From assembly GCF_900111255.1 (NCBI RefSeq), contig NZ_FOGP01000001.1:532894-596893 (forward strand): a DNA stretch of 64,000 nucleotides. The letters run 5' to 3'. Shown here piece after piece: positions 1-64,000 of the stretch. The stretch comes from Parafannyhessea umbonata. Its GTDB lineage: Bacteria; Actinomycetota; Coriobacteriia; Coriobacteriales; Atopobiaceae. The notes under the pieces are model-generated. The model saw only the letters and a list, made by a program, of their open reading frames with translations, was not told where the DNA came from and did not search any database. How positions within the stretch are numbered: the first letter of the stretch is position 1; every line of letters begins with the position of its first letter. Position numbers and translations under genes: made by a program.

Positions 1-393
1 GCCATCTCGAGCCCGCTGCTCGAGACCTCCATCGACGGTGCCACGCGCGTCCTTCTGTCCATCGCGGGCAACAAGGACCTGGGCATTCAGGAGATCAACG
101 ACGCTGCCGACCTCGTTGCGCAGAACGTCGACCCCGACGCGAACATCATCTTCGGCACCGTTGTCGACGAGAGCCTGGGCGACCAGGTTCGCGTCACGGT
201 CATCGCGACCGGCTTTAACGACGGCAACGTGCAGCAGCCGCTCCCCACGCTGAACCTGGGCAGCAGCTCCCGCCCCTCCAGCCGTCCCGCGCCCGCTCCC
301 ACGGCGCCGTCTGCCCCCGCGCCCCACAGCTCGGGCTCCAACAACGACAAGGAGTTCGACATCCCCGAGTTCCTCAAGCACAGCCGTCTCTAG
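1..393 (+). CDS. ftsZ: Cell division protein FtsZ, C-terminal part
   Basis: Open at the left edge of the window; reads in frame from base 1 to a TAG at 391-393 (130 residues). The visible part is the end of the tubulin-like C-terminal domain (DLVAQNVDPDANIIFGTV, then DQVRVTVIATGF), a Pro/Ser/Ala-rich linker, and the conserved C-terminal peptide DIPEFLKHSRL that in FtsZ binds partners such as SepF and FtsA. FtsZ polymerises with GTP into the cytokinetic ring; the GTP-binding half lies outside the window. It heads a same-strand block of division genes, with pgeF starting 8 bases downstream. Identification is firm. Confidence 0.96.
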   Translation, partial: AISSPLLETSIDGATRVLLSIAGNKDLGIQEINDAADLVAQNVDPDANIIFGTVVDESLGDQVRVTVIATGFNDGNVQQPLPTLNLGSSSRPSSRPAPAPTAPSAPAPHSSGSNNDKEFDIPEFLKHSRL

Positions 394-401
394 GGACGAT
401 T

Positions 402-1256
402 GTGGCGGGGCTTGACAGATACGAATCCTGCGGCGTGACCCTGCTGGGCGACCTTTCTCGCCCGTGCGGGGTCACGTTCGCATTTACCGAGCGTACCGGT
501 GGCGTCTCGAAGGGGCAGTTCTCTTCGCTCAACCTGGGCGACGCCTGCGGAGACGACCCCGCTGACGTGGCCGAGAACCGTCGCAGGCTGCTTTGCGCGG
601 TCGGCGCCGGGGGACTCCTTGGCAGGCTGGTCAACCCCAGGCAGGTCCACGGCGACCGCATCGTGAGCGTCACGTCGGCCTCCGACGAGGCCGTTGAGCG
701 TTCGCGGCTTGAGGCTCGCGAGGGTGCCGATGCCGTCGTGTGCACCGTCGCCGACGTGCCGGTGCTCCTGTGCTTTGCCGACTGCGTCCCGGTTGTCGTG
801 GCCCAGCCCGGCGGATTCGCCGTCGCCCATTCCGGATGGCGTGGCACCATCGCCCGCATCGCCGCAAAGGCGACGCTCGAGCTCTCGCGCGTGACCGGTT
901 CCGACCCGGCTGCGTCCGTGGCCTACATTGGCCCGCACATCGCGGGGGAGGACTACGAGGTCTCCGAGGAGCTCCTGACTCGCTTCGTCGACGAGTTCGG
1001 CGAGAAGGTCGCGCTGCCCGGACGGCGGCTCGACCTTGCCTGCGCCATCGGGCTGGCCCTGGCTGATGTCGGGGTTGATCCGCAAAACGTCGTGGACTCC
1101 AGGGTCTCGACCCCTCGCTCCACCGACAGGTTCTACTCGTACCGCGCCGAGGGCGGCTCGTGCGGCCGGCATGGCGCCATCGCGCTCATGCGCGGAGACG
1201 GCTCCGATACCGGTGCCGTCACAACCAACATCTTTTGGGAAGGTGACCACTTGTGA
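402..1256 (+). CDS. pgeF: Peptidoglycan editing factor / laccase-domain protein (YfiH family)
   Basis: 284 residues, GTG start 8 bases after ftsZ. The family (multicopper polyphenol oxidase fold) has members with purine nucleoside phosphorylase activity and a role in keeping peptidoglycan precursors correct; which applies here cannot be read from sequence. Metal-site motifs are present: QVHG at residues 81-84, ADC at 126-128 and HSGWRG at 143-148. The usual CYEV of the later GPxI block reads EDYEV, so one commonly conserved Cys is absent. The stop overlaps the start of yggS by four bases, indicating translational coupling within the division operon. Confidence 0.9.
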   Translation: MAGLDRYESCGVTLLGDLSRPCGVTFAFTERTGGVSKGQFSSLNLGDACGDDPADVAENRRRLLCAVGAGGLLGRLVNPRQVHGDRIVSVTSASDEAVERSRLEAREGADAVVCTVADVPVLLCFADCVPVVVAQPGGFAVAHSGWRGTIARIAAKATLELSRVTGSDPAASVAYIGPHIAGEDYEVSEELLTRFVDEFGEKVALPGRRLDLACAIGLALADVGVDPQNVVDSRVSTPRSTDRFYSYRAEGGSCGRHGAIALMRGDGSDTGAVTTNIFWEGDHL

Positions 1257-1990
1257 CTGATGAGGAGCGCGAGGGATATCTCGAATTCCTGACGTCACGC
1301 CGCGCGCGGATTCTGGCGCGCATCGAGGAGGCTGCTCGCGTCTCTGGGCGCGGCGCCGATCAGGTGGAGGCCATCGCGGTCTCCAAGACCGTGGGGGTGG
1401 ACGAGGTGGTGCTCGCCTGGCGGGCCGGATGGCGTGCCTTCGGTGAGAACCGTCCCCAGGAGCTCGTGCGCAAGCTCGCGGGCATCGAGAGCCATCCCGA
1501 GATGGACGGCGTCCGCTTCGACATGATCGGCAACCTGCAGACGAACAAGATCAACCAGGTCCTTGGCAGGGTGTCGCTGATTCACTCCGTCTCGTCCGCG
1601 CACCTGGCGAAGGCCATCTCGAAGCGCGCCGAGGTTCGCGGCCATAGCGAGCGCGTCCTGCTCGAGGTCAACGTCTCGGGCGAGGAGTCCAAGTCGGGCT
1701 TCACCCCCGAGGAGGTTCATAGCGAGATGGATGACCTTCTTGGCATGGGCGGCATCGAGATCTGCGGCCTCATGACCATGGCCCCCGCCAACGACCCCGA
1801 CGCCGCTCGCAGAACGTTTTCGGGTCTGCGCGAACTTCGGGAGCAGCTGAGCTCGGAGAGCGGCCTCGGTCTTGCTACACTTTCCTGCGGAATGAGTGAT
1901 GATTTCGCCATCGCGGTGGAGGAGGGCTCTACCCTCGTTAGGCTTGGTAGAACGGTTTTCGATCCCAACCACGACCTCGTGACGGAATAA
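1253..1990 (+). CDS. yggS: YggS/PROSC-family pyridoxal-phosphate homeostasis protein
   Basis: 245 residues, GTG start overlapping the pgeF stop. The fold is that of the alanine-racemase N-terminal barrel, and the family binds PLP without a known catalytic reaction, buffering B6 and affecting amino-acid metabolism. The PLP lysine is K45 in AVSKTVGVDE; GENRPQEL, MIGNLQTNK and SCGMSDDFAIAVEEGS are the phosphate-binding and C-terminal motifs. Position between pgeF and sepF is typical of Gram-positive division clusters. Length is close to the family norm (about 230). Confidence 0.93.
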   Translation: MTDEEREGYLEFLTSRRARILARIEEAARVSGRGADQVEAIAVSKTVGVDEVVLAWRAGWRAFGENRPQELVRKLAGIESHPEMDGVRFDMIGNLQTNKINQVLGRVSLIHSVSSAHLAKAISKRAEVRGHSERVLLEVNVSGEESKSGFTPEEVHSEMDDLLGMGGIEICGLMTMAPANDPDAARRTFSGLRELREQLSSESGLGLATLSCGMSDDFAIAVEEGSTLVRLGRTVFDPNHDLVTE

Positions 1991-2045
1991 TAGGACGATT
2001 GTTGATTGACCCGGGTGACGTCCGGGCCGGGAAGGCGGGGATAAT

Positions 2046-2774
2046 ATGGGTCTCCTCGACAACCTCAGGGACAGGCTTCGTCCCGCTGACGACAACTACT
2101 ACGGCGACGACTACTACGACGACTACGACGAGCCGATGGACGACTACGGCCAGAACACCCACGAGGGCACGGGCCTTCTGGGCAACAGCCCCCGTCCCGA
2201 GGCCGAGAGCGTCTCCGTCTACACCCGCTCCGGCAGGCCCCTGGGCAACGAGCCCGCGCGCGGCACTTCGAGCTACTCCGGCGGATACCAGCACCCCGCG
2301 CCCAACCCCGACTACGCGCCGCGCACCGAGTACGCCCCGCGCCCTTCGTACTCTGACAGCTTTGCCTCTGACGAGACCACGCAGATCCCGCAGGGCGCCG
2401 CTCACGCAGCCGCCCACGATTCCGTCCTGGGCAACACCACCAACGGCAACACCCCCGCGGACAGGGGGCTCAAGGCGGTTCCGCGCGTCAGTTCCGGGCA
2501 GCTTCCGCCCTACGTGCTGAAGCCCGTCTCCTACGACGACGTCCAGATGGTCGTCCGTCGCGTTCGCACGGGCCAGCCTGTTGTCCTGGTCTTCAAGAAT
2601 ACCAACATCGACACCGCCAAGCGCATCCTCGACTTCTCGTTCGGCCTCGCCTGCGGCATCAGCGGACAGGTCGACGAGCTCGGCGACCGCGTCTTCGTGG
2701 TCATGCCCCAGGGCGTCCAGCTCTCCCAGGCAGACATCGACAAGCTTGCCGCCGACGGCACCATCGAAAGGTAG
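2046..2774 (+). CDS. sepF: Cell division protein SepF
   Basis: 242 residues with ATG start. The N-terminus MGLLDNLRDRL fits the membrane-binding amphipathic helix of SepF. It is followed by an acidic, tyrosine-rich, probably disordered linker (about residues 16-150) and the conserved SepF core domain (about 158-240: YDDVQMVVRRVRTGQPVVLV, then GISGQVDELGDRVFVVMP). SepF dimers anchor FtsZ filaments to the membrane in bacteria lacking FtsA, as actinobacteria do. The linker is longer than in Bacillus SepF (about 150 residues in all). 55 bases follow yggS, and proC begins 2 bases after the stop. Confidence 0.95.
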   Translation: MGLLDNLRDRLRPADDNYYGDDYYDDYDEPMDDYGQNTHEGTGLLGNSPRPEAESVSVYTRSGRPLGNEPARGTSSYSGGYQHPAPNPDYAPRTEYAPRPSYSDSFASDETTQIPQGAAHAAAHDSVLGNTTNGNTPADRGLKAVPRVSSGQLPPYVLKPVSYDDVQMVVRRVRTGQPVVLVFKNTNIDTAKRILDFSFGLACGISGQVDELGDRVFVVMPQGVQLSQADIDKLAADGTIER

Positions 2775-2776
2775 CG

Positions 2777-3586
2777 ATGCGCATGCTCGAAGCAACCGTT
2801 GCCGTAATCGGCGCTGGATCCATGGGAGGGGCCATTGCTGCCGGCCTGGTCAACTCCGGCTGCGCAGACCCCTCTCGGGTAATGGCCTGCGACCACAACG
2901 ACGACAAGCTCGCGGCCCTCTCGGCAAAGGGCGTCCGCACGTTTCCCGATGCCGGCGAGATGTTGGCGTGCGACCCCGACGTGGTCGTCCTCGCCATCAA
3001 GCCCCAGGTCCTGCGCCAGTCCGTTGAGGTGGTTCGCGCCAAGCTTGCCGGGAAGCTCGTCGTCTCGATCGCCGCGGGCGTGAGCATCGCGACTCTCGAG
3101 GAGATGCTCTCCGACTCCCGCGTGGTGCGCGTCATGCCCAACCTGCCGGTCCAGGCGCTCTCCGGCGCATCCGCGCTCTGTCGGGGCAACCTGGCGAGCG
3201 ATGCCGACATGGACGTCGCGCTCCAGATCTTCGGCGCGCTCGGCTCCGCCAAGGTCATGCGTGAGGACCAGCTGGACGCCGAGGGCGCCGTGGTGGGCTG
3301 CGGTCCCGCCTACGTTGCCCTCATGGTGGATGCCCTGACGCGCTCCGGCGTCGAGAAGGGGCTTCCGGCCCAGGCCTGCCGCGAGATGGTCCTCTCGACC
3401 ATGCGCGGCGTCTGCGACCAGCTTCTCGAGTCGGGCGAGCATCCGCGTGCCTACATGGAGAAGGTCACCTCTCCGGGCGGAACCACGGCCGCGGGCCTGA
3501 GAGAGCTCGAGCCCGCGCTGATCGGGGGCGTCCAGGGTGCCATCGACGCGGCTCTCAGGCGCACCGTTGAGCTGGCGGGGGAGTAG
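2777..3586 (+). CDS. proC: Pyrroline-5-carboxylate reductase
   Basis: 269 residues. Reduces 1-pyrroline-5-carboxylate to L-proline with NAD(P)H in the cytosol. The N-terminal Rossmann motif GAGSMGGAIAAGL is at about residues 12-24; the C-terminal dimerisation domain carries the family signature around TSPGGTTAAGLRELE. Length is normal. Its place between sepF and yggT is the usual conserved neighbourhood rather than a proline operon, so expression follows the division genes. An ATG two codons later (2783) is an alternative start. Confidence 0.95.
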   Translation: MRMLEATVAVIGAGSMGGAIAAGLVNSGCADPSRVMACDHNDDKLAALSAKGVRTFPDAGEMLACDPDVVVLAIKPQVLRQSVEVVRAKLAGKLVVSIAAGVSIATLEEMLSDSRVVRVMPNLPVQALSGASALCRGNLASDADMDVALQIFGALGSAKVMREDQLDAEGAVVGCGPAYVALMVDALTRSGVEKGLPAQACREMVLSTMRGVCDQLLESGEHPRAYMEKVTSPGGTTAAGLRELEPALIGGVQGAIDAALRRTVELAGE

Positions 3587-3589
3587 GAC

Positions 3590-3844
3590 ATGCTTCTTAC
3601 CGCGTTCTATCGGCTCGTCGACATATACTCCTGGCTCATAGTCGCGGCCGCGGTGCTCTCGTGGTTCTCTACGGCCGGAGGCGTCGTGGAAGACATCCGC
3701 GGCGCGCTCCTGACGCTCACCGAGCCCTACGTCGGTCTCTTTAGGCGATTCGTTCCGCCCCTTGGCGGAGTGGACTTCTCGCCCGTCCTCGCGATACTCG
3801 TCCTTGAGGTTATCCTTAGGCTGATGCAGCGAATACTCATTTAG
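3590..3844 (+). CDS. yggT: YggT family membrane protein
   Basis: 84 residues, starting 3 bases after proC. Two hydrophobic segments (about residues 3-25 and 58-78) flank the typical motif EPYVGLFRRFVPPLGGVDFSPVLAIL, given here only for residues around PLGGVDFSP. The family is a small integral membrane protein of the division neighbourhood with an imprecisely known role in cell-envelope or osmotic functions. Single-copy in this operon between proC and divIVA, as in many Gram-positives. Confidence 0.9.
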   Translation: MLLTAFYRLVDIYSWLIVAAAVLSWFSTAGGVVEDIRGALLTLTEPYVGLFRRFVPPLGGVDFSPVLAILVLEVILRLMQRILI

Positions 3845-3853
3845 GATTCGGGT

Positions 3854-3859
3854 TATACT
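3854..3859 (+). promoter_or_regulatory. Probable -10 box for divIVA
   Basis: TATACT in the 74-base gap between yggT and divIVA, with no clear -35 hexamer at the proper distance. The context GGTTATACT suits a sigma-A -10 element, so divIVA may have its own promoter in addition to read-through. Confidence 0.45.
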
Positions 3860-3918
3860 ACCTAAAGCGGTAAAACGCACTGCTGACGTAGCATGAGACA
3901 TAGTTGAAAGGGAACATT

Positions 3919-4593
3919 ATGGCTATCACCCCAGCAGACATTGAACAGATGACGTTTGACCAGGCCAAGAAGCATGAGGACGGCTACAACACCGAAGAGG
4001 TCGACGCATTCCTCGACCAGCTTGCCACCGAGGTCGACGCGATGCTCCAGAAGATCGCCGACCTCAAGGGTCGTCTCAACACCACCGAGCAGCAACTCGC
4101 TGCCGCTCAGGCCCAGGTTGCCCAGCTCAAGGAGCAGGGCACCGCTCCCGCGCCCGTTGCCGCTCCCGCTCCCGCACCCGACTACTCCGCCTCCGAGCAC
4201 CAGATCTCCCAGGTCCTCATCGTCGCTCAGCAGAGCGCTGACAAGCTTGTCGCCGACGCCCGCGCCAACGCCGAGAACATTCGCAACGAGGCTGACCAGA
4301 AGGCTCGCGAGGTCATTCGCCAGGCCCTGGCCGAGAAGCAGAACGAGCTTGATGAGATTGATCGTCTGAAGCAGTCCCGCGAGGACTTCCGCAGCGAGTA
4401 CAAGAAGCTCCTGCAGCACTTCATCGACGATGCCGACGCCGTCTTCCCGCAGCAGAGCCTCAGCACCCCGAACGGCTCAAAGCCCGCTGCGCAGACTCCT
4501 GTTGCCCCCGCTCCCGTTGCCGCTCCCGCGCCGATCGCAGAGCAGGACACCAACGGCTTTGCTGGCAACATGGACTTCAGCGACCTCGACTAG
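3919..4593 (+). CDS. divIVA: DivIVA/Wag31 polar growth and division protein
   Basis: 224 residues from ATG 3919, which is preceded by GAAAGGGA; an upstream in-frame TTG (3904) lacks a site. The N-terminal DivIVA domain (MAITPADIEQMTF, then GYNTEEVDAFLDQL) binds negatively curved membrane. A coiled coil follows (about 35-75), then a Pro/Ala spacer, a second coiled coil (about 95-170) and a Pro/Ala-rich tail ending in GNMDFSDLD. In actinobacteria this protein organises polar growth and septum placement. It ends the division operon and is followed by an intrinsic terminator. Confidence 0.95.
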   Translation: MAITPADIEQMTFDQAKKHEDGYNTEEVDAFLDQLATEVDAMLQKIADLKGRLNTTEQQLAAAQAQVAQLKEQGTAPAPVAAPAPAPDYSASEHQISQVLIVAQQSADKLVADARANAENIRNEADQKAREVIRQALAEKQNELDEIDRLKQSREDFRSEYKKLLQHFIDDADAVFPQQSLSTPNGSKPAAQTPVAPAPVAAPAPIAEQDTNGFAGNMDFSDLD

Positions 4594-4636
4594 CGTATAG
4601 CGAAGGCCCACCGACAGAATTGCGACTTCCAAAGCA

Positions 4637-4664
4637 AGGTCCCTCCCATGGGAGGGGCCTTTTC
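4637..4664. terminator. Intrinsic terminator between divIVA and the convergent repair genes
   Basis: AGGTCCCTCC (4637-4646) pairs with GGAGGGGCCT (4651-4660) around a 4-base loop, followed by TTTT. It lies 43 bases after divIVA and directly beside the stop codon of the opposite-strand gene, so it can serve both directions. Confidence 0.85.
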
Positions 4665-4667
4665 GTC

Positions 4668-5756
4668 TTAGGCGGGCCTGTTGCGGTGTCCTCCCCGGTA
4701 GCGCTCGGGCACGTGGGGACCCGGGTCGTCGGAGCGGGGGTCAAGCTCGAAGAGCCCTCTCCAGAATCGTACGGGCATCCAGCCCTTGCGCAGGTCATAG
4801 CCGCGCTGGGAAGCGTTTCTGCCCTTGAGCTCCAGTCCGTCGTAGAACCTCTTCCAGAGGGCTCGCACGTAGCGCTCGTCCGGGGCGAGGTCCCCTCGAC
4901 CTGCGAGTCCCGTGACCGTCCGTGCGTCGAGACGCGCGACCTCGCAGGCTTTCCACCCGCGGTCGTGGAATATCGCGGTGGCATGGACGGGATCGACGAC
5001 GTAGAAGCGCTCTTCTCGCATGCGCCTCGCGAAGTGGCGCGAGACGAAGGGCAGCACGTCGGCGTTGGGCGAGAAGGACGCGCCTAGCGTGTCGTCGGCC
5101 ATGTGCGAGAACCGGACGAACTGCCGTGCGTGCTCGCACTCGCCCATGACCTGCCTTGCGAGGGCGTCAACCTCTGCGGTGACGGGGTCCGTGGCATCCT
5201 GCGCCGCGCCCGCGCCCTCCGCGAAGCACCTCACGACATAGCGGTGGACGCTTTCGGGCATCCCCTTGCTGTCAGAGGCGCATGCCCAAGCGAGCTTGAA
5301 CGCGCACTCGCCAGAGCAGCGTGCGGGGCATCTGCCTTCCTGGGCGCGCGGGCAGGTGGCGGCGAGCCTTGTCTGCAGGCCGGCGTACACGCGCCGAGCG
5401 AGGGCCGCTAGGCCCTCGGGAAGGACTTCTGGGATCGTCTCGAACGCCTCGCCGAGCATCGGCTGCGCCGAGCTCGTGACGCATAGGCGCATCCGCTCGT
5501 GGGGGACGTGCGCCAGGTAGCCCACGCCCACGGCCGCAAGGACCCCCTCGAGCGTCGCCGGGGTGGACACGAGCAGGCCGTCGCAGCCTGATATCGCGTT
5601 CCTGACGCGTTCGACGATCTCCTGGACTTCGGGTGCTACCTCGTCTGCGTGTTCGCTCCTGTGGGCGAGAGCCTCGCGCTGGGACAACGTGCTAGAAGAG
5701 CGCGAGTTGCCCCTCGGCCTGCCTCCGACGCCTGTTGTAGCTTGTCGCACTCGCAT
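4668..5756 (-). CDS. DUF4130 (TIGR03915-type) partner of radical SAM DNA-repair protein
   Basis: 362 residues from ATG 5756, which has a good site (GAGGG about 9 bases upstream) although it lies 65 bases inside the radical SAM gene. The DUF4130 core begins near residue 59 (DGLLVSTPATLEGVLAAV) and ends in the typical DPVHATAIFHDRG and GLELKGRNASQRG region. A Cys cluster in the middle (CPRAQEGRCPARCSGEC) is unlike the core of many relatives and might bind metal. Members are almost always encoded beside the TIGR03916-type radical SAM protein and are annotated as probable DNA-metabolism proteins; the activity is unproven. Co-transcribed with that gene here. Confidence 0.82.
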   Translation of the reverse strand: MRVRQATTGVGGRPRGNSRSSSTLSQREALAHRSEHADEVAPEVQEIVERVRNAISGCDGLLVSTPATLEGVLAAVGVGYLAHVPHERMRLCVTSSAQPMLGEAFETIPEVLPEGLAALARRVYAGLQTRLAATCPRAQEGRCPARCSGECAFKLAWACASDSKGMPESVHRYVVRCFAEGAGAAQDATDPVTAEVDALARQVMGECEHARQFVRFSHMADDTLGASFSPNADVLPFVSRHFARRMREERFYVVDPVHATAIFHDRGWKACEVARLDARTVTGLAGRGDLAPDERYVRALWKRFYDGLELKGRNASQRGYDLRKGWMPVRFWRGLFELDPRSDDPGPHVPERYRGGHRNRPA

Positions 5757-7047
5757 CGCTCACCACCCTCTTGCGAATGAGCTCCTCGTCCAGTGGGCAG
5801 CTCTCGTCGCGCTTGCCGTGACAGGTGAGGAAGTGCCTTGCCCGCTTGAGCGTGACGTTGAGACGCTTGAGGTCGTCGAATCCCAGCGGGTGGCGCCTCC
5901 TTGCCTGTATGATGCGCCTTGCCCCGATGGGACCGATTCCCGGCACACGCAGGAGAGCCTCGAGCGGGGCGTCGTTCGCCTCGACGGGGAAGCGGTCGAT
6001 GTGCGCGAGCGCCCAGGCAAGCTTTGGGTCCACCTCGAGGTCGAGCCACGGGGCATCTGGCGAGGCAAGCTCGTCTGCCGAGAAGTCGTAGTAGCGCATG
6101 AGCCAGTCTGCCTGGTACAGGCGATGCTCGCGACGAAGCGGCACGGGTGTCTCACGTCCGGGTAGCCGGTCGTCCTCCATCACGGGCATGTAGGCCGAGA
6201 AGAACACGCGCTTGAGGTCGTAGCGCCGGTAGAGTGCGCTGGAGAGCTGCAGGATGTGGTTGTCGTCCTCTGGCGTGGCGCCGATGATGATCTGCGTCGA
6301 CTGCCCTGCCGGCGCGAAGGTCCTCTTTGAGCTTGATACCGAGGAGGTCTTCCTGAGCGTGAGCCTTGCACCGTTCGTGGCGAGCCCCACGCCGGACGCG
6401 CTCCGGCGGGAGGGGAGGCTCGGGTGCCCGTCCGTGAGGGCCCCTTCCTCCTGCTTTCTCTTGGAACAGATCTGCGACATCGGGGCCTTCACGTTGTTGA
6501 CTCCCTTGTCCGGGCAGAGGAGCGAGAGGGACTTGGCGCTGGGCAGCTCGAGGTTGACGCTCAGCCTGTCCGCGAGCCTCCCCAGCCTGTCGACGAGGTC
6601 AGCCGACGTTCCCGGGATGACCTTGGCGTGCACGTAGCCGTTGAAGCACAGCTCGCCGCGAAGGATCTCGAGGCACAAGATCATGCGCTCGGTGGTCTCG
6701 TCCGGTGTGCCCAGCACGCCGGACGACAGAAACAGCCCCTCGATGTAGTTGCGCTTGTAGAAGTCGACCGTGAGCTCGGCGAGCTCACGCGGCGAAAAGG
6801 TGGCCCGCTTACACGAGGCGCCCCTTCTGTTCACGCAGTAGGCGCAGTCGTAGCTGCAGGCGTTGCTCATGAGCACCTTGAGAAGGGTGACACAGCGGCC
6901 GTCCGCGGTGAAGCTGTGGCAGCATCCTGCCGGGCTCGCCTGTCCCAGCGCTCCCGCCTTTGGTCCCCTTCGGGCACCCGAAGAGGTACATGCGACGTCG
7001 TACTTTGCCGCCTCGGCAAGTATTTCGAGCTTTTCGAGCGTGTCCAC
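5692..7047 (-). CDS. Putative DNA modification/repair radical SAM protein (TIGR03916-type)
   Basis: 451 residues from GTG 7047, chosen because GGAGG stands five bases upstream; earlier in-frame codons would run through the LexA-like box. The radical SAM cluster motif is C64-x3-C68-x2-C71 (ACSYDCAYC). The C-terminal third contains a helix-hairpin-helix typical of DNA binding (LLRVPGIGPIGARRII, about residues 360-375). An insertion around MSQICSKRKQEEG (about 195-250) is poorly conserved-looking. The family is predicted to act on DNA with S-adenosylmethionine, but no substrate is known. It overlaps the DUF4130 gene downstream, so the two proteins are probably made together. Confidence 0.85.
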   Translation of the reverse strand: MDTLEKLEILAEAAKYDVACTSSGARRGPKAGALGQASPAGCCHSFTADGRCVTLLKVLMSNACSYDCAYCVNRRGASCKRATFSPRELAELTVDFYKRNYIEGLFLSSGVLGTPDETTERMILCLEILRGELCFNGYVHAKVIPGTSADLVDRLGRLADRLSVNLELPSAKSLSLLCPDKGVNNVKAPMSQICSKRKQEEGALTDGHPSLPSRRSASGVGLATNGARLTLRKTSSVSSSKRTFAPAGQSTQIIIGATPEDDNHILQLSSALYRRYDLKRVFFSAYMPVMEDDRLPGRETPVPLRREHRLYQADWLMRYYDFSADELASPDAPWLDLEVDPKLAWALAHIDRFPVEANDAPLEALLRVPGIGPIGARRIIQARRRHPLGFDDLKRLNVTLKRARHFLTCHGKRDESCPLDEELIRKRVVSDASATSYNRRRRQAEGQLALF

Positions 7048-7062
7048 GAGGGCCTCCAAAAA

Positions 7063-7078
7063 TAGAACGACTGTTCTA
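7063..7078. promoter_or_regulatory. LexA/SOS-box-like palindrome upstream of the radical SAM gene
   Basis: TAGAACGACTGTTCTA is a perfect palindrome in its six outer bases and contains GAAC-N4-GTTC, the core of Gram-positive LexA (DinR) boxes. It sits 6 bases upstream of the GGAGG site of the radical SAM gene, where a bound repressor would block transcription. A weaker half-match (GTAC-AAGT-GTTC) is at 7105-7116. Confidence 0.7.
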
Positions 7079-7192
7079 TACAGTCTAGTGCGAGGAGCCA
7101 CGTAGTACAAGTGTTCTGTTTTTTGGGGAGAAGAGCCTCGTCCGATGCGGTGCGCGGGAGCTCGTGCAGTGGGTTTTCCAGGGGAAGATAGT

Positions 7193-7548
7193 GCGAAGTG
7201 GGCCGATGAGCCGGGTTCTGTCGTGGACGATCATTTATCTACTGACGCCGTTACCGACGCCCTCTAGCTCGCAACCCGAGCGCGGTGCGGGCCGCACCAT
7301 GACGCTCCTATTTGCGATTGCTCCGGAAGGGGCTTGCCAAGCCGCCGTGTTGCCACGACGCTGGTGGTCTCTTGCACCACCGTTTCAGCTTTTCTCTCAC
7401 TCGCTTGCGCGAGCAGCGGGAGTCTTCTTTTCTGCGGCGCTTTCCGTCGGGTCACCCCGCCAGGCCGTTAGCCTGCTTCCTGCCCTGTGGAGCCCGGACT
7501 TTCCTCATGACACGCAAGCGCGTCCCGCGATCGTCTGGCCCACTTCGC
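7193..7548 (-). ncRNA. rnpB: RNase P RNA (bacterial type A-like)
   Basis: Transcribed leftwards. The P1 helix is a perfect 12-bp pairing between GCGAAGTGGGCC (7193-7204) and its complement (7537-7548). The conserved P4 strand GAGGAAAGTCCGGGCTCC occurs near the 5' end of the RNA and the conserved 3' GACAGAACCCGG near the other end. It is the catalytic RNA of the ribonucleoprotein that matures tRNA 5' ends. Length, about 356 nt, is normal. Ends are set from P1 and could differ by a few bases. Confidence 0.95.
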
Positions 7549-7555
7549 GTGAGTG

Positions 7556-7561
7556 ATTGTA
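7556..7561 (-). promoter_or_regulatory. -10 box of rnpB
   Basis: On the minus strand TACAAT lies 7 bases before the P1 helix, the right distance for a transcription start at about 7549. No strong -35 is evident. Confidence 0.55.
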
Positions 7562-7692
7562 GCAGACGGGGGAGTGCTGGCGCTGGTTGTTGGCGATGCT
7601 TACCAACTCATCATGCCGCTAGGCGACCGCCGCCAAGAAATGAAGAATTTGTTGTTGCCATCGCGCGCGTGCATTTCCATCGTCTTTTCCAG

Positions 7693-7760
7693 CGAGATTG
7701 TTACTCCTCGGGAGGCATCACTTGCGCAAGAGCGTCAGCTGAGCCATCGCTCTCTGTCCT
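7693..7760 (+). promoter_or_regulatory. RAT-like antiterminator site and following hairpin
   Basis: GAGATTGTTACTCCTCGGG followed by AGGCA resembles the ribonucleic antiterminator (RAT) bound by LicT/BglG proteins. AGAGCG (7729-7734) can pair with CGCTCT (7748-7753) just after, as a possible terminator stem, but it has no strong U-run and does not clearly overlap the RAT. It lies about 70 bases upstream of the antiterminator pseudogene, the normal autoregulatory position. Confidence 0.6.
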
Positions 7761-7792
7761 TGCCATGCCTGGTGTCTTGTGAGGATTTTTTT

Positions 7793-8636
7793 ATGCTCAT
7801 CTCCCAGAAGATAAACAACAACGTGGCCCTCGTGCTGGATGACTCCGACAGCGAGGTCGTTGTCTTCGGCAAGGGATCGGCTTTCCCAAGGCGCCCTACA
7901 CGCTGGTTGACGACTCCCTGGTCGAGCGCTCCTTCTGTGGGGTCTCTAAGTCTGTCGCCGCTGCGGTCAAGTCGCTTTCGTTCGAGAACATTATTGTCGC
8001 GGCCGACATCAACGACCTTGTGGCGTTCGAGCTCAACCGCAAGCCCAACCCCAACCTTCCGTTCACTCTTGCCGATCACATCCAGTACGCCCAGAAGCGT
8101 CTGCAGGAGGGGGTCGACATCCACAGCTCCCTCGAGGCCGAGGTCCGTCGAGTCTATCCCGTGGAGCTCGAGATCGCCCGCACGGGCGTGGGCATGATCA
8201 AGAGCCGTACGGGGTTCGAGCTTCCCGAGGCCGAGGCCGTCAACAATGCGCTTCACATCGTGAACTCCGAGGGCGCGCCCGGCATGGACTCCGCCGTGCC
8301 CACCAACATGCACTACGTCATGGAATCGACGCGCGTCATCGAGAAGATCGTCGAGCTGATCGAAGAGTCCTTCTCCATTGCTGCGGACACTCCTACGAGT
8401 TCGCCCGCTTCGCCGCCCACGTTCGCTTTCTGGTCGGGCGCTTCTCCCGCGGAGTCGTTAGCGAGACCACCAATCGTTCGCTGTTCAGACAGGCGGTCGA
8501 TGACTTTCCCGATGCGTACGCCTGTGTCTCGAAGGTTGACGCCTGGCTGCGTGACGAGATGGGCTGGCGCTGCAATGAGGAGGAGCTCCTGTATCTCTTG
8601 ATGCACGTCAACGGGTTGATATCCAGCACGAACTGA
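7793..8636 (+). pseudogene. BglG/LicT-family transcriptional antiterminator, two frameshifts
   Basis: ATG 7793 begins an N-terminal CAT RNA-binding domain (MLISQKINNNVALVLDD). Near 7877 one base is missing: restoring it gives GFPKAPYTLVDDSLVERSF in the frame that continues through PRD1. A second single-base loss near 8390 shifts PRD2; restoring it gives HSYEFARFAAHVRFLVGRF and an end at 8636 (VNGLISSTN). The intact protein would be about 280 residues, the family norm. Such proteins bind the RAT and are controlled by PTS phosphorylation of histidines in the PRDs. The gene is inactive as written unless the losses are sequencing errors; decay fits the interrupted PTS gene downstream. Confidence 0.85.
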
Positions 8637-8743
8637 TTGGCGGAATGCTTGCGTCCCGCAAGGGCAATGCAGATAGATAGTTTCATATTTGTTGAAATGC
8701 ACTAGACATGGGGTCTGGTTGCGATAGGGGAAAGGGGCTTGCC

Positions 8744-8970
8744 GTGGTCAAGGACTACACCGAGCTCGCGAAGACGATCATCGGGCTCGTTGGCGGTAGG
8801 TGGATCATCAACTCCGTCGCACACTGCATCACTCGGCTTCGCGTCAGGCCGAAGGACGAGTCGAAGGCCGACGACGAGAAGCTCCAGGCCACCAGGGACG
8901 TCATCAAGGTCATGCATGCCCAAGGCCAGTACCAGGTCGTCGTCGGTCAGGTCGTCGACAACCCCATTAC
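8744..8970 (+). pseudogene. Beta-glucoside PTS EIIB domain, cut off by IS110 element
   Basis: GTG 8744 with AAAGGGG upstream begins a protein whose first 75 residues match the EIIB domain of beta-glucoside PTS permeases, with the phosphorylated cysteine motif HCITRLRV. Homology stops at about VVDNP; the frame then runs into the IS110 left end and terminates at 9003. The membrane EIIC and EIIA domains (over 500 residues) are missing, and I see no remainder on the far side of the element, so the loss involved a deletion as well as the insertion. An in-frame ATG at 8708 is an alternative start. Confidence 0.8.
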
Positions 8971-8978
8971 AGTTCGAA

Positions 8979-9235
8979 ATAGCCCCTCGCGGATTGAGTT
9001 ATAGCCCCGGCGACGGCCGGGGCTATCTTTCTCTCAACCCCAGCATGGGGCCGCCGACCGGCCGCCCCCGCATGGCCGTATGCCCCTGCCCCATCGAGGG
9101 CCCGGGGGGTGTTGCCAGCGGAGGGCGGCGCGGCGCGCGTCGTGGACTAATGGGAACCTGCCGCACCAGACGGCTCGGTAATGTGGGTGTCCTCGCGCGG
9201 GCCTTCGGCCGGCCGACTTGGTTGGAGGATACATC
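8979..9235 (+). ncRNA. Candidate IS110 bridge RNA / structured left end
   Basis: The non-coding leader before the transposase contains a perfect 10-bp hairpin, ATAGCCCCGG (9001-9010) with CCGGGGCTAT (9017-9026). A second ATAGCCCC at 8979-8986 could compete for the same pairing partner. Bridge RNAs of the IS110 group are encoded in the left non-coding end, so the position is right, but loops that pair with target and donor could not be assigned by eye. Boundaries are arbitrary. Confidence 0.4.
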
Positions 9236-10429
9236 ATGCATGGCTTCGAAGGGCCCTACGACCTCTACGTCGGATTCGACGTCGGCAAGCGGGCCCACCA
9301 CGCTCACGCCGTCCTGGCGGACGGTCGCGACGCCTTCAGCACGGGCGTCGACAACTCCGAGGCCGCGATGGACAGGGTGATCGCGGACGCGGCCGAGCTG
9401 GGGACTCCCCTGGTCGTCGTCGACCAACGCAGGAACATCGGCATGCTGGCGATCAGGCGCGCCCGTGCCGCGGGCGTCGAGGTCGCATACCTTCCCGGCA
9501 TCTCGGCGAACAGGGCGTCGTCGCTCTTTCCCGGTGACGCGAAGACCGACGCGCGGGACGCCGAGGTCATCGCCAGAACGGCGATGGGGGTTCCGCAGTC
9601 GCTGAGGCCGGTTCCCGAGGAGGATGACCTCGAGGGAACCCGCAGGCTCGAGGCCCAACGCGCAGACCTGATCAAGGACAGGACGCACCAGGTCAATCGG
9701 CTGCGCTCCCTGCCGCTCGAGTCCAATCCTGACTTCGAGCGCAGGCTGGAACCCGAGGCGGCGTGGTGCATCGCAGTTCTCGAGAGGCTTGGTGGGCCGT
9801 GGAACGTCCTCGACGCAGGAAGGCGGCGCTTCCTTCGCGCCGCCTCGCAGGCGCCCCGGGAGAGGGCCGAGGCGGTATGGAGGAGCCTCGGGATGGCCAC
9901 GAGGCCCACCGAGCAGCAAGTGAAAGCCGAGACGGTCCTCGTCCCGATGATCGCGCGCAGAATCCGCGAGGACACGGAGCAGATAGAGGAGCTCGAAAGG
10001 CTCATCGACGAGCAGGTCATGGAAGAAGAGACCTACCAATGCCTGCTGACGATCCCCGGGATCGCCCGGAGGACGGCGACGCAGCTCGTGCTCAACGTTA
10101 GGATCGAGGACTTCGCAGACCACGACCACCTCGCGAGCTACTGCGGGCTGACTCCCAGGAACCGGCAGTCGGGCACGTCGCTGAACTCCGTCTCGGCGTC
10201 GCGACAGGGGAACAAGCAGCTGAAGAACGTGCTGATATTCAGCTGCAACAGCCTCCTAAGGGCCAAGGGGTACTTTCGCGAGTACTACGACTCCTGCCGC
10301 TTCCGAGGAATGACGCACAAGGCGGCGTTGAAGGCCACCGCGCGAAAGAGGATGAAAGTCATATATGCCGTGATGAGGGATCGCATGCCTTATCGAGAGG
10401 ACGCGCTGTTGCGGCGCCAGACACTGTAG
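9236..10429 (+). CDS. IS110-family transposase (RuvC-like DEDD recombinase)
   Basis: 397 residues from ATG 9236, preceded by GGAGG. N-terminal RuvC-like DEDD domain: D15 in YVGFDVGKRAHHA, then VVVDQRRN and KTDARDAEVIART. A coiled-coil stretch with EDTEQIEELERLIDEQ leads to the C-terminal Transposase_20 domain with PGIARRTATQLV and GTSLNSVSASRQGNKQLKN, where the catalytic serine of the family is expected. The gene looks intact. These enzymes insert and excise the element as a circular form, guided by a bridge RNA where studied. Confidence 0.93.
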   Translation: MHGFEGPYDLYVGFDVGKRAHHAHAVLADGRDAFSTGVDNSEAAMDRVIADAAELGTPLVVVDQRRNIGMLAIRRARAAGVEVAYLPGISANRASSLFPGDAKTDARDAEVIARTAMGVPQSLRPVPEEDDLEGTRRLEAQRADLIKDRTHQVNRLRSLPLESNPDFERRLEPEAAWCIAVLERLGGPWNVLDAGRRRFLRAASQAPRERAEAVWRSLGMATRPTEQQVKAETVLVPMIARRIREDTEQIEELERLIDEQVMEEETYQCLLTIPGIARRTATQLVLNVRIEDFADHDHLASYCGLTPRNRQSGTSLNSVSASRQGNKQLKNVLIFSCNSLLRAKGYFREYYDSCRFRGMTHKAALKATARKRMKVIYAVMRDRMPYREDALLRRQTL

Positions 10430-10456
10430 CAAGTCCACCGAGAGACGGAAGAGAAA

Positions 10457-10475
10457 GGCCCCTCGAGGAGGGGCC
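10457..10475 (+). terminator. Hairpin after the IS110 transposase
   Basis: GGCCCCTC pairs perfectly with GAGGGGCC across a 3-base loop, 28 bases after the transposase stop. No U-run follows, so it may be a structural part of the right end rather than a terminator. Confidence 0.5.
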
Positions 10476-10509
10476 CGTGTCGCTATGCAGATTAACCGAA
10501 TCTAAGTGC

Positions 10510-10546
10510 GGGCGTCCTGGTTGACAAAACTATGGGAACACCCCCC
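10510..10546. repeat. 37-nt direct repeat, copy 1
   Basis: Matches 44583-44619 in the same orientation, with identical bases over the last 26 (starting TTGACAAAACTATGGG and ending in six C) and few mismatches in the first 11. Possibly the end of a lost insertion sequence; the copies bracket the accessory and polysaccharide region. Confidence 0.75.
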
Positions 10547-10683
10547 TATGCCTCATGATGCATCCTGAGTGTGGTTAAGCAGTACGTTATTTGTAAGCAC
10601 GCGAAGATTCAAAACGAGATGATTGTAGTCGCGACCTATGAGTCCTTAGATTAGTCAGAGTCACTGGCGCTTGAAATGGATGA

Positions 10684-10935
10684 TCACCCGACATTCAATT
10701 GACTTTTCCGTTCAGTCATTTGTCGGGTTTTTTGCGTCGCGGCGCCATTCCTCTCGCACGCATGGCGCACGAAGACAAACACGCATATCGCCTGGGCGAC
10801 GGCCGGAATATTGAGGTATCCCTTGAAGACCTTGGAGATGCCGGCTTCGGGGGACGAGAGGGCAAGCGTTCCGAACATCTGCGTCAGCCAGCCAGCAAGG
10901 GCCAGCGCGTTGATCATGACCCCTCCATCTCGGCT
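10684..10935 (-). pseudogene. Acyltransferase-3 fragment (copy 1)
   Basis: Minus-strand reading gives MINALALAGWLTQMFG, then ISKVFKGYLNIPAVAQ and VFVFVRHACERN, resembling the membrane-helix part of acyltransferase-3 (OafA-like) proteins that acetylate surface sugars. The piece lacks a start and most of the domain. It shares a segment with the second fragment at 11259-11627 (ISKVF-GYLNIP...VFVFVR-ACERN), so the two are a partial duplication. Confidence 0.55.
10687..10733 (+). terminator. Terminator-like hairpin
   Basis: CCCGACA (10687-10693) pairs with TGTCGGG (10721-10727), with an inner TGACT/AGTCA pairing, followed by TTTTTT. It overlaps the end of the acyltransferase fragment on the other strand. 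What it terminates on the plus strand is unclear, since no intact gene precedes it. Confidence 0.6.
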
Positions 10936-10944
10936 TGATTTCCA

Positions 10945-11187
10945 GTCGGCCCGCGCCCGATCGTCGACGATGAGCTCGCCCACTACGGCGACGACCTCGA
11001 CGAGTTCCTCAGCTGCAAGCCCGGCGTCACGGGCTGGTGGCAGGTGCAGGCCAGAAACGACGCCACTTACGCCGACGGCAGCCGCCAGCAGCTCGAGCTC
11101 TACTACGCCCGCCACGCCTCGGCCACGCTCGACCTCAACATCGTCCTGCGCACCTTCTCCGTCGTCTTCGACGGAGCCGGCAAGTAG
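10945..11187 (+). pseudogene. C-terminal fragment of WbaP-like priming transferase
   Basis: Bases from GTCGGCCCGCGCCCGATCG to the TAG at 11185-11187 encode the last 80 residues of a bacterial sugar transferase (GPRPIVDDELAHYG, CKPGVTGWWQVQARND, ATYADGSRQQLELYYARH). It is almost identical to the end of the complete gene at 15418-16827, with only a few substitutions. The catalytic N-terminal part and the membrane domain are absent. Similarity continues a little past the stop codon, showing that a DNA segment, not only the gene, was copied. Confidence 0.88.
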
Positions 11188-11258
11188 CGAAGCGCACCCA
11201 AGCTGCCGAGAAGGACCTCGCCTTGATCGAGTCCTGTGCGTCACTTGGCACCCGTGAG

Positions 11259-11627
11259 CTACGCGGCCTCGGTTTTCCTTTGCGCCGACATGAATCTAAT
11301 CCCCGAGATGGCTGACCTGAACAACCACGTGAGCAGTATGCAGAGGCAGAAAACGAGGAGCGATCCCACCGTACGGTAAACAATGGAGTGGATCGGAACC
11401 ATCCCGCTGCGCTTAATCAGGTTCAGCACGTACCAGTGAATGAGGTGCACGCCAAAGGTCTGTGGGGCGATTGCGGTGCAGAGGGCTGTGATGCGTTGCG
11501 TCACGACGTTATTGCGTTCGCATGCATAGCGCACGAAGACGAACACGCCTACCGCCTGGGTGACAGTCGGGATGTTGAGATATCCCCTGAAGACCTTCGA
11601 GATGCCGACTTCTGGCGAGCGAGCTTG
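11259..11627 (-). pseudogene. Acyltransferase-3 fragment (copy 2), C-terminal end
   Basis: About 120 residues with at least three hydrophobic segments: ISKVFRGYLNIPTVTQ, then TFGVHLIHWYVLNLIKR and VGSLLVFCLCILLTWLF. The HLIHWYVLN region matches the conserved last part of acyltransferase-3 proteins. The frame upstream (above about 11627) does not resemble the family, so the 5' two thirds are missing. Probably once an O-acetyltransferase of the polysaccharide locus. Confidence 0.65.
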
Positions 11628-11749
11628 GAAAGAAGCCCAGTCAGGCCTCTCACATTCTGTCCGGCGAGGCAAACGTGACGTTGCGCACCATCGTCGAGCT
11701 TGATTCCGTGTTGGAGCTTGGGCTCGAGATTCGTCCCTGGCGCAAATAA

Positions 11750-11810
11750 AATGAGTGGTTTCCTCCATGGGGGAGGCCACCACTCTGCAAAACGGTCGAA
11801 CCGTTTTTTC
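11750..11810 (+). terminator. Two consecutive hairpins, the second a terminator
   Basis: GAGTGGTTTCCTCC pairs with GGGAGGCCACCACTC (two G.U pairs) at 11750-11786. Directly after, AAAACGG-TCGAA-CCGTTTTTT at 11789-11810 has the form of a bidirectional intrinsic terminator. They close the acyltransferase/priming-transferase scrap region. Confidence 0.65.
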
Positions 11811-11873
11811 TATGCTTCAATGCTAAACTTGCGACCCCGCTCCTTCAAGAACCGCTTCCTTGCATTGCGCGCA

Positions 11874-11999
11874 TTTTCCGACTTAGCTACAAAATCTGGC
11901 GAAATCTTTCCGACTTAGCTACATAATCGGGCGAAATCTTTCCGACTTAGCTACATAATCGGCTGAAATGCTTCCGACCTAGCTACATCACGCCTGTTG
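11874..11999. repeat. Four tandem copies of a 32-bp repeat
   Basis: CCGACTTAGCTAC recurs at 11878, 11910, 11942 and 11974 (last copy CCGACCTAGCTAC), an exact 32-base period. The unit also contains ATAATCGGGCGAAATC, with the first and last copies most diverged. There is no spacer diversity, so it is not a CRISPR array. It could be a multi-site end of a lost IS (IS21-type ends carry repeats), or a binding-site array. Confidence 0.85.
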
Positions 12000-12229
12000 C
12001 TAAGGATGGTAATGACCTGCTCGCGCGCATGATGCTATCCGATCTATCCCCTGGAGACGACCGATTTCAAGGACTTGCTCTAGCGTGCTCAACTCCTCCT
12101 GGTGAGTCGACTCTTGGGGCTTTGCGTGGACGTCGTTCCTGCTTAAGGCCCCAATGGCTTAGGCCAATTAGTTCAGTTGCTGTTGTAAACTGATGCCACG
12201 TCGGTGACTATGGGAAGGAAGATAAGGCT
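12000..12229. other. Intergenic region before the accessory genes
   Basis: No convincing gene. A TTGTAAACT motif at about 12185-12193 could hold a -10 box (TAAACT) for the DUF4177 gene. The rest shows no recognisable coding remnant. Confidence 0.4.
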
Positions 12230-12535
12230 ATGGGACTCATGGATCGCATCATGGAAGAGGCATCCTCGACGATGGCGTCGGTAAATGACGGCCAATCGGA
12301 ACCCGCTCGTTCACCGAAGGCTTCAAAGCAGAAGCCGTATGTAGTGCTCCAGGTTACGCTTAAAGAGAAGTTCATTGGAACGGGTTCGGGAAATCTAACT
12401 GAGCTTGAGAACGTCATCAATCGTCAGGCTGCAAAGGGCTATAGGCTTCACACCATTACTACGGCATCTGCTCACAGTAGCGGCTTTGCCGGCGGCGACC
12501 GCATCCAGGCGACGCTTGTGTTTGAGAGGATCTAG
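12230..12535 (+). CDS. DUF4177 domain protein
   Basis: 101 residues, ATG with GGAAGG upstream. The last 50 residues (LTELENVINRQAAKGYRLH, then TTASAHSSGF and ATLVFERI) match the short DUF4177 domain, whose function is unknown. The first 45 residues are polar and probably flexible, ahead of a strand-rich YVVLQVTLKEKFIG. The lower GC content resembles the following toxin-antitoxin genes more than the flanking housekeeping DNA, suggesting joint acquisition. No link to the toxin module is shown. Confidence 0.7.
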   Translation: MGLMDRIMEEASSTMASVNDGQSEPARSPKASKQKPYVVLQVTLKEKFIGTGSGNLTELENVINRQAAKGYRLHTITTASAHSSGFAGGDRIQATLVFERI

Positions 12536-12658
12536 CGCCCACTCATCGCTCACCGAGAAGGTCATAGTGACTGTGGGTTTCAAAAGGCCCTGAACTGAGC
12601 TACTTATTAGTTGGCCGAGTTATTAAGTAGCGACAATCCGCTGGCGGGGCATTACGCC

Positions 12659-12862
12659 ATGACTATCGTTGGCGAGCGTGGAGTTATTACCGCCGGTCTT
12701 TTCACGGCCGTTTTTTGCGATAACGAAGCATCTGGTTGTTTCGTACGCGAATGGCTATGCGCCGGTCAATTGTCACGGTTGCTCATGGATATCGCTTTTG
12801 GGTGGCGAACTGAGACGGCGTGGTGGGGAACCGAAAAAAGTGTAATATGCGTTAATCTATAG
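12659..12862 (+). CDS. Small hypothetical protein
   Basis: 67 residues if ATG 12659 (GGCGGGG ten bases before) is used, or 83 from an upstream TTG at 12611. The sequence MTIVGERGVITAGLFTAVF then CFVREWLCAGQ is not recognised. It lies between the DUF4177 gene and the toxin-antitoxin pair, in AT-richer DNA. It could be non-coding. Confidence 0.3.
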   Translation: MTIVGERGVITAGLFTAVFCDNEASGCFVREWLCAGQLSRLLMDIAFGWRTETAWWGTEKSVICVNL

Positions 12863-12940
12863 CATTCTGATGATTCGACGTAATTATTGTCCGGTCGAGG
12901 GGGTAGCTTTAATACATAGATTCACAGGGAGGTGAGGATG

Positions 12941-13396
12941 ATGGCATCTGTATTTGACGTTGCAAAGGGCGTCTTGGACGCTTCGGGTCCGGTTTCAACC
13001 ATGAAGCTAGAGAAGCTGGTCTATTATTGCCAAGTCCTCAGTTTGGTGGAGCGTGGACAAGTCATGTTTCCCGAAAGGGTAGAGGCATGGGTGAATGGTC
13101 CCGTTTCTCCGGCTCTGTTCAAGGCGCATGCCAGGCGCTATGTGGTGACTCCTTCTGATTTTGAATCGATTGGTGATTCCTCTAAGTTGTCTAAAGCGGA
13201 TCAAGAGATTGTTCGAACTGTTGTGGAAAAGCTTGGCATGCTTTCGGGTGAAGATCTTAGGGAACTGAGTCATGCCGAGGCGCCGTGGAAGGATGCGCGT
13301 GGAGACGCCGCGCCTTCGGAGAGATGCAACGGAGAGATAGAGCCATCGGCCATATCTTCATATTATCCCGATCCCAGCAACCCTCTTTTTGCCTAA
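12941..13396 (+). CDS. Panacea-domain antitoxin (PanA/SocA-like)
   Basis: 151 residues. GGGAGGTGAGG precedes two adjacent ATGs at 12938 and 12941; the second has the better spacing. The Panacea domain (formerly DUF4065) is recognised from VFDVAKGVLDASG, then MKLEKLVYYCQVLSLV and PERVEAWVNGPVSPALFKAH. In known systems this domain binds and neutralises unrelated toxins, including RelA/SpoT-like toxSAS enzymes. Its stop codon TAA overlaps the ATG of the toxin gene by one base (TAATG), so the antitoxin is translated first, as expected for a type II module. Confidence 0.85.
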   Translation: MASVFDVAKGVLDASGPVSTMKLEKLVYYCQVLSLVERGQVMFPERVEAWVNGPVSPALFKAHARRYVVTPSDFESIGDSSKLSKADQEIVRTVVEKLGMLSGEDLRELSHAEAPWKDARGDAAPSERCNGEIEPSAISSYYPDPSNPLFA

Positions 13397-14382
13397 TGGA
13401 CTCGTATGGCGTTGGGAAAAAGAAGGTTAGAAAAGCAGGTAAATTCTTAGCTGATGGCGGAACCCAGCAGCCAAGATTAGATGAAGCGCTAGAAACTGTA
13501 AATCTCTGGCGCTTCATTCATATTGAGGTGCTACGAGAGGCTCTGGACGTGCTTGAGTCTGCTTGTGGTGACATTTGCTCGCCAATTCTTGTTGGCAGAA
13601 TCAAACGCCTGGATACCATTATCGACAAGCTCAGAGCAGACCCCAAGCATAATCTTGATCGCATGGGTGATATCTCTGGCGCGCGCTTAATTGTTCGCGA
13701 CGATGAAGAAGTCTATCGATTAAGTAAGGCGATTGAGGGCTTCGATGGTAAAAATATTCGAGTCATAAACGACTACATCAAGGATCCAAAGGAGAATGGA
13801 TACAGGGGCATTCACTTGTCCTATAAGCGCAACTTTGACCAGCTCCATTTGCAGAACATGCTGACAGAGATTCAAATCCGGTCTCACAAACAGCATCTTT
13901 GGGCGACAACTGTTGAGTTGTTTGATACGGTGTCCGACGTTGGACTTAAACGAGGTCGAGCGCCGAAGGATTATGATCGCTACTTCAGGTTGATTAGCGA
14001 CCTCATGACCGAGTCTACGAGTGATGCCGAGGGGCTTCGTGAGGAGCTAAAGGTACTTGAGGAAAAGCTGCATGTGTTTGAACGGCTAGAAGCTACTGCG
14101 GACTCGATGTATGCGATGACTGATGGAGCTGAAGGGGTTTGCCGCGCCAACCTGTGCGTCATTAAGGCTTACTTTGCTTATCAGACGATTGAGCTTGAGG
14201 TATATGATTCGGATTGCGCGAATAAGGCAGTGAGGCGTTATGCCGAGTTGGAAGAGGGTGACGATGCAGGGATCTTCCTGCTTGCCCGTGCCTCGTCGGC
14301 GGACGATTTGAAGATTGCTTATCCCAACTTCTACGTGAATTCAAACGAGTTCTGCAATTGGCTCGGCGAACAGCTTTCATAG
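13396..14382 (+). CDS. RelA/SpoT-domain toxin (toxSAS-like), partner of the Panacea antitoxin
   Basis: 328 residues from the ATG overlapping the antitoxin stop. It has a single synthetase domain and no HD hydrolase or TGS/ACT regions. Motifs in order: DRMGDISGARLIV (88-100), the G-loop NGYRGIH (134-140, with the substrate-stacking Y136), EIQIRSHKQHLWATTVE (158-174). All look catalytically intact. A helical C-terminal half follows (about 185-325). ToxSAS enzymes either make toxic alarmones such as ppApp or pyrophosphorylate the tRNA CCA end; the sequence does not tell me which. Low GC content and decayed mobile DNA on both sides point to horizontal acquisition. A housekeeping small alarmone synthetase is the alternative, made unlikely by the antitoxin overlap. 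Confidence 0.85.
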   Translation: MDSYGVGKKKVRKAGKFLADGGTQQPRLDEALETVNLWRFIHIEVLREALDVLESACGDICSPILVGRIKRLDTIIDKLRADPKHNLDRMGDISGARLIVRDDEEVYRLSKAIEGFDGKNIRVINDYIKDPKENGYRGIHLSYKRNFDQLHLQNMLTEIQIRSHKQHLWATTVELFDTVSDVGLKRGRAPKDYDRYFRLISDLMTESTSDAEGLREELKVLEEKLHVFERLEATADSMYAMTDGAEGVCRANLCVIKAYFAYQTIELEVYDSDCANKAVRRYAELEEGDDAGIFLLARASSADDLKIAYPNFYVNSNEFCNWLGEQLS

Positions 14383-14700
14383 TCACCGATTATCCGCCAT
14401 GCCCAAAATGCTTGAGAAGCGTCAATAAGTGCGCTGCAATTCTTAGGCCTTGCGGCTGGCGACTAGGCTAGCCTAAGCAAGCTGTGAGAATTCTGCTCGC
14501 GACGCCTTATTGCAATATCGCACTTTTTGAAACGCCCAAAAGTTGCAGAATCACACTTTTTGATTCCTCCGGGGACAGCACAGTGATCCATTCCTTCTGC
14601 TTGACCTTCCGGCTCAGCGCAGAAAGGCCCCCGCGTCCGCCCCATCGCCCCTGCCTGCTGTCATTAGTGTGACCAATCAGCCACCAACAACAGGAAGCCA
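14383..14700. other. Gap after the toxin gene; palindromic site at its end
   Basis: No gene recognised in 318 bases. The last part holds ATTAGTGTGACCAAT (14663-14677), an imperfect palindrome related to the one before the complete priming-transferase gene at 15383-15397. It lies 23 bases before the ATG of the truncated copy. Confidence 0.5.
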
Positions 14701-15021
14701 ATGGACAGAAGCGGAACCCTCAGAAGGCTCGCCCTCTGGGCGATGGACGTTGCCTGCGTCCTGGCGTCCTTCTGGGCTGCCGTCCAGGTCCGCTTCGCCG
14801 AGGCCGGCGTCGCCCCCGCAGAGGTCCGCACCAACCGCATCGTCTACCTCTCGCTCGTCCTGCTGGTCACCTTCCTCAACTACGCCCTCCACATCAACCG
14901 CGGCTTCATGCGCCGCCGCGCCGTCCAGGAGCTCGGCGTGGTCGCGGCCTACGTCGCCATGCGCATGGATATGCTCAAGCGCTGCGGCCAGTGGGCCGTC
15001 TCCACCACGCACGCCAAGTAG
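14701..15021 (+). pseudogene. N-terminal fragment of WbaP-like priming transferase
   Basis: The first 89 residues (MDRSGTLRRLALWAMDVAC, then RTNRIVYLSLVLLVTFLNYA and RRRAVQELGVVAAYVAM) parallel the complete protein at 15418 and form its first membrane helices. From about residue 90 the sequence changes to RMDMLKRCGQWAVSTTHAK and stops. The tail does not match the complete protein and may come from another gene. The upstream 40 bases are also similar between the two copies, so promoter and start were duplicated together. No sugar-transferase domain remains, hence no catalytic function. Confidence 0.88.
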
Positions 15022-15417
15022 CCCCGTCTCCCCCACGCCCCAAGCGGGGGAGAAGAGCCTGCCCCTTGCCTGCGACCGATCAGCGCAAAGATGGATTATC
15101 TGAATCGCGTTCGCTTTGTTGGTGCGCGGCGAATTGTTTTGCGTAATCGGATAATTGTTTCGTTCCGAAATGACGCCCTTCACAATTGCAAACGCGCACC
15201 GAAAGATAGTCAAAACGTTCTCCCTTTTTGGATTGGATGCTTTTGGCAAAGTGAAATCCCGTGAGAATGCGACGTGGAAACGGCCTCTCACGGGGTCGTT
15301 GTAGCTTCGATGCTTTTTTGCGACACGTCAGCGCCTCTGTGGCGCATGCGAGGAAGCTCGTCGACTCCGGCTGCTAATATGAATTAGTATGACTAATCAC
15401 TCGACTACGGGAAGCGA
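15022..15417. promoter_or_regulatory. Long leader of the priming-transferase gene
   Basis: 396 bases without a gene. CCCGTGAGA (near 15259) can pair with TCTCACGGG (near 15286), followed 20 bases later by TTTTTT, as a possible attenuator. Then CTAATATGAATTAG (15374-15387) overlaps ATTAGTATGACTAAT (15383-15397), two palindromes that share bases. TAATAT at 15376-15381 could be the -10 box, which would put the second palindrome at the transcription start, a repressor-like position. Confidence 0.5.
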
Positions 15418-16827
15418 ATGGACAAGGGCGGAACACTAAGAAGGCTCGCACTCTGGGCAATGGATGTCGCATGCATACTGTCCGCATATTGGGCGTCCGT
15501 GTCGATTCGTTTCGGCGATCACATCGAGCCGTCTGAAGCTCGCACCAATCGCATCGTCTACCTGTCGCTGGTGTTGCTGGTCACGTTTTTCAACTACGCC
15601 ATCCACCTTAATCGAGGCTTCATGAAGCGTCGCGCCGTTCAGGAGCTCGGCGTCGTGATTGCCTATGTTGCCATGCTTGTGCTTGGTATTTCATTTCTGG
15701 CGCTTGTCATGCATGCGGAGCCCATGCCGTCTCGCCTGGTTCTGATCTGGTTCACGCTGATTTGCATCGGCGTGATGTTCGTGGTTCGCGTGACGTTCAA
15801 GTGGCTTGTGCGGGCCCTGTTCGGCCGTACCGGCGCTCGTTCTACCGTTCTCATGGTGATCGATGAGGGCATGCGCGATGAGCTGGAGAAGAGGTTCGTC
15901 ATTGGCCAAACCTACGAGGTCTTGGGCTGGCTCACGTTCAGGCCTGAGGGACGCCTCTGCGGCGACGTTTCGGGAAAGGCGATCGACTGCGAGCTGGGTG
16001 GCCTTTCCGCCGCACTCTCCGACCTCGATGTCAATGACGTCTTCGTCTCCACCCCGCACGCCACCAAGGTCCACCTCACCACCCTCGTGGACGCCGCCGC
16101 GCAGATGGGCGCCACCTGCCACGTCGCACTCGACCTCATCGACCCTACCATCCAGGGCGCTACGCTCGGCTACTTCGGCGAGCTGTCCACCATCAACTAC
16201 GCCGGAAGGGGAGGGTGGCTCTACGCGCACGTCCTCAAGCGCGCGTTCGACATCCTCTTCAGCCTCGTGGTGCTGGTGCTCATGGTCATCCCGGGCGCGA
16301 TCCTCTGCCTCGTGATCGCCCTGCAGAGCAAGGGTTCGCCCTTCTACACGCAGCGCCGCGTCGGCCTGCACGGCCGCCACTTCAACCTCTACAAGTTCCG
16401 CTCCATGGTGGCCGACGCCAACGACGTCGAGAAGTACTTCACGCCCGAGCAGCTCGCCGAGTGGGAGCGTGAGCGCAAGGTGGAGGACGACCCGCGCATC
16501 ACGGCCGTCGGCCGCATCCTGCGCAAGACCTCCCTCGACGAGTTCCCCCAGTTCGTCAACGTCCTCAAGGGTGAGATGAGCGTCGTCGGCCCGCGCCCGA
16601 TCGTCGACGAGGAGCTCGCGCACTACGGCGACGACCTCGACGAGTTCCTCGGCTGCAAGCCCGGCGTCACGGGCTGGTGGCAGGTGCAGGCGAGAAACGA
16701 CGCCACCTACGCCGACGGCAGCCGCCAGCAGCTCGAGCTCTACTATGCTCGCCACGCATCCGCCACGCTCGACTTCAACATCGTCCTGCGCACCTTCTCC
16801 GCCGTCTTCGACGCCACCGGGAAGTAG
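15418..16827 (+). CDS. WbaP/CpsE-like undecaprenyl-phosphate sugar-1-phosphate transferase
   Basis: 469 residues. It starts polysaccharide synthesis by moving a sugar-1-phosphate from a UDP-sugar to undecaprenyl phosphate at the cytoplasmic membrane. Four hydrophobic segments occupy about residues 10-125, then a soluble CoA-binding-like domain (about 135-260), a further membrane-inserting helix (FDILFSLVVLVLMVIPGA, about 278-295) and the catalytic sugar-transferase domain with KFRSMVADAND, KTSLDEFPQFVN and KGEMSVVGPRP. The end CKPGVTGWWQVQARND is typical. Length is normal. It is the complete member of a set of one full and two broken copies, and the natural first gene of the locus; a 1.2-kb gap separates it from the next gene. 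Confidence 0.92.
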   Translation: MDKGGTLRRLALWAMDVACILSAYWASVSIRFGDHIEPSEARTNRIVYLSLVLLVTFFNYAIHLNRGFMKRRAVQELGVVIAYVAMLVLGISFLALVMHAEPMPSRLVLIWFTLICIGVMFVVRVTFKWLVRALFGRTGARSTVLMVIDEGMRDELEKRFVIGQTYEVLGWLTFRPEGRLCGDVSGKAIDCELGGLSAALSDLDVNDVFVSTPHATKVHLTTLVDAAAQMGATCHVALDLIDPTIQGATLGYFGELSTINYAGRGGWLYAHVLKRAFDILFSLVVLVLMVIPGAILCLVIALQSKGSPFYTQRRVGLHGRHFNLYKFRSMVADANDVEKYFTPEQLAEWERERKVEDDPRITAVGRILRKTSLDEFPQFVNVLKGEMSVVGPRPIVDEELAHYGDDLDEFLGCKPGVTGWWQVQARNDATYADGSRQQLELYYARHASATLDFNIVLRTFSAVFDATGK

Positions 16828-18038
16828 GAAAGCGCCATCCCAGCGGCCGAGAAGAGCCAGGCCCTCTATTGTAAGGTCGCGGCTGGCATCAATCATCCGC
16901 GCGTTGAAATCTAGTCACATCAGTCAGATGAGATCGTGTGCGCGGACCAGAGACGAAGGCAGCTTTGTGCGACTGCGTCTGAGGTCGGGCCGTTGGCGAG
17001 GCGCTCGGGGTCCCGTTTGAGTTCAAGCGGTACGGTATGTTTACGTGCTCGAGCATGGTCGGCGATGGTTTGTGCGTCAAGCCCGCTGGTACGAGGAATG
17101 ACGACGTTCCGATTGCGTTTGCGACTTGCGGATCGTTCGCAAGATCGAGCACATCGGCAGCGCCGACTTCCAACGCCGCCTCGAGTGGCGATACCACGAG
17201 AACACCCGCTCGGCCGCCGATCCATTCGCCATAGGAGGCCGTCCATTGAGCCTCTTTGGGGCAAGCGCTTGAAGGACATTCTTGATGGGTCGATTGACAT
17301 GGAGGGCATCTCTAAGTAATTCGTCGAAGCCTCGAGGCGCTTTGCGGCACACGATTCGAACGAAAGCGTCTATGTAATGTATCAACGTGTGTTGGGTGAG
17401 ACGCGGCGACAGCTCTGATAATCTGTATCCGTTAGGCACATATCGCGTCTCATTCCTCTAGTCTCAGTTTAATGTTGACGTGATGTACTCTTAGGTTTAC
17501 TTAGCGCTTGCGCCGGATGATGTTGTTTTCCCGCGCAAGCGCTGTGCCACGCCTGCGACGATTCGTGTCGATACGTTGGCGCGTGGCGTCCGGTGGTGGG
17601 TTGGGAGCTGCGATTGGGAGACGGGCGACGGGTGAAGGCTGCGGTGGTCCCATATTTGACATACAAATGATAGTCGTGGTGCCAACCGTTAAAGATGGGC
17701 GTTTAAATCGTGGGCGCCTGAATGGAGCGACTCGTTACCGCCCAAAGCGTAATTGTAAAGATGGAGCTCTAGGGGTGCCCCTTGGCGGACCGAGAAACGA
17801 TAAATCGACAACTAAACGGGCGGCGAAAAGGGCCGTCGAAGGGTCACGCGGGCCACATGTGGTCTACAAGAGTCCTTCTATGTGTGTGCCGACAATAACT
17901 GTTGTATATGATGTGAAAAATTTGAAAGTTATAGGTTTGTTTCGTGACTGATGCGGGCGGGGTCCCCAAGGCGTTTGTCTGGCTCATGCATAGACTGCAG
18001 GGCCTGGCTTCGCCGGGTCTGTTCTGAGGAGGCTGGGT
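16828..18038. other. 1.2-kb stretch without an intact gene
   Basis: Short minus-strand pieces look coding-like, for example FDELLRDALHVNRPIKN (near 17310) and VLDLANDPQVANAIG (near 17130), but in different frames and without a recognisable family, so I read them as a decayed gene or genes. The segment just after the priming-transferase stop is similar to the sequence after the fragment ending at 11187. A perfect hairpin stands at 17503-17543. TTGTATATGATG near 17900 may hold a promoter for the next gene. Confidence 0.4.
17503..17543. repeat. Perfect 11-bp inverted repeat
   Basis: AGCGCTTGCGC (17503-17513) and GCGCAAGCGCT (17533-17543) are exact complements with a 19-base loop that includes GTTGTTTTC. 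No U-run follows. It stands alone in the non-coding stretch and may be the remnant of a mobile-element end or a structural site. Confidence 0.7.
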
Positions 18039-19250
18039 TTGAAGGTTGCGGTGGCAGGGCTCGGATACGTGGGCCTCTCGGTCGCGGCGCTGCTGGCGCG
18101 TCACCACGACGTCGTTGGGGTCGATGTGGTTCCCAGCAAGGTCGAGATTGTCAACGCTGGCCGTTCGCCCATACAAGACTCTGAGCTAGATCAGGCCCTT
18201 TCTTCGGGAGCGCTGAGCCTTCGCGCCACGTGCGACTCTGCTGATGGGTATGCGGATGCCGACTGGATCGTCATCGCCGCTCCCACGAACTACGATACGA
18301 CCACGAACTTCTTCGATACGTCAGCCGTCGAGGCCGTTGTGGAGGCCGCTAGGGCCGTGAACCAAGGCGCGACCATCGTTATCAAGTCTACGGTCCCTGT
18401 CGGCTACACGGCCCGCCTGCGCGAGCAGCTGGGGGATCGGAACATCCTGTTCTCGCCAGAGTTCCTTCGCGAGGGCAAGGCCCTCTACGACAACCTTCAT
18501 CCCAGCCGCATCGTGGTGGGGTGTGACGCGGAGGATGCGGCCCAGAAGGCCAAGGCCGACGAGTTTGCCGCGCTTCTCGCCGAAGGGGCCGAGGACGAGG
18601 ACGTGCCGACCCTCGTCATGGGGTCGACCGAGGCCGAGGCCGTGAAGCTCTTCGCCAACACGTACCTGGCGCTTCGCGTCTCCTACTTCAACGAGCTCGA
18701 CACCTATGCCGCCTCGAAGGGCCTGGATGCCCGCAAGGTCATCGAGGGCGTGTGCCTGGACCCGCGCGTGGGCAGCCACTACAACAACCCGTCCTTCGGC
18801 TATGGCGGTTACTGCCTGCCCAAGGACACCAAGCAGCTGCTTGCCAACTATGAGGACGTTCCGCAGTCGCTCGTTGGTGCCATCGTCGAGGCGAATAGGG
18901 TACGGAAGAACTTCGTTGCAGATGAGGTCATGGACCGGGTCATGCGTATTGTGTTCGAGGAGGGGAGGGCGCCTCTCGTTGGCGTCTATCGCCTTACCAT
19001 GAAGAGCGGGAGCGATAACTTCCGCGCTAGCTCCATCCAGGGCATCATGCGTAGGCTTCAAGAGCATCGTGTTCCCATGCTTGTATTCGAGCCCACGTTC
19101 GATGGGGGGAGCTATTTTGGCCATGAGGTGACTCATGACTTGGATGAGCTCAAGAATCGGTGCGACGTGATCGTTGCCAACAGGTGGAACGGCGAACTTG
19201 CCGACGTGCAGGATAAGGTATATACGCGTGACCTCTTTGGACGCGACTAG
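18039..19250 (+). CDS. UDP-glucose/GDP-mannose 6-dehydrogenase family
   Basis: 403 residues from TTG 18039, chosen because GAGGAGG lies 8 bases upstream and the protein begins directly with the NAD-binding motif GLGYVGLS (7-14). It oxidises a nucleotide-sugar C6 alcohol to the uronic acid using two NAD. The catalytic cysteine is in GYGGYCLPKD (near residue 258), and the C-terminal UDP-binding domain has YRLTMKSGSDNFR. The Lys-Ser-Gly pattern and length (about 390-400) resemble the short Ugd type that makes UDP-glucuronate, but UDP-ManNAc dehydrogenase is possible, because a UDP-GlcNAc 2-epimerase is encoded at 39569. Starts an apparent operon with the second priming transferase 15 bases downstream. 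Confidence 0.88.
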   Translation: MKVAVAGLGYVGLSVAALLARHHDVVGVDVVPSKVEIVNAGRSPIQDSELDQALSSGALSLRATCDSADGYADADWIVIAAPTNYDTTTNFFDTSAVEAVVEAARAVNQGATIVIKSTVPVGYTARLREQLGDRNILFSPEFLREGKALYDNLHPSRIVVGCDAEDAAQKAKADEFAALLAEGAEDEDVPTLVMGSTEAEAVKLFANTYLALRVSYFNELDTYAASKGLDARKVIEGVCLDPRVGSHYNNPSFGYGGYCLPKDTKQLLANYEDVPQSLVGAIVEANRVRKNFVADEVMDRVMRIVFEEGRAPLVGVYRLTMKSGSDNFRASSIQGIMRRLQEHRVPMLVFEPTFDGGSYFGHEVTHDLDELKNRCDVIVANRWNGELADVQDKVYTRDLFGRD

Positions 19251-19265
19251 AGCTAGGGGGAGAGT

Positions 19266-20003
19266 ATGTCAGAGGCAGCAACGATTGCAGCCAACGAGGC
19301 TGCCGAAGAGGCTCCAGCCAAGAAGTTCCAGGTTAGTCCCGAGCGTCTCGCTCGTCGCGCCCTCGTTGACAGAGAGAACATGAAGCTCGTGCGCGACGGC
19401 AAACCTCTCTACTACAAGGTCGTCAAGCGTGCCGCAGACATTGTGCTCTCGAGTAGCGCCCTCGTTGTTCTCTCGCCAGTTTTGCTCGGCGCTGCCATTG
19501 CGATCATGATCGAGGACGGTCGGCCCGTCATCTATGCGGCGCCTCGTGAGGGGCTCGACGGTAAGCCCTTCAAGATGTACAAGTTCCGCTCGATGTACCG
19601 TGACGCGGAGTCTAAGCTCAAGGACCTGCTCAAGCAGAACGAGCAGACGGGGCCTGCCTTCAAGATCGAGAACGACCCCCGCATCACTAAGGTGGGGGAC
19701 TTCATCCGCAAGACCTCCATTGACGAGCTCCCCCAGCTTGTGAATATCATCAAGGGCGAAATGTCCATCGTTGGGCCCCGTGCCATTCAGCGCACCAAGG
19801 AGTTCACGCCCCACGAGGAGCAGAGACTCCTCGTTAAGCCTGGGCTCACCTGCTACTGGCAGGTGATGGGTCGATCTAGAATTGACTGGGAGGAGTGGGT
19901 TGAGCTCGACCTCGACTACATCCAGGACATGTCAATTTTGACAGATGTCAAGATTATCGCTAGGACCTTTGGTGCAGTATTGCGCGGCGACGGGAGCTAC
20001 TGA
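19266..20003 (+). CDS. Bacterial sugar transferase (short WcaJ/CpsE type)
   Basis: 245 residues, with GGGGAG before the ATG. A polar N-terminal 45 residues precede one hydrophobic re-entrant helix (IVLSSSALVVLSPVLLGA, about 59-76) and the catalytic domain with KFRSMYRDAE, KTSIDELPQLVN and KGEMSIVGPR. This is the minimal catalytic form of the priming transferase, without the multi-helix domain seen at 15418. It is therefore a second priming enzyme in the same locus, perhaps with a different sugar-1-phosphate. Its stop overlaps the next start (TGATG). Confidence 0.9.
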   Translation: MSEAATIAANEAAEEAPAKKFQVSPERLARRALVDRENMKLVRDGKPLYYKVVKRAADIVLSSSALVVLSPVLLGAAIAIMIEDGRPVIYAAPREGLDGKPFKMYKFRSMYRDAESKLKDLLKQNEQTGPAFKIENDPRITKVGDFIRKTSIDELPQLVNIIKGEMSIVGPRAIQRTKEFTPHEEQRLLVKPGLTCYWQVMGRSRIDWEEWVELDLDYIQDMSILTDVKIIARTFGAVLRGDGSY

Positions 20004-20923
20004 TGTCACCTGACAAAAAAATAGTCGCTGTCGTAGTGACGTATAACCGTCTCGATCAACTCAAGGCCTGCATCCAGGCAATCCGAAATCAGGATGGTGC
20101 GACCTGTGACGTCCTAGTGGTCAACAACGGAAGCACGGATGGAACCGCCGAGTTTCTTAGCGGCTGCACCGATTCGGGTGTTCGTTTTGTCGACACTGGC
20201 GAGAATACCGGCTCTGCTGGTGGTTTCTATCATGGCGTGAAAGAGGCATACGAGGCTGGCTATTCTCGGATTTGGGTCATGGATGATGACGTCGTTCCCG
20301 ATGCGACTGCTCTGAAGAGGCTTGCGGATGCGGATGAGTTTCTGGAAGGGGATTGGGGATTCCTCTCGAGCTTTGCCAGGTGGAAAGACGGCACTCCGTG
20401 TAAAGCCAATATTCAGAAGACTGGCGTATTCTCTTTTGTGGGGGATCGGGACCGTCATTTGGGTTTGGTGCCCGTTAAGATTGCGGCCATGGCATCCCTC
20501 TATTTGAATGCTGATGCCGTAAAACAGATCGGCTATCCCATTGCCGACTACGTTATCTACTCCGACGACTACGAATACACTTCGAGGATCTCAGAGCAGT
20601 TCACGTGTTACATGGTTCCGAGTAGCACCGTACTTCATAATACGGCAGTCAACATGAAAGTGGACTTTGCCCGCGATTCGCCCGACCGCGTTTGGCGCTA
20701 TCGCTACTTGTACAGGAACGACGTTCACCTCTACCGTCGGTATGGCGCCAAGGGCTGGGCGTATCTCGTGGCGAAGGCAGGGTTTACGACAGCCAACGTT
20801 CTGTTGCGCTCCAAAGGCGACAGGATCGGTAAGCTCAGGACGCTTTACTCCAGCTTAGCCGAGGGCTTGCGGTATGAGCCAGTTGTTGAGGAAACTTCTA
20901 AGGGGCGCTCGTCGCAAGGCTAG
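20003..20923 (+). CDS. Family 2 glycosyltransferase (GlfT/rhamnosyltransferase-like)
   Basis: 306 residues. GT-A fold: VAVVVTYNRLDQLKACI at the N-terminus, VVNNGSTDGTAEFL, and the metal-binding DDD at about residue 94 in WVMDDDVVPDATAL. The layout resembles galactofuranosyl- and rhamnosyltransferases (GlfT2-like), and RYRYLYRNDVHLYRRYG is typical of their C-terminal helical region. It adds a sugar to the lipid-linked repeat unit on the inner membrane face. The ATG overlaps the stop of the priming transferase, so it probably adds an early sugar. Confidence 0.85.
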   Translation: MSPDKKIVAVVVTYNRLDQLKACIQAIRNQDGATCDVLVVNNGSTDGTAEFLSGCTDSGVRFVDTGENTGSAGGFYHGVKEAYEAGYSRIWVMDDDVVPDATALKRLADADEFLEGDWGFLSSFARWKDGTPCKANIQKTGVFSFVGDRDRHLGLVPVKIAAMASLYLNADAVKQIGYPIADYVIYSDDYEYTSRISEQFTCYMVPSSTVLHNTAVNMKVDFARDSPDRVWRYRYLYRNDVHLYRRYGAKGWAYLVAKAGFTTANVLLRSKGDRIGKLRTLYSSLAEGLRYEPVVEETSKGRSSQG

Positions 20924-21009
20924 TCGAAGAGGCATTCGACAGTCTCGCTTGCCGCGCTTTTCTCTCCTGCTGCCTTGTTCTTTATGCGTTGACGAAGGGT
21001 AATGTGGAC

Positions 21010-22134
21010 GTGAATGAAGACAGAATAACCATTCTTATTTTTCAAGAGGCTTGGGGGCACGGTGGTATTGAGACGTTTGTCATGAATGCCATTCGTGTTC
21101 TAGGTACAGAGAGATACTCGTTTGAGATTTGGTCTGCATACGATTGGTATGACGGTTTTGATGACGAACTTGCGTCGCTTGGAGTTCCGAGGACCGCGGC
21201 CTTTCCGGGTGAGATGCCCAGTTTGGTGCGCCGCTTTCGCGTTGGGACGAAAATGTGGCGCGAGAGGCTCTCTAGGGGCGATGTCGATATTGTGCACGTT
21301 AATGCGATGAACGGCTCGACTCTTGCCTATGTGGACATTGCGCGCCAGTGTGGCGTGCCCGTGAGGGTTGCGCACTCGCATAATTCGGACTTCACCGGTG
21401 TGGCGCGTGCGCTGAAGTCTGTGCTTCATCGTATTGGCCAAAGGCTTTGGGAGAGGGCTGCGACGGTCAGGCTTGCGTGCTCGGAGGAGGCGGGAGCCTA
21501 CCTCTTCGCGGGGTCACCATTCCAGTTCCTCCCAAACGGGATAGACACGAGTCGCTTTGCCTTCGACGTCGAGGCGCGTGGAAGCGTGCGCAAGAACCTC
21601 GGCGTTGGAGAGAAGACGCTCGTCGTGGGAAGCCTCGGTAGAATCTCGGAGCAAAAGAACCCGCTCTTCTCGGTCCGCGTCTTGGCTGAGCTTATCGCGT
21701 CTGGTGTGGATGCACGGCTTCTGCTCATAGGGGATGGCAGCCTTGAGGGGGAGACGTTGTTGCTGGCAGAGAGACTCGGGGTCGCGGATCTGTACACCCA
21801 CATCCCATCGGTCGAGAATCCCGAGGACTACTACTGTGCCCTCGATGCGTTTCTGATGCCGTCATTTTTTGAAGGACTTCCTTACTCACTTATCGAAGCT
21901 CAATGCTCGGGGCTCCCGTGTGTCGTGAGCGAGGCCATCCAGGACGAGGCATGCGTTACGCCTCTGGTGAGGATGGTACCGCTCTCCGAAGGCTCTGCCG
22001 CGTGGGCGGTGGCGGTTTCTGATGAAGCGGTGCGCCATTCTGAAAGGCGTGCTTATTCGGACGACGTGGCAGCCGCTGGCTTCTCTGTGGGGGCCAGTGT
22101 TGCGTATTTGGAGGAGGTTTATCGTCATGCATGA
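21010..22134 (+). CDS. Family 4 glycosyltransferase
   Basis: About 374 residues if GTG 21010 is used (GAAGGG ten bases before); GTG 21004 and TTG 20989 are also in frame. GT-B fold: N-terminal domain with GHGGIETFVMNAIRVL and VHVNAMNGSTLAYVDIAR, and C-terminal nucleotide-sugar domain with VVGSLGRISEQKNPLFSVRV then MPSFFEGLPYSLIEAQCSGL, the EX7E-type motif. Similar to EpsF/CapM-like enzymes of capsule loci. It overlaps the start of the following HAD gene by 8 bases, so the two are coupled. Confidence 0.88.
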   Translation: MNEDRITILIFQEAWGHGGIETFVMNAIRVLGTERYSFEIWSAYDWYDGFDDELASLGVPRTAAFPGEMPSLVRRFRVGTKMWRERLSRGDVDIVHVNAMNGSTLAYVDIARQCGVPVRVAHSHNSDFTGVARALKSVLHRIGQRLWERAATVRLACSEEAGAYLFAGSPFQFLPNGIDTSRFAFDVEARGSVRKNLGVGEKTLVVGSLGRISEQKNPLFSVRVLAELIASGVDARLLLIGDGSLEGETLLLAERLGVADLYTHIPSVENPEDYYCALDAFLMPSFFEGLPYSLIEAQCSGLPCVVSEAIQDEACVTPLVRMVPLSEGSAAWAVAVSDEAVRHSERRAYSDDVAAAGFSVGASVAYLEEVYRHA

Positions 22135-24043
22135 GCTTTCTGGTGATGCCTCGAGGAGCAGGTTCACGGAGCTTCTCTCCGACGTCGACGTGGTCTCGTT
22201 CGACGTGTTCGGCACGCTCCTCCAGCGCGCCTGCTCCAGCCCAAACTTCGTTTTCGATCTGGCGTTCGCCCGTTGGTCTGGGCTTCCGCTCGAGTGCGAT
22301 GGCGCGTTTGCGAGGGCGAGGGCGGCCGCGGACGACACATCGGTGCATGGTCGCCCCATGACGCTCGACGAGATATACGGCTCCCTGCCCATTCTTACTC
22401 CGAGCGAGCGCGATGAGCTCAAGCGGCTTGAGGTCGATTGCGAGCGGAGGGTGCTTTTTGCAAGGCCGGACGTGCGTGCGATGTACGACGAGGCGGTCGC
22501 GTGCGGTAAGAGGATCGTCGTCACCTCAGACATGTACCTCTCGTCCGAGGTCTTGTCCGGGCTGCTCGAGGAGAACGGCTATGAGGAGACGGAATGCATC
22601 TTCGTGTCCTGCGAGTGGGGATGCGGGAAGTCGGACGGGCGGCTGCTGGCCAGCGTTGCGCGCGAACTGAGCGTGGAGCCGGACAGGGTCCTCCACGTCG
22701 GCGACTCGCTGGCGGCCGACGTGAGGGGCGCCCGCCTCTCTGGCGTCAAGCCCTTCTATGTCGGCGATCGCGTTCAGAGCAAGCTGCTCGGCAAGCTCGG
22801 CCACCACCACGCGCGTGTCGATCTGTCCGATAGGCTCGACCCACTCCTGTCACATCGGTGCTCCGGCGAGTCGCCCGAGTTCGAGGTGGGATACCGAACC
22901 CTCGGTCCGTTGATGCTGGGCTTCTGCCAGTGGCTGAAGGAGGAGCTTGCGGCGAAGGGCATGGGGGAGGCCTTCTTCCTCGCACGCGACGCGAAGTTCA
23001 TCCTCGAGTGCTATAGGCTGCTGTATCCCTCCGAGTCCTCGACCACCCGCTACCTGCGAGTGTCTCGCAGGACGATGAACAGCTCGGCGTTGGAGGGATG
23101 CAGCACTCTGGAAGATCTGCGAGATGCGGTGGGCTTCCCCAGGGTGATGACCGCATACGCCTTCTGCTCGGCAGTGGGCATCAAGTACGACGAGGATTTC
23201 GTGCCCGCCCTTGATCCCTCCGACTCGATTTCCGCCGACGAGGCGTTTGACAGGGACGCGTTCTTCGCCGACCCTCGCGTCGTCCGTGCCTCGCAGGGCA
23301 TTCTGCGGGCGGTGCGCGGCAATGCGGCGCAGATGCGGCGCCTTCTCGAGGAGTACGTGAGGCAGGAGGGGCTTTCTGACGGGTGTGCCCTGGTCGATGT
23401 GGGGTGGCATGGTTCTGCGCAGCGTGCGCTCGAGAGGGTGGTGCGGGGACGCCTGCGGGGGCGCTACATCGGAACGACCAAGACGGAGGACCTTGACTCG
23501 GAGGGGTATGTATATAACGACCTCTCGCGCGACGGCGAGTCGCTGATGGCAGGGTATTGGGGACTCTTCGAGTCGTTCTTTGCCAGCGGCGACGGCATAA
23601 CGAGCGGCTACGTCGTGTCGGGGTCCCGTATTGTTCCGCTCATGGAATCCTGCGAGCTCGCTCCGGAAAGCCTGCAGTTGATACGGTCGGTGCAGGATGG
23701 CGCGAGACGGTTCCTTTCGGACGCTGTCCGGCTCGGCCTGGCCGAGGTCGGCCCGATGGACAGCGAGGATGCCCTTGCGGGCGTGCATCGTTGCGGGACG
23801 CGTCCCACCGTTGACCTCGTGAGGCTGTTCGGCGACCTTGAGTTCCTCGACTTCGGCGAGACGAAGCATATCGTCGAAAGACGGGGGAGGGCGGACTACG
23901 TCGCTCATCCCTCGCTGCTGAAGCGCGACTTCTTTGGGTCCACCTGGAGGATCGGCTTCATGAAGTCGATGATCGTGCTGCCATTTGACTACGGACCGGC
24001 GTATACGACCCTTCGGCACCTGTTCCACTCGACCGGTCGCTAG
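22127..24043 (+). CDS. HAD-superfamily hydrolase of the large polysaccharide-associated type (COG5610-like)
   Basis: 638 residues from ATG 22127, preceded by GGAGG within the end of the previous gene. The N-terminal 220 residues form a HAD domain: nucleophile motif SFDVFGTLLQR (18-28), TSDMYLSSEVLSGLL (motif 2), KSDGR (motif 3) and HVGDSLAADVRGARLSG (motif 4). The remaining 400 residues have no assigned function, with FFLARDAKFILECYRLL and VDVGWHGSAQRALERV as recognisable segments of the family. Such proteins occur in rhamnan and capsule loci; the substrate is not known. It ends the first plus-strand run of the locus and converges with a minus-strand gene. Confidence 0.78.
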   Translation: MHELSGDASRSRFTELLSDVDVVSFDVFGTLLQRACSSPNFVFDLAFARWSGLPLECDGAFARARAAADDTSVHGRPMTLDEIYGSLPILTPSERDELKRLEVDCERRVLFARPDVRAMYDEAVACGKRIVVTSDMYLSSEVLSGLLEENGYEETECIFVSCEWGCGKSDGRLLASVARELSVEPDRVLHVGDSLAADVRGARLSGVKPFYVGDRVQSKLLGKLGHHHARVDLSDRLDPLLSHRCSGESPEFEVGYRTLGPLMLGFCQWLKEELAAKGMGEAFFLARDAKFILECYRLLYPSESSTTRYLRVSRRTMNSSALEGCSTLEDLRDAVGFPRVMTAYAFCSAVGIKYDEDFVPALDPSDSISADEAFDRDAFFADPRVVRASQGILRAVRGNAAQMRRLLEEYVRQEGLSDGCALVDVGWHGSAQRALERVVRGRLRGRYIGTTKTEDLDSEGYVYNDLSRDGESLMAGYWGLFESFFASGDGITSGYVVSGSRIVPLMESCELAPESLQLIRSVQDGARRFLSDAVRLGLAEVGPMDSEDALAGVHRCGTRPTVDLVRLFGDLEFLDFGETKHIVERRGRADYVAHPSLLKRDFFGSTWRIGFMKSMIVLPFDYGPAYTTLRHLFHSTGR

Positions 24044-24092
24044 CCTTTGGCGCGAAGAAGCCGCTGTCCTGTGCTGGCTTGGGTTGGTGGCC

Positions 24093-25142
24093 TCACGCGA
24101 ACATCGATTTCTTTTTAATGGATCTCCTGATCATCAACGTGATGCAAAAGGGCATGTATAAGCGTCGCTGTATTAGTTGGCGCTGCACATTTTCTTTCCT
24201 CGTGAGCAGGCCTGGATCGCAATTGCAGACCCCCTCCCGAAAGACGCTGTCGTTCGAAAGCTCGGCAATTTTCTTTCGCTTGCCAAGCAGTCCGAGGCTT
24301 CCATCCGATATAACCGCGAGCCGGATGGTCTCTAGCAACAGGAGAAACTCTTTTGTGGTGTACACGCCCCTGCATGAATCGAACAGGCCGTTCTCGGCGA
24401 GCGCGCATCTCATATTCTTCAGAACGCTCATGGCGACGTCGCGGAAATGGGGGTTGCATTTGTTTACCGAGGATTGGGACGAGATGCGATAGTTGTAGAA
24501 GGGCAGATCGAATACCTCTATGGACGTCGCTTGCGCATAGGCCGATATGTTGAACACGCTGTCCTGCATTCTCTTCAGCCCAGGCACAAAGCCCAGCCTT
24601 TTGTCATGAATGAAGGAGCTCCGGTATAGCTTGCCCCAGGGTACCCCGCAGTTCGTGGGTATTCCTTGTCTGCCAAAGTCACATGTCACCATGCAGTTCT
24701 TCACCAGTGACTTCTTTTCGTCTTGAGAGAAGACGTGGCGTTTGAAGTTGAAGAAACGTGACCGCTCGATTCTGTTTCGGTAGCTAGAGGAGAAGGCTCC
24801 GATGGCGATGTCCAGGTCGTGCTCCAGCGCGCAATCTAGTAGCGACATGAGAAGATCCGGTTCGATCCAGTCGTCTCCATCCAGAAAGGCTATGTAGGGT
24901 GCGGAAGCCTTTCCAATGCCGACGTTGCGTGCGACGGAAACGCCTGAATTGTGCTGAGAAATGAAATGCGCGTTGTCGCGACCAGATGCCCATTCCCTGC
25001 AGATGGAGGACGTGCCATCCGTGGAGCCATCGTCTACGACTATGATCTCGCACCTTTCACCGGGAAGCGAGGCAACGCTGTCGAGGCACTGCGAGGCATA
25101 GGCTTCCGTGTTGTACATCGTTATGACAACGGATAGGTCCAT
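24093..25142 (-). CDS. Family 2 glycosyltransferase (EpsJ-like)
   Basis: 349 residues from ATG 25142. GT-A motifs: SVVITMYNTEAYASQCLDS at the start, VVDDGSTDGTSSICREW, ISQHNSGVSVARNVG and the DXD-type LDGDDWIEPDL. The C-terminal part is typical of GT2 enzymes of variable loci (LVKNCMVTCDFG, YRSSFIHDKRLGFV). It is encoded against the direction of most of the locus and converges with the HAD gene 50 bases away. AT-richer codon use than the preceding genes suggests that it came with the imported block up to about 30.3 kb. Confidence 0.87.
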   Translation of the reverse strand: MDLSVVITMYNTEAYASQCLDSVASLPGERCEIIVVDDGSTDGTSSICREWASGRDNAHFISQHNSGVSVARNVGIGKASAPYIAFLDGDDWIEPDLLMSLLDCALEHDLDIAIGAFSSSYRNRIERSRFFNFKRHVFSQDEKKSLVKNCMVTCDFGRQGIPTNCGVPWGKLYRSSFIHDKRLGFVPGLKRMQDSVFNISAYAQATSIEVFDLPFYNYRISSQSSVNKCNPHFRDVAMSVLKNMRCALAENGLFDSCRGVYTTKEFLLLLETIRLAVISDGSLGLLGKRKKIAELSNDSVFREGVCNCDPGLLTRKENVQRQLIQRRLYMPFCITLMIRRSIKKKSMFA

Positions 25143-25515
25143 CTTGAAATCCCGCCTAATTCGGCATGGGCAATAGTTTAAGAAGTGAGCGACTGAATGG
25201 AATGAGCCTCTCATGCCCGAACCATAATAATAGAAGATGGCGCTCCCCGACGTTGACGTCGCTTTAAATCCGTCGCTTTAAATCAACCACAAGTGGTCGG
25301 ATTAAGCGACTGATAGCCGAATCGTATGTTTATACTCAACTGATGAGGACTGATTGTTGAGTAATGTGCTCAGCGTGGTGCCGTAAGAGCAGTTGGTTTT
25401 CTCTTCGTGAAAGGGGTCGGGCGCGTCCCTGAGCCGATGTCGGTCAATGCGAAGAATCGCCGCGCGACGCGCATGGAGTTTTGCGTCACTTAAGGTGGAA
25501 GGCTGGGCTGTCATA
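25143..25515. promoter_or_regulatory. Divergent promoter region with repeat and palindrome
   Basis: About 370 bases between divergent genes. CGTCGCTTTAAATC occurs twice in tandem (25257-25270 and 25271-25284), and the second copy is the left arm of a large inverted repeat, 25272-25290 with 25293-25310 (GTCGCTT...CCAC against GTGG...AAGCGAC). Candidate -10 boxes such as TATACT lie near 25331. The palindrome could be an operator for both genes. Confidence 0.5.
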
Positions 25516-26784
25516 GTGTCTGAGAATGCGCCGTCAATCGAAGTGCCGATTCAACGTGGTCCTCGCCGTCGCGCGGAACTGGTTGGGAAGAGGGTTGGAT
25601 TACCGACTGTTCTTCTTGAGCGACTTGCTCTGTTTGCGATTGTCCTACGCGTGTTTATGATGATAGCGTGGAGTCCTATTGCGACGGCGAGTCCGGAACT
25701 ATCTGCGCTGAAGCTTTGTTATCTGTCAGATGCTCTCGTAATGGCCGTATGTATCCTTATTCTTTTCGTGCGTGCCGGGCGATGGGGGGTTATCGGCTGT
25801 CTTGTTCTTGCTTTGGGCGTAACGGTAATGTACTTGTCGGCCGAACTGTCTCACAGCGATAGCTTGATGATTGACTTGCTAGTGGTATTCACGGTGTCAT
25901 TTGTTGAGCCGCGTAGACTGTGCAAGACGTATGCAATCGTAGCGCTCATCTCGATTGTCATTGTGATGCTGCTCTCGATGACGGGGGCCATTATAATGCG
26001 TGAGTTTATTCCAAATGGGCGGCTTGTCTTTGCTTATGGCTTCGGCCACCCAAATACTCTTGGCGGCCTTCTGCTTAGCGCGTTGGGTGCGCTTATGTAT
26101 GTCTACTGGGATTCCAGGCACTGGGCCATTTCCTTCGTGCTTGCGGTTGTTGCCGCGGTTTTCGCGAAGGTAACGCTTAGCTCCAATTCTGCGGCCGCGT
26201 TACTCGTCATTGTCGCGTTCGCATGTTTCGTGGGGCATATTGACGCCACCAGGTCGGTTGTCGCACGCTTACGACGGATGTGGGTGCCGTTGTTAATCCT
26301 TGCACCCACGGTCCTTGGCTTGATCATGCTTCTGCTCACTGCAAATCATGGAGGGTATGGCATCCTTGCGGATATAGTGGATAGACTTACGCATCTCCGT
26401 CCGTCTTTTGCGAATCAGTACTATGTCGCAAATGGTGGCTTTACGCTCTTCGGCAGGCCATACGTTCATTCGTCTACGTATCACAACGGCTTAGGATTCG
26501 CTGCCGTGGACAGTTCTTATTCATACATGTCGCTCGTCAATGGAATGGTCGCTCTGCTGGCTTGTTTCGTGGCTTACGTTGTCTTGGTGGTTCGATCGCG
26601 AGGGAAACGGGTTCATCCATTTGCCGTCGCCGCAATCCTCATCTACGTTGTATACGGGGTGGTAGAAGGCTATCCAATGTATCTGCACTCGAATTTTACG
26701 CTCCTGCTATTGGCGGGTCTCGGTAGGACTGCCCTGAGCCGCCCTACCGAGATCCGGCGCTCACCGACAGGGGTTAATGGATAG
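25516..26784 (+). CDS. Wzy-like O-antigen polymerase/ligase membrane protein (A)
   Basis: About 422 residues from GTG 25516 (GGAAGG upstream); an ATG at 25447 would add 23 residues. Some 10-11 hydrophobic segments, beginning near LLERLALFAIVLRVFMMIA. The stretch IPNGRLVFAYGFGHPNTLGG and later ANGGFTLFGRPYV with a C-terminal YLHSNFTLLLLAGL recur almost unchanged in the protein at 38062-39315. Wzy polymerases join lipid-linked repeat units outside the membrane; ligases of the same fold exist, and sequence alone does not separate them. The charged outer loop carrying HPNTLG is a good candidate for the catalytic region. Confidence 0.75.
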   Translation: MSENAPSIEVPIQRGPRRRAELVGKRVGLPTVLLERLALFAIVLRVFMMIAWSPIATASPELSALKLCYLSDALVMAVCILILFVRAGRWGVIGCLVLALGVTVMYLSAELSHSDSLMIDLLVVFTVSFVEPRRLCKTYAIVALISIVIVMLLSMTGAIIMREFIPNGRLVFAYGFGHPNTLGGLLLSALGALMYVYWDSRHWAISFVLAVVAAVFAKVTLSSNSAAALLVIVAFACFVGHIDATRSVVARLRRMWVPLLILAPTVLGLIMLLLTANHGGYGILADIVDRLTHLRPSFANQYYVANGGFTLFGRPYVHSSTYHNGLGFAAVDSSYSYMSLVNGMVALLACFVAYVVLVVRSRGKRVHPFAVAAILIYVVYGVVEGYPMYLHSNFTLLLLAGLGRTALSRPTEIRRSPTGVNG

Positions 26785-27017
26785 TTCTGCTGGGGCGGCG
26801 TGTCTGGCAAGTGTGGTGATTGATATTGTATTTTTTGGCGATTGCGCCTTGTGGGCTATGTGCGATGTATCATCCTGCTCGTATGGAAAAGGGCGCGTGA
26901 AGTGTAACAACTGTTCTTTTCAGCGGTTGTGTTGCAGATGAGCGCGAGCATTTAACGGGCGTCGTGCACGGTTTCCTTCTATGCGCTTTTCCGTGCGTGT
27001 ACTGATTGTGATACCTA
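26785..27017. other. Gap before the first flippase gene
   Basis: No gene seen in 233 bases. TGATATTGTATTTTTTGG near 26820 is AT-rich and might hold promoter elements, but I find no convincing pair of hexamers. No clear ribosome-binding site precedes the next ATG. Confidence 0.3.
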
Positions 27018-28529
27018 ATGATAAGTGAAAAAAGTAATACTGACGGTACGGAAGATAGCCTTGGGTCGCGGGTCGCGGGCGCAGCGAAGTGGTCCGTTTT
27101 TACGCAGGTAGTGTCCAAGCTTATATCGCCTGTCACCACTATGGTGCTCGCACGCCTACTCTCTCCCGCTGCGTTTGGCGTTGTCGCCAGCGCAACGATG
27201 ATAACGTCTCTTGCAGATACGATTTCAGACTCCGGCTTCCAACGCTACTTGATACAACACCGGTTTTCGAGTGATGACGAACTCTCTCTTTCGGCATGCG
27301 TTGCGTTCTGGACGAACCTTGCCGTCTCGGTCGTCATTGCATTCTTTGTGATTCTCTCTAGACAATGGCTAGCTACATTAGTTGGGAGTGATGGTTGGGG
27401 AGACTTGCTTGCAGTGGCCTCATTGTCTCTACCGCTTACCTCTCTCTCCAGTGTCCAAACGGCTCTCTATCAACGTAGGTTTGACTTCCGTACGCTGTTT
27501 GGCTCGCGGGTGGGCTCGAGCCTGCTAATTCTCGCTGTGTCCGTACCGCTTGCGGCATTTGGTCTCGGCCCGTGGTCGATGGTCGTGGGTACCCTCACTT
27601 CGAATCTGTTTCTAGCCTTTTGGCTTACGGCTAATTCCCCCTGGAAGCCTACGCTCCGATATAGTTTTTGGGTACTGCGGCATATGCTTTCTTACGGCCT
27701 CTGGATCCTCGGTGAAGCGGCGGCCACGTGGGTCAACATGTGGGCAGGCACATTTATCATAGGTCGCCTGATGGATCAGACTCACGTCGGGTTCTATAAG
27801 ACTTCAACCTCGATGTCAAACTCTATCATTACACTGGTTACTTCTGCTGTGTTGCCTGTTGTGTTTGTTGCGCTCTCCGAAGTCCAGAATGACCCGTCTC
27901 GCTTTCGACATGTATTTCTGCGTATGCAGGGTTATCTTGCCCTCGGCGTTGTTCCCCTTACGTTCGGAGTACTTGTCTACCGTGATCTGACTACGTTGCT
28001 GCTTCTTGGATCCCAATGGTCGGAGACCGCGCTCTTCTTTGGCCTGTGGACTGCTGCCAGCGCTCTCGTGGTTGTAATTGGCTTCATGTGCTCTGAAGCG
28101 TATCGCGCCCTTGGGCGGCCGGAGCTTTGCGCTTTCGTTCAGGTGGCGTTCCTTGTGCCGTTCTTGCCTGTTATGTGGTGGAGCGCGTCGGTGGGCTACG
28201 ATGCCGTCACGTGGGCTATGCCTGCCACTAAGTTGTGTTTGGTGGTTATACAGATGCCTATCTTATGGAAGGTCGCACGCATTGGGCCTCTGCGTATGTT
28301 GGGGAATATGCGATGGGTCTTTGTGGCTTCCGCAGCTGCAATGATACCGGGAGTTGTGATTACAAGTGTTTCTGGTTCCCCAGCGGTTGCAGCTGCTTCT
28401 GCCGTGTGCTCGGTTGTTATTTACCTGGGATTCGTCGTTGTACAGCCGGATATGCGGCAAAACGCGCTGGCGCTCTTGAAGCGTCTCGGCCTTAAACCGT
28501 CCCTCCCGGGAAGCGGTTTTGGTCGGTGA
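27018..28529 (+). CDS. Wzx-type polysaccharide flippase (MOP superfamily, copy 1)
   Basis: 503 residues with about 12-14 membrane segments. The N-terminus GAAKWSVFTQVVSKLISPVT and the following TMVLARLLSPAAFGVVA are typical of the polysaccharide-transport subfamily (WzxC/TuaB-like), as are SDTISDSGFQRYLIQ-type motifs around residue 70 and LWILGEAAATWVNMWAGTFI near 230. It would flip undecaprenyl-pyrophosphate-linked repeat units outward. A second flippase is encoded at 40679-41974; the two are not closely alike. The start ATG lacks a good ribosome-binding site. Confidence 0.85.
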   Translation: MISEKSNTDGTEDSLGSRVAGAAKWSVFTQVVSKLISPVTTMVLARLLSPAAFGVVASATMITSLADTISDSGFQRYLIQHRFSSDDELSLSACVAFWTNLAVSVVIAFFVILSRQWLATLVGSDGWGDLLAVASLSLPLTSLSSVQTALYQRRFDFRTLFGSRVGSSLLILAVSVPLAAFGLGPWSMVVGTLTSNLFLAFWLTANSPWKPTLRYSFWVLRHMLSYGLWILGEAAATWVNMWAGTFIIGRLMDQTHVGFYKTSTSMSNSIITLVTSAVLPVVFVALSEVQNDPSRFRHVFLRMQGYLALGVVPLTFGVLVYRDLTTLLLLGSQWSETALFFGLWTAASALVVVIGFMCSEAYRALGRPELCAFVQVAFLVPFLPVMWWSASVGYDAVTWAMPATKLCLVVIQMPILWKVARIGPLRMLGNMRWVFVASAAAMIPGVVITSVSGSPAVAAASAVCSVVIYLGFVVVQPDMRQNALALLKRLGLKPSLPGSGFGR

Positions 28530-28618
28530 GATTGAGCTAGTGTTATTGTTTCCTTGGCCTTGCACCTGTCATGACTGCGCTCGTCGGGTTGTTCATAAGA
28601 ATAGTGAGGGTTTCAATA

Positions 28619-29572
28619 ATGACTGCGAGAGAATTCCTGAAGGAGAATCTGCCGGCTGGCATGGTTGAGGCCGTTGTGTACGCGAAGACGAGGAACAAGA
28701 TCAGAAAAAGGAAAGCGCTCGATTCCTCGAAAATGCCGGACGAGATAACGAGGCTTTATGAGGAGCGTACGAGCGCGTCGCTTGACTTAGCTCATCCGCA
28801 CACCTACAACGAAAAGATCCAGTGGATGAAGGCGTATCATTCGACGCCGGAATACGGGAGGCTTGCTGACAAGTATCTCGTTCGGAATTTCGTTGCGGAT
28901 CGAATCGGTGAAAAATATCTGTCAAAGCTGTATGGAGTTTGGGACAGCGCAGATGAAATCGATTTTTCCAGTTTGCCACAGAGTTTTGTACTCAAGGCAA
29001 CCCATGGCTGCCAGTGGAATGTCATAGTTCCTGACAAAACGAAGCTGGATGAGAGGGTGACGCGCCGGAGACTGGCGCGGTGGCTCAAGCTTGATTACGC
29101 TTTCATTTCTGATTATGAACTGCACTATCGGTTCTGTGAGCCGAGGATAATAGCTGAGGAGTATCTGACGAACGGGAGTCTATCCGACGGGTCGGGCGAC
29201 GATCTTTGGGATTATAAGTTCTGGTGTTTTGGGGGGAGATGTCACTTCGTACAGTTTCTCTCTAATCGTGCAACTGGTCTCGAGATGGCTTTCTTTAATA
29301 GGGAGTGGGAGAAGACGCCGTTCGTCTATAGCTATCCGCGTAACGAGCGCGAGATAGCAAAGCCCGAGAATCTTGACGAGATGATAGAGGCGGCCGAGGC
29401 GTTGGCAGCTGGATTCCCTCATGTTCGCGTAGATTTTTACCGTATGTCGGACGGTCGCATTGTTTTCGGCGAAATGACTTTCACTTCGATGGGTGGGTAC
29501 TGTGACTGGGATCCGCCAGAGACAGATGAAGCTCTTGGAGGTCTATTCGAGCTGCCCAAGCGTCCTTACTAA
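28619..29572 (+). CDS. TupA-like ATP-grasp protein
   Basis: 317 residues from ATG 28619 (GAGGG upstream); an in-frame ATG at 28571 is less likely. The pattern HPHTYNEKIQWMKAYH, LADKYLVRNFVADRIG, FVLKATHGCQWNVIV and later VRVDFYRMSDGRIVFGEMTF is that of the TupA-like ATP-grasp family first noted in teichuronopeptide synthesis. The final Asp/Glu-rich EMTF strand is where Mg-ATP is bound. Such enzymes are thought to attach an amino acid or similar group to a sugar acid of the polymer, which would suit a locus with a UDP-sugar dehydrogenase. Substrate unknown. Confidence 0.8.
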   Translation: MTAREFLKENLPAGMVEAVVYAKTRNKIRKRKALDSSKMPDEITRLYEERTSASLDLAHPHTYNEKIQWMKAYHSTPEYGRLADKYLVRNFVADRIGEKYLSKLYGVWDSADEIDFSSLPQSFVLKATHGCQWNVIVPDKTKLDERVTRRRLARWLKLDYAFISDYELHYRFCEPRIIAEEYLTNGSLSDGSGDDLWDYKFWCFGGRCHFVQFLSNRATGLEMAFFNREWEKTPFVYSYPRNEREIAKPENLDEMIEAAEALAAGFPHVRVDFYRMSDGRIVFGEMTFTSMGGYCDWDPPETDEALGGLFELPKRPY

Positions 29573-29675
29573 ATAAATTGAGCGTTTATAGGTATTCCGA
29601 CTTGGCTATAGCTTGTCAAGGATGAGGTGGCGAGGGCAATCGAGCCAACAAATCGGGATGAACGATCCCTCGTCG

Positions 29676-30212
29676 TTATATTGGGATAAAGGTATTGTCT
29701 AGCGTGCTTGAGTGCTGGATAATCCTAAGGCCTTGTCCGACAACGGTAACGTTATCGGGTACGTCCTTTGTGACAACTGCGTTGGCTCCAATTCTGACGT
29801 TATCCCCTATACTGCAGCGCCCGATAATCTTGGCGCCCGCTCCAATGTATACGTTGTCTCCTATTGTGGGGGCGCCTGCACCTTGCGAGCCGTTTAAGTT
29901 GTTACTACCAATCGTTACATGTTGAAATATGCAACAATTGTCACCAATTATCGCTTTCTGGGATATGAAGATGCCGAATAGCCCATGCGGGAACGTTATG
30001 TTTTTACCGATACGCGCGCTCAAGGGCAAGAAACAGCCATATTTTATGCATAGAGAGTTGTATTTTCTATTTAATAGAAGTCTTCCAATCTTCGTTGATT
30101 CTCTATGGTTAATCTTGTGGCGAATCTGAAGAACTTTCGATGAATCCAGCATATGTTTATTGGAGCGTGTGATAAGGGGTTTTAGGTAAGCCCTTGTTAG
30201 TTTCATGGCCAT
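29676..30212 (-). CDS. Serine O-acetyltransferase-like hexapeptide acetyltransferase
   Basis: 178 residues from ATG 30212, preceded by GGAGGG. The first 70 residues are helical. A left-handed beta-helix follows with hexapeptide repeats (IGKNITFPHG, IGDNCCIFQHVTIGSN, IGDNVYIGAGAKIIG, IGDNVRIGANAVVTKDV). The H in FQHVTIG and the GAGAP acetyl-CoA loop match CysE/NeuO-like enzymes. In a polysaccharide locus it more probably O-acetylates a sugar than makes O-acetylserine. It is on the minus strand, in AT-rich DNA like its neighbours. GC content drops here and recovers after about 30.4 kb. Confidence 0.82.
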   Translation of the reverse strand: MAMKLTRAYLKPLITRSNKHMLDSSKVLQIRHKINHRESTKIGRLLLNRKYNSLCIKYGCFLPLSARIGKNITFPHGLFGIFISQKAIIGDNCCIFQHVTIGSNNLNGSQGAGAPTIGDNVYIGAGAKIIGRCSIGDNVRIGANAVVTKDVPDNVTVVGQGLRIIQHSSTLDNTFIPI

Positions 30213-30449
30213 GTAATACCCTCCGGAGATGCAAGACTGGGAACGATAATCGTTAACAGTATATTGGTCATTGTTGCAATCGTGGCGTTCGCTGAGCAGC
30301 ATCTTTCTTTGGCCATCGTCGAAGGATGAGTGATGAGTTGGTTTGGGGCTCCATTGGCTGTAAGGATGAGCTATGGGTTTTGACCCCTTAAGCGGTACGA
30401 CTGAAGTGCAAGAATTGACGCTGTTTCATTCCTGAATGTAGGTATTCCA
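30213..30449. other. Gap between low-GC and high-GC parts of the locus
   Basis: 237 bases without a recognised gene between divergent genes. Composition changes from AT-rich to GC-rich across it. No clear promoter hexamers found. Confidence 0.3.
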
Positions 30450-31472
30450 ATGGCTAGAATCCTCCTCTCCGCCCCTTCCTTCTTTGGCTATCGTCAGCGG
30501 GTGAGCGATGAGCTGGTTAAACAGGGCCATCACGTTGATTGCATCGATGACAGGCCTAGCGAGGGCGTGGTGTTTAAGTCATTGGGGCGAATCAGCTATG
30601 GCCTCGTCGACGGTTTGGTTGAAGTGCATGCCACGCGAGTTCGTGAGCAGATTCAAGGCGGTGCATACGACCAGTTCTTGTATATGGGTGGCATGTCGTT
30701 CTGTTTCACCAGGGAGCAGTTCGCCCGCATTCGCGAGGCGGGGGAGGCGCGTGGCATGCGCTTCGTCGCTTACCTCTGGGACGCGCTATCAAACTGCCAG
30801 AGATTCGCTGAGTGTGCCGATCTGTTTGACGAGGTCATGTCCTTCGAGCCAGGGGACTGCGAGTCGGGGGAGATTTCGCTCAGACCTCTGTTTTACGGCG
30901 ACGCGTACCAAGGGCTGCCGGTGGGGGACGAGGCGTCCTTCGACTATGACGCGTGCTTCATTGGAAGCGTGCACCAGCCCAGCAAGTTCGAAGCGGTTTC
31001 GTCTATCTGTCAGTCGCTCAGAGAGAGCGGGATGAGGATCTTCTCGTATTTCTACATGCCCTCGACGTCCGCCGAGCTGTTGAGGAAGGCGACTAACCCG
31101 GCGTATCGTGGCGTGACGTTCGAGCATGAGTCGATCTCGGCCGAGAAGGTGTCCGACATCTACGCGCGCTCGGTGGCGATCATCGACTCGCCTCAGGCGC
31201 ACCAGCGCGGACTTACCATGCGCACGCTTGAGACCCTGGGCGCGAAGAGGAAGCTCATTACTGCGAATGCGGACGTTCGCAACTACGACTTCTACAAGTA
31301 CGGCAACGTTGCCGTCTGGGACGAGAGTCGCGGCATTGACGCTGCGTTTTTCTCGGAGCCTTACCAAGAGCTGCCCAAAGAGATATACGATGGTTACTCG
31401 ATAGCATCGTTTGTCCGAAGTCTGGTGGGCGAGGGTGAGCCCTATTCCGGATATGAGAAGGGTGGCCGATGA
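30450..31472 (+). CDS. GT-B type glycosyltransferase (CgeB/family 1-like)
   Basis: 340 residues. It begins with a Rossmann-like strand (ARILLSAPSFFGYRQRVSDEL) and has a second-domain pattern with SVAIIDSPQAHQRGLTMRTLETLGAKRKLITAN, of which the conserved core is GLTMRTLETLGAKRKLITAN. This CgeB/CapH-like type is seen in capsule loci. The donor sugar cannot be read from the sequence. It starts the second plus-strand run, and the last four bases overlap the epimerase gene. Confidence 0.75.
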   Translation: MARILLSAPSFFGYRQRVSDELVKQGHHVDCIDDRPSEGVVFKSLGRISYGLVDGLVEVHATRVREQIQGGAYDQFLYMGGMSFCFTREQFARIREAGEARGMRFVAYLWDALSNCQRFAECADLFDEVMSFEPGDCESGEISLRPLFYGDAYQGLPVGDEASFDYDACFIGSVHQPSKFEAVSSICQSLRESGMRIFSYFYMPSTSAELLRKATNPAYRGVTFEHESISAEKVSDIYARSVAIIDSPQAHQRGLTMRTLETLGAKRKLITANADVRNYDFYKYGNVAVWDESRGIDAAFFSEPYQELPKEIYDGYSIASFVRSLVGEGEPYSGYEKGGR

Positions 31473-32308
31473 GGGTCTTGGTAACTGGCGCCGATGGGTA
31501 CATCGGCAGGGGCGTGGTTCAGCGACTGCTGGATGACGGGGTCGAGGTGGACGCCTGGGGGCTTCTGCCGTGCGGGCTCTCGCATCCGCTGTTGAGCGAA
31601 CACGTGGGCGATGTCTTCGAGCTTGAGCTCGAGGGCGCTGACCTGCCCGATGCCCTGCTTCATCTTGCTTGGCGCAACGGCTTCGTGCACAACGACATGT
31701 CGCACCTCGATGACCTCCCTAAGCACTATGCGTTCATCAAGCGATGCGTGGAGGCCGGCGTGCGCCACGTTGCCGTGATGGGGTCCATGCACGAGGTGGG
31801 CTATCACGAGGGCGTGGTCTGCGAGGACACGCCGTGTCGACCCACGACGCCCTATGGCGTCTCGAAGAACGCGCTGCGCCAGCTCTGCCAGGAGCTGTGC
31901 CGCCAGCATGACGTGACGTTCCAGTGGCTGAGGGGGTTCTACCTCGTCTCGAATGATGGCAGGGGCTCGTCGATCTTCGCGAAGATCGTCCAGGCCGCGC
32001 GCGAGGGCAAGGCCGAGTTCCCGTTCACGAGCGGCACGTGCAAGTACGACTTCCTTCCCTATGACCAGTTCTGCGCGCAGGTCGTTGCCGCGGTCGAGCA
32101 GACGGACGTCGACGGGATCATCAACATCTGCTCTGGAGAGCCCGTTGCGCTTGGCGAGTACATCGAGGGCTTCATCAAGGAGAACGACCTGGGCATCAGC
32201 CTTGCGTATGGGCGCTATCCCGACCGTCCGTACGACTCGCCTGCCATTTGGGGCGATAACTCCAAGATCCAGGCCATCCTTGCCCGTCGGGAGGGACGCG
32301 ATGCGTAG
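31469..32308 (+). CDS. NAD-dependent epimerase/dehydratase (extended SDR)
   Basis: 279 residues. N-terminal NAD motif VTGADGYIGRG (5-15) and active-site pair Y-x3-K in TPYGVSKNAL (near residues 131-135), with MGSMHEVGYHEG as the substrate-side segment. Members convert nucleotide sugars by 4-keto chemistry; whether it epimerises, reduces or dehydrates cannot be decided. Somewhat shorter than GalE-type enzymes (about 330). Overlaps the previous gene by four bases and the acetyltransferase gene by eight. Confidence 0.85.
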   Translation: MRVLVTGADGYIGRGVVQRLLDDGVEVDAWGLLPCGLSHPLLSEHVGDVFELELEGADLPDALLHLAWRNGFVHNDMSHLDDLPKHYAFIKRCVEAGVRHVAVMGSMHEVGYHEGVVCEDTPCRPTTPYGVSKNALRQLCQELCRQHDVTFQWLRGFYLVSNDGRGSSIFAKIVQAAREGKAEFPFTSGTCKYDFLPYDQFCAQVVAAVEQTDVDGIINICSGEPVALGEYIEGFIKENDLGISLAYGRYPDRPYDSPAIWGDNSKIQAILARREGRDA

Positions 32309-32882
32309 CCAGTACGGGCTTGGCGAGTTTCTGGGCAACTGCGTCTACCTTGCTTACACGAAGCTGCGCTTTCCCGGGGCGCGTCTCGTGCGCCTGCCGT
32401 TCTACCTGAGGGGCGGTAAGGCGCGCCTGCGCTATGGCCGTGGGCTCACGGTTGGCTACGGCTGCAGGTTCGACCTTGCGGGCGAGGGCGTGGTGCTCGA
32501 GATCGGCGATGACTGCAAGATGAACGACCGCGTGCACATCGTGGCGCACGAGTCCGTGCGCATTGGCGACGGCGTGCTCATGGCATCGAACATCTTCATC
32601 TCGGATACGAGCCACGGCAGCTTTATGGAAGATGCCTCCGCCCCTGATGTCGCGCCGGACGACCGTCCACTGGTGACCAAGCCCACGACGATTGGCAGCA
32701 ACGTCTGGGTGGGCGAGGGCGTGTGCATCATGCCCGGCGTCACCATTGGCGACGGGTGCACGATTGGCGCGAACTCCGTGGTGACGAAGTCCGTCCCTGC
32801 AAACACTGTGGTCGCTGGCGCGCCTGCCCGTGCGATTCGTCGCTGGAACGAAGAGAGCCGCGCATGGGAGAGGGTGAGATAG
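32301..32882 (+). CDS. Hexapeptide-repeat acyltransferase (WcaF/Maa-like)
   Basis: 193 residues; the ATG lies inside the end of the epimerase gene with GGGAGGGACG upstream. Left-handed beta-helix repeats: LEIGDDCKMNDRVHIVAHES, IGDGVLMASNIFISDTSHG, IGSNVWVGEGVCIMPGVTIG, and IGANSVVTKSVPANTVVAGA with the acetyl-CoA binding AGAPARAI end. It probably O-acetylates a sugar of the repeat unit. Translation is coupled to the neighbours on both sides (TAGTG with the next gene). Confidence 0.87.
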   Translation: MRSQYGLGEFLGNCVYLAYTKLRFPGARLVRLPFYLRGGKARLRYGRGLTVGYGCRFDLAGEGVVLEIGDDCKMNDRVHIVAHESVRIGDGVLMASNIFISDTSHGSFMEDASAPDVAPDDRPLVTKPTTIGSNVWVGEGVCIMPGVTIGDGCTIGANSVVTKSVPANTVVAGAPARAIRRWNEESRAWERVR

Positions 32883-33598
32883 TGCTTCACACCGCTTCCG
32901 TGGCCATGGCGGCCTACAACGGCGAGAGGTTCATCGCCCAGCAGATTGACTCCGTGCTGGATCAGCTTGGGTCCGATGATGAGCTCGTGGTCTCCTGCGA
33001 CCCATCGAGCGATGGGACGTTCGAGATCCTCGAGGGCTATGCTGCGCGCGACTCGCGCGTGCGCGTGCTGGCAAACGACAATCATGGCATCGTGGGAAAC
33101 TTCAACAATGCGATTGCTGCGTGCGTGAAGGACGTCGTGTTCATTTGCGACCAGGACGACGTGTGGGTTCCCGGCAAGCGCGACGCCGTCATCGCGCGGC
33201 TCAACGAGACCGGTGCCGACCTCCTCATCCACAACGTGGTGCACATCGACGCAGAGGGCAAGGTCATCTCCAAGCCGCTGTTCGAGGAGTACGGAATCAG
33301 GCCCGGGCTTCTGCGCAACTTTGCGGCGCCCCGCTACAGTGGCTGCTGCATGGCGTTCCCGCAGGCGTCCAAGCGCCTGATCATGCCCATGCCGGAGGAC
33401 GTCATCAACTACGACCATTGGGTCGGCATGGTGTGCGAGGCGCTGGGTTCGGTCACGTTCATGGACGACGTGTATCTGAGGCACCGCCTGCATGGCGACA
33501 ACGTCACCACGAGCAGGCGTGCGCTGGGCGTGATTGCGCGCCAGAGGTTCAACCTTCTGAAGGCACTCGCGATGAGGCGGAGGGAGCTGAGAGGGTGA
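32882..33598 (+). CDS. Family 2 glycosyltransferase (WcaA-like)
   Basis: 238 residues from GTG 32882 (GAGAGGG upstream, TAGTG overlap); ATG 32864 would add six residues. GT-A motifs: ASVAMAAYNGERFIAQQIDS, CDPSSDGTFEILEGY, NDNHGIVGNFNNAI, and the DXD-type ICDQDDVWVPGKRD. YSGCCMAFPQ and DHWVGMVCEALG belong to the acceptor domain of rhamnosyl-type GT2 enzymes. Part of the tightly overlapping group from 30450 to 34368. Confidence 0.88.
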   Translation: MLHTASVAMAAYNGERFIAQQIDSVLDQLGSDDELVVSCDPSSDGTFEILEGYAARDSRVRVLANDNHGIVGNFNNAIAACVKDVVFICDQDDVWVPGKRDAVIARLNETGADLLIHNVVHIDAEGKVISKPLFEEYGIRPGLLRNFAAPRYSGCCMAFPQASKRLIMPMPEDVINYDHWVGMVCEALGSVTFMDDVYLRHRLHGDNVTTSRRALGVIARQRFNLLKALAMRRRELRG

Positions 33599-34368
33599 GC
33601 ATCTCCGTTCTCGTGGTCCTCTACAACCAGTCGCTCGACGACATCGCCTGTCTCGATGTTGCCCTAGCTGCGCCCCAGGTGAGCCAGGTCGTGGTGTGTG
33701 ACAACAGTACGATCGCCAACGACAATGAGGCGCGTGCAGCCGAGCGTGGCGTGACCTATGTCTCGATGGGTGGAAACGCCGGCCTCTCGGTCGCCTACAA
33801 CAAGGGCGTGGAGCGCTGCGACGGTGACGTGGTCTGCGTGTTCGACGACGACACGGTCGTCGGGGCCGACTACTTCGAGGCGGTCGCCGCGCTCGAGAAG
33901 TCGCCTGAGGCGTGGGACATCGCACTGCCGCTCGTCATGGCGGGGGAGGCCATCCTCTCGCCCAGCACCTTCGATGGGCTTAGGTCGAGACCCTTCTCAG
34001 ACGTGGGCGAGATCGCCGGCGCCGAGGGGCTCAGCGGCATCAACAGTGGCATGGCTGCGAGGCGCGAGGTCTACTCGAGGGTGCGCTACTGCGAGGACCT
34101 GTTTCTGGACCTGATCGACCATCGCTTCCTGCAGGACGCGCGTGCGCGGGGATGCCTCGTCGTCTACCTCGAGGGCCCAAGGCTGGCGCAAAGCTACTCG
34201 CTTGAGTCCGACGACGCGGAAGGGGCCCTGGCGCGGCTCGAGATCTTCTCTCGCGACGCGAGAGCCTTCTACTCGGGCTCGCCTTCGAAGGCTGCGTATT
34301 GCCGCGCGATGCTCGCCATGCGTCGCATCAAGCTGGCTCTGAGATACCGTTCACTGCGCTTTCTCTAG
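33595..34368 (+). CDS. Family 2 glycosyltransferase (rhamnosyltransferase-like)
   Basis: 257 residues from GTG 33595, overlapping the previous stop (GTGA) with GGAGGGAGC upstream. Motifs: SVLVVLYNQSLDDIAC, VVCDNSTIANDN, MGGNAGLSVAYNKGVE and the metal site VFDDDTVVGADYF. INSGMAARREVYSRV resembles the acceptor region of rhamnosyltransferases (RfbF/RgpB-like). It ends the operon segment; a 100-base gap with a possible promoter follows. Confidence 0.86.
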   Translation: MSISVLVVLYNQSLDDIACLDVALAAPQVSQVVVCDNSTIANDNEARAAERGVTYVSMGGNAGLSVAYNKGVERCDGDVVCVFDDDTVVGADYFEAVAALEKSPEAWDIALPLVMAGEAILSPSTFDGLRSRPFSDVGEIAGAEGLSGINSGMAARREVYSRVRYCEDLFLDLIDHRFLQDARARGCLVVYLEGPRLAQSYSLESDDAEGALARLEIFSRDARAFYSGSPSKAAYCRAMLAMRRIKLALRYRSLRFL

Positions 34369-34468
34369 CGCGTGCGTCATTTCGAGACCCGTTGATGCTG
34401 TGGGCAGGCCCGCCGGCCGGGGTCGGTAGGATACACTGGGGGTTACTGAAAACGCTATCGGGAGCGCC
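34369..34468 (+). promoter_or_regulatory. Possible promoter before the polymerase gene
   Basis: GGATACACT (34429-34437) could contain a -10 box (TACACT). No matching -35 is seen. The run GGGGG (34438-34443) with TTACTG and GGGAGC before the ATG gives a ribosome-binding region. Confidence 0.35.
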
Positions 34469-35731
34469 ATGCTGAACTACTACTACATCTATGCCGGGCT
34501 CTGGACAGGGGTGTGCGGGCTGTACGCACTCCATTGGTCGAAGCTCAACGCGCCCCTCGACCCGTCGCTCATTGCATTCTTCGTCCTTAGCATCGCCTTC
34601 TGCGTGATCAGGGGCTACCAGTGCCGCAAGGAGTTTGCCTATAGGCCCAATTCTCTTCGCGGTGCGGCCGGTAGGACCCTGGGAATGGTGGAGGAGCGTT
34701 TTGGGGCCAAGATGATTCCGCTCTACCGCTTTGGTGCGGAGTGGGGTCCCATGATCGCGCTTGCCGCGTTGTTCGCCATCCTCTTCGTGGCGCAGGGCTT
34801 CGTGCCGCTCGTTGCGGTGTTCAACAAGGCGCTCGACTATGAGTCTCTTCTGACCGATCCCGTTCCCTTCGTCGCGCCGGCCTGCATCGTGGGCTGCATT
34901 CTCTATGCCTCGTTCTGCTTCAAGGCGTTTCTCGATGAGAGTCGTGCGCGCAGCCTCGTGAAGGTGTTCTTCTGCTTTGGCCTGCTCATGCTCCAGTACA
35001 TCCGCAGCGCCATCGCGATCACGCTCTTCGTGATGCTCGTGCTGTTCGTGGCGAGGCGCGGTCGCATTTCTGTGCTGGGCATCCTGATCATGGTCGTGGC
35101 CGTTCTGGCCGGCCTGTGGCTCTTTGGTGTCATGGGCAACATGCGCTACGGGGCTTCGTGGTCGAACTCCTTCTACATCTTCAGGATCGGGCGCTACACC
35201 GAGGCGCTGCCCTCGTTTGTGCCGCGTCAGTTCCTCTGGGCGTACTCGTACGTTACGTCGCCCCTGGCGTGCCTCAACTTCAACGTGTCGAACGGCTCGC
35301 ACGGCGTGGACGTTCTCAACTTCCTGTACTCGTTCATGCCGATGGCTATCGCCAAGAGGCTGCCGTTCTACGTGACGCCGCACGTCACCCTTCAGGTGAA
35401 CTACTTCACGGTGTCCTCCATCTGGAGCGACTACTTCTGCTTCATGGGGGTCGCGGGCATCTACGTTGGCTTCGTGATCCAGATGGGGCTGCTTCGCCTT
35501 GCGCGTCACATCCTCAAGGGCACGCGCGTGGAGACGATCGGCTTTGCGCTCATGTCGATGGTGGTCGCGTTCTCGTTCTTCATGAACTCGTTCACGTACC
35601 CGTCGATGGCGTATCCGGTCTACATCGTTCTTGCGATGGCGCTCTTCGAGAAGGTGCGTGCTAGACGCGCCGGGGCCGTGGCCGAGCCCGAGCCTGAACC
35701 CGTGCCCGAGATGGCCGTGGACGACGAGTAG
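34469..35731 (+). CDS. Wzy-like oligosaccharide repeat-unit polymerase (B)
   Basis: 420 residues, ATG with GGGAGC upstream. About 11-12 hydrophobic segments, beginning at MLNYYYIYAGLWTGV. A long extracellular loop with YGASWSNSFYIFRIGRYTEA and PLACLNFNVSNGSHGV (about 225-270) is the probable substrate loop. The C-terminus is Pro/Glu-rich (EPEPEPVPEM). The layout corresponds to the oligosaccharide-repeat-unit polymerase family, not to the HPNTLG type found at 25516 and 38062. It therefore represents a second, unrelated polymerase of the locus. Confidence 0.75.
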   Translation: MLNYYYIYAGLWTGVCGLYALHWSKLNAPLDPSLIAFFVLSIAFCVIRGYQCRKEFAYRPNSLRGAAGRTLGMVEERFGAKMIPLYRFGAEWGPMIALAALFAILFVAQGFVPLVAVFNKALDYESLLTDPVPFVAPACIVGCILYASFCFKAFLDESRARSLVKVFFCFGLLMLQYIRSAIAITLFVMLVLFVARRGRISVLGILIMVVAVLAGLWLFGVMGNMRYGASWSNSFYIFRIGRYTEALPSFVPRQFLWAYSYVTSPLACLNFNVSNGSHGVDVLNFLYSFMPMAIAKRLPFYVTPHVTLQVNYFTVSSIWSDYFCFMGVAGIYVGFVIQMGLLRLARHILKGTRVETIGFALMSMVVAFSFFMNSFTYPSMAYPVYIVLAMALFEKVRARRAGAVAEPEPEPVPEMAVDDE

Positions 35732-35744
35732 GGGTGCGGTGCTA

Positions 35745-36779
35745 GTGAGCCAAGGCATGGAACAGGCACCCCTCTTCAGCATCTGCATTCCTGCGCACAA
35801 CGCGACTGGCGTGATCGGGGAGTGCCTTGCGAGCCTCGCGCGACAGTCGTGCGAGAGCTGGGAGGCGATCGTGGTCGACGACGCCTCGACCGACTCGCTT
35901 GACCAGTGGTGCGCGGGACAGGACGTCATTTGCGCAGAGAGGCTGACGTACTATCGCTTCGACGAGAACGGAGGGCCCTTCCGCGCGAGAAGGAAGGCCT
36001 TCTCTCTCGCGCGTGGGCGCTACGTGATCTGCCTCGACTCTGACGACGAGCTGATTGGCAGCGACGCACTTGCGCTCATGGCGGAGGCCATCGAGCGCGA
36101 GAGTCCCGACGTGCTTATGTTCAACATGAGTGCGTGCGTGGATGGGGGAGACTCCATCGTCGACTATGGCGCGCTCGGCCTTGCGGAGGGTGCGGTGGAC
36201 AAGGGTGCCTTCGTCGAGGCGTTCCTCTCGAGCTACGCGCTGAACAATCTTGCCACCAAGGCGCTCAGACGTGAGCTTGTGGGGGCAGACGGCGACGAGC
36301 CGAAGCGCAGGCTCAAGATGTGCGAGGACCGCCTTGAGGTCTCGGGCGCGCTCGCGCGGGCCGAGAGTTTCTGCCTGCTCGATCGCGATCTCTACTACTA
36401 CCGGCCCAACGAGGCGTCCACGACGCACGCTCGCTTCGAGTTGGACTACTGTGATCAGCAGGCGTATGTGGAGCGCGTCGTGTGGGAGCGCCTTGGAGGG
36501 GCGGTGGGCTCTCGCGACGGGCAGTACCGCCTTCTGCTGAGCGCTTGGGCGCACGACATGGAGGCACTTGCACAGGACAGGGGAGTGGCCGAGCTTGCCG
36601 CTTGTCTCGAGCAGATAGCAGCCGAGCCGCTCTTCGTCGAGGCCATGGGTGTCGTGGGAACGGACGGGCAGAGAGCCGAGCGCGCCACCTCGCTCAGGCT
36701 TCTTGCCGCAGGACGCGTGCGCGCGGCGGCGAGATGGGTACGCGCGCTCGTGCGCCTGAAGGGAGCCGCAAAGCGCTGA
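35745..36779 (+). CDS. Family 2 glycosyltransferase
   Basis: 344 residues from GTG 35745 (AGGGG ten bases upstream); GTG 35739 and ATG 35757 are alternatives. GT-A motifs: FSICIPAHNATGVIGECLAS, VVDDASTDSLDQWC, DENGGPFRARRKAF and LDSDDELIGSDAL. The C-terminal 150 residues are helical and not assigned. The start lies just after the polymerase stop, so the genes are probably co-transcribed. Confidence 0.85.
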   Translation: MSQGMEQAPLFSICIPAHNATGVIGECLASLARQSCESWEAIVVDDASTDSLDQWCAGQDVICAERLTYYRFDENGGPFRARRKAFSLARGRYVICLDSDDELIGSDALALMAEAIERESPDVLMFNMSACVDGGDSIVDYGALGLAEGAVDKGAFVEAFLSSYALNNLATKALRRELVGADGDEPKRRLKMCEDRLEVSGALARAESFCLLDRDLYYYRPNEASTTHARFELDYCDQQAYVERVVWERLGGAVGSRDGQYRLLLSAWAHDMEALAQDRGVAELAACLEQIAAEPLFVEAMGVVGTDGQRAERATSLRLLAAGRVRAAARWVRALVRLKGAAKR

Positions 36780-36924
36780 CGCGTTGCAGGGTGGCGCTCG
36801 CACCCCTGCGTTGCGTTCCGCTCGCGCGTGGGGTACCTTCGGTTTGGGTCACACCGCTACCGTTAGGGGGCATGGCGCCGGAAGGGCGTCGGCTCATCTT
36901 GACTGATTGTTTTGGAGTTGTCGC

Positions 36925-38055
36925 ATGAACATCGCCGTTGTCTGCGAGGAGCAGGTCGAGCTGCTCCCGCCCGTACTGAGCCTGCTGGCCAGCCTCAAGC
37001 GCTTGGGCCACACGACCACGCTGATCACCCGCGACGGCTCGGCCATCGAGCGGCTGGGGATCGTCGTCGACCACGTGGTCGCGTACGGCGACCGGCCGAG
37101 CGGGTTCTTTGCGCGCAAGGCGGACATCTTCCGCGCGCGCAAGGCGATCCGCGACGAGCTGAGGCGTGGGGTCGGCGAGTACGACCTGGTCTGGACGACC
37201 ACCGACATCTCGGCGCGTGAGGCGGGGCCGGAGCTGTTCCGCTATCGCTACGTGGTGCAGCTGATGGAGCTCGTGGAGACCGTGCCGCTGCTGTTCAACC
37301 GCATGCCGCTCCACACGAACGCCGTGAGCGAGATCGCAAGGCGCGCGTGGCGCGTGGTGGTTCCCGAGTACAACCGCGCCTACATGCAGCAGGTCTACTG
37401 GAACCTTCCCAAAGTGCCGCGCGTGCTGCCGAACAAGCCGGCCTACCAGCGCGAGGGCGGCGAGGCGGGGGAGAACCCGTACCAGGACAAGGTTGACGCG
37501 ATGGCTGCCGACCCGCGCAAGGTCGTCCTCTACCAGGGGGTCTTCGGTCCCGACCGCGACGTCGCCCCGTATGCGCGCGCGATCGAGAAGATGGGCGACG
37601 ACTTCGCGCTCTACCTCATGGGGCCGACGAGCACGCCCGAGAGCCAGGAGTACGTGAGGCACCTGTGCGACGAGTTCTCGTGCGTCACCTTCTTGGGCTT
37701 CGTGGAGCCGCCGCACCATCTGGAGTTCGCCCGTCATGCGTGGGCCGGTCTCATGCCGTACACGCCGACGTGGAACAACCGCTACTCTCCCTTCAACGCG
37801 CTGTACTGCGCCCCCAACAAGATCTGGGAGTACACGCGCTTCGGGCTGCCGGTTATCGCCTCGGACGTGCCTGGCATCAGGCTGGCGCTCGAGAGCGGCG
37901 ACTTTGGTTGCGTGGTCGACGCCGGCGACGAGGCCACGATTGTCCGAGCCATCGAGGACATTGACGCGCGCCACGATGAGATGGCGAAGAACTCGCGCAC
38001 TTACTACGACAGCGTGGACTTCGACGCGATCGTGGCGGACATCCTGAGCGAGTAG
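36925..38055 (+). CDS. Family 1/4 glycosyltransferase (GT-B)
   Basis: 376 residues from ATG 36925 (GGAG eight bases before). N-terminal domain: MNIAVVCEEQVELLPPVLS, then a nucleotide-sugar domain with VVLYQGVFGPDRDVAPYARA, FLGFVEPPHHLEFARHA, and ALYCAPNKIWEYTRFGLPVI, which contains the EX7E-like glutamate at KIWEYTRFGLPVI. Similar to the WcfN/ExoL-type enzymes of polysaccharide loci. It converges with the polymerase-like gene on the minus strand 6 bases downstream. Confidence 0.85.
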   Translation: MNIAVVCEEQVELLPPVLSLLASLKRLGHTTTLITRDGSAIERLGIVVDHVVAYGDRPSGFFARKADIFRARKAIRDELRRGVGEYDLVWTTTDISAREAGPELFRYRYVVQLMELVETVPLLFNRMPLHTNAVSEIARRAWRVVVPEYNRAYMQQVYWNLPKVPRVLPNKPAYQREGGEAGENPYQDKVDAMAADPRKVVLYQGVFGPDRDVAPYARAIEKMGDDFALYLMGPTSTPESQEYVRHLCDEFSCVTFLGFVEPPHHLEFARHAWAGLMPYTPTWNNRYSPFNALYCAPNKIWEYTRFGLPVIASDVPGIRLALESGDFGCVVDAGDEATIVRAIEDIDARHDEMAKNSRTYYDSVDFDAIVADILSE

Positions 38056-38061
38056 TCTGCG

Positions 38062-39315
38062 CTAGTTTCGCATGGTCTCGTCGCCAGTGTCCTGCGCATT
38101 TGCGTTGCCCGCGAACGCAGCCGCGAGCAGTAGTGTGGCGAAGTTGGAGTAGAGGTAGAGCGAGAACGGCTCGACCACGAGGTAGAGCGCGCACAGCAGC
38201 GGTATCGCGACAAAGGCGAGGCCTATCCTGCGTCCAGACGCGCGCCATGCCGCTACGGCGTAGGTGGCCACGAGCATGCAGGTGGCGGAGAGGCCGTAGA
38301 CGAGGCCCAGCTGGCTGAAGCCACTGTCGATTCCCCAGAAGGCGCCGCCTGTGTGATGCTCGTTGCAGACGATGGCGGGGCTGCCCATCACGCTGAAGCC
38401 ACCCGCCTCGACGTAGTACTCGTGCGCATAGTAGGGACGGCTGTGCACGGCCTCGTTGAGCCAGGCGTGCTGGGGGTTCGCTCCGTCGAAGTGTGCCGTG
38501 GTCGAGAGCATCACGGCGAGCAGCGCCGCCGGAACCACGAGGAGCGCCGCACGTGCGGCCCATGCGGGCAGCTTCGCGCGGCGAAGCGGGGGAACGACGA
38601 TGCCCGCGAGGTTGATCGCGGTGAGCGCAGCACAGAGGGCGGCCGCAGCGTTCGAGCTCAGGGCGACGTAGGCAAAGGCGGTGCAGGCGACCGAGACGAG
38701 AAGCGGCAGTACCGACGCGCCCTTACCCCATCTGTAGCAGGTGAGCGAGCCGGCGGCGCTGAAGAGGATTGCGCCGAGGGTGTTGGGGTGCCTGAAGCCG
38801 TAGCCAAAGACAAGCCGTCCGTTGGGGATGAAGTCGCTATTGGCCGTCACGTTTGCAAGCGACGCGACCATGAGGGCCGCGACGGCGAAGAGGGTCGCGT
38901 GGCAGTGGAGACGGCAGGCCTCGCGCGGGTCCTCATCTGCAAGTGAGACGATCACGACGAAGCTGACGACGAGACGGAAGTCGACGGCGCGGGCGGCCGA
39001 GCAGGCGAGCGCGAAGGTCGTGGCTGCAAGGAGGACTGACTGCCCGAGCCCGAGCGCCCTTCTCCGCGATGCGATGGCCAGAAGCGCAAGCGCTGCGCAG
39101 GTACCCTGACATGCGACGTCGATGGACGCCCAGGGAAGCTGGGGCAGGCTCGTGCCGAGCGTGCTGGTCTGAGTGACGATCTGGGTGACGACGTAGAGGA
39201 CGAGGGCCGCCCGCGCAAGCGTCGCGCCCGAGATATGCGCGGCGAGGCGTTGGACGGCGCAAGTGCGTCCGCCCCGAGCCGTGACGCTCGTGTTGCATGC
39301 TGCGGCGGGCTGCAT
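38062..39315 (-). CDS. Wzy-like O-antigen polymerase/ligase membrane protein (A')
   Basis: 417 residues, ATG with GGGAAG upstream, on the minus strand. About 11 hydrophobic segments. PNGRLVFGYGFRHPNTLGAI, AGGFSVMGSPAI, then IDSGFSQLGLVYGLSATC and YLYSNFATLLLAAAF parallel the protein at 25516 along the whole length, so the two are homologous. GC content here is high, unlike the 25516 gene, meaning divergence or separate origin rather than recent duplication. It probably polymerises or ligates a polysaccharide repeat unit. Encoded between two plus-strand genes, so it has its own promoter, in the 250-base gap before wecB. Confidence 0.78.
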   Translation of the reverse strand: MQPAAACNTSVTARGGRTCAVQRLAAHISGATLARAALVLYVVTQIVTQTSTLGTSLPQLPWASIDVACQGTCAALALLAIASRRRALGLGQSVLLAATTFALACSAARAVDFRLVVSFVVIVSLADEDPREACRLHCHATLFAVAALMVASLANVTANSDFIPNGRLVFGYGFRHPNTLGAILFSAAGSLTCYRWGKGASVLPLLVSVACTAFAYVALSSNAAAALCAALTAINLAGIVVPPLRRAKLPAWAARAALLVVPAALLAVMLSTTAHFDGANPQHAWLNEAVHSRPYYAHEYYVEAGGFSVMGSPAIVCNEHHTGGAFWGIDSGFSQLGLVYGLSATCMLVATYAVAAWRASGRRIGLAFVAIPLLCALYLVVEPFSLYLYSNFATLLLAAAFAGNANAQDTGDETMRN

Positions 39316-39568
39316 CGCTCACTTCCCTTCGCCTTGTCGATTGAGTCGTGGCGCAGCGGAATCGCGCGCCACAAGACAGTCTAGCAAAGGCGTTGTGCAG
39401 CCATGCGCTTTTGGTGGTGCGACGCCGATGGTGGGGGCTTGGTGCGTTTGTGCCGCTGGCGGCGTAGGGCGATGGGGCATGGACTATCATTTGGTAGTTG
39501 ATTAAGTCATGTCGCCCGCCAGGCGGCTCGGATGAGGCGGGGCGCGATGCCCCGCGGTCGGAGAGAAC
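39316..39568. promoter_or_regulatory. Divergent promoter region
   Basis: Serves the minus-strand polymerase and wecB. TATCAT at 39483-39488 may be the -10 of wecB; a clear -35 is not seen. No gene. Confidence 0.4.
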
Positions 39569-40675
39569 ATGAAGCAAAAGGTAATGGTCGTGTTCGGCAC
39601 GCGCCCGGAGGCCATCAAGATGTGCCCCCTCGTGCTCGCGCTTGCCGAGCGCAAGGAGGAGCTCGACGTCGTGGTCTGCGTCACGGGCCAGCATCGCCAG
39701 ATGCTCGACCAGGTGCTCTCCACCTTTGGCGTTGTGCCTCAGTACGACCTCAACGTCATGCGGGCAGACCAGACGCTGACCACCATCACCGCGGACGTGC
39801 TTGCCGGCATGCGCGACGTGCTGCAGAAGGAGCAGCCGGACGTGGTGCTCGTGCACGGTGACACCACCACGTCGTTCGCCGCCGGGCTCGCCGCGTTCTA
39901 CGAGCGCATTCCCGTGGGCCACGTCGAGGCGGGCCTGCGTACCAACAACCTCTACAGCCCCTGGCCCGAGGAGTTCAACCGCCAGGCCGTGGACGTGTTC
40001 AGCCAGTGGTACTTCGCTCCGACGGAGACCGCACGCGAGAACCTGCTTCGCGAGGGGAAGGACGACGCGCGCATCTGGGTCACCGGCAACACCGGCATCG
40101 ACGCGCTTGCCTACACCGTGCGTGACGACTACGCGCACGAGGAGCTCGCGTGGGCCGAGGGCCACCGCCTCATCTTGATCACCGCGCACCGCCGCGAGAA
40201 CCTGGGCGACCCAATGCGTCACATGTTCCGCGCGATAAGGCGCGTGCTCGACGAGCACGAGGACGTACGCGCGATCTATCCCATCCACATGAACCCGCGC
40301 GTCAGGTCGGTCGCGGCCGAGGAGCTCTCCGGCGAGGAGAGGCTGCACGTCATCGACCCGCTGGAGGTCGTGGACTTCCACAACTTCATGGCTCGCAGCC
40401 ACATGATCCTGACCGACTCCGGTGGCATCCAGGAGGAGGCGCCGAGCCTGGGCAAGCCCGTGCTCGTGATGCGCGACACGACCGAGCGCCCCGAGGGCGT
40501 GGCGGCCGGCACCCTGCGCCTCGTGGGCACCGACGAGACGCCCATCTACGAGGCGTTCTCGGAACTTCTGGATAACGAGACCGTCTATCGCGAGATGTCG
40601 CATGCGGCCAATCCCTACGGCGACGGCCATGCGAGCGAACGCATCGCGCAGATCCTCTGCGACGGGAGCAACTAG
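39569..40675 (+). CDS. wecB: UDP-N-acetylglucosamine 2-epimerase (non-hydrolysing)
   Basis: 368 residues, ATG with GGAGAG upstream. Interconverts UDP-GlcNAc and UDP-ManNAc in the cytosol. Family motifs: FGTRPEAIKMCPLVLAL, TGQHRQMLDQVLSTF, VHGDTTTSFAAGLAAF, GHVEAGLRTNN, EEFNRQAVDV, ITAHRRENLG and DSGGIQEEAPSLGKPVL with the UDP-binding RDTTERPEG. Length is normal. The product UDP-ManNAc can be oxidised by a dehydrogenase, perhaps the one at 18039, or be used directly. The flippase gene starts 3 bases after the stop. Confidence 0.95.
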   Translation: MKQKVMVVFGTRPEAIKMCPLVLALAERKEELDVVVCVTGQHRQMLDQVLSTFGVVPQYDLNVMRADQTLTTITADVLAGMRDVLQKEQPDVVLVHGDTTTSFAAGLAAFYERIPVGHVEAGLRTNNLYSPWPEEFNRQAVDVFSQWYFAPTETARENLLREGKDDARIWVTGNTGIDALAYTVRDDYAHEELAWAEGHRLILITAHRRENLGDPMRHMFRAIRRVLDEHEDVRAIYPIHMNPRVRSVAAEELSGEERLHVIDPLEVVDFHNFMARSHMILTDSGGIQEEAPSLGKPVLVMRDTTERPEGVAAGTLRLVGTDETPIYEAFSELLDNETVYREMSHAANPYGDGHASERIAQILCDGSN

Positions 40676-40678
40676 CGC

Positions 40679-41974
40679 ATGGGACCGATTTCCCCCGAGA
40701 AGATTCGCGGCCTCATCGAGCGCCCGAGTGTGAAGAACGGCATGTGGATGTACCTTCTGCAGCTGTTCAACACGGTCATCCCGCTGCTCACGCTGCCCTA
40801 CGTCACGCGCATCCTTGGCCGCGACGGATACGGGCTCTTCTCGATCGCGCTCAACTTCGTGGGCTATTTGCAGGTGGTCGTGGAGTACGGCTTTGGTATG
40901 TCGGCCACGCGCAAGGTGGCCGTGCGGGCCGGCGACGACCACGACCTGCTGGAGCGGACCTTCTCGTGCGTGCTGTTCGCGCGCGTGGCGCTGACGGTCG
41001 CATGCTTTGCCGTGACGGCCGTCTACTGCCTGTTCAACACGTCGCTCGTGGTGCAGTGCACGTGCCTGGCGGTGATGTTCTCGTCGATCCTGGGCTACTG
41101 CGTGCAGCAGAACTGGTTGTTCCAGGGCATGCAGGACATGAAGTTCATCTCGATCGTGAACATCGTGGGGCGCACGGTCTCGACCGTGCTCATCTTTCTG
41201 TTGGTGAAGCGCGCCGACGACCTGTACCTGTACTGCCTGCTGTACTCCGTCTCGCCGATCATCAGCGGCTTTGCCGGGCTCATCGTGGCGAAGCGCGCCT
41301 ATGCGCTCAAGGTCATCCGCGTGGGCGTGGGTGACGTGCTGGCCGAGCTCAAGGACGGCTTCTTCGTGTTCACGACGCAGCTGAGCTCGAAGGTGTTCGG
41401 CGCCATCGGCGTCACGATCCTGGGCGTGTTCTGCGTGCCCGAGGTGGTGGGGTCGTTTGCTGCCATCCAGAAGATCCCGACGATGATGATGATGCTTTGG
41501 GCGCCCGTGAGCCAGGTGCTCTATCCCATCGCGAGCAGGCGTCTGAGCCAGTCGTTTTCCGCGGGCTACGCCTTCGTGATGAGGGTCAGGCGCTACGCGC
41601 TTCTGACCTTTGGCGCGGCGTGCCTCGTGATCGCGCTCTTCTCGCACTTCATCGTGACGCTTGCCTTTGGCCCCGAATACGGCCGCGACTTCTACTGGAC
41701 CATCCCGCTTCTGGGGTGGCTGCTCGCGGGCATCAACAACAACTTCTTTGGCATCCAGGTGCTCTTGGGCAGCGGCCACGACAAGGAGTACAGCACGTGC
41801 TTCCAGATTGGCGTGGCGGCGACGCTCGTGCTCAACCTGGTGCTGATCTGGCTGTTTGGCGGCGACGGTGCCGCATGGGCGCCTTTGGCCTCGGAGCTGG
41901 TGCTGACGGGGCTGCTGTATAGGCAGGTGAGCCGCCTGAGGCGAGAGAGCCGGGAGGGCGAGGGCGCGGCGTAG
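40679..41974 (+). CDS. Wzx-type polysaccharide flippase (MOP superfamily, copy 2)
   Basis: 431 residues, co-transcribed with wecB. About 12 hydrophobic segments; NGMWMYLLQLFNTVIPLLTL and PYVTRILGRDGYGLFSIAL at the N-terminus are typical of RfbX/CpsU-like flippases. QNWLFQGMQDMKFISIVNI is another family segment. Moves the undecaprenyl-linked repeat unit outward. It belongs to a different subgroup than the flippase at 27018, so two export routes are encoded in one locus. Confidence 0.9.
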   Translation: MGPISPEKIRGLIERPSVKNGMWMYLLQLFNTVIPLLTLPYVTRILGRDGYGLFSIALNFVGYLQVVVEYGFGMSATRKVAVRAGDDHDLLERTFSCVLFARVALTVACFAVTAVYCLFNTSLVVQCTCLAVMFSSILGYCVQQNWLFQGMQDMKFISIVNIVGRTVSTVLIFLLVKRADDLYLYCLLYSVSPIISGFAGLIVAKRAYALKVIRVGVGDVLAELKDGFFVFTTQLSSKVFGAIGVTILGVFCVPEVVGSFAAIQKIPTMMMMLWAPVSQVLYPIASRRLSQSFSAGYAFVMRVRRYALLTFGAACLVIALFSHFIVTLAFGPEYGRDFYWTIPLLGWLLAGINNNFFGIQVLLGSGHDKEYSTCFQIGVAATLVLNLVLIWLFGGDGAAWAPLASELVLTGLLYRQVSRLRRESREGEGAA

Positions 41975-42085
41975 GGCCGTGCCTGCGGCCGTGGCCTTTC
42001 GTGCATGGCCTATACTTGCTAGAGGGCTCGCGTGAGGTCGCGCGGGTCACCTAAGACAGACGACGAGTGAATCCGGGAGCTGCGG
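41975..42085 (+). promoter_or_regulatory. Possible promoter of the membrane-anchored protein gene
   Basis: TATACT at 42011-42016 resembles a -10 box. No good -35. It would give the following two genes their own transcript. Confidence 0.4.
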
Positions 42086-42712
42086 ATGCCCGCTAAGAAG
42101 AGTGACCAAGAGGAGCGCAAGGGGCTGGGCGCGCGCGTGGCCGCTGCCGTGCGCGAGGACCCGCTGCTCTATGCGCTGTCGGGCCTGCTGCTCGTGGCAA
42201 TGCTCATGGCGACTATGTACGGGCTGCGCTATGGCAAGGTGGACCAGAGCGTGGTCAAGGGCCACGTGTCCATTTCCGTTGGCGACACGTGGCTCGCCAC
42301 CATCGACGTGGACGAGAACAAGGACGCGACCGTCAACTACCTGGGCCACACCATGCACGGCAAGCTCAGGCTCGACGGCGCTGACACCGACTCGGTCCTC
42401 TACGTGATGAAGGATATGACGCTCGAGAACAACCTCGATCCCAAGGGGGCCGTCCTTCTCGTCCGCATGCCGCGCTCGGGGCTTGAGGGCGACCTTTCCG
42501 GGACGTGGATGCTGTACTTCTCGTATCCCGACGACGGGGAGGTTGAGGGTAACGTCCGAAGCGACTGGGTGTTTGCCCGCGCCGACGGGACGGCGCTCTA
42601 CGGCTACGCGCCGGAGATGAACGCCATGACCGCGCAGCGCAAGACGCTCGAGCAGAGCTCTGTGGCGTGGCGCTGGTCGAAGACGGACGAGGGTCTGTCG
42701 CTGACGAACTAG
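42086..42712 (+). CDS. Membrane-anchored extracytoplasmic protein, unknown
   Basis: 208 residues. A charged N-terminus (KKSDQEERKGLGARV) and one membrane helix (LLYALSGLLLVAMLMATMYG, about 27-46) are followed by about 160 exposed residues rich in beta strands (VKGHVSISVGDTWLATIDVD, MHGKLRLDGADTDSVLYVM, SGTWMLYFSYPDDGEVEG). No Cys pairs or catalytic motif seen. Most likely an anchored accessory protein facing outward, in a locus with four polymerase-like proteins. I do not recognise a family. Confidence 0.7.
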   Translation: MPAKKSDQEERKGLGARVAAAVREDPLLYALSGLLLVAMLMATMYGLRYGKVDQSVVKGHVSISVGDTWLATIDVDENKDATVNYLGHTMHGKLRLDGADTDSVLYVMKDMTLENNLDPKGAVLLVRMPRSGLEGDLSGTWMLYFSYPDDGEVEGNVRSDWVFARADGTALYGYAPEMNAMTAQRKTLEQSSVAWRWSKTDEGLSLTN

Positions 42713-42787
42713 GGGAGTGCCGCGGCGCGCCTTGGACGTGCGGCGGCGCGAATGGGACCAACGATTCGCATGAAGGGCGTGTGTCAC

Positions 42788-43888
42788 ATGACGCAAACCG
42801 TACGAGAGAGACTTTCCGCGCCCGTGAGCGAGCGCGCGCTCGAGACCATCCTGGGCGCGACGCTTGCGCTGTGGACCTTTGGCGAGATCCTCTTCGAGCA
42901 CTCCACGTTCGCGCAGGCCCTCTGGTGCGTGGCGAACCGCCCGGTGCAGTACGTGCAGGCGCTGGTGGTGGGCTGCCTTGTGGCGGTGCTGGCCTCGAAG
43001 CGCTTCAGGCTTGGCGTGCGCGACGTTGCGCTGATGTTCCCGCTGCTGTTCTTCGCGCTGCTGGTGTGGGGCAAGTCGCGTGACCCGCACACGCTGGTGC
43101 TTGCGCTGTTCGCGGTCTGCGTCCAGGGAATTGACCTGAGGCGGCTTGCGAGGGCCTATGCGACGGGGGCCATGGTTGCCCTTGTGGCGGCGCTTGCGCT
43201 TACTGGGTGGGTTTATTCGCTCGATCCGTCGTTCTCGTTGAGGAACGTCGTGTTTGGGCGCTACGTGTTTGGGTACCCTGGCGCGCTGTCGTGCCTGCTC
43301 TTCTCCATCGTCTCCGCTGCGTGCCTGTTCGTACGCGTACGCAAGGCGCGGGTGGGGCTTGCCGTCCTGTGCGTGGCGTTTGCCGCCCTTTCAGCTGCGC
43401 CCCTGCACGCTAAACGCTGTGGGGTGCTTTTTCTGCTGCTTGCGGCACTGATCGTGGCTGACGTGTTGCGGGGCGAGGCACTCGCGCGCGTTGCACGTCG
43501 AGACTTGACCCTTTGGGTGGTGGCGGTCCTTCCAGCCGTGCTGTTCTGCCTGGTGGGCGACATGCGCACGCTATACGGCGCCGGCTTCGAGCTGGGTGCG
43601 TACGCCAACATGACAATGGTCTGGGGCCTTGGCTTCTCCGCCGCAGCGGCACTCTTGTTCGCGCGTGCGGTGCTGAGCTGGCGTGGCCGTGACGTCGACC
43701 CCGTCATGATTGGCATCATCTGCTTTTTCTCGTTCCTTCTGGTGTTCGAACAGCAGCCAATGAACCTCGAGTTCAACGTCACGCTCCTGATGCTCGCGCA
43801 GGGATTTGCACGGATTGAGTGTCTGCCCGAGGACATGAGCGAGCCCGGCGTTGGCGAAGTCTATGACGGCTCCGAGAAGGGGCGCTAA
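42788..43888 (+). CDS. Wzy-like O-antigen polymerase/ligase membrane protein (C)
   Basis: 366 residues from ATG 42788; ATGs at 42752 and 42770 are in frame too. About 10 hydrophobic segments. Partly like the proteins at 25516 and 38062: VVFGRYVFGYPGALSCLLFS occupies the place of their RLVF-YGF-HPNTLG motif, and the end MNLEFNVTLLMLAQGF parallels their final helix. The HPN triplet itself is replaced by PGA, so this member may be a divergent, specialised or inactive relative. It is the last gene of the polysaccharide locus. Confidence 0.65.
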   Translation: MTQTVRERLSAPVSERALETILGATLALWTFGEILFEHSTFAQALWCVANRPVQYVQALVVGCLVAVLASKRFRLGVRDVALMFPLLFFALLVWGKSRDPHTLVLALFAVCVQGIDLRRLARAYATGAMVALVAALALTGWVYSLDPSFSLRNVVFGRYVFGYPGALSCLLFSIVSAACLFVRVRKARVGLAVLCVAFAALSAAPLHAKRCGVLFLLLAALIVADVLRGEALARVARRDLTLWVVAVLPAVLFCLVGDMRTLYGAGFELGAYANMTMVWGLGFSAAAALLFARAVLSWRGRDVDPVMIGIICFFSFLLVFEQQPMNLEFNVTLLMLAQGFARIECLPEDMSEPGVGEVYDGSEKGR

Positions 43889-44777
43889 TTCAGCTCCCTG
43901 CTTCTTCTCTGCCGTGGGGTGGGTCGGGGGGGCAAGCGTTGCACTGGTGTGGGTGGGTGGGCACCTGGACGCCGCGAGAGGTGTGCCTGTCTTGTTCTTT
44001 TGTTTCCCGCTACGCAACTGATGAGGCATTCCCCCCCGGCCGCGTCCGTCGATGGGCGCCGTGTTGATGCATCCGATGGCGATTCTGGGTAGGTTGCGCG
44101 AAAGGCACTGCCGGCGCACGCAATTCTTAACGGCCCCTTGTTGGTGCGAACGATGGGGCGATGCCTCTCGTCAATCTGAATGCCTTCCGAATACATGTCG
44201 TCATTCTGGGGACCACCGAACAGAGCAAACAGTTCGGAGAGTCGGTATAGAAGGTTGGTCTTGGTTGTGATGGTGGTTGGCGAGAACAACCACCACAGGG
44301 GTCGGGCTCTCGTCTACGCAGTCTGGCCGGGACATAGCCTAACCGCCGTTTTCTTGCCATCGCATGGCATTGCCAATGGGTCAGCTGGTGTATATCGCTG
44401 TCGCTCATAGTGAAAGCCAATGCATTCGGATGGGGCGCAGCGTCAAGGAGTTCAATAGCGCGAGAACGCAATGCCCGATCCGATCGTCGGATTAAATCAA
44501 CCAATCCGAGTCAGATAATAATAGCCACGGCACACGCCCTGCCGCCCCCATGCCAGTGCCGTCGGCGCATCGTCGTTGTGGGGGGCGTTCCGCTTGACAA
44601 AACTATGGGAACACCCCCCAACGATAGCCCGACCCCGCTCTCGTCCCCGACCGTCCCCTCGGACGCTCTTGTGGGATCCGGTCGCGCATGTGCGAGGGGC
44701 ACTCTGGCGAAGAGGCGCTCCAATCATGCCCTTAATGCGACTCAATCGGCATAATCGCATGCATTTTGCCCGCTTGT
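43889..44777. other. 0.9-kb region without an intact gene, right end of the variable region
   Basis: Minus-strand pieces look coding-like, for example MYSEGIQIDERHRPIVRTNKG at about 44130-44195 given here as YSEGIQIDERHRPIV, and ALAFTMSDSDIHQLTHWQ near 44400, but in different frames and of no recognised family. The region also holds copy 2 of the 37-nt repeat and an inverted repeat-like GTCGGATTAAATC near 44484. Best read as decayed mobile or accessory DNA. Confidence 0.4.
44583..44619. repeat. 37-nt direct repeat, copy 2
   Basis: Same sequence and orientation as 10510-10546, identical over the last 26 bases. The spacing between the two copies, about 34 kb, includes the toxin-antitoxin genes and the whole polysaccharide locus. 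Confidence 0.75.
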
Positions 44778-44794
44778 TGGTACAATCTGTACCA
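44778..44794 (+). promoter_or_regulatory. Operator-like palindrome in the EIIA-Glc promoter
   Basis: TGGTACA-ATC-TGTACCA is a perfect 7-bp inverted repeat that includes TACAAT, the likely -10 box. It resembles GntR-family (NagR/TreR-type) operators and would block RNA polymerase when bound. It lies 33 bases before the ATG. Confidence 0.6.
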
Positions 44795-44826
44795 TAGGTC
44801 CGCACCACCATGAAGGAGAAGCAAGC

Positions 44827-45351
44827 ATGGGTCTGTTCGATATGTTCAAGAAGCCGGCCGCGCCCGCGAAGCCCGAGGACATCAAGGTCGAGTCCGTTCC
44901 CGCCAACATCTACGCCCCTGTCTCGGGTGAGGCCATGAACATGGAGGACGTGCCCGATCCCGTCTTCGCCTCCGGCGCCATGGGCAAGGGCATCGTCATC
45001 AAGCCCGAGCAGGGCATCATCTACTCGCCTGTCGACGGTGAGGTCACCGTCACCACCGGTACCCTCCACGCCCTCGGCATCATGGGCGACAACGGCGTCG
45101 AGATCCTCATCCACGTCGGCATCGACACGGTCGAGATGAAGGGCGACGGCTTCACCGGCTTCGTCGGCAGGGGCGACACGGTCAAGGCCGGCCAGGCCCT
45201 CATGACCTTCGACATGGACAAGATCGCCAAGGCGGGCAAGGAGGACCACGTGATCATGGTCGTCACCAACACGGACGACCTTCCCAACGTCTCGCCCGTC
45301 TCGCCGCAGCACATCAACGCCGGCGAGGTTGCGGTCGTCGTCACCCAGTAG
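44827..45351 (+). CDS. crr: PTS glucose-type EIIA protein
   Basis: 174 residues, ATG with GAAGGAG upstream. Stand-alone soluble EIIA of the glucose/Crr family: the phosphorylated histidine is H96 in EILIHVGIDTVEMKG, and H81 in TLHALGI is the paired active-site histidine. It takes phosphate from HPr and passes it to EIIB of sugar permeases, and in many bacteria regulates metabolism by its phosphorylation state. The HPr-like gene follows 11 bases downstream; no EI or EIIC gene is nearby. A short Ala/Pro-Lys linker (10-20) may have come from a fusion. Confidence 0.93.
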   Translation: MGLFDMFKKPAAPAKPEDIKVESVPANIYAPVSGEAMNMEDVPDPVFASGAMGKGIVIKPEQGIIYSPVDGEVTVTTGTLHALGIMGDNGVEILIHVGIDTVEMKGDGFTGFVGRGDTVKAGQALMTFDMDKIAKAGKEDHVIMVVTNTDDLPNVSPVSPQHINAGEVAVVVTQ

Positions 45352-45362
45352 TCACGCCTGCC

Positions 45363-45641
45363 ATGTTGGAACTCTCTTGCAGGGTCGCGGATCCCAGGGG
45401 ACTGCATGCGCGCACCTGCGTCGCGCTGGCGAGCGTGGCGGCCGACTTCTCGTGCAAGGCCACGATTTCCTTTGCTGACGCCACGGTCTCCGCATCCGAC
45501 CTCATGGGGCTCATGGCGCTCGAGGCGGGCTCGGGGGACGAGGTAATCGTTCGCTGCGCCGGCCGTGACGAGGCCGAGGCGGCCCGCGCCATTCGACATG
45601 TGCTTGCGAGCGGTATGACGGGTGGTCGACCCACTCTCTAG
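45363..45641 (+). CDS. HPr-family phosphocarrier protein with Asp at position 46
   Basis: 92 residues. The phosphorylation site is H15 in PRGLHARTC, the normal EI target. At the place of the regulatory Ser46 (SIMG in Bacillus HPr) this protein has D46 (SASDLMGLM), so it cannot be phosphorylated by HPr kinase and is permanently negative there. Domain otherwise complete. Next to crr, which it presumably serves. Whether it is the main HPr of the cell or an extra copy is not visible from the window. Confidence 0.88.
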   Translation: MLELSCRVADPRGLHARTCVALASVAADFSCKATISFADATVSASDLMGLMALEAGSGDEVIVRCAGRDEAEAARAIRHVLASGMTGGRPTL

Positions 45642-45771
45642 CGTATTTGTTGCGGGGCTCGGTTCGTCCGGGCCCCGCGTTTGTTTGCGCTACCATTTCT
45701 TGTGTCCGGGAGACTCCCGGCAACCATTCGTATTCCGGTGCGCGAGCGCGGGGGGAGAGGAGCGGGCGGCC

Positions 45772-46410
45772 TTGCTCGATAGCTACAGGACCATCGCGGG
45801 CGGCACCGAGGCCACGGGGGAGTTCGTGGACCGCAAGAGCCGCTTCATCGCGCAGCTTTGCCATGTGAGCTCCGAGGCCGAGGCCGAGGAGTTCATCGCC
45901 ACCGTGCGCAGCCGCCACCATGACGCCCGCCACAACGTCCCCGCATGGATTCTGGCGGACGGTCGCGAACGCTGCTCCGACGACGGAGAGCCCCAGCGCA
46001 CCTCCGGCATGCCCACCCTCGAGGTCCTGCGCGGGGCCGGCCTGGCGGACGTCTGCTGCGTGGTGACGCGCTACTTCGGCGGCGCGCTGCTGGGCCCCGG
46101 CGGCCTCGTGCGTGCCTACACGGCCGCGGCACAGGAGGCCCTCGCCGCCGCCGAGGCGGCCGGCAACGTCGTTCAGATGACCATGGTCACGCGCGTCACG
46201 GCCACGATCCCGTACTCCGCCTACGGCAGGGTCGAACGCATGGTGAGCGACTATGGCGGAAAGGTCCGCGACACTATCTTCTCCGAGGACGTCCAGATGA
46301 ACTGCGCCTTTCTGACGGGAAAAGAGGTCCCCTTCGTCGCTGCCCTTCGCGAGCTGGCTTCCGGAGAGGACCTCTGCGTGGTGGGCGAGCCCACCTTCCA
46401 GGAGTTCTAG
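45772..46410 (+). CDS. yigZ: YigZ/IMPACT family protein
   Basis: 212 residues from TTG 45772, chosen because GGGGGAGAGGAG precedes it and the protein then begins with the family's YRTIAGGTEATGEFVDRKSRF region. The first domain (ribosomal S5 fold) contains DGRERCSDDGEPQRTSGMP and VVTRYFGGALLGPGGLVRAY. The second domain is the ferredoxin-like DUF1949 part. Eukaryotic IMPACT binds GCN1 and influences translation; the bacterial role is unclear. Upstream in-frame starts would add residues without similarity. Confidence 0.9.
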   Translation: MLDSYRTIAGGTEATGEFVDRKSRFIAQLCHVSSEAEAEEFIATVRSRHHDARHNVPAWILADGRERCSDDGEPQRTSGMPTLEVLRGAGLADVCCVVTRYFGGALLGPGGLVRAYTAAAQEALAAAEAAGNVVQMTMVTRVTATIPYSAYGRVERMVSDYGGKVRDTIFSEDVQMNCAFLTGKEVPFVAALRELASGEDLCVVGEPTFQEF

Positions 46411-46420
46411 GTACTTCTCG

Positions 46421-47902
46421 CTACCTCTGTCGTCCGCGTCCCAGGGCTGTCGCGAGGCCGCTCCAAGGCGTGACGTCCTCGACGGGAGCCTCGTCCCACT
46501 GCCTGAGGGTCTCTGCGGGCACGAACTCGCGCCTGACATCCACCTCTCCGCCGTAGAGGTGGAACCAGTCGGCGCTCATGACCAGGTAGCCGTCCTTGCC
46601 CTGCTTCTCGCCCCAGCTGTTCTCGACACGCCAGGCCCGGGGTCTTCCGTCCCCGTCGAGCTGGACGCCCTGGAAGGTCATCGCGTGGGTCAGGCAGGTC
46701 TCTCGCATGTCGATCATGTCGGCGCGCTCCATCGCTAGGTCGCAGCCAAAGAGCGCCTCGACGTCCTCACCGTTGGTCGAGAGCACGTACTTGTAGTCGT
46801 CGATGTAGCGAGGGAACTGCTGCATGACGTCGCAGGCCATTCCCACGGGCACGCCGGCCTTGAGGCTGGCGACCGCAGCCGCGTCCAGAACCTCGGGCTC
46901 GACGTTGAGCATGCGGTTCGGCGTGCCACCCACGACCGAGTCGGTCAGCGTGAGGTGGTAGGCGTGGCCGAAGGGGCGGGTCTTCCCGGGCATCGAGACG
47001 AGCGTGACGTAGTCGTTGGGGTCGAATGGCACGTAGCGCTCGGCGAACTCGCGCGGGGTGATTCCCGCGTCACGCAGCACGAAGCGCTCGCTTTCGTCGT
47101 CCTTTCCGTTCTCGTCGCCTGAGTCCTTCTTGGCGGCGCCCTTTGCCTTGCCCTCCACCGCGAAGACCTTGGCAGGGTCGGCCTTGCACTTCTTTCCGAC
47201 CTGGATTTCGAGGTCGAAGGTCACGGGCGGCTCTCCCAGGCAGACTGCGAGCATGCCGTGGACGTTCGCCAGCAGCTCCTCCTTGTGCGCGCGGAGCTCC
47301 GACGCGCTTGCGCCGTCCGCCGCCATCGAGCGCAGCTCGCAGGCTCCCTTGCGGCAGAGCCGCTCCAGCTGGGCATCCATCTCGGAGGAGTTGCGGGAGC
47401 ACGCGGTCTCGGGCATGGCGGCCTTGGGGACGAGGCCCCACTTGGCGATCAGGTTCATGGCGAAGGGGTAGTAGCCGCCGTCGCCCACGCCCTCGTCCAG
47501 CAGCTCGCACACCTCACGGGAGTCGAAGGGCAGGTGCGCGGTCCGGATGATTCGCTCGAACATGGCGTTGGCCTTCTCGAGCTTGTCGTAGAACATCCCG
47601 AAGCTCTGGCTGAACTCGAAGCTGTCGACGTCCAGGAGCTCCATCGTGGCATGGCGCGCCACGTTAAACGCGCTGAACATCCAGCAGCGGCCGCTCTGCC
47701 TCTGGTTGCAGACCTTGGCAGTCTTGGGGACCATCACCCCATAGGTGTCGCTGTAGCCGCGCATGACGCTGATGTCGCGCGCTGCGGCCATGACGCCCGC
47801 GGAGGTCACCGCGTTTCTGGCCACGCGGTTGGCCCTATCTGCCGAGAAGGACTTGTTCTTGCTCGTGGCCCAGCTCGGGTCGATGGCTGTCGCCTGCTTC
47901 AT
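46421..47902 (-). CDS. pepC: Aminopeptidase C (bleomycin-hydrolase family, C1-like)
   Basis: 493 residues from ATG 47902 with GAGGGAG upstream. Cytosolic cysteine aminopeptidase, typically a hexamer with the active site facing inward. Catalytic C73 in QRQSGRCWMFSAFN; the histidine is in CLTHAMTFQGV and the asparagine in WRVENSWGEKQG. A charged insert around KGAAKKDSGDENGKDDES (residues about 270-290) is unusual in the family. Length is slightly above the typical 450. Monocistronic, convergent with yigZ. Confidence 0.93.
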   Translation of the reverse strand: MKQATAIDPSWATSKNKSFSADRANRVARNAVTSAGVMAAARDISVMRGYSDTYGVMVPKTAKVCNQRQSGRCWMFSAFNVARHATMELLDVDSFEFSQSFGMFYDKLEKANAMFERIIRTAHLPFDSREVCELLDEGVGDGGYYPFAMNLIAKWGLVPKAAMPETACSRNSSEMDAQLERLCRKGACELRSMAADGASASELRAHKEELLANVHGMLAVCLGEPPVTFDLEIQVGKKCKADPAKVFAVEGKAKGAAKKDSGDENGKDDESERFVLRDAGITPREFAERYVPFDPNDYVTLVSMPGKTRPFGHAYHLTLTDSVVGGTPNRMLNVEPEVLDAAAVASLKAGVPVGMACDVMQQFPRYIDDYKYVLSTNGEDVEALFGCDLAMERADMIDMRETCLTHAMTFQGVQLDGDGRPRAWRVENSWGEKQGKDGYLVMSADWFHLYGGEVDVRREFVPAETLRQWDEAPVEDVTPWSGLATALGRGRQR

Positions 47903-47921
47903 GCTTACTCCCTCGTTCCTG

Positions 47922-47957
47922 TGTCCCGCCTCCCGGCCTGTGCCGGGAGGCGGGACA
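47922..47957 (-). promoter_or_regulatory. Perfect 16-bp hairpin in the pepC leader
   Basis: TGTCCCGCCTCCCGGC (47922-47937) and its exact complement (47942-47957) enclose a 4-base loop, 19 bases before the pepC ATG. Read on the minus strand it is followed by the ribosome-binding site and has no U-run. On the plus strand TGTTTTAG follows, but no gene upstream needs a terminator. It may control pepC translation or message stability. Confidence 0.8.
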
Positions 47958-48174
47958 TGTTTTAGTGTTGGCAAACTTTTTCAGTCTAGCACCACCGCGG
48001 CGCATCGCCCTGTCACGTCGTCACCTCGTGAGGCGGGTGCCGCCACGTGGGCACGAGCGTCTGCTCGGAAGTTTGGGATGCGTCTTGGCCTTCGGCCCTC
48101 TCGCGATTGACTCACCGCAGCCTGACGCGCGAATGCTACTATCTTAAAAAGTGAAAACATGTGATGGGGGAGAC
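47958..48174. promoter_or_regulatory. Divergent region between pepC and cca
   Basis: 217 bases. A plus-strand -10-like TACTAT at 48137-48142 lies upstream of cca, with TTGACT at 48107, but the spacing of 24 is too long for a normal promoter. No gene. Confidence 0.35.
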
Positions 48175-49566
48175 ATGGCCCGAGCCTTGAGGGACGTTGC
48201 ATATGGGGTGCCCGACTATGCCCTGAGCGTCCTGCGCGCCTTGGAGGCGGCTGGCTTCGAGGCCTGGGTCGTGGGAGGCTGGGTTCGCGATGCGCTTCTG
48301 GGCGCACCCTGCCACGACGTCGACATCACAACCTCGGCCCACTGGCGTGACGCCGAGCGCGTGCTCGACTCCTGCGGCATCGCCGTTCGCGAGACGGGCA
48401 CCGCCCATGGCACCGTTACGGCAATCGTGGGGGGCAAGCCGGTCGAGGTGACCACCTACCGCGTCGAGAGCTCCTACACCGACCACCGCCACCCCGATGA
48501 CGTCGTCTTCGTGGACGACGTGCGCGAGGACCTAAAGCGCAGGGACTTCACGATCAACGCGATGGCCTACCATCCCGAGCGTGGCCTGCTTGACCCGCAT
48601 GGCGGCCGAGATGACCTTGACCTGGGGCTGATCAGGGCAGTCGGCGACCCGCGCCTTCGCTTCTCTGAGGATGCGCTGCGAGTCCTGCGCGCGGTGCGCT
48701 TTGCCTGCCGCCTCGGCTTTGACGTCGAGCCACGGACGCAGGAGGCCCTGGCGCGCTGTGCCGACGGTCTCGAGGACATCGCCAACGAGCGCATCGGGCA
48801 GGAGCTCGACGGCATCGTCTGCACCGGCGCCGTTGCCTGGGCCCTCGCTCACGAGATGCCCGTCCTCGGCGTCGCGGTTCCCGAGCTCAAGCCTCTGGTG
48901 GCCTTCGACCAGCGAAGTCCCTATCACGCCTATGACGTGCTCGAGCACACCATGCGCGTCTGCCGTGCCGTCGAGGAGTTCACGGGCGGCAATGCCTCGC
49001 GCGAGCTGCGTTGGGCCGCCCTCATGCACGACGTCGCGAAGCCCATAACCTTCACCCAGGACGAGACGGGTCGCGGCCACTTCTTCGACCACCCCAAGGT
49101 CGGCGCGCGCGTGTGCGAGCTCCTGATGCGTCGGCTTGCGCTTCCGCACGACCTCATCATCCCCGTTCGCTCGCTGGTGAGGCTGCATGACCATGTCGTG
49201 TCACCCACGTCGCGTTCCATGCGCCGCACCCTCATGAAGTTCGACAAGGCCTGTCCCGGTCGCGCGCCACGCCTGGCCTTCGACCTGCTTGATCTCAAGC
49301 GGGCCGACGCCGTCTCGAAGGTCGACTGGGTCGCGGGTTACGCCATCGAGCTTGATGGCATCGAGCTGGCCTTGCGGCGCGAGCTCGAGCGTGGCGCAAC
49401 GTATCGTATGGGTGACCTTGCCGTGAACGGGTCGGACGTGATTTCTGCCACGGGCATCAAGCCCGGGCCGGGCGTCGGTCTCATACTCCAGGGGCTCCTG
49501 AGTGCCGTCGTGAACGGCGATCTTCCCAACGAGCGAGAAGAGCTTCTCCGCAGCCTGCAGATTTAG
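48175..49566 (+). CDS. cca: CCA-adding tRNA nucleotidyltransferase / poly(A) polymerase family
   Basis: 463 residues from ATG 48175 (GGGGGAG upstream); GTG 48151 is an alternative. The nucleotidyltransferase motif WVVGGWVRDALLG with the metal-binding DVDITT is at residues 22-44. RRDFTINAMAYHPE, then LRAVRFACRLGFDVE, are typical of class II tRNA NTases. An HD domain follows (ALMHDVAKP, near residue 285). It repairs or adds the CCA end of tRNA, the same site that some toxSAS toxins modify. Followed by the minus-strand tRNA cluster. Confidence 0.93.
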   Translation: MARALRDVAYGVPDYALSVLRALEAAGFEAWVVGGWVRDALLGAPCHDVDITTSAHWRDAERVLDSCGIAVRETGTAHGTVTAIVGGKPVEVTTYRVESSYTDHRHPDDVVFVDDVREDLKRRDFTINAMAYHPERGLLDPHGGRDDLDLGLIRAVGDPRLRFSEDALRVLRAVRFACRLGFDVEPRTQEALARCADGLEDIANERIGQELDGIVCTGAVAWALAHEMPVLGVAVPELKPLVAFDQRSPYHAYDVLEHTMRVCRAVEEFTGGNASRELRWAALMHDVAKPITFTQDETGRGHFFDHPKVGARVCELLMRRLALPHDLIIPVRSLVRLHDHVVSPTSRSMRRTLMKFDKACPGRAPRLAFDLLDLKRADAVSKVDWVAGYAIELDGIELALRRELERGATYRMGDLAVNGSDVISATGIKPGPGVGLILQGLLSAVVNGDLPNEREELLRSLQI

Positions 49567-49702
49567 ATGTGCCGGGTGCCGTTCGCTGGGCATGCTACGT
49601 GCTTCTCGGCAGGTCCTCGCCCCGCGCGAAGTCGGGTACGCGAGGGGCTATAAGGCCATAACAAATCAGACCGCCGAGATCGCCCGACGGTCTGCTCATT
49701 CT

Positions 49703-49779
49703 TGGTAGCCCGTACCAGATTCGAACTGGTGATCTCCGCCTTGAGAGGGCGGCGTCCTAAACCGCTAGACGAACGGGCC
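49703..49779 (-). tRNA. tRNA-Glu (CTC), copy 1
   Basis: 77 nt including an encoded CCA. The 7-bp acceptor stem closes GGCCCGT with ACGGGCT (one G.U). The anticodon arm CCGCC-CTCTCAA-GGCGG gives anticodon CTC, reading GAG. Discriminator A. Identical to copy 2. Confidence 0.96.
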
Positions 49780-49847
49780 ATATGAAGGCGCGAGGCTGTA
49801 AATACGGGCGCAGGAACCATCTTGCAACTCCTGCGCCCGATAACAGT

Positions 49848-49924
49848 TGGTAGCCCGTACCAGATTCGAACTGGTGATCTCCGCCTTGAGAGGGCGGCGT
49901 CCTAAACCGCTAGACGAACGGGCC
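49848..49924 (-). tRNA. tRNA-Glu (CTC), copy 2
   Basis: Same sequence as copy 1 over all 77 nt, including CCA; 68 bases separate the two. Transcribed before copy 1. Confidence 0.96.
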
Positions 49925-49944
49925 ATGCAATTGTCAGGCACACT

Positions 49945-50018
49945 TGGCTGGGACGGAGAGAATCGAACTCCCACTGACGGAACCAGAATCCGTTGTCCTA
50001 CCGTTAGACGACGTCCCA
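49945..50018 (-). tRNA. tRNA-Gln (CTG)
   Basis: 74 nt with encoded CCA. Acceptor stem TGGGACG / CGTCCCA, discriminator G. Anticodon arm ACGGA-TTCTGGT-TCCGT gives CTG, reading CAG. First in the transcript, before the two tRNA-Glu genes. The T1-A72 pair suits recognition of tRNA-Gln by the transamidation pathway. Confidence 0.95.
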
Positions 50019-50416
50019 ATCGGTGTCCTCTGTGCGCCTCGGCGCGAGAAAAGAATATACGCGATAGGCGGGGGCCATGCAAGGGGAAATCTCAAAAATT
50101 GTTCCCGCATTCGCTGCCGCTGGGGCAAAATGTGGTACTTCAAGCGTCTGAGCTGGCACTTCTCTTTCTTCTAGCTGACGTGCTGATGCCATCTGCGTCT
50201 TCACAATTTCTGGATTAGTCCGCATCCTAAGAAGGGGCTGCCCTCCCGCAGGCGCAGAGACCCCCTGCTCTCCCGCCGTGCGCCGGGCGACTTGCCCATT
50301 CTTGGTGTTGGCTGCGCCAGGCCTTCGCGGGAGCCATGCCGTCTGCGCTATCATAAGAGTGTTGTAGACACTAAGATGCGTCGAGCAGTTCTCGGCGTGG
50401 CGACCATGGGAGCCTG
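50019..50416. other. Divergent region between tRNA cluster and the YbhN-like gene
   Basis: 398 bases. No gene recognised. GTGTTGTAGACAC at about 50358-50371 is a small inverted repeat before the plus-strand gene, and TATCAT near 50349 could be its -10 box. Minus-strand promoter for the tRNAs not located. Confidence 0.4.
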
Positions 50417-51769
50417 ATGGCAGAGCCTAAGGACACAAAGCGCACCAAAGGCAAGGTCTCGCTCAAGGTTTCGGCGCCCCACGTCTCCGTTGGTGGCGGC
50501 GTGGAGACCGAGGAGCTCGAGGAGAACAACGCCAAGGCCCGCAAGGGCGCGCTCTTCCTTGCTGCGGTCGTCGGCATATATATTGTCTACCTGATCGTGT
50601 CGGGGCAGATGGGGGAGTTCCTGGACGCTCTCTCGTCCGTCGACACCGGGTGGGTCCTGTGGGCCTGCGTCGCCTACGCCTTCTACTTCGTCTTCGGCGT
50701 GATCGCCTACGTCATCGCCGTGTACCTCGACCACGACTCTCCCGTCGGCGTGCGCGACCTCATGAGCGTCGAGGCCTCCGGCGTCTTCTTCGGCAACCTT
50801 ACCCCCATGATGGCGGGCGCCGTTCCCTCGCAGATCTATCGCCTGACGCGCACGGGGCTTGACGTGGGCGAGGCGAGTGCCACGCAGTTCACGCGCTTCA
50901 TCATGTTCCAGTTCGGCGTGGTCCTGTTCGCGGCCATCATGCTCTTCGCCAAGCTCGAGTACTTCTTCGAGACCTACGGCGACATCATCATCCTGAACCT
51001 CGTCGTGTTCGGCGTGCACTTCCTGGAGCTCGCGGGCCTCTTCGTGGTCTGTCTGTGCCCGCGTCTGGTCATGCGCCTGGGCAACTGGGCGATCAACCTC
51101 GCGTCGAAGCGCGGCTGGCTCAAGAACCGCGAGTACTGGGACGAGATGGTCAACGTTCAGGTGATGGAGTTTTCAAACGCGTTCAAGCGTGCCTCTCAGG
51201 ACCTTCCCTCCATGGGGCTCACGCTTCTGGTCACGATGGCGCAGCTGGCGTGCCTGTACATGATTCCCTGGTTCGTGCTGCGCGCATTCGGCGTCGAGGG
51301 CGACTTCATCGAGTGCCTCGCGGCCGGGTCCATGGTCCAGATGGTCGCCTCTGCCGTGCCCCTTCCCGGCGGAACCGGCGGCGCCGAGGGTGGCTTCTAC
51401 ATGTTCTACCAGCACATGTTCGGCGCTGCCACGAGCGCCGGCTTCCTGATCTGGCGCATCGTCACCTTCTTCGCGCCCACGATTCTTGCCGCGCCCCTCC
51501 TTGGACTGAGGTCGAACGGCGGCATGAGCATCTACAACCGCGTGCAGCGCATCATGGCACGCCTCGGCAGGGGCTCTGCGGCCTCGGCGGCGCCCAAGGT
51601 CGCGACCCTCAAGGGCAGCCAGATTGCCGCGAAGGCCAAGGGCAAGACCGCCCGCACCTCCGGCGCGCGGAAGGGCGGTCCCGTGGCCACCAACGGCGGC
51701 ATTCGCGTTCCCATGGGATCGAAGCAGGCCAAGAGGACTGCCGCCCACGCGCACGACAAGAAGGAGTAG
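50417..51769 (+). CDS. YbhN/MprF flippase-domain membrane protein (UPF0104)
   Basis: 450 residues. A charged N-terminus (1-45), then eight or more hydrophobic segments (about 46-375) in the pattern of the lysylphosphatidylglycerol synthase/flippase transmembrane domain: SVEASGVFFGNLTPMMAGAV, ATQFTRFIMFQFGVVLF and the signature VPLPGGTGGAEGGFYMF. The C-terminal 75 residues are Lys/Ala/Gly-rich and probably cytosolic. There is no aminoacyl-transferase domain, so it is not MprF itself. Related proteins handle lipids or act in envelope processes. Single gene, with a terminator after it. Confidence 0.85.
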   Translation: MAEPKDTKRTKGKVSLKVSAPHVSVGGGVETEELEENNAKARKGALFLAAVVGIYIVYLIVSGQMGEFLDALSSVDTGWVLWACVAYAFYFVFGVIAYVIAVYLDHDSPVGVRDLMSVEASGVFFGNLTPMMAGAVPSQIYRLTRTGLDVGEASATQFTRFIMFQFGVVLFAAIMLFAKLEYFFETYGDIIILNLVVFGVHFLELAGLFVVCLCPRLVMRLGNWAINLASKRGWLKNREYWDEMVNVQVMEFSNAFKRASQDLPSMGLTLLVTMAQLACLYMIPWFVLRAFGVEGDFIECLAAGSMVQMVASAVPLPGGTGGAEGGFYMFYQHMFGAATSAGFLIWRIVTFFAPTILAAPLLGLRSNGGMSIYNRVQRIMARLGRGSAASAAPKVATLKGSQIAAKAKGKTARTSGARKGGPVATNGGIRVPMGSKQAKRTAAHAHDKKE

Positions 51770-51801
51770 GGGGCGTCGGACGCCGTTTCCCAGGCATGCG
51801 A

Positions 51802-51841
51802 AGAGGGCGAGAAGCGCATGCGTGCGCACTTCTCGCCCTCT
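51802..51841. terminator. Hairpin terminator after the YbhN-like gene
   Basis: AGAGGGCGAGAAG (51802-51814) pairs exactly with CTTCTCGCCCTCT (51829-51841). A CTCTTGCTC tail follows rather than a pure U-run. It stands between the convergent YbhN-like and serine dehydratase genes. Confidence 0.75.
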
Positions 51842-51923
51842 CTCTTGCTCCGCCTGGCTCCGCTTCGGGCCGGAAGGGCGACCGGCGGTTGCCCCTGGCC
51901 TTCGCGGTGTTCCGGACCGGGTG

Positions 51924-53504
51924 CTACAGGGCGCAGCGTCGGCAGGCGCCGCATGCGGATGGCGCTGCGGCGAGGCCGCCCAGGGCCGTCTCCCTCAGCG
52001 CTGCCGGCAGCGAGTCGCCGACTGCCTTCATGGCGGCCACGACCTCGTCGAAGGGGATGGGGTCGAGCACGCCGGATAGCGCGAGCTGAGCCGCGCTGAT
52101 GGCGTTTGCCACGCCGATGGCGTTTCGGTTCTGGCAGGGGTACTCGACGAGGCCTCGCACGGGGTCGCATACGAGTCCCAGGAGGTTGGCGATCGCCGTT
52201 GAGGCCGCGGAGAGGCAGGCCTCGGGGCTTCCGCCCAGAAGCTCCGTGAGGGCGCTTGCCGCCATTGCGGCCGCCGTGCCGACCTCGGCCTGGCATCCAC
52301 CCTCCGCGCCCGCGACGGAGGCGTTGCGGGCCACTATGGCACCCACGGCGCAGGCATTCCAGAGCGCTGCGGCAATCTGGTCGTCCGTCGCGCCCGCGGC
52401 CTCGGCCGTGGCGAGCACCGAGCCGGGGATGACGCCGGCGGAGCCTGCGGTCGGTGCGGCGACGATGACGCCCATGGTCGCAGAGCGCTCGAGGACCGCC
52501 ATGGCGTAGGCGGTCGCCTTGCTGAGCGTCGAGCCCAGGAGGACGTTCGAGATACGCTCGGCGCCGTCGGCCACGGCCTTTGCCTGCCCGCCCAGGAGGC
52601 CTCCCAGGGAGGGCTCGGGCTTCTCGATGGGACGCGCGGTCTCCTCCCGCATGACCTCGATGATCTTGGCCATGCGAGCGTCGACGTCCGCCGAGGGCTC
52701 GAGCTCCAGCTCGCGCTCGCGCATGATCTGGCCGATGGAGAGGTCCTCGGTGGCGCAGGCGCGCAGCAGCTGGGCGCCTGTCTCGAAGCCGTGCGGCAGC
52801 ACCGCGTCGGGCGCCGCCTGCGAGGCGCCGGGGATGTTCACGAGGCTCGCGAACGAGATGCTCGGCCCGCGCGAGAGGTACTCGAGCACGCTCTGGTCTA
52901 GGCCGTCGTCGACCTCGAAGACCGTGTAGGCGCGGCCGCCGCGGCTCTCGCGGAAGGTGCGCATCGTTGCGATGTTGACGGAGGAGGCCGAAAGTCCGCT
53001 GGTGAGGGCCGCCAGGACGCCGGGGCGGTCCTGGTGTGCCACGAAGAGGGTGGGGTAGTCGCCGGTCATCTCGACCGCGATGCCGTCGATAGAGCTGATG
53101 CGGACCTTGCCGCCGCCCAGGGACTCGCCGGTGACCGACATCTGCATGCCGTCCTGGCCAACCATGTTGACCGCGACGGTGTTGGGATGAAGGGCGGTGC
53201 CCTCCTTGTCGGAGGCCTCGGTGAACGAGAACTCCAGCCCCTCCTCCTTCGCAAGCTCGAACGAGTTGCGCACGCGGATGTCGTCGGGCGCCATGCCCAG
53301 GATGCCCGCGACGAGCGCACGGTCGCTGCCGTGCCCGTGGTAGGTGTGGGCGAAGGAGTTGTAGAGCTTAAAGTCAACGCTCTTGAGGGGCTTCGGGCCC
53401 AGGGAGCGCGCGACCAGTGCGATGCGCAGCGCGCCCGCGGTGTGCGACGAGGACGGGCCGACCATGACGGGGCCCAGAATCTCGAACGCTGAGGTGTTCA
53501 TCAT
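51924..53504 (-). CDS. sdaA: L-serine ammonia-lyase, single-chain with internal ACT domain
   Basis: 526 residues, ATG 53504 (a second ATG follows). Deaminates L-serine to pyruvate using a [4Fe-4S] cluster. N-terminal beta domain (AFEILGPVMVGPSSSHTAGA, 1-about 150), an ACT domain (LFVAHQDRPGVLAALTSGLS, about 155-230), then the alpha domain with AAPTAGSAGVIPGS and cluster ligands including VAGAEGGCQAEV and LVCDPVRGLVEYPCQNRNAI. The C-terminal ACGACRRCAL supplies further Cys. In many Firmicutes these are two proteins; E. coli SdaA is fused but lacks the ACT domain. The ACT domain may bind serine as a regulator. Confidence 0.93.
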   Translation of the reverse strand: MMNTSAFEILGPVMVGPSSSHTAGALRIALVARSLGPKPLKSVDFKLYNSFAHTYHGHGSDRALVAGILGMAPDDIRVRNSFELAKEEGLEFSFTEASDKEGTALHPNTVAVNMVGQDGMQMSVTGESLGGGKVRISSIDGIAVEMTGDYPTLFVAHQDRPGVLAALTSGLSASSVNIATMRTFRESRGGRAYTVFEVDDGLDQSVLEYLSRGPSISFASLVNIPGASQAAPDAVLPHGFETGAQLLRACATEDLSIGQIMRERELELEPSADVDARMAKIIEVMREETARPIEKPEPSLGGLLGGQAKAVADGAERISNVLLGSTLSKATAYAMAVLERSATMGVIVAAPTAGSAGVIPGSVLATAEAAGATDDQIAAALWNACAVGAIVARNASVAGAEGGCQAEVGTAAAMAASALTELLGGSPEACLSAASTAIANLLGLVCDPVRGLVEYPCQNRNAIGVANAISAAQLALSGVLDPIPFDEVVAAMKAVGDSLPAALRETALGGLAAAPSACGACRRCAL

Positions 53505-53623
53505 GTGCGATCTTCCCTTTCGTTTGGGCGTCCGGCGCGGCGGGGCCTCGGGCGGATTGCCGCTTCGGCTCCGGGGGTGTCACGCGTTTTCGCCATTGTG
53601 GCACTCTCGCCACCTTCGTGCAC
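53505..53623. other. Upstream region of the serine dehydratase gene
   Basis: 119 bases between the dehydratase start and the gltX terminator, both on the minus strand. The ribosome-binding site is AGGGAAGA. No clear promoter hexamers seen. Confidence 0.35.
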
Positions 53624-53662
53624 AGAAAAAGGGCCGTCGTATCCTAATGGCTACAACGGCCC
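53624..53662 (-). terminator. Intrinsic terminator of gltX
   Basis: On the minus strand GGGCCGT (53656-53662) pairs with ACGGCCC (53631-53637) with inner pairs, followed by TTTTT. It is 52 bases after the gltX stop. Confidence 0.85.
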
Positions 53663-53713
53663 CCAAACATGGGCAGGAGCTAGTATCGCGCCGCTTGCGT
53701 TCGGCTGCGCCGA

Positions 53714-55219
53714 CTACTCCGCGAGCGGCAGGGCCTTCTCGAGACGCGCCAGGGTGACGTTACGACCTAGGAGCTCGAGGGACTCGCCGAGCGGGGGAGA
53801 GACCTGATTTCCGCACTCTGCCACGCGAACGGCGCCGTAGAACTTGCGCTTGTTGGTCTCGAGCTGCTCGGGCAGGGGTTCGAGCGCCGCGTCGATCGAG
53901 GCCGCCTTCCACTGGTCCGCACCAATGGCCTCGAGTGCGGCCCTCGCCGCCTCGAGGTAGGAGCGCGCGCCCTCCTTGGCGAGGTTCTTCTTGACGCTCT
54001 TCTCGTCGAACTCGACGTCCTCGCCCATATAGAGGAAGCGGCTCTTCTCGACGACCTCGGGGGCAAGCGTGGTGCGCGGCTTCAGGATGCTGGAAAGAAG
54101 GTCGAACCACTCCGGCTTGGCGGCGTAGGCCGCGTCGACGTCGTCGTCCTGCTCGAGGCCGGCGGCCATGAGCTGTGGGACGAGCTGGGTCTTGGAGAAC
54201 TCCTCGTCGCCCATCGCCTGGAGGTACTGGCCGTTGATCCAGTCGAGCTTCTTGAAGTCGAAGGTTGCAGGGTTCTTGGAGACGTGGTCGAGCGAGAACT
54301 TGCTGGCCAGGACGTCGCGCGGGACGATGGTCGTGTCACCGTCGAGCGCCCAGCCCAGAAGCGCCAGGTAGTTGACGAAGGCGTCGGAGTCGTAGCCGGC
54401 GGCCTTGTACTCCTCGACAGAGGTCGCGCCGTGGCGCTTGGAAAGCTTCTTGCCGTCGGGACCCAGGATCATGCTGATGTGGGCAAAGGTCGGCGTCGGC
54501 GCGCCCATGGCCTCGTAGACCATGATCTGGCGCGGGGTATTGGACAGATGGTCGTCGCCACGGATGATGTGCGTGATGCCCATCTGCGCATCGTCGACGA
54601 CGGTCGCGAAGTTGTAGGTGGGGGTGCCATCGGAGCGGAAGATGATGAAGTCGTCGAGCTCCTTCGCGTTGAAGGTCACGTCGCCGTGGACGGCGTCGTG
54701 GACGACGACGTCGCCGCGGTCTAGGGGGACCTTGATGCGGATGGTGTAGGGCTCGCCGGCGTCAACGCGGCGCTGGGCCTCGGCAGGGTCGATGTCGCGG
54801 CAGGTGCGCTGGTAGCCCTGGAACGCGTCCTTGCGCTCCTGGGCAGCCTTGCGGTCGGCCTCGAGCTTCTCGGGCGTGCAGAAGCAGTAGTACGCCTTGC
54901 CCTCGGCCACGAGCCTCATGGCCTCCTTGCGGTAGATGTCCAGGCGCTCGGTTTGCCAGTAGGGGCCAAAGTCGCCGCCGACCTCGGGGCCCTCGTCCCA
55001 GTCGAGTCCCAGCCAGCGCATGGCACGCAGAATGATTTGGGTGTTCTCCTCGGTGGAGCGGGTGGGGTCGGTGTCGTCGATCCTCAGGATGAACGTACCG
55101 CCGTTCGCACGGGCGAACGCCCAGTTGTAGATTGCGGTGCGCGCGCCGCCTACGTGCAGCTTGCCCGTGGGAGACGGGGCGAAGCGGACGCGGACCGGCC
55201 TGTTGTCAGTAGAGCTCAC
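53714..55219 (-). CDS. gltX: Glutamyl-tRNA synthetase
   Basis: 501 residues, ATG 55219. Class I synthetase: the HIGH-type motif is KLHVGGARTAIYN (near residue 20) and the KMSKS-type motif is KKLSKRHGATS (near residue 260). A Cys-containing insert (KAYYCFCTPEKLEADRK) is in the region of the zinc-binding domain. No glutaminyl-tRNA synthetase is seen in the window; together with the nearby tRNA-Gln this fits a non-discriminating enzyme plus GatCAB, though GatCAB is not visible here. A single gene with its own terminator. Confidence 0.95.
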   Translation of the reverse strand: MSSTDNRPVRVRFAPSPTGKLHVGGARTAIYNWAFARANGGTFILRIDDTDPTRSTEENTQIILRAMRWLGLDWDEGPEVGGDFGPYWQTERLDIYRKEAMRLVAEGKAYYCFCTPEKLEADRKAAQERKDAFQGYQRTCRDIDPAEAQRRVDAGEPYTIRIKVPLDRGDVVVHDAVHGDVTFNAKELDDFIIFRSDGTPTYNFATVVDDAQMGITHIIRGDDHLSNTPRQIMVYEAMGAPTPTFAHISMILGPDGKKLSKRHGATSVEEYKAAGYDSDAFVNYLALLGWALDGDTTIVPRDVLASKFSLDHVSKNPATFDFKKLDWINGQYLQAMGDEEFSKTQLVPQLMAAGLEQDDDVDAAYAAKPEWFDLLSSILKPRTTLAPEVVEKSRFLYMGEDVEFDEKSVKKNLAKEGARSYLEAARAALEAIGADQWKAASIDAALEPLPEQLETNKRKFYGAVRVAECGNQVSPPLGESLELLGRNVTLARLEKALPLAE

Positions 55220-55361
55220 TGTCGAACCTCTTCTAGCTAGTCGATGCCTTCATTAAAACTTGGTCAGTATAGACCGTACGCTAGCGGACGCGCCTCGGCG
55301 CGCCCGCGATACTGCAGAATCTGCGGCTCTTGAACCCTGAGTGGGCTTGAGTTCCCGTGGG

Positions 55362-57542
55362 CTACATGATCTTGGTGTCCTCGAGCTTCTCGGCGAACCA
55401 GTCGTTCACGCGGATGACGGGCACGCGCAGCACCAGCCCGAGCGCGAGGGCGGGCGCGAGGAAGAGAAGCGCGTGACCCATGCAGACCCAGAACTCGGCC
55501 CCGTACGAGCCGGCGATGGCGGCCCGCATACCGTTCATGATGGGGACGAAGGGCAGGAACGGGTTGAATGCCTGGAACAGGGGAGGGAGCATCTCCTTGG
55601 GGAAGCTGCCGCCCGAGCCGGCCACCTGGATGACAAGCAGGAAGACCGCCACGGCCTTGCCGACGTCGCCGAAGGAGGCCACCAGCGCGTAGATGACGTT
55701 CATGAAGACGAACGAGGCCACCCACGCGCAGACCATCATCTGAATCGGGTCACTCGCCTGAACGCCAAGGAAGAAGAGGTCACCGAGCATGGCGAGGGTC
55801 GCCTGGAGGAACGAGAGCACCAGGTAGATGCCCAGGCGTCCGAAGTAGCGCTGGTACGGGCGGGCGCCTCCCGCCTCGCGCAGGGCCTCTTCCGAGAGCG
55901 GTGTCTTGAGCATCGCCGCGAGTACGGTCGCTCCGACCCAGAGAGCGAGCGTCGTGTAGTACGGCGCCATGGCGGAGCCGTTGTTCTCGACGGGGTAGAT
56001 GGCCTCGCGGTCGAGCTGCACGGGCGACGCGATCCACGACGCGAGTGCGTCGGGGTCCGACGAGAGTATGGTGCGAATCGTCTTCGCATCTCCGGAGCTG
56101 AGCGCCGCCTTGAGCCTCGCGTGCGTGTCGTCGATCTTGTCGGCCATGCCGCCGAGCTTTCCCTGCGCGTCCGAGAGGGAGTCCTGCATGGCCTCGAGGT
56201 CGGCCTTGGCGGAACCCGTCGCGCTCTGGAGGGACCCGATCGCGTCGTCGAGCTTGTTCGCGACGTCCGAGGTCGCGGAGGACGTGCTGGAGATGGCGTC
56301 GGAGAGGCTGGTGAGCTTCTGGTCGAGCTTGCCGGAGTAGTTGCTCTTGAGGGCCTCGATCTCGGTCTTGCCAGCGTCGATTTTCTCCTTTACCTCGCGG
56401 CGCTTCGCCTCGACGTTGTCCGTGGTGAGTTCGTCGGCGGCCGTGGAGAGGGCGTTGGAAATGCCGAAGAGCGTCGCCTGCGTCGTTCGGGCGTGGGTCG
56501 CGGCTGCCTTGACGTGCGCCTGTGCGGATGCGTCGCTGATGGTCCCCGCCAGGCTGTCGAGCTGTTCGGCGAGGCTGCCGTAGTCACCTGCGACGTGCGA
56601 GGTGAGACTGGCCGCGTTGCTGAGCTTCTTGCGGGCCTCGCCGGTGTGGTTTGCCGCGACATCGAAGGCGTCGTCCACGGCCGACCCCAGCGAGTCGATG
56701 CTCTGCGAGCTCTTGTCGACGGCACCCGAGATGGCGTCCCTGCTCGAGTCGAGGCCCTGCCTGACCGAAGCGACGCTGTTGCCCGTGTCGTTCAGCAGCG
56801 ACTTGAGGGAGCTGGCCGACGAGCCGGTGGTCTTAAGCAGGTCGTTGGACGAGCTCACGAGCGACGAGGCCGAGCTCAAGAGCGACGCGTAGGAGCCCAC
56901 GTGGGTGGAGACCCGCCTGATGTCCTTCGAGCCGCTCGTGAGCGCGCGGTCGAGCGCCGAGGCGACTGAGAGGATCTGGTCGTCGTCCAGGTAGTTTCCG
57001 AGGTCGGTCATGACGGCCGCGCCCACGCCGGTTACGGTCTGGGCAAACTGGCGGTCGATTTCGTTCTTGAGCCACGAGGCGCCCTTTTGGGTGACGATCG
57101 GCGCGATTGCGTTCTCCTTCTGGTTGACGTAGTAGCGCAGCTCGGCGTGGCGCGTGCTGGTCGAGAAGACCGACATGATGTCGCTCGTGAAGTCCTCCGG
57201 GACCACGATGGCGGCGTAGTACTCGCCTGAGCTCACGCCGTCGATTGCGTCCTGCTCGGTGGTGAACACCCAATCGAACTTCTGGTTCTCCCTCAGCGTC
57301 GCCTCCACGCGCTGGCCGATGTTGATCTCCATCGGCATGGTCTGCGAGGTGTACCCCCTGTCGGAGTTCGCCACGGCGATCTTGAGCTGGCCGGTCGCGC
57401 CGTAGGGGTCCCAGCCGCCTGCGATGTTGAACCATGCGTACAGCGAGGGGATGACGACCAGCCCGATGCACACGACCAGTGCGATGACGTTGCGCGTGGC
57501 GTTTTTGCAGTCACGCCTGAAGATCTTGATGATGGTGCTCAT
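55362..57542 (-). CDS. YhgE/Pip family membrane protein (726 aa)
   Basis: One N-terminal membrane segment (VIALVVCIGLVVIPSLYAWF, residues 18-37) is followed by the family motif GWDPYGATGQLKIAVANSD. A large extracytoplasmic region with coiled coil occupies about 180-500, rich in Ser/Ala heptads. Five or six C-terminal helices follow (from PYYTTLALWVGATVLAA onward), with the ABC-2-like core. The family includes the phage infection protein Pip of Lactococcus and is related to EsaA of type VII secretion. Its ATG overlaps the stop of the second YhgE gene by four bases, so both are made together, probably as a pair. Confidence 0.88.
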   Translation of the reverse strand: MSTIIKIFRRDCKNATRNVIALVVCIGLVVIPSLYAWFNIAGGWDPYGATGQLKIAVANSDRGYTSQTMPMEINIGQRVEATLRENQKFDWVFTTEQDAIDGVSSGEYYAAIVVPEDFTSDIMSVFSTSTRHAELRYYVNQKENAIAPIVTQKGASWLKNEIDRQFAQTVTGVGAAVMTDLGNYLDDDQILSVASALDRALTSGSKDIRRVSTHVGSYASLLSSASSLVSSSNDLLKTTGSSASSLKSLLNDTGNSVASVRQGLDSSRDAISGAVDKSSQSIDSLGSAVDDAFDVAANHTGEARKKLSNAASLTSHVAGDYGSLAEQLDSLAGTISDASAQAHVKAAATHARTTQATLFGISNALSTAADELTTDNVEAKRREVKEKIDAGKTEIEALKSNYSGKLDQKLTSLSDAISSTSSATSDVANKLDDAIGSLQSATGSAKADLEAMQDSLSDAQGKLGGMADKIDDTHARLKAALSSGDAKTIRTILSSDPDALASWIASPVQLDREAIYPVENNGSAMAPYYTTLALWVGATVLAAMLKTPLSEEALREAGGARPYQRYFGRLGIYLVLSFLQATLAMLGDLFFLGVQASDPIQMMVCAWVASFVFMNVIYALVASFGDVGKAVAVFLLVIQVAGSGGSFPKEMLPPLFQAFNPFLPFVPIMNGMRAAIAGSYGAEFWVCMGHALLFLAPALALGLVLRVPVIRVNDWFAEKLEDTKIM

Positions 57543-60376
57543 CGGCGCTCGCCTCCCTTCGCATCGCTTCCGTCCGTCTTGTGGTGGTCAGGCTCCCCTT
57601 CGCCAACGTGCTTGCGATAGTCTTCGGCGCGGTAGTCCAACATGGCGCCGTCCTGGGCGTCGGGCCGCGGGTCGGGTATGGAGTGCTGGGGGTAGGGGGG
57701 CCGAGTCGCGCCTGTCGCGTCCTTCTCGCCCGCGTCGCGCGGCTCTGCGCCGGCGGCGTCCCTCGTGCCCCTGATGCGGCTGCGCAGGCTGCCTGCTATC
57801 TTGCGGAACGGCAGCTTGTACTCCCATTGCTCGTCGAGCTCCCGGTCAAGCAGTTTGTAGATCTCGTCGCGGCTGAGCTCCGCGAGGGTCGTCTTCTGCC
57901 AGACGCGCTCGTGCAGGTACTCGATCACGATGAGACCCGCGCAGATGGCGACGAGCGAGACGATCCACACGATGAGGATCGGCAGCTTCGCCGGCGTTGC
58001 GAAGACGAGCGCCAGCAGCACCAGCGGTACCACAAGCACCAGAGCGAAGCCACGCTTGACCATGCCGGGGTATTTTGCCTCGAAGTTCGCCGCCTCTTCG
58101 AGCAGGACGTGCTTGTAGTCCTCGGAGGAGAGGAGCGCCTTGATTATGGTCGACAGCTTGAAGTTCTCGCGCGTCATGCCGTCGTGCTCGCAGATCATGA
58201 GGTCGGTCTCGGCGAGCTTCTTGTCGAAGAGCGTGTTGATGTTGATGAGGTGCCTGCGGGCTCCCATGCCGATGGCCAGCGCGGGAACCACGAACGCTAG
58301 CAGCGTCAGGAGGTTCTGCACGTAGCAGGAGCCCCAGTAGCCCGCGATGGTTTCGCGCATGGCGTTGATCCCGTAGGTGAAGGGCAGCCATGGGTTGATG
58401 GCGCGGAAGAAGCCCGGCATCATCTCGATGGGATAGACGCCCGAGGAGCCGGGGATCTGCAGGATGACGAGGACGACGCAGAGCGCCTTGCCGATGTGCT
58501 TGAACGCCACCGAGAGCGCGTAGATGATGTTGACGTAGGCGAATGACTGCACCAGGCCGGCGCAGATGAACGCGACGGGGTGCAGGCACTGGACGCCCAT
58601 GACGAGGTCGCCTACGCAGCAGATGAGTGCCTGCGCGAGTCCGAGGACCAGAAGCAACAGGTATCTGCCCAGGTAGCCCTGCCAGGCTCGGTAGGGGCCG
58701 ACCTCCTCTTCGTCGACCTCGAGCTTGTAGATGGCGATCAGTACGAAGCCGCCGACCCAGATGGCCAGATTAGTGTAGAAGGGCGCGACGCCCGAGCCGT
58801 AGTTTGCGACGGGGAAGACGTCCTGCTCGCTGAGCTCGACCGGCGAGGTCATGAATTCCTTCACCTGGTCGGAGTTCATGTCCATGACGTTCTGGAGCAG
58901 CTGGAAGTTCTGCGATGCGCGGATTGCCTCGATGTCGGTCGCAAGCGAGCCGAGCGACCCCCTCAGGCCGCCCAGCGCGTCCTGCGTCTGGTCGATCACG
59001 TCCTGAGCCTCGCGCAGCGTGCTGTCAAGCTGATCCAGCGTGCCCGAGGCCTGCTGGACGGTGGGGGAAACGCCGTCGAGGATTCCCTGCAGGTCGCCGC
59101 CGGCGAGCGCGAAGGAGTCGAGCGAGCTTGAAAGGGCTGGCAGCACGTTCTGCGAGACGTCGTTCTTGGCATCCGAGATGCCGGACGTCGCGTCCTTTAT
59201 GGAGCCCTCGAGCTGCTGGGCGCCGTCGCTGATGTCCTGCGCGTCGAACTTGAGGCCGTCAAGCTGGGAGGCGATGGAGTCGGCCGTGTCGGCCTTCTTC
59301 TGGAGCTGCGAGACGAGCGCGTCGATCTTGCTGCAGAGCTCCTGCTTCTGCTGGTCGCTCAGCATCGAGGAGGCCTGAATCTGGGCCTTCGCATCGTTGA
59401 GCGACGTTATTGCCTTGCGGTTGACCTCGCTGAGCTTGTGCGCGGCCTTCGCCCCGGACTGCGCCGTGGCGCTTGCGTGCTCGGCCATGCCCGCGAAGCC
59501 GCCGAGCGCTGTCGAGGCGCGCGTGGCCGCCTCGTCAAGGCGCGCGGTGCCGACGCTGACGGCGCTGTCCAGGCGCGAGGCGAGAGACTGCGCGTCGCTG
59601 CGGGCACCTCCCAGCTCGCCTAACGCGTCCCTAAGCGTCCTCTGCGAGCTGCCGGTTATCGACGAGAGCGATGCGAGGACGTCTCGCGCCTGCCGGATGG
59701 CATCGCGGGTCTTGCCCACGGTGCCCTTTGCACCCTCGAGCTGAGTGCTCACGTCGTCGAGGGTCGACTGGGCGTCGCGGATGTCCGCGAGGACGGTGTC
59801 GCCCAGCTTGTCGGTCTGACTCCCGAGCTTCGCGCCCGTGTCCTGCGCCTTGGTCGTGAGCACGCCTGCGACCGTCGAGACGAAGTTGTCGTTGATCTGC
59901 TGCTCGACCGTCGAGGCCCCCGTGTCGGTGACCTTCGGGGCGACGGCGTTGACCTTCTCGTTCACGTAGTACTTGAGCTTGGGCGTCTTGAGGTCCCCAG
60001 ATAGCACGCTCACGAGGTCCGACGAGAAGTCCTTTGGTATCTCGATGGTAGCGTAGTACCTTCCCGAGGCGACGCCCTCGAGTCCTTCCTGCTCGCCCAC
60101 AAACTGCCAGCCGAGCTGATTGTTCTGCTCGAGCTTCTCGACCACCATGTCGCCCACGTTGATCTGGCCGAGCTTCTCGTTGTAGGTGCCCTCGTCCTCG
60201 TTCACGATGGCGACGGCGACGGTGCTGGTGTTCTTGTACGGGTCCCAGTTTGCCGCGATGTTGATCCAGGCGTAGAGGGAGGGGAGGATGCAGACGCCCA
60301 CGGTGACGATGGCGGCTACGGGGTTCCTGAAGATTCGCCTGAGGTCTCGGCGGAAGATGGTGAGTACGTTGTGCAT
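57539..60376 (-). CDS. YhgE/Pip family membrane protein (945 aa)
   Basis: 945 residues from ATG 60376 (GGAG six bases upstream); ATG 60412 would add twelve. Same layout as the following gene: an N-terminal helix (AAIVTVGVCILPSLYAWINI), NWDPYKNTSTVAVAIVNEDE, a long exposed coiled-coil part (about 180-550) and C-terminal helices from PFYTNLAIWVGGFVLIAIYK. It has an extra C-terminal extension of about 220 residues with two more helices (FALVLVVPLVLLALVFATP; VSLVAICAGLIVIEYL) and a polar tail. First gene of a two-gene operon, divergent from the TetR gene. Confidence 0.88.
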   Translation of the reverse strand: MHNVLTIFRRDLRRIFRNPVAAIVTVGVCILPSLYAWINIAANWDPYKNTSTVAVAIVNEDEGTYNEKLGQINVGDMVVEKLEQNNQLGWQFVGEQEGLEGVASGRYYATIEIPKDFSSDLVSVLSGDLKTPKLKYYVNEKVNAVAPKVTDTGASTVEQQINDNFVSTVAGVLTTKAQDTGAKLGSQTDKLGDTVLADIRDAQSTLDDVSTQLEGAKGTVGKTRDAIRQARDVLASLSSITGSSQRTLRDALGELGGARSDAQSLASRLDSAVSVGTARLDEAATRASTALGGFAGMAEHASATAQSGAKAAHKLSEVNRKAITSLNDAKAQIQASSMLSDQQKQELCSKIDALVSQLQKKADTADSIASQLDGLKFDAQDISDGAQQLEGSIKDATSGISDAKNDVSQNVLPALSSSLDSFALAGGDLQGILDGVSPTVQQASGTLDQLDSTLREAQDVIDQTQDALGGLRGSLGSLATDIEAIRASQNFQLLQNVMDMNSDQVKEFMTSPVELSEQDVFPVANYGSGVAPFYTNLAIWVGGFVLIAIYKLEVDEEEVGPYRAWQGYLGRYLLLLVLGLAQALICCVGDLVMGVQCLHPVAFICAGLVQSFAYVNIIYALSVAFKHIGKALCVVLVILQIPGSSGVYPIEMMPGFFRAINPWLPFTYGINAMRETIAGYWGSCYVQNLLTLLAFVVPALAIGMGARRHLININTLFDKKLAETDLMICEHDGMTRENFKLSTIIKALLSSEDYKHVLLEEAANFEAKYPGMVKRGFALVLVVPLVLLALVFATPAKLPILIVWIVSLVAICAGLIVIEYLHERVWQKTTLAELSRDEIYKLLDRELDEQWEYKLPFRKIAGSLRSRIRGTRDAAGAEPRDAGEKDATGATRPPYPQHSIPDPRPDAQDGAMLDYRAEDYRKHVGEGEPDHHKTDGSDAKGGERR

Positions 60377-60457
60377 GTAACGCTCCGTGAATCGTGCGGT
60401 TTCAGCATTCAAAATGATATCCCTCCGGCAGATGCCTCGCCGAGTTAACTCTAAAAA

Positions 60458-60475
60458 TTCGAATCTGATTCAAAA
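60458..60475. promoter_or_regulatory. Operator-like site 1 in the yhgE/tetR interval
   Basis: TTCGAATCTGATTCAAAA contains the palindrome GAATC-T-GATTC. It resembles site 2 in the shared half TTCAAAAAT. It is close to the yhgE promoter side. Confidence 0.55.
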
Positions 60476-60535
60476 ATCGTTTCACGTGCTTCCCTGCCAA
60501 AGATATGGGCGCTCCATGATGTGTCGACGCAGGCG

Positions 60536-60555
60536 TTTTGAGCTTGGTTCAAAAA
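60536..60555. promoter_or_regulatory. Operator-like site 2 in the yhgE/tetR interval
   Basis: TTTTGAGCTTGGTTCAAAAA has complementary ends (TTTTGA / TTCAAAA), 50 bases before the tetR start. Together with site 1 it fits binding by the adjacent TetR protein to regulate both directions. Confidence 0.55.
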
Positions 60556-60604
60556 TCTGTGTCGAGCGCTATGATGGTCTCGAGACAAGAGGGAAGAGGC
60601 GGTC

Positions 60605-61507
60605 ATGGTGCAGTCGGGCGACGGGGACATTACAGGGACGGAGACGCTGACGACGGGAGCGAAGCGAGGCGCGCCGTCAGCCGTCGACGCGTTGCCAAGT
60701 GAGGCCACGGCGCCGGTCGAGGACAGACGGTCGTCGGTTCGCGTTGGACTTGCAAAGGCGAACCTCGAGGTTGCCTCCGAGATTGCCGGGGGCATGGCGG
60801 CCGTCCGCCACGCCGCGCACGATGCCGCGCTGCGAGCGGCCCAGGGGGTCGTCGAGGGCGCCGCCGCCAAGGGCAGGGCCCGCGCCCGCTCTTCGAGCAA
60901 GACGCGCAAGAGCGCGAGGACCCGCGAGCGCATCATGACCGCCGCGAGCGAGATCATGGTCGAACGCGGCAACGGGGACTTTCAGATGAGCGAGGTCTCC
61001 GCGCGCTGTCGCATGTCTAAGGGTTCCCTCTACTACTACTTTGCCGACAAGGACGAGCTGGTCGACGCCATCTACGAGTCGGCCTGCGACGACCTCGTCG
61101 TCGCCGTCGAGGGCGTCGTGGCCCGGGCCTCGACGGCCAGCGAGTCGCTCGTGAGCCTGTGTGCCGAGGTCAGCCGGCGCGTCAGCGCGGGGAGTCCGCT
61201 CGCCCTGGCCCTCACGCGCGAGCTGGCGTCGTCGAACGGAGACGTCTCGGGTGGCATGACCACCCACTTCATGAGGATCGCCCGCATCGTCTCGGCGCAG
61301 CTCGAGAGGGGCAAGGCCGAGGGCATCATCAGAAAGAGCGTGAACTCGGACCAGGTCTCGGTGGGCGTTTTGGGCGGCTACCTGGTTTCCTCGCTCGTCT
61401 CCGCCGGCGAATCATTGGGGCGCTCCACTGATGCCATCGCCGCCGTCATGACGCGTGATCTGCTTGACGTCGTTATGAACGGCATAGGTGCCCGAGAGGG
61501 TGCGTAA
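60605..61507 (+). CDS. TetR-family regulator with long N-terminal extension
   Basis: 300 residues. The HTH domain is at about 104-155 (RTRERIMTAASEIMVERG; MSEVSARCRMSKGSLYYYF, then DKDELVDAIY). The helical ligand-binding half follows. The first 100 residues (Ala-rich, with AKANLEVASEIAGGMAAVRH) are unusual, since most TetR proteins begin at the HTH. It could mean a later real start, but ATG 60605 has GGGAAGAGG upstream. Divergent from the yhgE pair with which it probably forms a regulated unit. Confidence 0.87.
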   Translation: MVQSGDGDITGTETLTTGAKRGAPSAVDALPSEATAPVEDRRSSVRVGLAKANLEVASEIAGGMAAVRHAAHDAALRAAQGVVEGAAAKGRARARSSSKTRKSARTRERIMTAASEIMVERGNGDFQMSEVSARCRMSKGSLYYYFADKDELVDAIYESACDDLVVAVEGVVARASTASESLVSLCAEVSRRVSAGSPLALALTRELASSNGDVSGGMTTHFMRIARIVSAQLERGKAEGIIRKSVNSDQVSVGVLGGYLVSSLVSAGESLGRSTDAIAAVMTRDLLDVVMNGIGAREGA

Positions 61508-61633
61508 GGGGCGAGGGGCGCGTCCCGCGCCCGCTCTGAGGCGCGATGGCTTGCCCCAGTGTGCGTCGACTGGCCGTCGATGCGCTCAAGTGATGAACCT
61601 GTTTACAATCCTCAAGTCAAGTCATAGGCTATA
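61508..61633. other. Gap between tetR and the SAM riboswitch
   Basis: 126 bases; promoter of metK expected here. TTTACAATCCTC near 61600 includes TACAAT as a possible -10 box. Confidence 0.4.
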
Positions 61634-61810
61634 GCTTGCTCGTCAAGAGGCACCCGCGTGGGTGCATAGAGCTGAGGGACCGAGCCCTTTGAAGCTCCGG
61701 CAACCAGCCAGTTGGTATGGTGCCAATTCTCGGCAGGCCTCAATGCCTGGAAGACGGGGGAACATGGTGTTGCCAGACACGGGTCCCCTTTGTTGGTGGG
61801 GACCTTTTTG
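61634..61810 (+). promoter_or_regulatory. SAM-I-clan riboswitch with terminator, upstream of metK
   Basis: P1 is GCTTGC (61634-61639) with GCAGGC (61733-61738). The conserved core GTCAAGAG, GAGGGACCGAGCCC and GCTCCGGCAACC is present. An extra hairpin GCACCC-GCGT-GGGTGC (61650-61665) is inserted between P1 and P2, uncommon in standard SAM-I. The expression platform ends in a terminator: GGTCCCC (61782-61788) with GGGGACC (61798-61804) followed by TTTTT. High S-adenosylmethionine should favour termination and shut off metK. Confidence 0.9.
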
Positions 61811-61849
61811 GTTCCTTGTTGGCGCGTTATCGCCGGAAAGGAGCGTGTG

Positions 61850-63085
61850 ATGGCACGCAAGAGCTACCTGTTCACCTCTGAGTCTGTTACCGAGGGCCAC
61901 CCCGATAAGATCTGCGACCAGATCTCGGACGCCATCCTGGACGCCATCCTCGAGAAGGAGGCGCGGCTCCAGGCCGCGGGCGTTGAGGGTGCAGACGTCG
62001 ATAACGTCCGCTGTGCCATCGAAACCTTCACCACCACCGGCACCATCGTCGTCATGGGCGAGGTCCGCACCGAGGCCTACGTCGACGTACAGCAGATCGT
62101 CCGCGACACCGTCCGCGAAATCGGCTACACCCGCGCCAAGTACGGGTTCGACGCGAGCACCTGCGGCGTCATGAACCTCATCCACGAGCAGTCGCCCGAC
62201 ATCGCCCAGGGCGTCGACGGCACCTTCGCCCGCGCTACCGACGAGGACCCGCTGGACAAGATCGGCGCCGGCGACCAGGGCATGATGTTCGGTTACGCCT
62301 CCGACGAGACCGACGTGCTCATGCCCATGCCCATCTACCTCGCGCAGCGCCTGTCCAGGCGCCTGGCCGACGTGCGTAAGAACGGATCGCTTGCCTACCT
62401 GCGACCGGATGGCAAGACGCAGGTCACCGTCCGCTACGAGGGCGATAGGCCCGTCGAGGTGACGGCCATCGTCGTCAGCACCCAGCACGCGGCCTCCGTC
62501 GAGGGCTCCCAGATCCGCGAGGACATGATCGATCACGTCATCAAGCCGGTCATGGAGGAGCAGGGCATCAGCTGGAAGCACGCCGACATCTACGTCAACC
62601 CCACCGGCCGATTCGTCGTGGGCGGCCCCATGGGCGACACGGGCCTGACCGGTCGTAAGATCATCGTCGACACCTACGGCGGGATGGGCCGCCACGGCGG
62701 CGGCGCCTTCAGCGGCAAGGACTGCACCAAGGTCGACCGCTCCGGCGCCTATGCGGCACGTTGGGTCGCCAAGAACGTCGTCGCGGCCGGACTGGCCCAC
62801 AAGTGCGAGGTCCAGCTGGCCTATGCCATCGGCGTGAGCCACCCGCTCTCCATCATGGTCGACACCTTTGGCACGGGCGCGGTATCCGACGACGTCATCG
62901 AGAGGGCCGTCGAGAAGGTCTTTGACCTCCGTCCCGGCGCCATCATCCGGGACCTGAGGCTCCGTCGCCCCATCTTCAGGAAGACGGCCGCCTACGGCCA
63001 CTTTGGCCGCAAGGACCCCGACTTCACCTGGGAGAGCACCGACCGCGTCGACGAGCTCAAGGCCGCCGTCGACTCCCTGAGGTAG
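61850..63085 (+). CDS. metK: S-adenosylmethionine synthetase
   Basis: 411 residues from ATG 61850 with GGAAAGGAG upstream. Makes SAM from methionine and ATP. Motifs: [18 protein letters not shown] (N-terminal ATP region), [16 protein letters not shown] and [17 protein letters not shown], with [14 protein letters not shown]. Length is within the usual range (about 390-410). Its control by the upstream riboswitch is a direct product feedback. The product is the cofactor of the radical SAM enzyme encoded at 5692-7047. Confidence 0.97.
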
Positions 63086-63142
63086 GGGCCGCCGAGGCGG
63101 ATCAGGCCTGACCGGCTTGGACTGCAAGCATCACTCCTCTTG

Positions 63143-63180
63143 GATGGAGCCGCCGGGGCAAGCGCACCGGCGGCTCCATC
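63143..63180. terminator. Hairpin terminator between metK and the convergent gene
   Basis: GATGGAGCCGCCGG (63143-63156) is the exact complement of CCGGCGGCTCCATC (63167-63180); 14 bp, 10-base loop. No long U-run, but placed between convergent genes. Confidence 0.75.
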
Positions 63181-63202
63181 CTCGTTCACGCTGTCTTGGC
63201 GG

Positions 63203-63583
63203 CTACTCGCCGAGCATGCGCTCGAGCTCGAGCACCGCGTTGCGCACACAGTCGTCGCACGGGCAGAGGATGACGCCCGTGTCGCGTCCCTTGAGCTCGG
63301 AGCATATGGTCGATCCGCAGCGCCTTCGGAAGCCCTCGAGGAGCTCCGCCGCATCGCGGTGGCACGCGCGGCCGTCGGCGCGCGCCAGGCCAAGCGCCAT
63401 CTCGGCGCCGACGAGCGCGCCGCAGGTTCCCTCCATGTTGCCCATGCCCGACCCGAACGGCGCGCCCATCGCGCTCAGGGTCTCTTCCGGCAGGTCGCAT
63501 ACGTCGACAAACGCGCGAACCACCGCCTGACAGCAGTTGTTCCTGTCGTGCTTGAGTCCTACCGCCCGCTCGGTTCTCTCCAT
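63203..63583 (-). CDS. C_GCAxxG_C_C family protein
   Basis: 126 residues. Pattern CCQAVVRAF (Cys 17-18), GAPFGSGMGNMEGTCGALVGAEMALGL (given by its core NMEGTCGALVGAE) and C-terminal CPCDDC, the four-cysteine arrangement of the family. It probably binds a metal or cofactor; no activity is known. A site with GGAGA lies before ATG 63583. Single gene, convergent with metK. Confidence 0.85.
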   Translation of the reverse strand: MERTERAVGLKHDRNNCCQAVVRAFVDVCDLPEETLSAMGAPFGSGMGNMEGTCGALVGAEMALGLARADGRACHRDAAELLEGFRRRCGSTICSELKGRDTGVILCPCDDCVRNAVLELERMLGE

Positions 63584-63894
63584 CAGCTCTCCGTTTCCCC
63601 GCGTCGCGCCGCAGCCCTCTGGCGGTGGCGCGGGCGCTTCTCGCTTGCTTTGTTGACATGGTATCCCATGGCCGGGCTGCCGGGACTATTCGGCTCCTGT
63701 GACGCCTGTCCGTTTGCGTCAGTCGACCTACCGTTCACGGACGCATCTGCTGCCGCCACGCGGCGCCTCGCGACCGTTGGCCGCAGTTGCGGATATAACG
63801 TTTCACGGTGCGTCGGCAAATCGGTCTTTCGCACAATAAATGCTGCTCAGCAGGTGTAGATTCCCGCGAGCTTGTCCAAAGAGAGAGGTCTGTC
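63584..63894. other. Divergent region before the glycerol dehydrogenase gene
   Basis: 311 bases. No gene recognised. GGATATAACG near 63791-63800 might contain a -10 box for the plus-strand gene; no -35 at the right distance. Confidence 0.4.
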
Positions 63895-64000
63895 ATGAAA
63901 CTTCTGCGCGCAATGAGAGAGCCACTGAAGTACGTCCAGGGCAAGGGCGCCCTCCTCAAGTTCGAGGAGGAAATGGGCTACATGGGCAAGCGCTGGCTCT
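63895..64000 (+). CDS. gldA: Glycerol dehydrogenase, N-terminal part
   Basis: ATG 63895 with GAGAGG upstream; open at the right edge (35 residues seen). MKLLRAMREPLKYVQGKGAL with FEEEMGYMGKRW is the usual beginning of GldA, an iron/zinc-containing NAD-linked alcohol dehydrogenase that oxidises glycerol to dihydroxyacetone. Catalytic residues lie outside the window. Confidence 0.82.
   Translation, partial: MKLLRAMREPLKYVQGKGALLKFEEEMGYMGKRWL

What the first reader, a model, noticed from the sequence alone, without database searches (positions are those of the whole stretch)
8971..9235. Structured left end of IS110 element, possible bridge RNA
The 265-base non-coding leader has a perfect 10-bp hairpin with a second copy of one arm upstream (ATAGCCCC at 8979 and 9001), so alternative foldings exist. 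IS110 elements studied so far carry a bridge RNA in this position, whose loops pair with target and donor DNA. The element is inserted in a PTS gene, giving a natural target sequence to compare.
Basis: partly seen in the sequence, partly recalled or inferred. Interest (0 to 1): 0.6.

Follow-up and report, generated by a model that had tools for sequence, protein, structure and literature searches.

The report
IS110 element with left-end bridge RNA

Summary
The element is an intact IS110-family insertion sequence from a coriobacterium (relatives include Olsenella porci). It runs from window 8966 (ATTACAGT) to 10541 (…GGAACAC); the recombinase is 9236-10429. About 60 related copies across class Coriobacteriia fix the ends. 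Aligned left ends show a bridge RNA at about 9036-9200, with a 5' stem-loop, a target-binding loop and a donor-binding loop. Its helices covary: 16 of 29 pairs change on both sides, and no shuffle matches. The guides track the DNA they should pair with. The left donor guide (9150-9157) equals the RE donor sequence in 50 of 53 copies. The right target guide is GGGGG where targets are CCCCC, GGGAC where they are GTCCC, and GUUGG where they are CCAAY; guide and target switched together on four tree branches. Unoccupied sites in other Collinsella confirm the ends.

Only the left flank is PTS. Most copies, this one included, sit in C tracts. A new member of a known kind. Possible twist: donor core AC, target core CC. 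No expression or activity data exist.

The parts
8708..8962 (+). 5' fragment of a beta-glucoside/sucrose-type PTS EIIB-containing gene, left flank of the insertion
   Evidence: Pfam PTS_EIIB 4.4e-10, NCBIfam TIGR01995; intact homologues in L040/L041 continue as GACAACATCTACGA
8962..8965 (+). CCCC, target-side bases (target core CC at 8964-8965) left of the element
   Evidence: left-junction comparison of about 60 copies
8966..10541 (+). the IS110 element (left end, recombinase, right end)
   Evidence: ends fixed by comparing copies and unoccupied sites of relatives
8966..8973 (+). ATTACAGT: right-donor sequence; TACAGT (8968-8973) would be the -10 of a promoter formed when the ends join in the circle
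   Evidence: TACAGT in 63 of 64 left ends, 17 nt from TTGACA in 56 of 56 RE|LE joins
   Evidence: terminator-like stems here in 20 of 47 left ends vs 0.6 expected
9023..9029 (+). CTATCTT, -10-like box at the column where many relatives read TACGAT; possible internal bridge-RNA promoter
   Evidence: alignment; inference
9037..9050 (+). 5' stem-loop of the bridge RNA
   Evidence: alignment
9036..9200 (+). predicted bridge RNA (both ends approximate)
   Evidence: helix covariation and RNAalifold
9063..9076 (+). target-binding loop stem, 5' arm
   Evidence: 13 pairs, 8 with changes on both sides
9114..9127 (+). target-binding loop stem, 3' arm
   Evidence: arm-swap test 322 vs 266 pairs, 0 of 5000
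9078..9085 (+). left target guide (LTG) GUAUGCCC
   Evidence: LTG-LT identity 268 vs 229 by shuffles, 0 of 20000; collapsed 38 of 20000
9088..9101 (+). apical hairpin of the target-binding loop
   Evidence: helix 2 (C-G, U-A and G-C at one pair)
9104..9108 (+). right target guide (RTG) GGGGG
   Evidence: RTG-RT pairs 247 of 265, shuffle mean 197, 0 of 20000; four concordant changes on the tree
9109..9111 (+). GUG, core/handshake nucleotides, complementary to donor CAC
   Evidence: GUG follows the RTG in every copy where the RTG could be read; handshake reading is inference from PMC11208158
9142..9147 (+). donor-binding loop outer stem, 5' arm
   Evidence: helix 3
9150..9157 (+). left donor guide (LDG) AUGGGAAC
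   Evidence: identical to LD at 10532-10539; 50 of 53 copies match over 7 nt, 0 of 20000 shuffles reach the total
9160..9174 (+). donor-binding loop inner hairpin
   Evidence: helix 4
9178..9186 (+). right donor guide (RDG) GUAAUGUGG; GUAAUGU complements donor AC-ATTAC
   Evidence: near-invariant in relatives
9189..9195 (+). donor-binding loop outer stem, 3' arm
   Evidence: helix 3
9236..10429 (+). IS110 recombinase, 397 aa
   Evidence: Pfam PF01548 1.6e-32 and PF02371 3.1e-19; NCBIfam NF033542 'IS110 family RNA-guided transposase' above cut-off
10521..10541 (+). right-end terminus TTGACAAAACTATGGGAACAC: -35 box, left-donor ATGGGAAC (10532-10539), donor core AC (10540-10541)
   Evidence: TTGACA in 64 of 65 right ends
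10542..10546 (+). CCCCC, right half of the target (C tract)

Best explanation
This is an intact IS110-group insertion sequence whose left end is transcribed into a bridge RNA of about 165 nt (roughly 9036-9200). The donor-binding loop pairs with the element's joined ends in the excised circle: LDG 9150-9157 with the RE sequence ATGGGAAC, and RDG 9178-9184 with AC|ATTAC. The target-binding loop pairs with the target: LTG 9078-9085 with the left half, and RTG GGGGG 9104-9108 with a CCCCC right half. The recombinase, guided by both loops, cuts and joins circle and target, so this subfamily lands in C tracts. In the circle the joined ends form a promoter (TTGACA-17-TACAGT). The 9001-9026 hairpin is a terminator-like stem between the terminus and the bridge RNA, probably shielding it from outside transcription. 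Shown here: ends, conserved RNA structure, guide/DNA covariation, unoccupied target sites. Inferred: transcription, exact RNA ends, binding, catalysis, and the terminator and promoter roles.
For: Recombinase family; related to the IS621 and ISCro4 structures. Ends: about 60 copies share CC-ATTACAGT and TTGACA...GGAACAC or its variants. RNA structure: 29 pairs, 92.5% of cells paired, 16 pairs with changes on both sides, covariation score 0.308 vs 0.109 in shuffles (0 of 500), and at most 0.081 when slid by 1-3 columns; RNAalifold recovers the same two internal-loop hairpins. Guides: LDG-LD 368 of 371 letters vs 316 by shuffle; RTG-RT 247 of 265 vs 197, both 0 of 20000. On a recombinase tree RTG and RT change together on 4 branches and LDG and LD on 3, one private to this window's lineage. 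Unoccupied targets: AGAACGTCC|CCAATGACTA repeats, more than 100 copies in 10 of 12 Collinsella genomes and none for the reversed control pattern, equal the joined flanks of group-A insertions. Group B's joined flanks AGCCCC|GTCCC equal a nearby inverted copy of the repeat. C tracts occupy the same loci in other strains. Circle promoter: spacing 17 in 56 of 56.
Against: There are no transcript or activity data. Rfam has no matching family. LTG-LT agreement is weak outside one REP-targeting subgroup; in this copy the LTG matches 4 of 8 left-target bases, mostly the C run. The right flank of this copy is not the rest of the PTS gene, so its pre-insertion site cannot be reconstructed. A terminator just downstream of a circle-junction promoter is hard to reconcile with bridge RNA being made from that promoter. 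Joined C runs are 1-3 C longer than those at the unoccupied loci of other strains, so the exact cut within a C run is uncertain by about two bases.
Confidence: 0.92

Rival explanations
1. The 9001-9026 hairpin is itself part of the bridge RNA, an extra 5' domain made from the circle-junction promoter (predicted start near 8980).
For: TTGACA-17-TACAGT spans the join in 56 of 56 copies, which would start a transcript upstream of the hairpin; in IS621 the RNA is made from such a promoter (PMC11208160).
Against: The hairpin is not conserved beyond close relatives, and replacements are either terminator-like with T tails or absent. A -10-like box (TACGAT in many copies) sits just upstream of the conserved 5' stem-loop.
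Confidence: 0.2
2. The left end is only a structured leader that controls recombinase translation, with no guide function.
For: Structured leaders upstream of transposase genes are common; the RNA ends just before the recombinase start codon.
Against: Loop sequences covary with the far right end and with flanking target DNA, including four concordant RTG/target changes. A leader has no reason to track those.
Confidence: 0.03
3. The guide/DNA agreement is inherited similarity between related copies rather than pairing.
For: Copies are related, and guide types follow clades to a large extent.
Against: Changes are concordant on separate branches (GGGAC/GTCCC arises twice and reverts once), and the target half is host DNA that differs for every insertion.
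Confidence: 0.04

Closest known systems
IS621 bridge-RNA system (IS110 group; PMC11208160, PMC11208158)
   Same: Recombinase with RuvC-like and Tnp domains; bridge RNA in a long left end; [quoted passage not shown] target loop first, donor loop second; guides pair with both strands around the core; circle junction makes a promoter; REP-like targets in two of the subgroups seen here.
   Different: Only distant sequence similarity (the Tnp domain aligns clearly, the RuvC domain weakly). Core is AC in the donor and CC in the target instead of a shared CT. The acidic residue aligned with the catalytic E is D (VVDQ) in this clade. Main target class is a C tract.
ISEc20 and Streptomyces IS110-family elements
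   Same: Same broader recombinase clade (34-38% identity) with the VDQ motif.
   Different: Their ends and bridge RNAs were not analysed here.
IS1111 group
   Same: Same recombinase family, bridge RNA predicted.
   Different: IS1111 elements carry the RNA in the right end and have long subterminal inverted repeats (PMC11208160); here it is in the left end and the right end is only about 112 nt.

Membership tests
IS110 family (IS110 group) | Recombinase with PF01548 (DEDD RuvC-like) and PF02371 domains | tested here: met
   NCBIfam NF033542 above cut-off
IS110 family (IS110 group) | D-E-D-D acidic residues and a conserved serine | tested here: inconclusive
   D15, D105, D108 and S312 are invariant in alignment A2, and the serine aligns with the SG(S/T)S motif of IS621; the E position reads D63 in all members, also in ISEc20 and Streptomyces relatives, so the acid is kept but not as E
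IS110 family (IS110 group) | Long non-coding left end, short right end, no long terminal inverted repeats | tested here: met
   LE 270 nt and RE 112 nt from the ends and the CDS; terminal repeats judged by eye
Bridge RNA | Conserved RNA in LE: 5' stem-loop plus two stem-loops with internal loops | tested here: met
Bridge RNA | Second loop complementary to, and covarying with, the element's own ends (LDG/LD, RDG/RD) | tested here: met
   LDG-LD 50 of 53 perfect over 7 nt; RDG complementary to an invariant RD
Bridge RNA | First loop complementary to, and covarying with, the target (LTG/LT, RTG/RT) | tested here: met
   RTG-RT clear; LTG-LT weaker
Bridge RNA | RNA is expressed, binds the recombinase and is required for recombination | not testable with these tools
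   needs experiment
IS621-type core | CT core dinucleotide shared by donor and target | tested here: not met
   junctions and unoccupied sites give donor AC, target CC

The most novel reading that the evidence does not exclude
In this clade donor and target do not share a core dinucleotide (donor AC, target CC; only the second base is common). The invariant GU in the target loop matches the donor core and not the target core, so the top strands gain a pair only after exchange: a handshake built into the core itself that would favour the forward reaction. The main subfamily is also programmed to insert into C tracts, which are slippage-prone sites.
Probability: 0.35. Interest if true: 0.55.

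Novelty: new member of a known kind. Interest (0 to 1): 0.38.

Why it matters
It gives a clean natural series of bridge RNAs in Coriobacteriia, with three target programmes (C tract, GTCCC repeat, CCAAT repeat) under one scaffold. That is useful for learning how target loops are re-coded in nature, and it adds a non-CT, possibly asymmetric core to the known range. For this genome it explains the structured leader and shows that the hairpin is not the guide RNA.

Tried and rejected
Rfam at gathering and at relaxed thresholds: nothing relevant. First viral-contig scan with the window protein: no hit. Reconstructing the target at the PTS junction: the right flank is unrelated. RNAalifold on the first wide alignment gave a poor fold because one stem differs in length between subgroups; a subset with equal stem length was used instead. 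A shared CC core with two flipped bases in the RDG, by analogy with IS621's nine-against-seven pairing, was considered; it does not fit the conservative base count of the REP-targeting groups, but cannot be excluded for the C-tract group. The D at the E position was first thought special; it is shared with ISEc20 and Streptomyces relatives. Large insertions inside the recombinase gene of some relatives look like nested insertions and damaged copies, not part of this system.

Full report
What was reported. The hairpin is real and slightly longer than stated: 11 bp, 9001-9011 with 9016-9026, loop GACG. It is one of two perfect hairpins of 11 bp or more with a loop of 3-8 in the window, against 0.25 expected. 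The leader folds modestly better than shuffles, z = -2.6.

The element. The ORF 9236-10429 encodes a 397-aa recombinase with both IS110 domains. NCBIfam calls it an IS110 family RNA-guided transposase, above its cut-off. The genome holds one copy plus a distant relative, 31% identical, on another contig. Searches of the same family, class and phylum gave many relatives; 74 distinct junction sets were tabulated. Left ends read CC-ATTACAGT and right ends read TTGACA, a short spacer, then TATRGGAACAC, CATAGAGACAC and similar, followed by target DNA. This puts the element at 8966-10541.

The bridge RNA. Left ends align over 42 diverse copies. A core of 19 with equal stem length gave alignment A3. 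A structure written by hand from the alignment has 29 pairs: 92.5% of cells paired, 16 pairs with changes on both sides, covariation score 0.308 against a shuffled mean of 0.109 (0 of 500), and 0.046-0.081 when slid by 1-3 columns. RNAalifold independently returns the same two hairpins with internal loops. Swapping arms between copies lowers pairing in all three stems tested, with no shuffle (of 5000 or 20000) reaching the observed value. The order, a 5' stem-loop, then a target loop, then a donor loop, is that of IS621 (PMC11208160).

Guides. LDG: the 7 nt in the donor loop equal the right-end sequence in 50 of 53 copies (ATAGGAA, ATAGAGA, ATAGGGA, ATGGGAA), total 368 of 371 letters vs 316 by shuffle, 0 of 20000. 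The window and Olsenella porci share the variant ATGGGAA. In the window this is LDG 9150-9157 and LD 10532-10539. RDG: GUAAUGU (9178-9184) complements AC|ATTAC at the joined ends and is nearly invariant, so it adds complementarity but little covariation. RTG: GGGGG, GGGAC or GUUGG faces target CCCCC, GTCCC or CCAAY; 247 of 265 positions paired vs 197, 0 of 20000. On a recombinase tree RTG and RT change together on four branches, and LDG and LD on three. LTG: agreement is clear in the group with GAACGUCC facing GAACGTCC and weak elsewhere.

Targets. Two Collinsella subgroups sit in repeated extragenic palindromes. The unoccupied form AGAACGTCCCCAATGACTA and close variants occur repeatedly in 10 of 12 genomes searched, with no match for the reversed pattern, and the joined flanks of group A insertions reproduce it. 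Group B joined flanks, AGCCCC|GTCCC, equal an inverted copy of the repeat next to the insertion. Most other copies, this window included, sit in C tracts. Joined flanks carry 7-11 C in the eight Collinsella sites examined, and the same loci without the element carry 6-10 C where uninterrupted, or a tract broken by another base. The 64-kb window itself has only two runs of 7 or more C or G. Joined runs exceed the unoccupied ones by 1-3 C, which may reflect tract-length variation or one or two element-borne Cs; this is not resolved.

Core. In the two palindrome groups a conservative exchange requires a circle junction of GGAACAC|ATTACAG (or GAGACAC|ATTACAG), so the donor core is AC and the target core CC. 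The three RNA bases after the RTG are GUG in every copy where the RTG could be read; they complement donor CAC. IS621 handshake guides lie one or two bases further out (PMC11208158). That the GU here favours the exchanged state is an inference.

Promoter and hairpin. Joining RE to LE places TTGACA 17 nt from TACAGT in 56 of 56 copies, which explains why these bases are conserved beyond the guide pairing. Terminator-like stems occur in the first 110 nt of 20 of 47 distinct left ends vs 0.6 expected, and the pattern scan calls 9001-9026 terminator-like. In many other relatives no such stem is found. I read it as a shield against transcription from outside. Why a terminator should follow the circle promoter is unexplained; an internal -10-like box (TACGAT in many copies, TATCTT here) may drive the bridge RNA.

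The insertion site. The left flank is the first part of a PTS EIIB gene. The right flank is not PTS; from about 10945 it matches sugar-transferase-like sequence that is also duplicated in this window. The rest of the PTS gene is not found except as distant paralogues. The site was rearranged after insertion, or the gene was already broken.

Verdict. A well-supported new member of the IS110 bridge-RNA kind. No expression or biochemical evidence is available here.

Noticed in passing
window 44594-44614: A lone IS110 right-end terminus (TTGACAAAACTATGGGAACAC followed by CCCCC) with no recombinase or left end beside it; a similar lone terminus exists in a same-genus genome (L048). Probably remnants of lost copies.
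   Followed up: partly
L005, L006/L039, L011: In three MAGs of one genus the recombinase N-terminal part is joined to the same helicase-gene fragment. In L039 about 6 kb of chromosomal-type genes (metK, radical SAM, TetR, DegV-like) lie between it and the C-terminal part, while the left flanks of L005 and L006 differ. Nested insertion, rearrangement, or a composite element.
   Followed up: partly
L012 (G042), left junction: Left junction reads GCCAC-ATTACAG instead of CC-ATTACAG; it could be the other outcome of heteroduplex resolution at the core (donor AC kept on the left).
   Followed up: no
L021: A right end directly abuts a left end (GACAAAACCATAGAGACACCCCCCATTACAG), most simply a copy inserted into the C tract at another copy's right end.
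   Followed up: no
window 10945-11214 and 16585-16854: A sugar-transferase-like stretch to the right of the element is duplicated about 5.6 kb downstream at 92% identity.
   Followed up: no
window 7776-8636: An apparent BglG-type antiterminator gene just upstream of the PTS fragment is split across reading frames, so the whole PTS locus looks degraded.
   Followed up: no
window 47922-47957: A 16-bp perfect hairpin with a 4-nt loop, the strongest in the window.
   Followed up: no
window 10457-10475: GC-rich hairpin GGCCCCTCGAGGAGGGGCC just after the recombinase stop codon, possibly its terminator.
   Followed up: no
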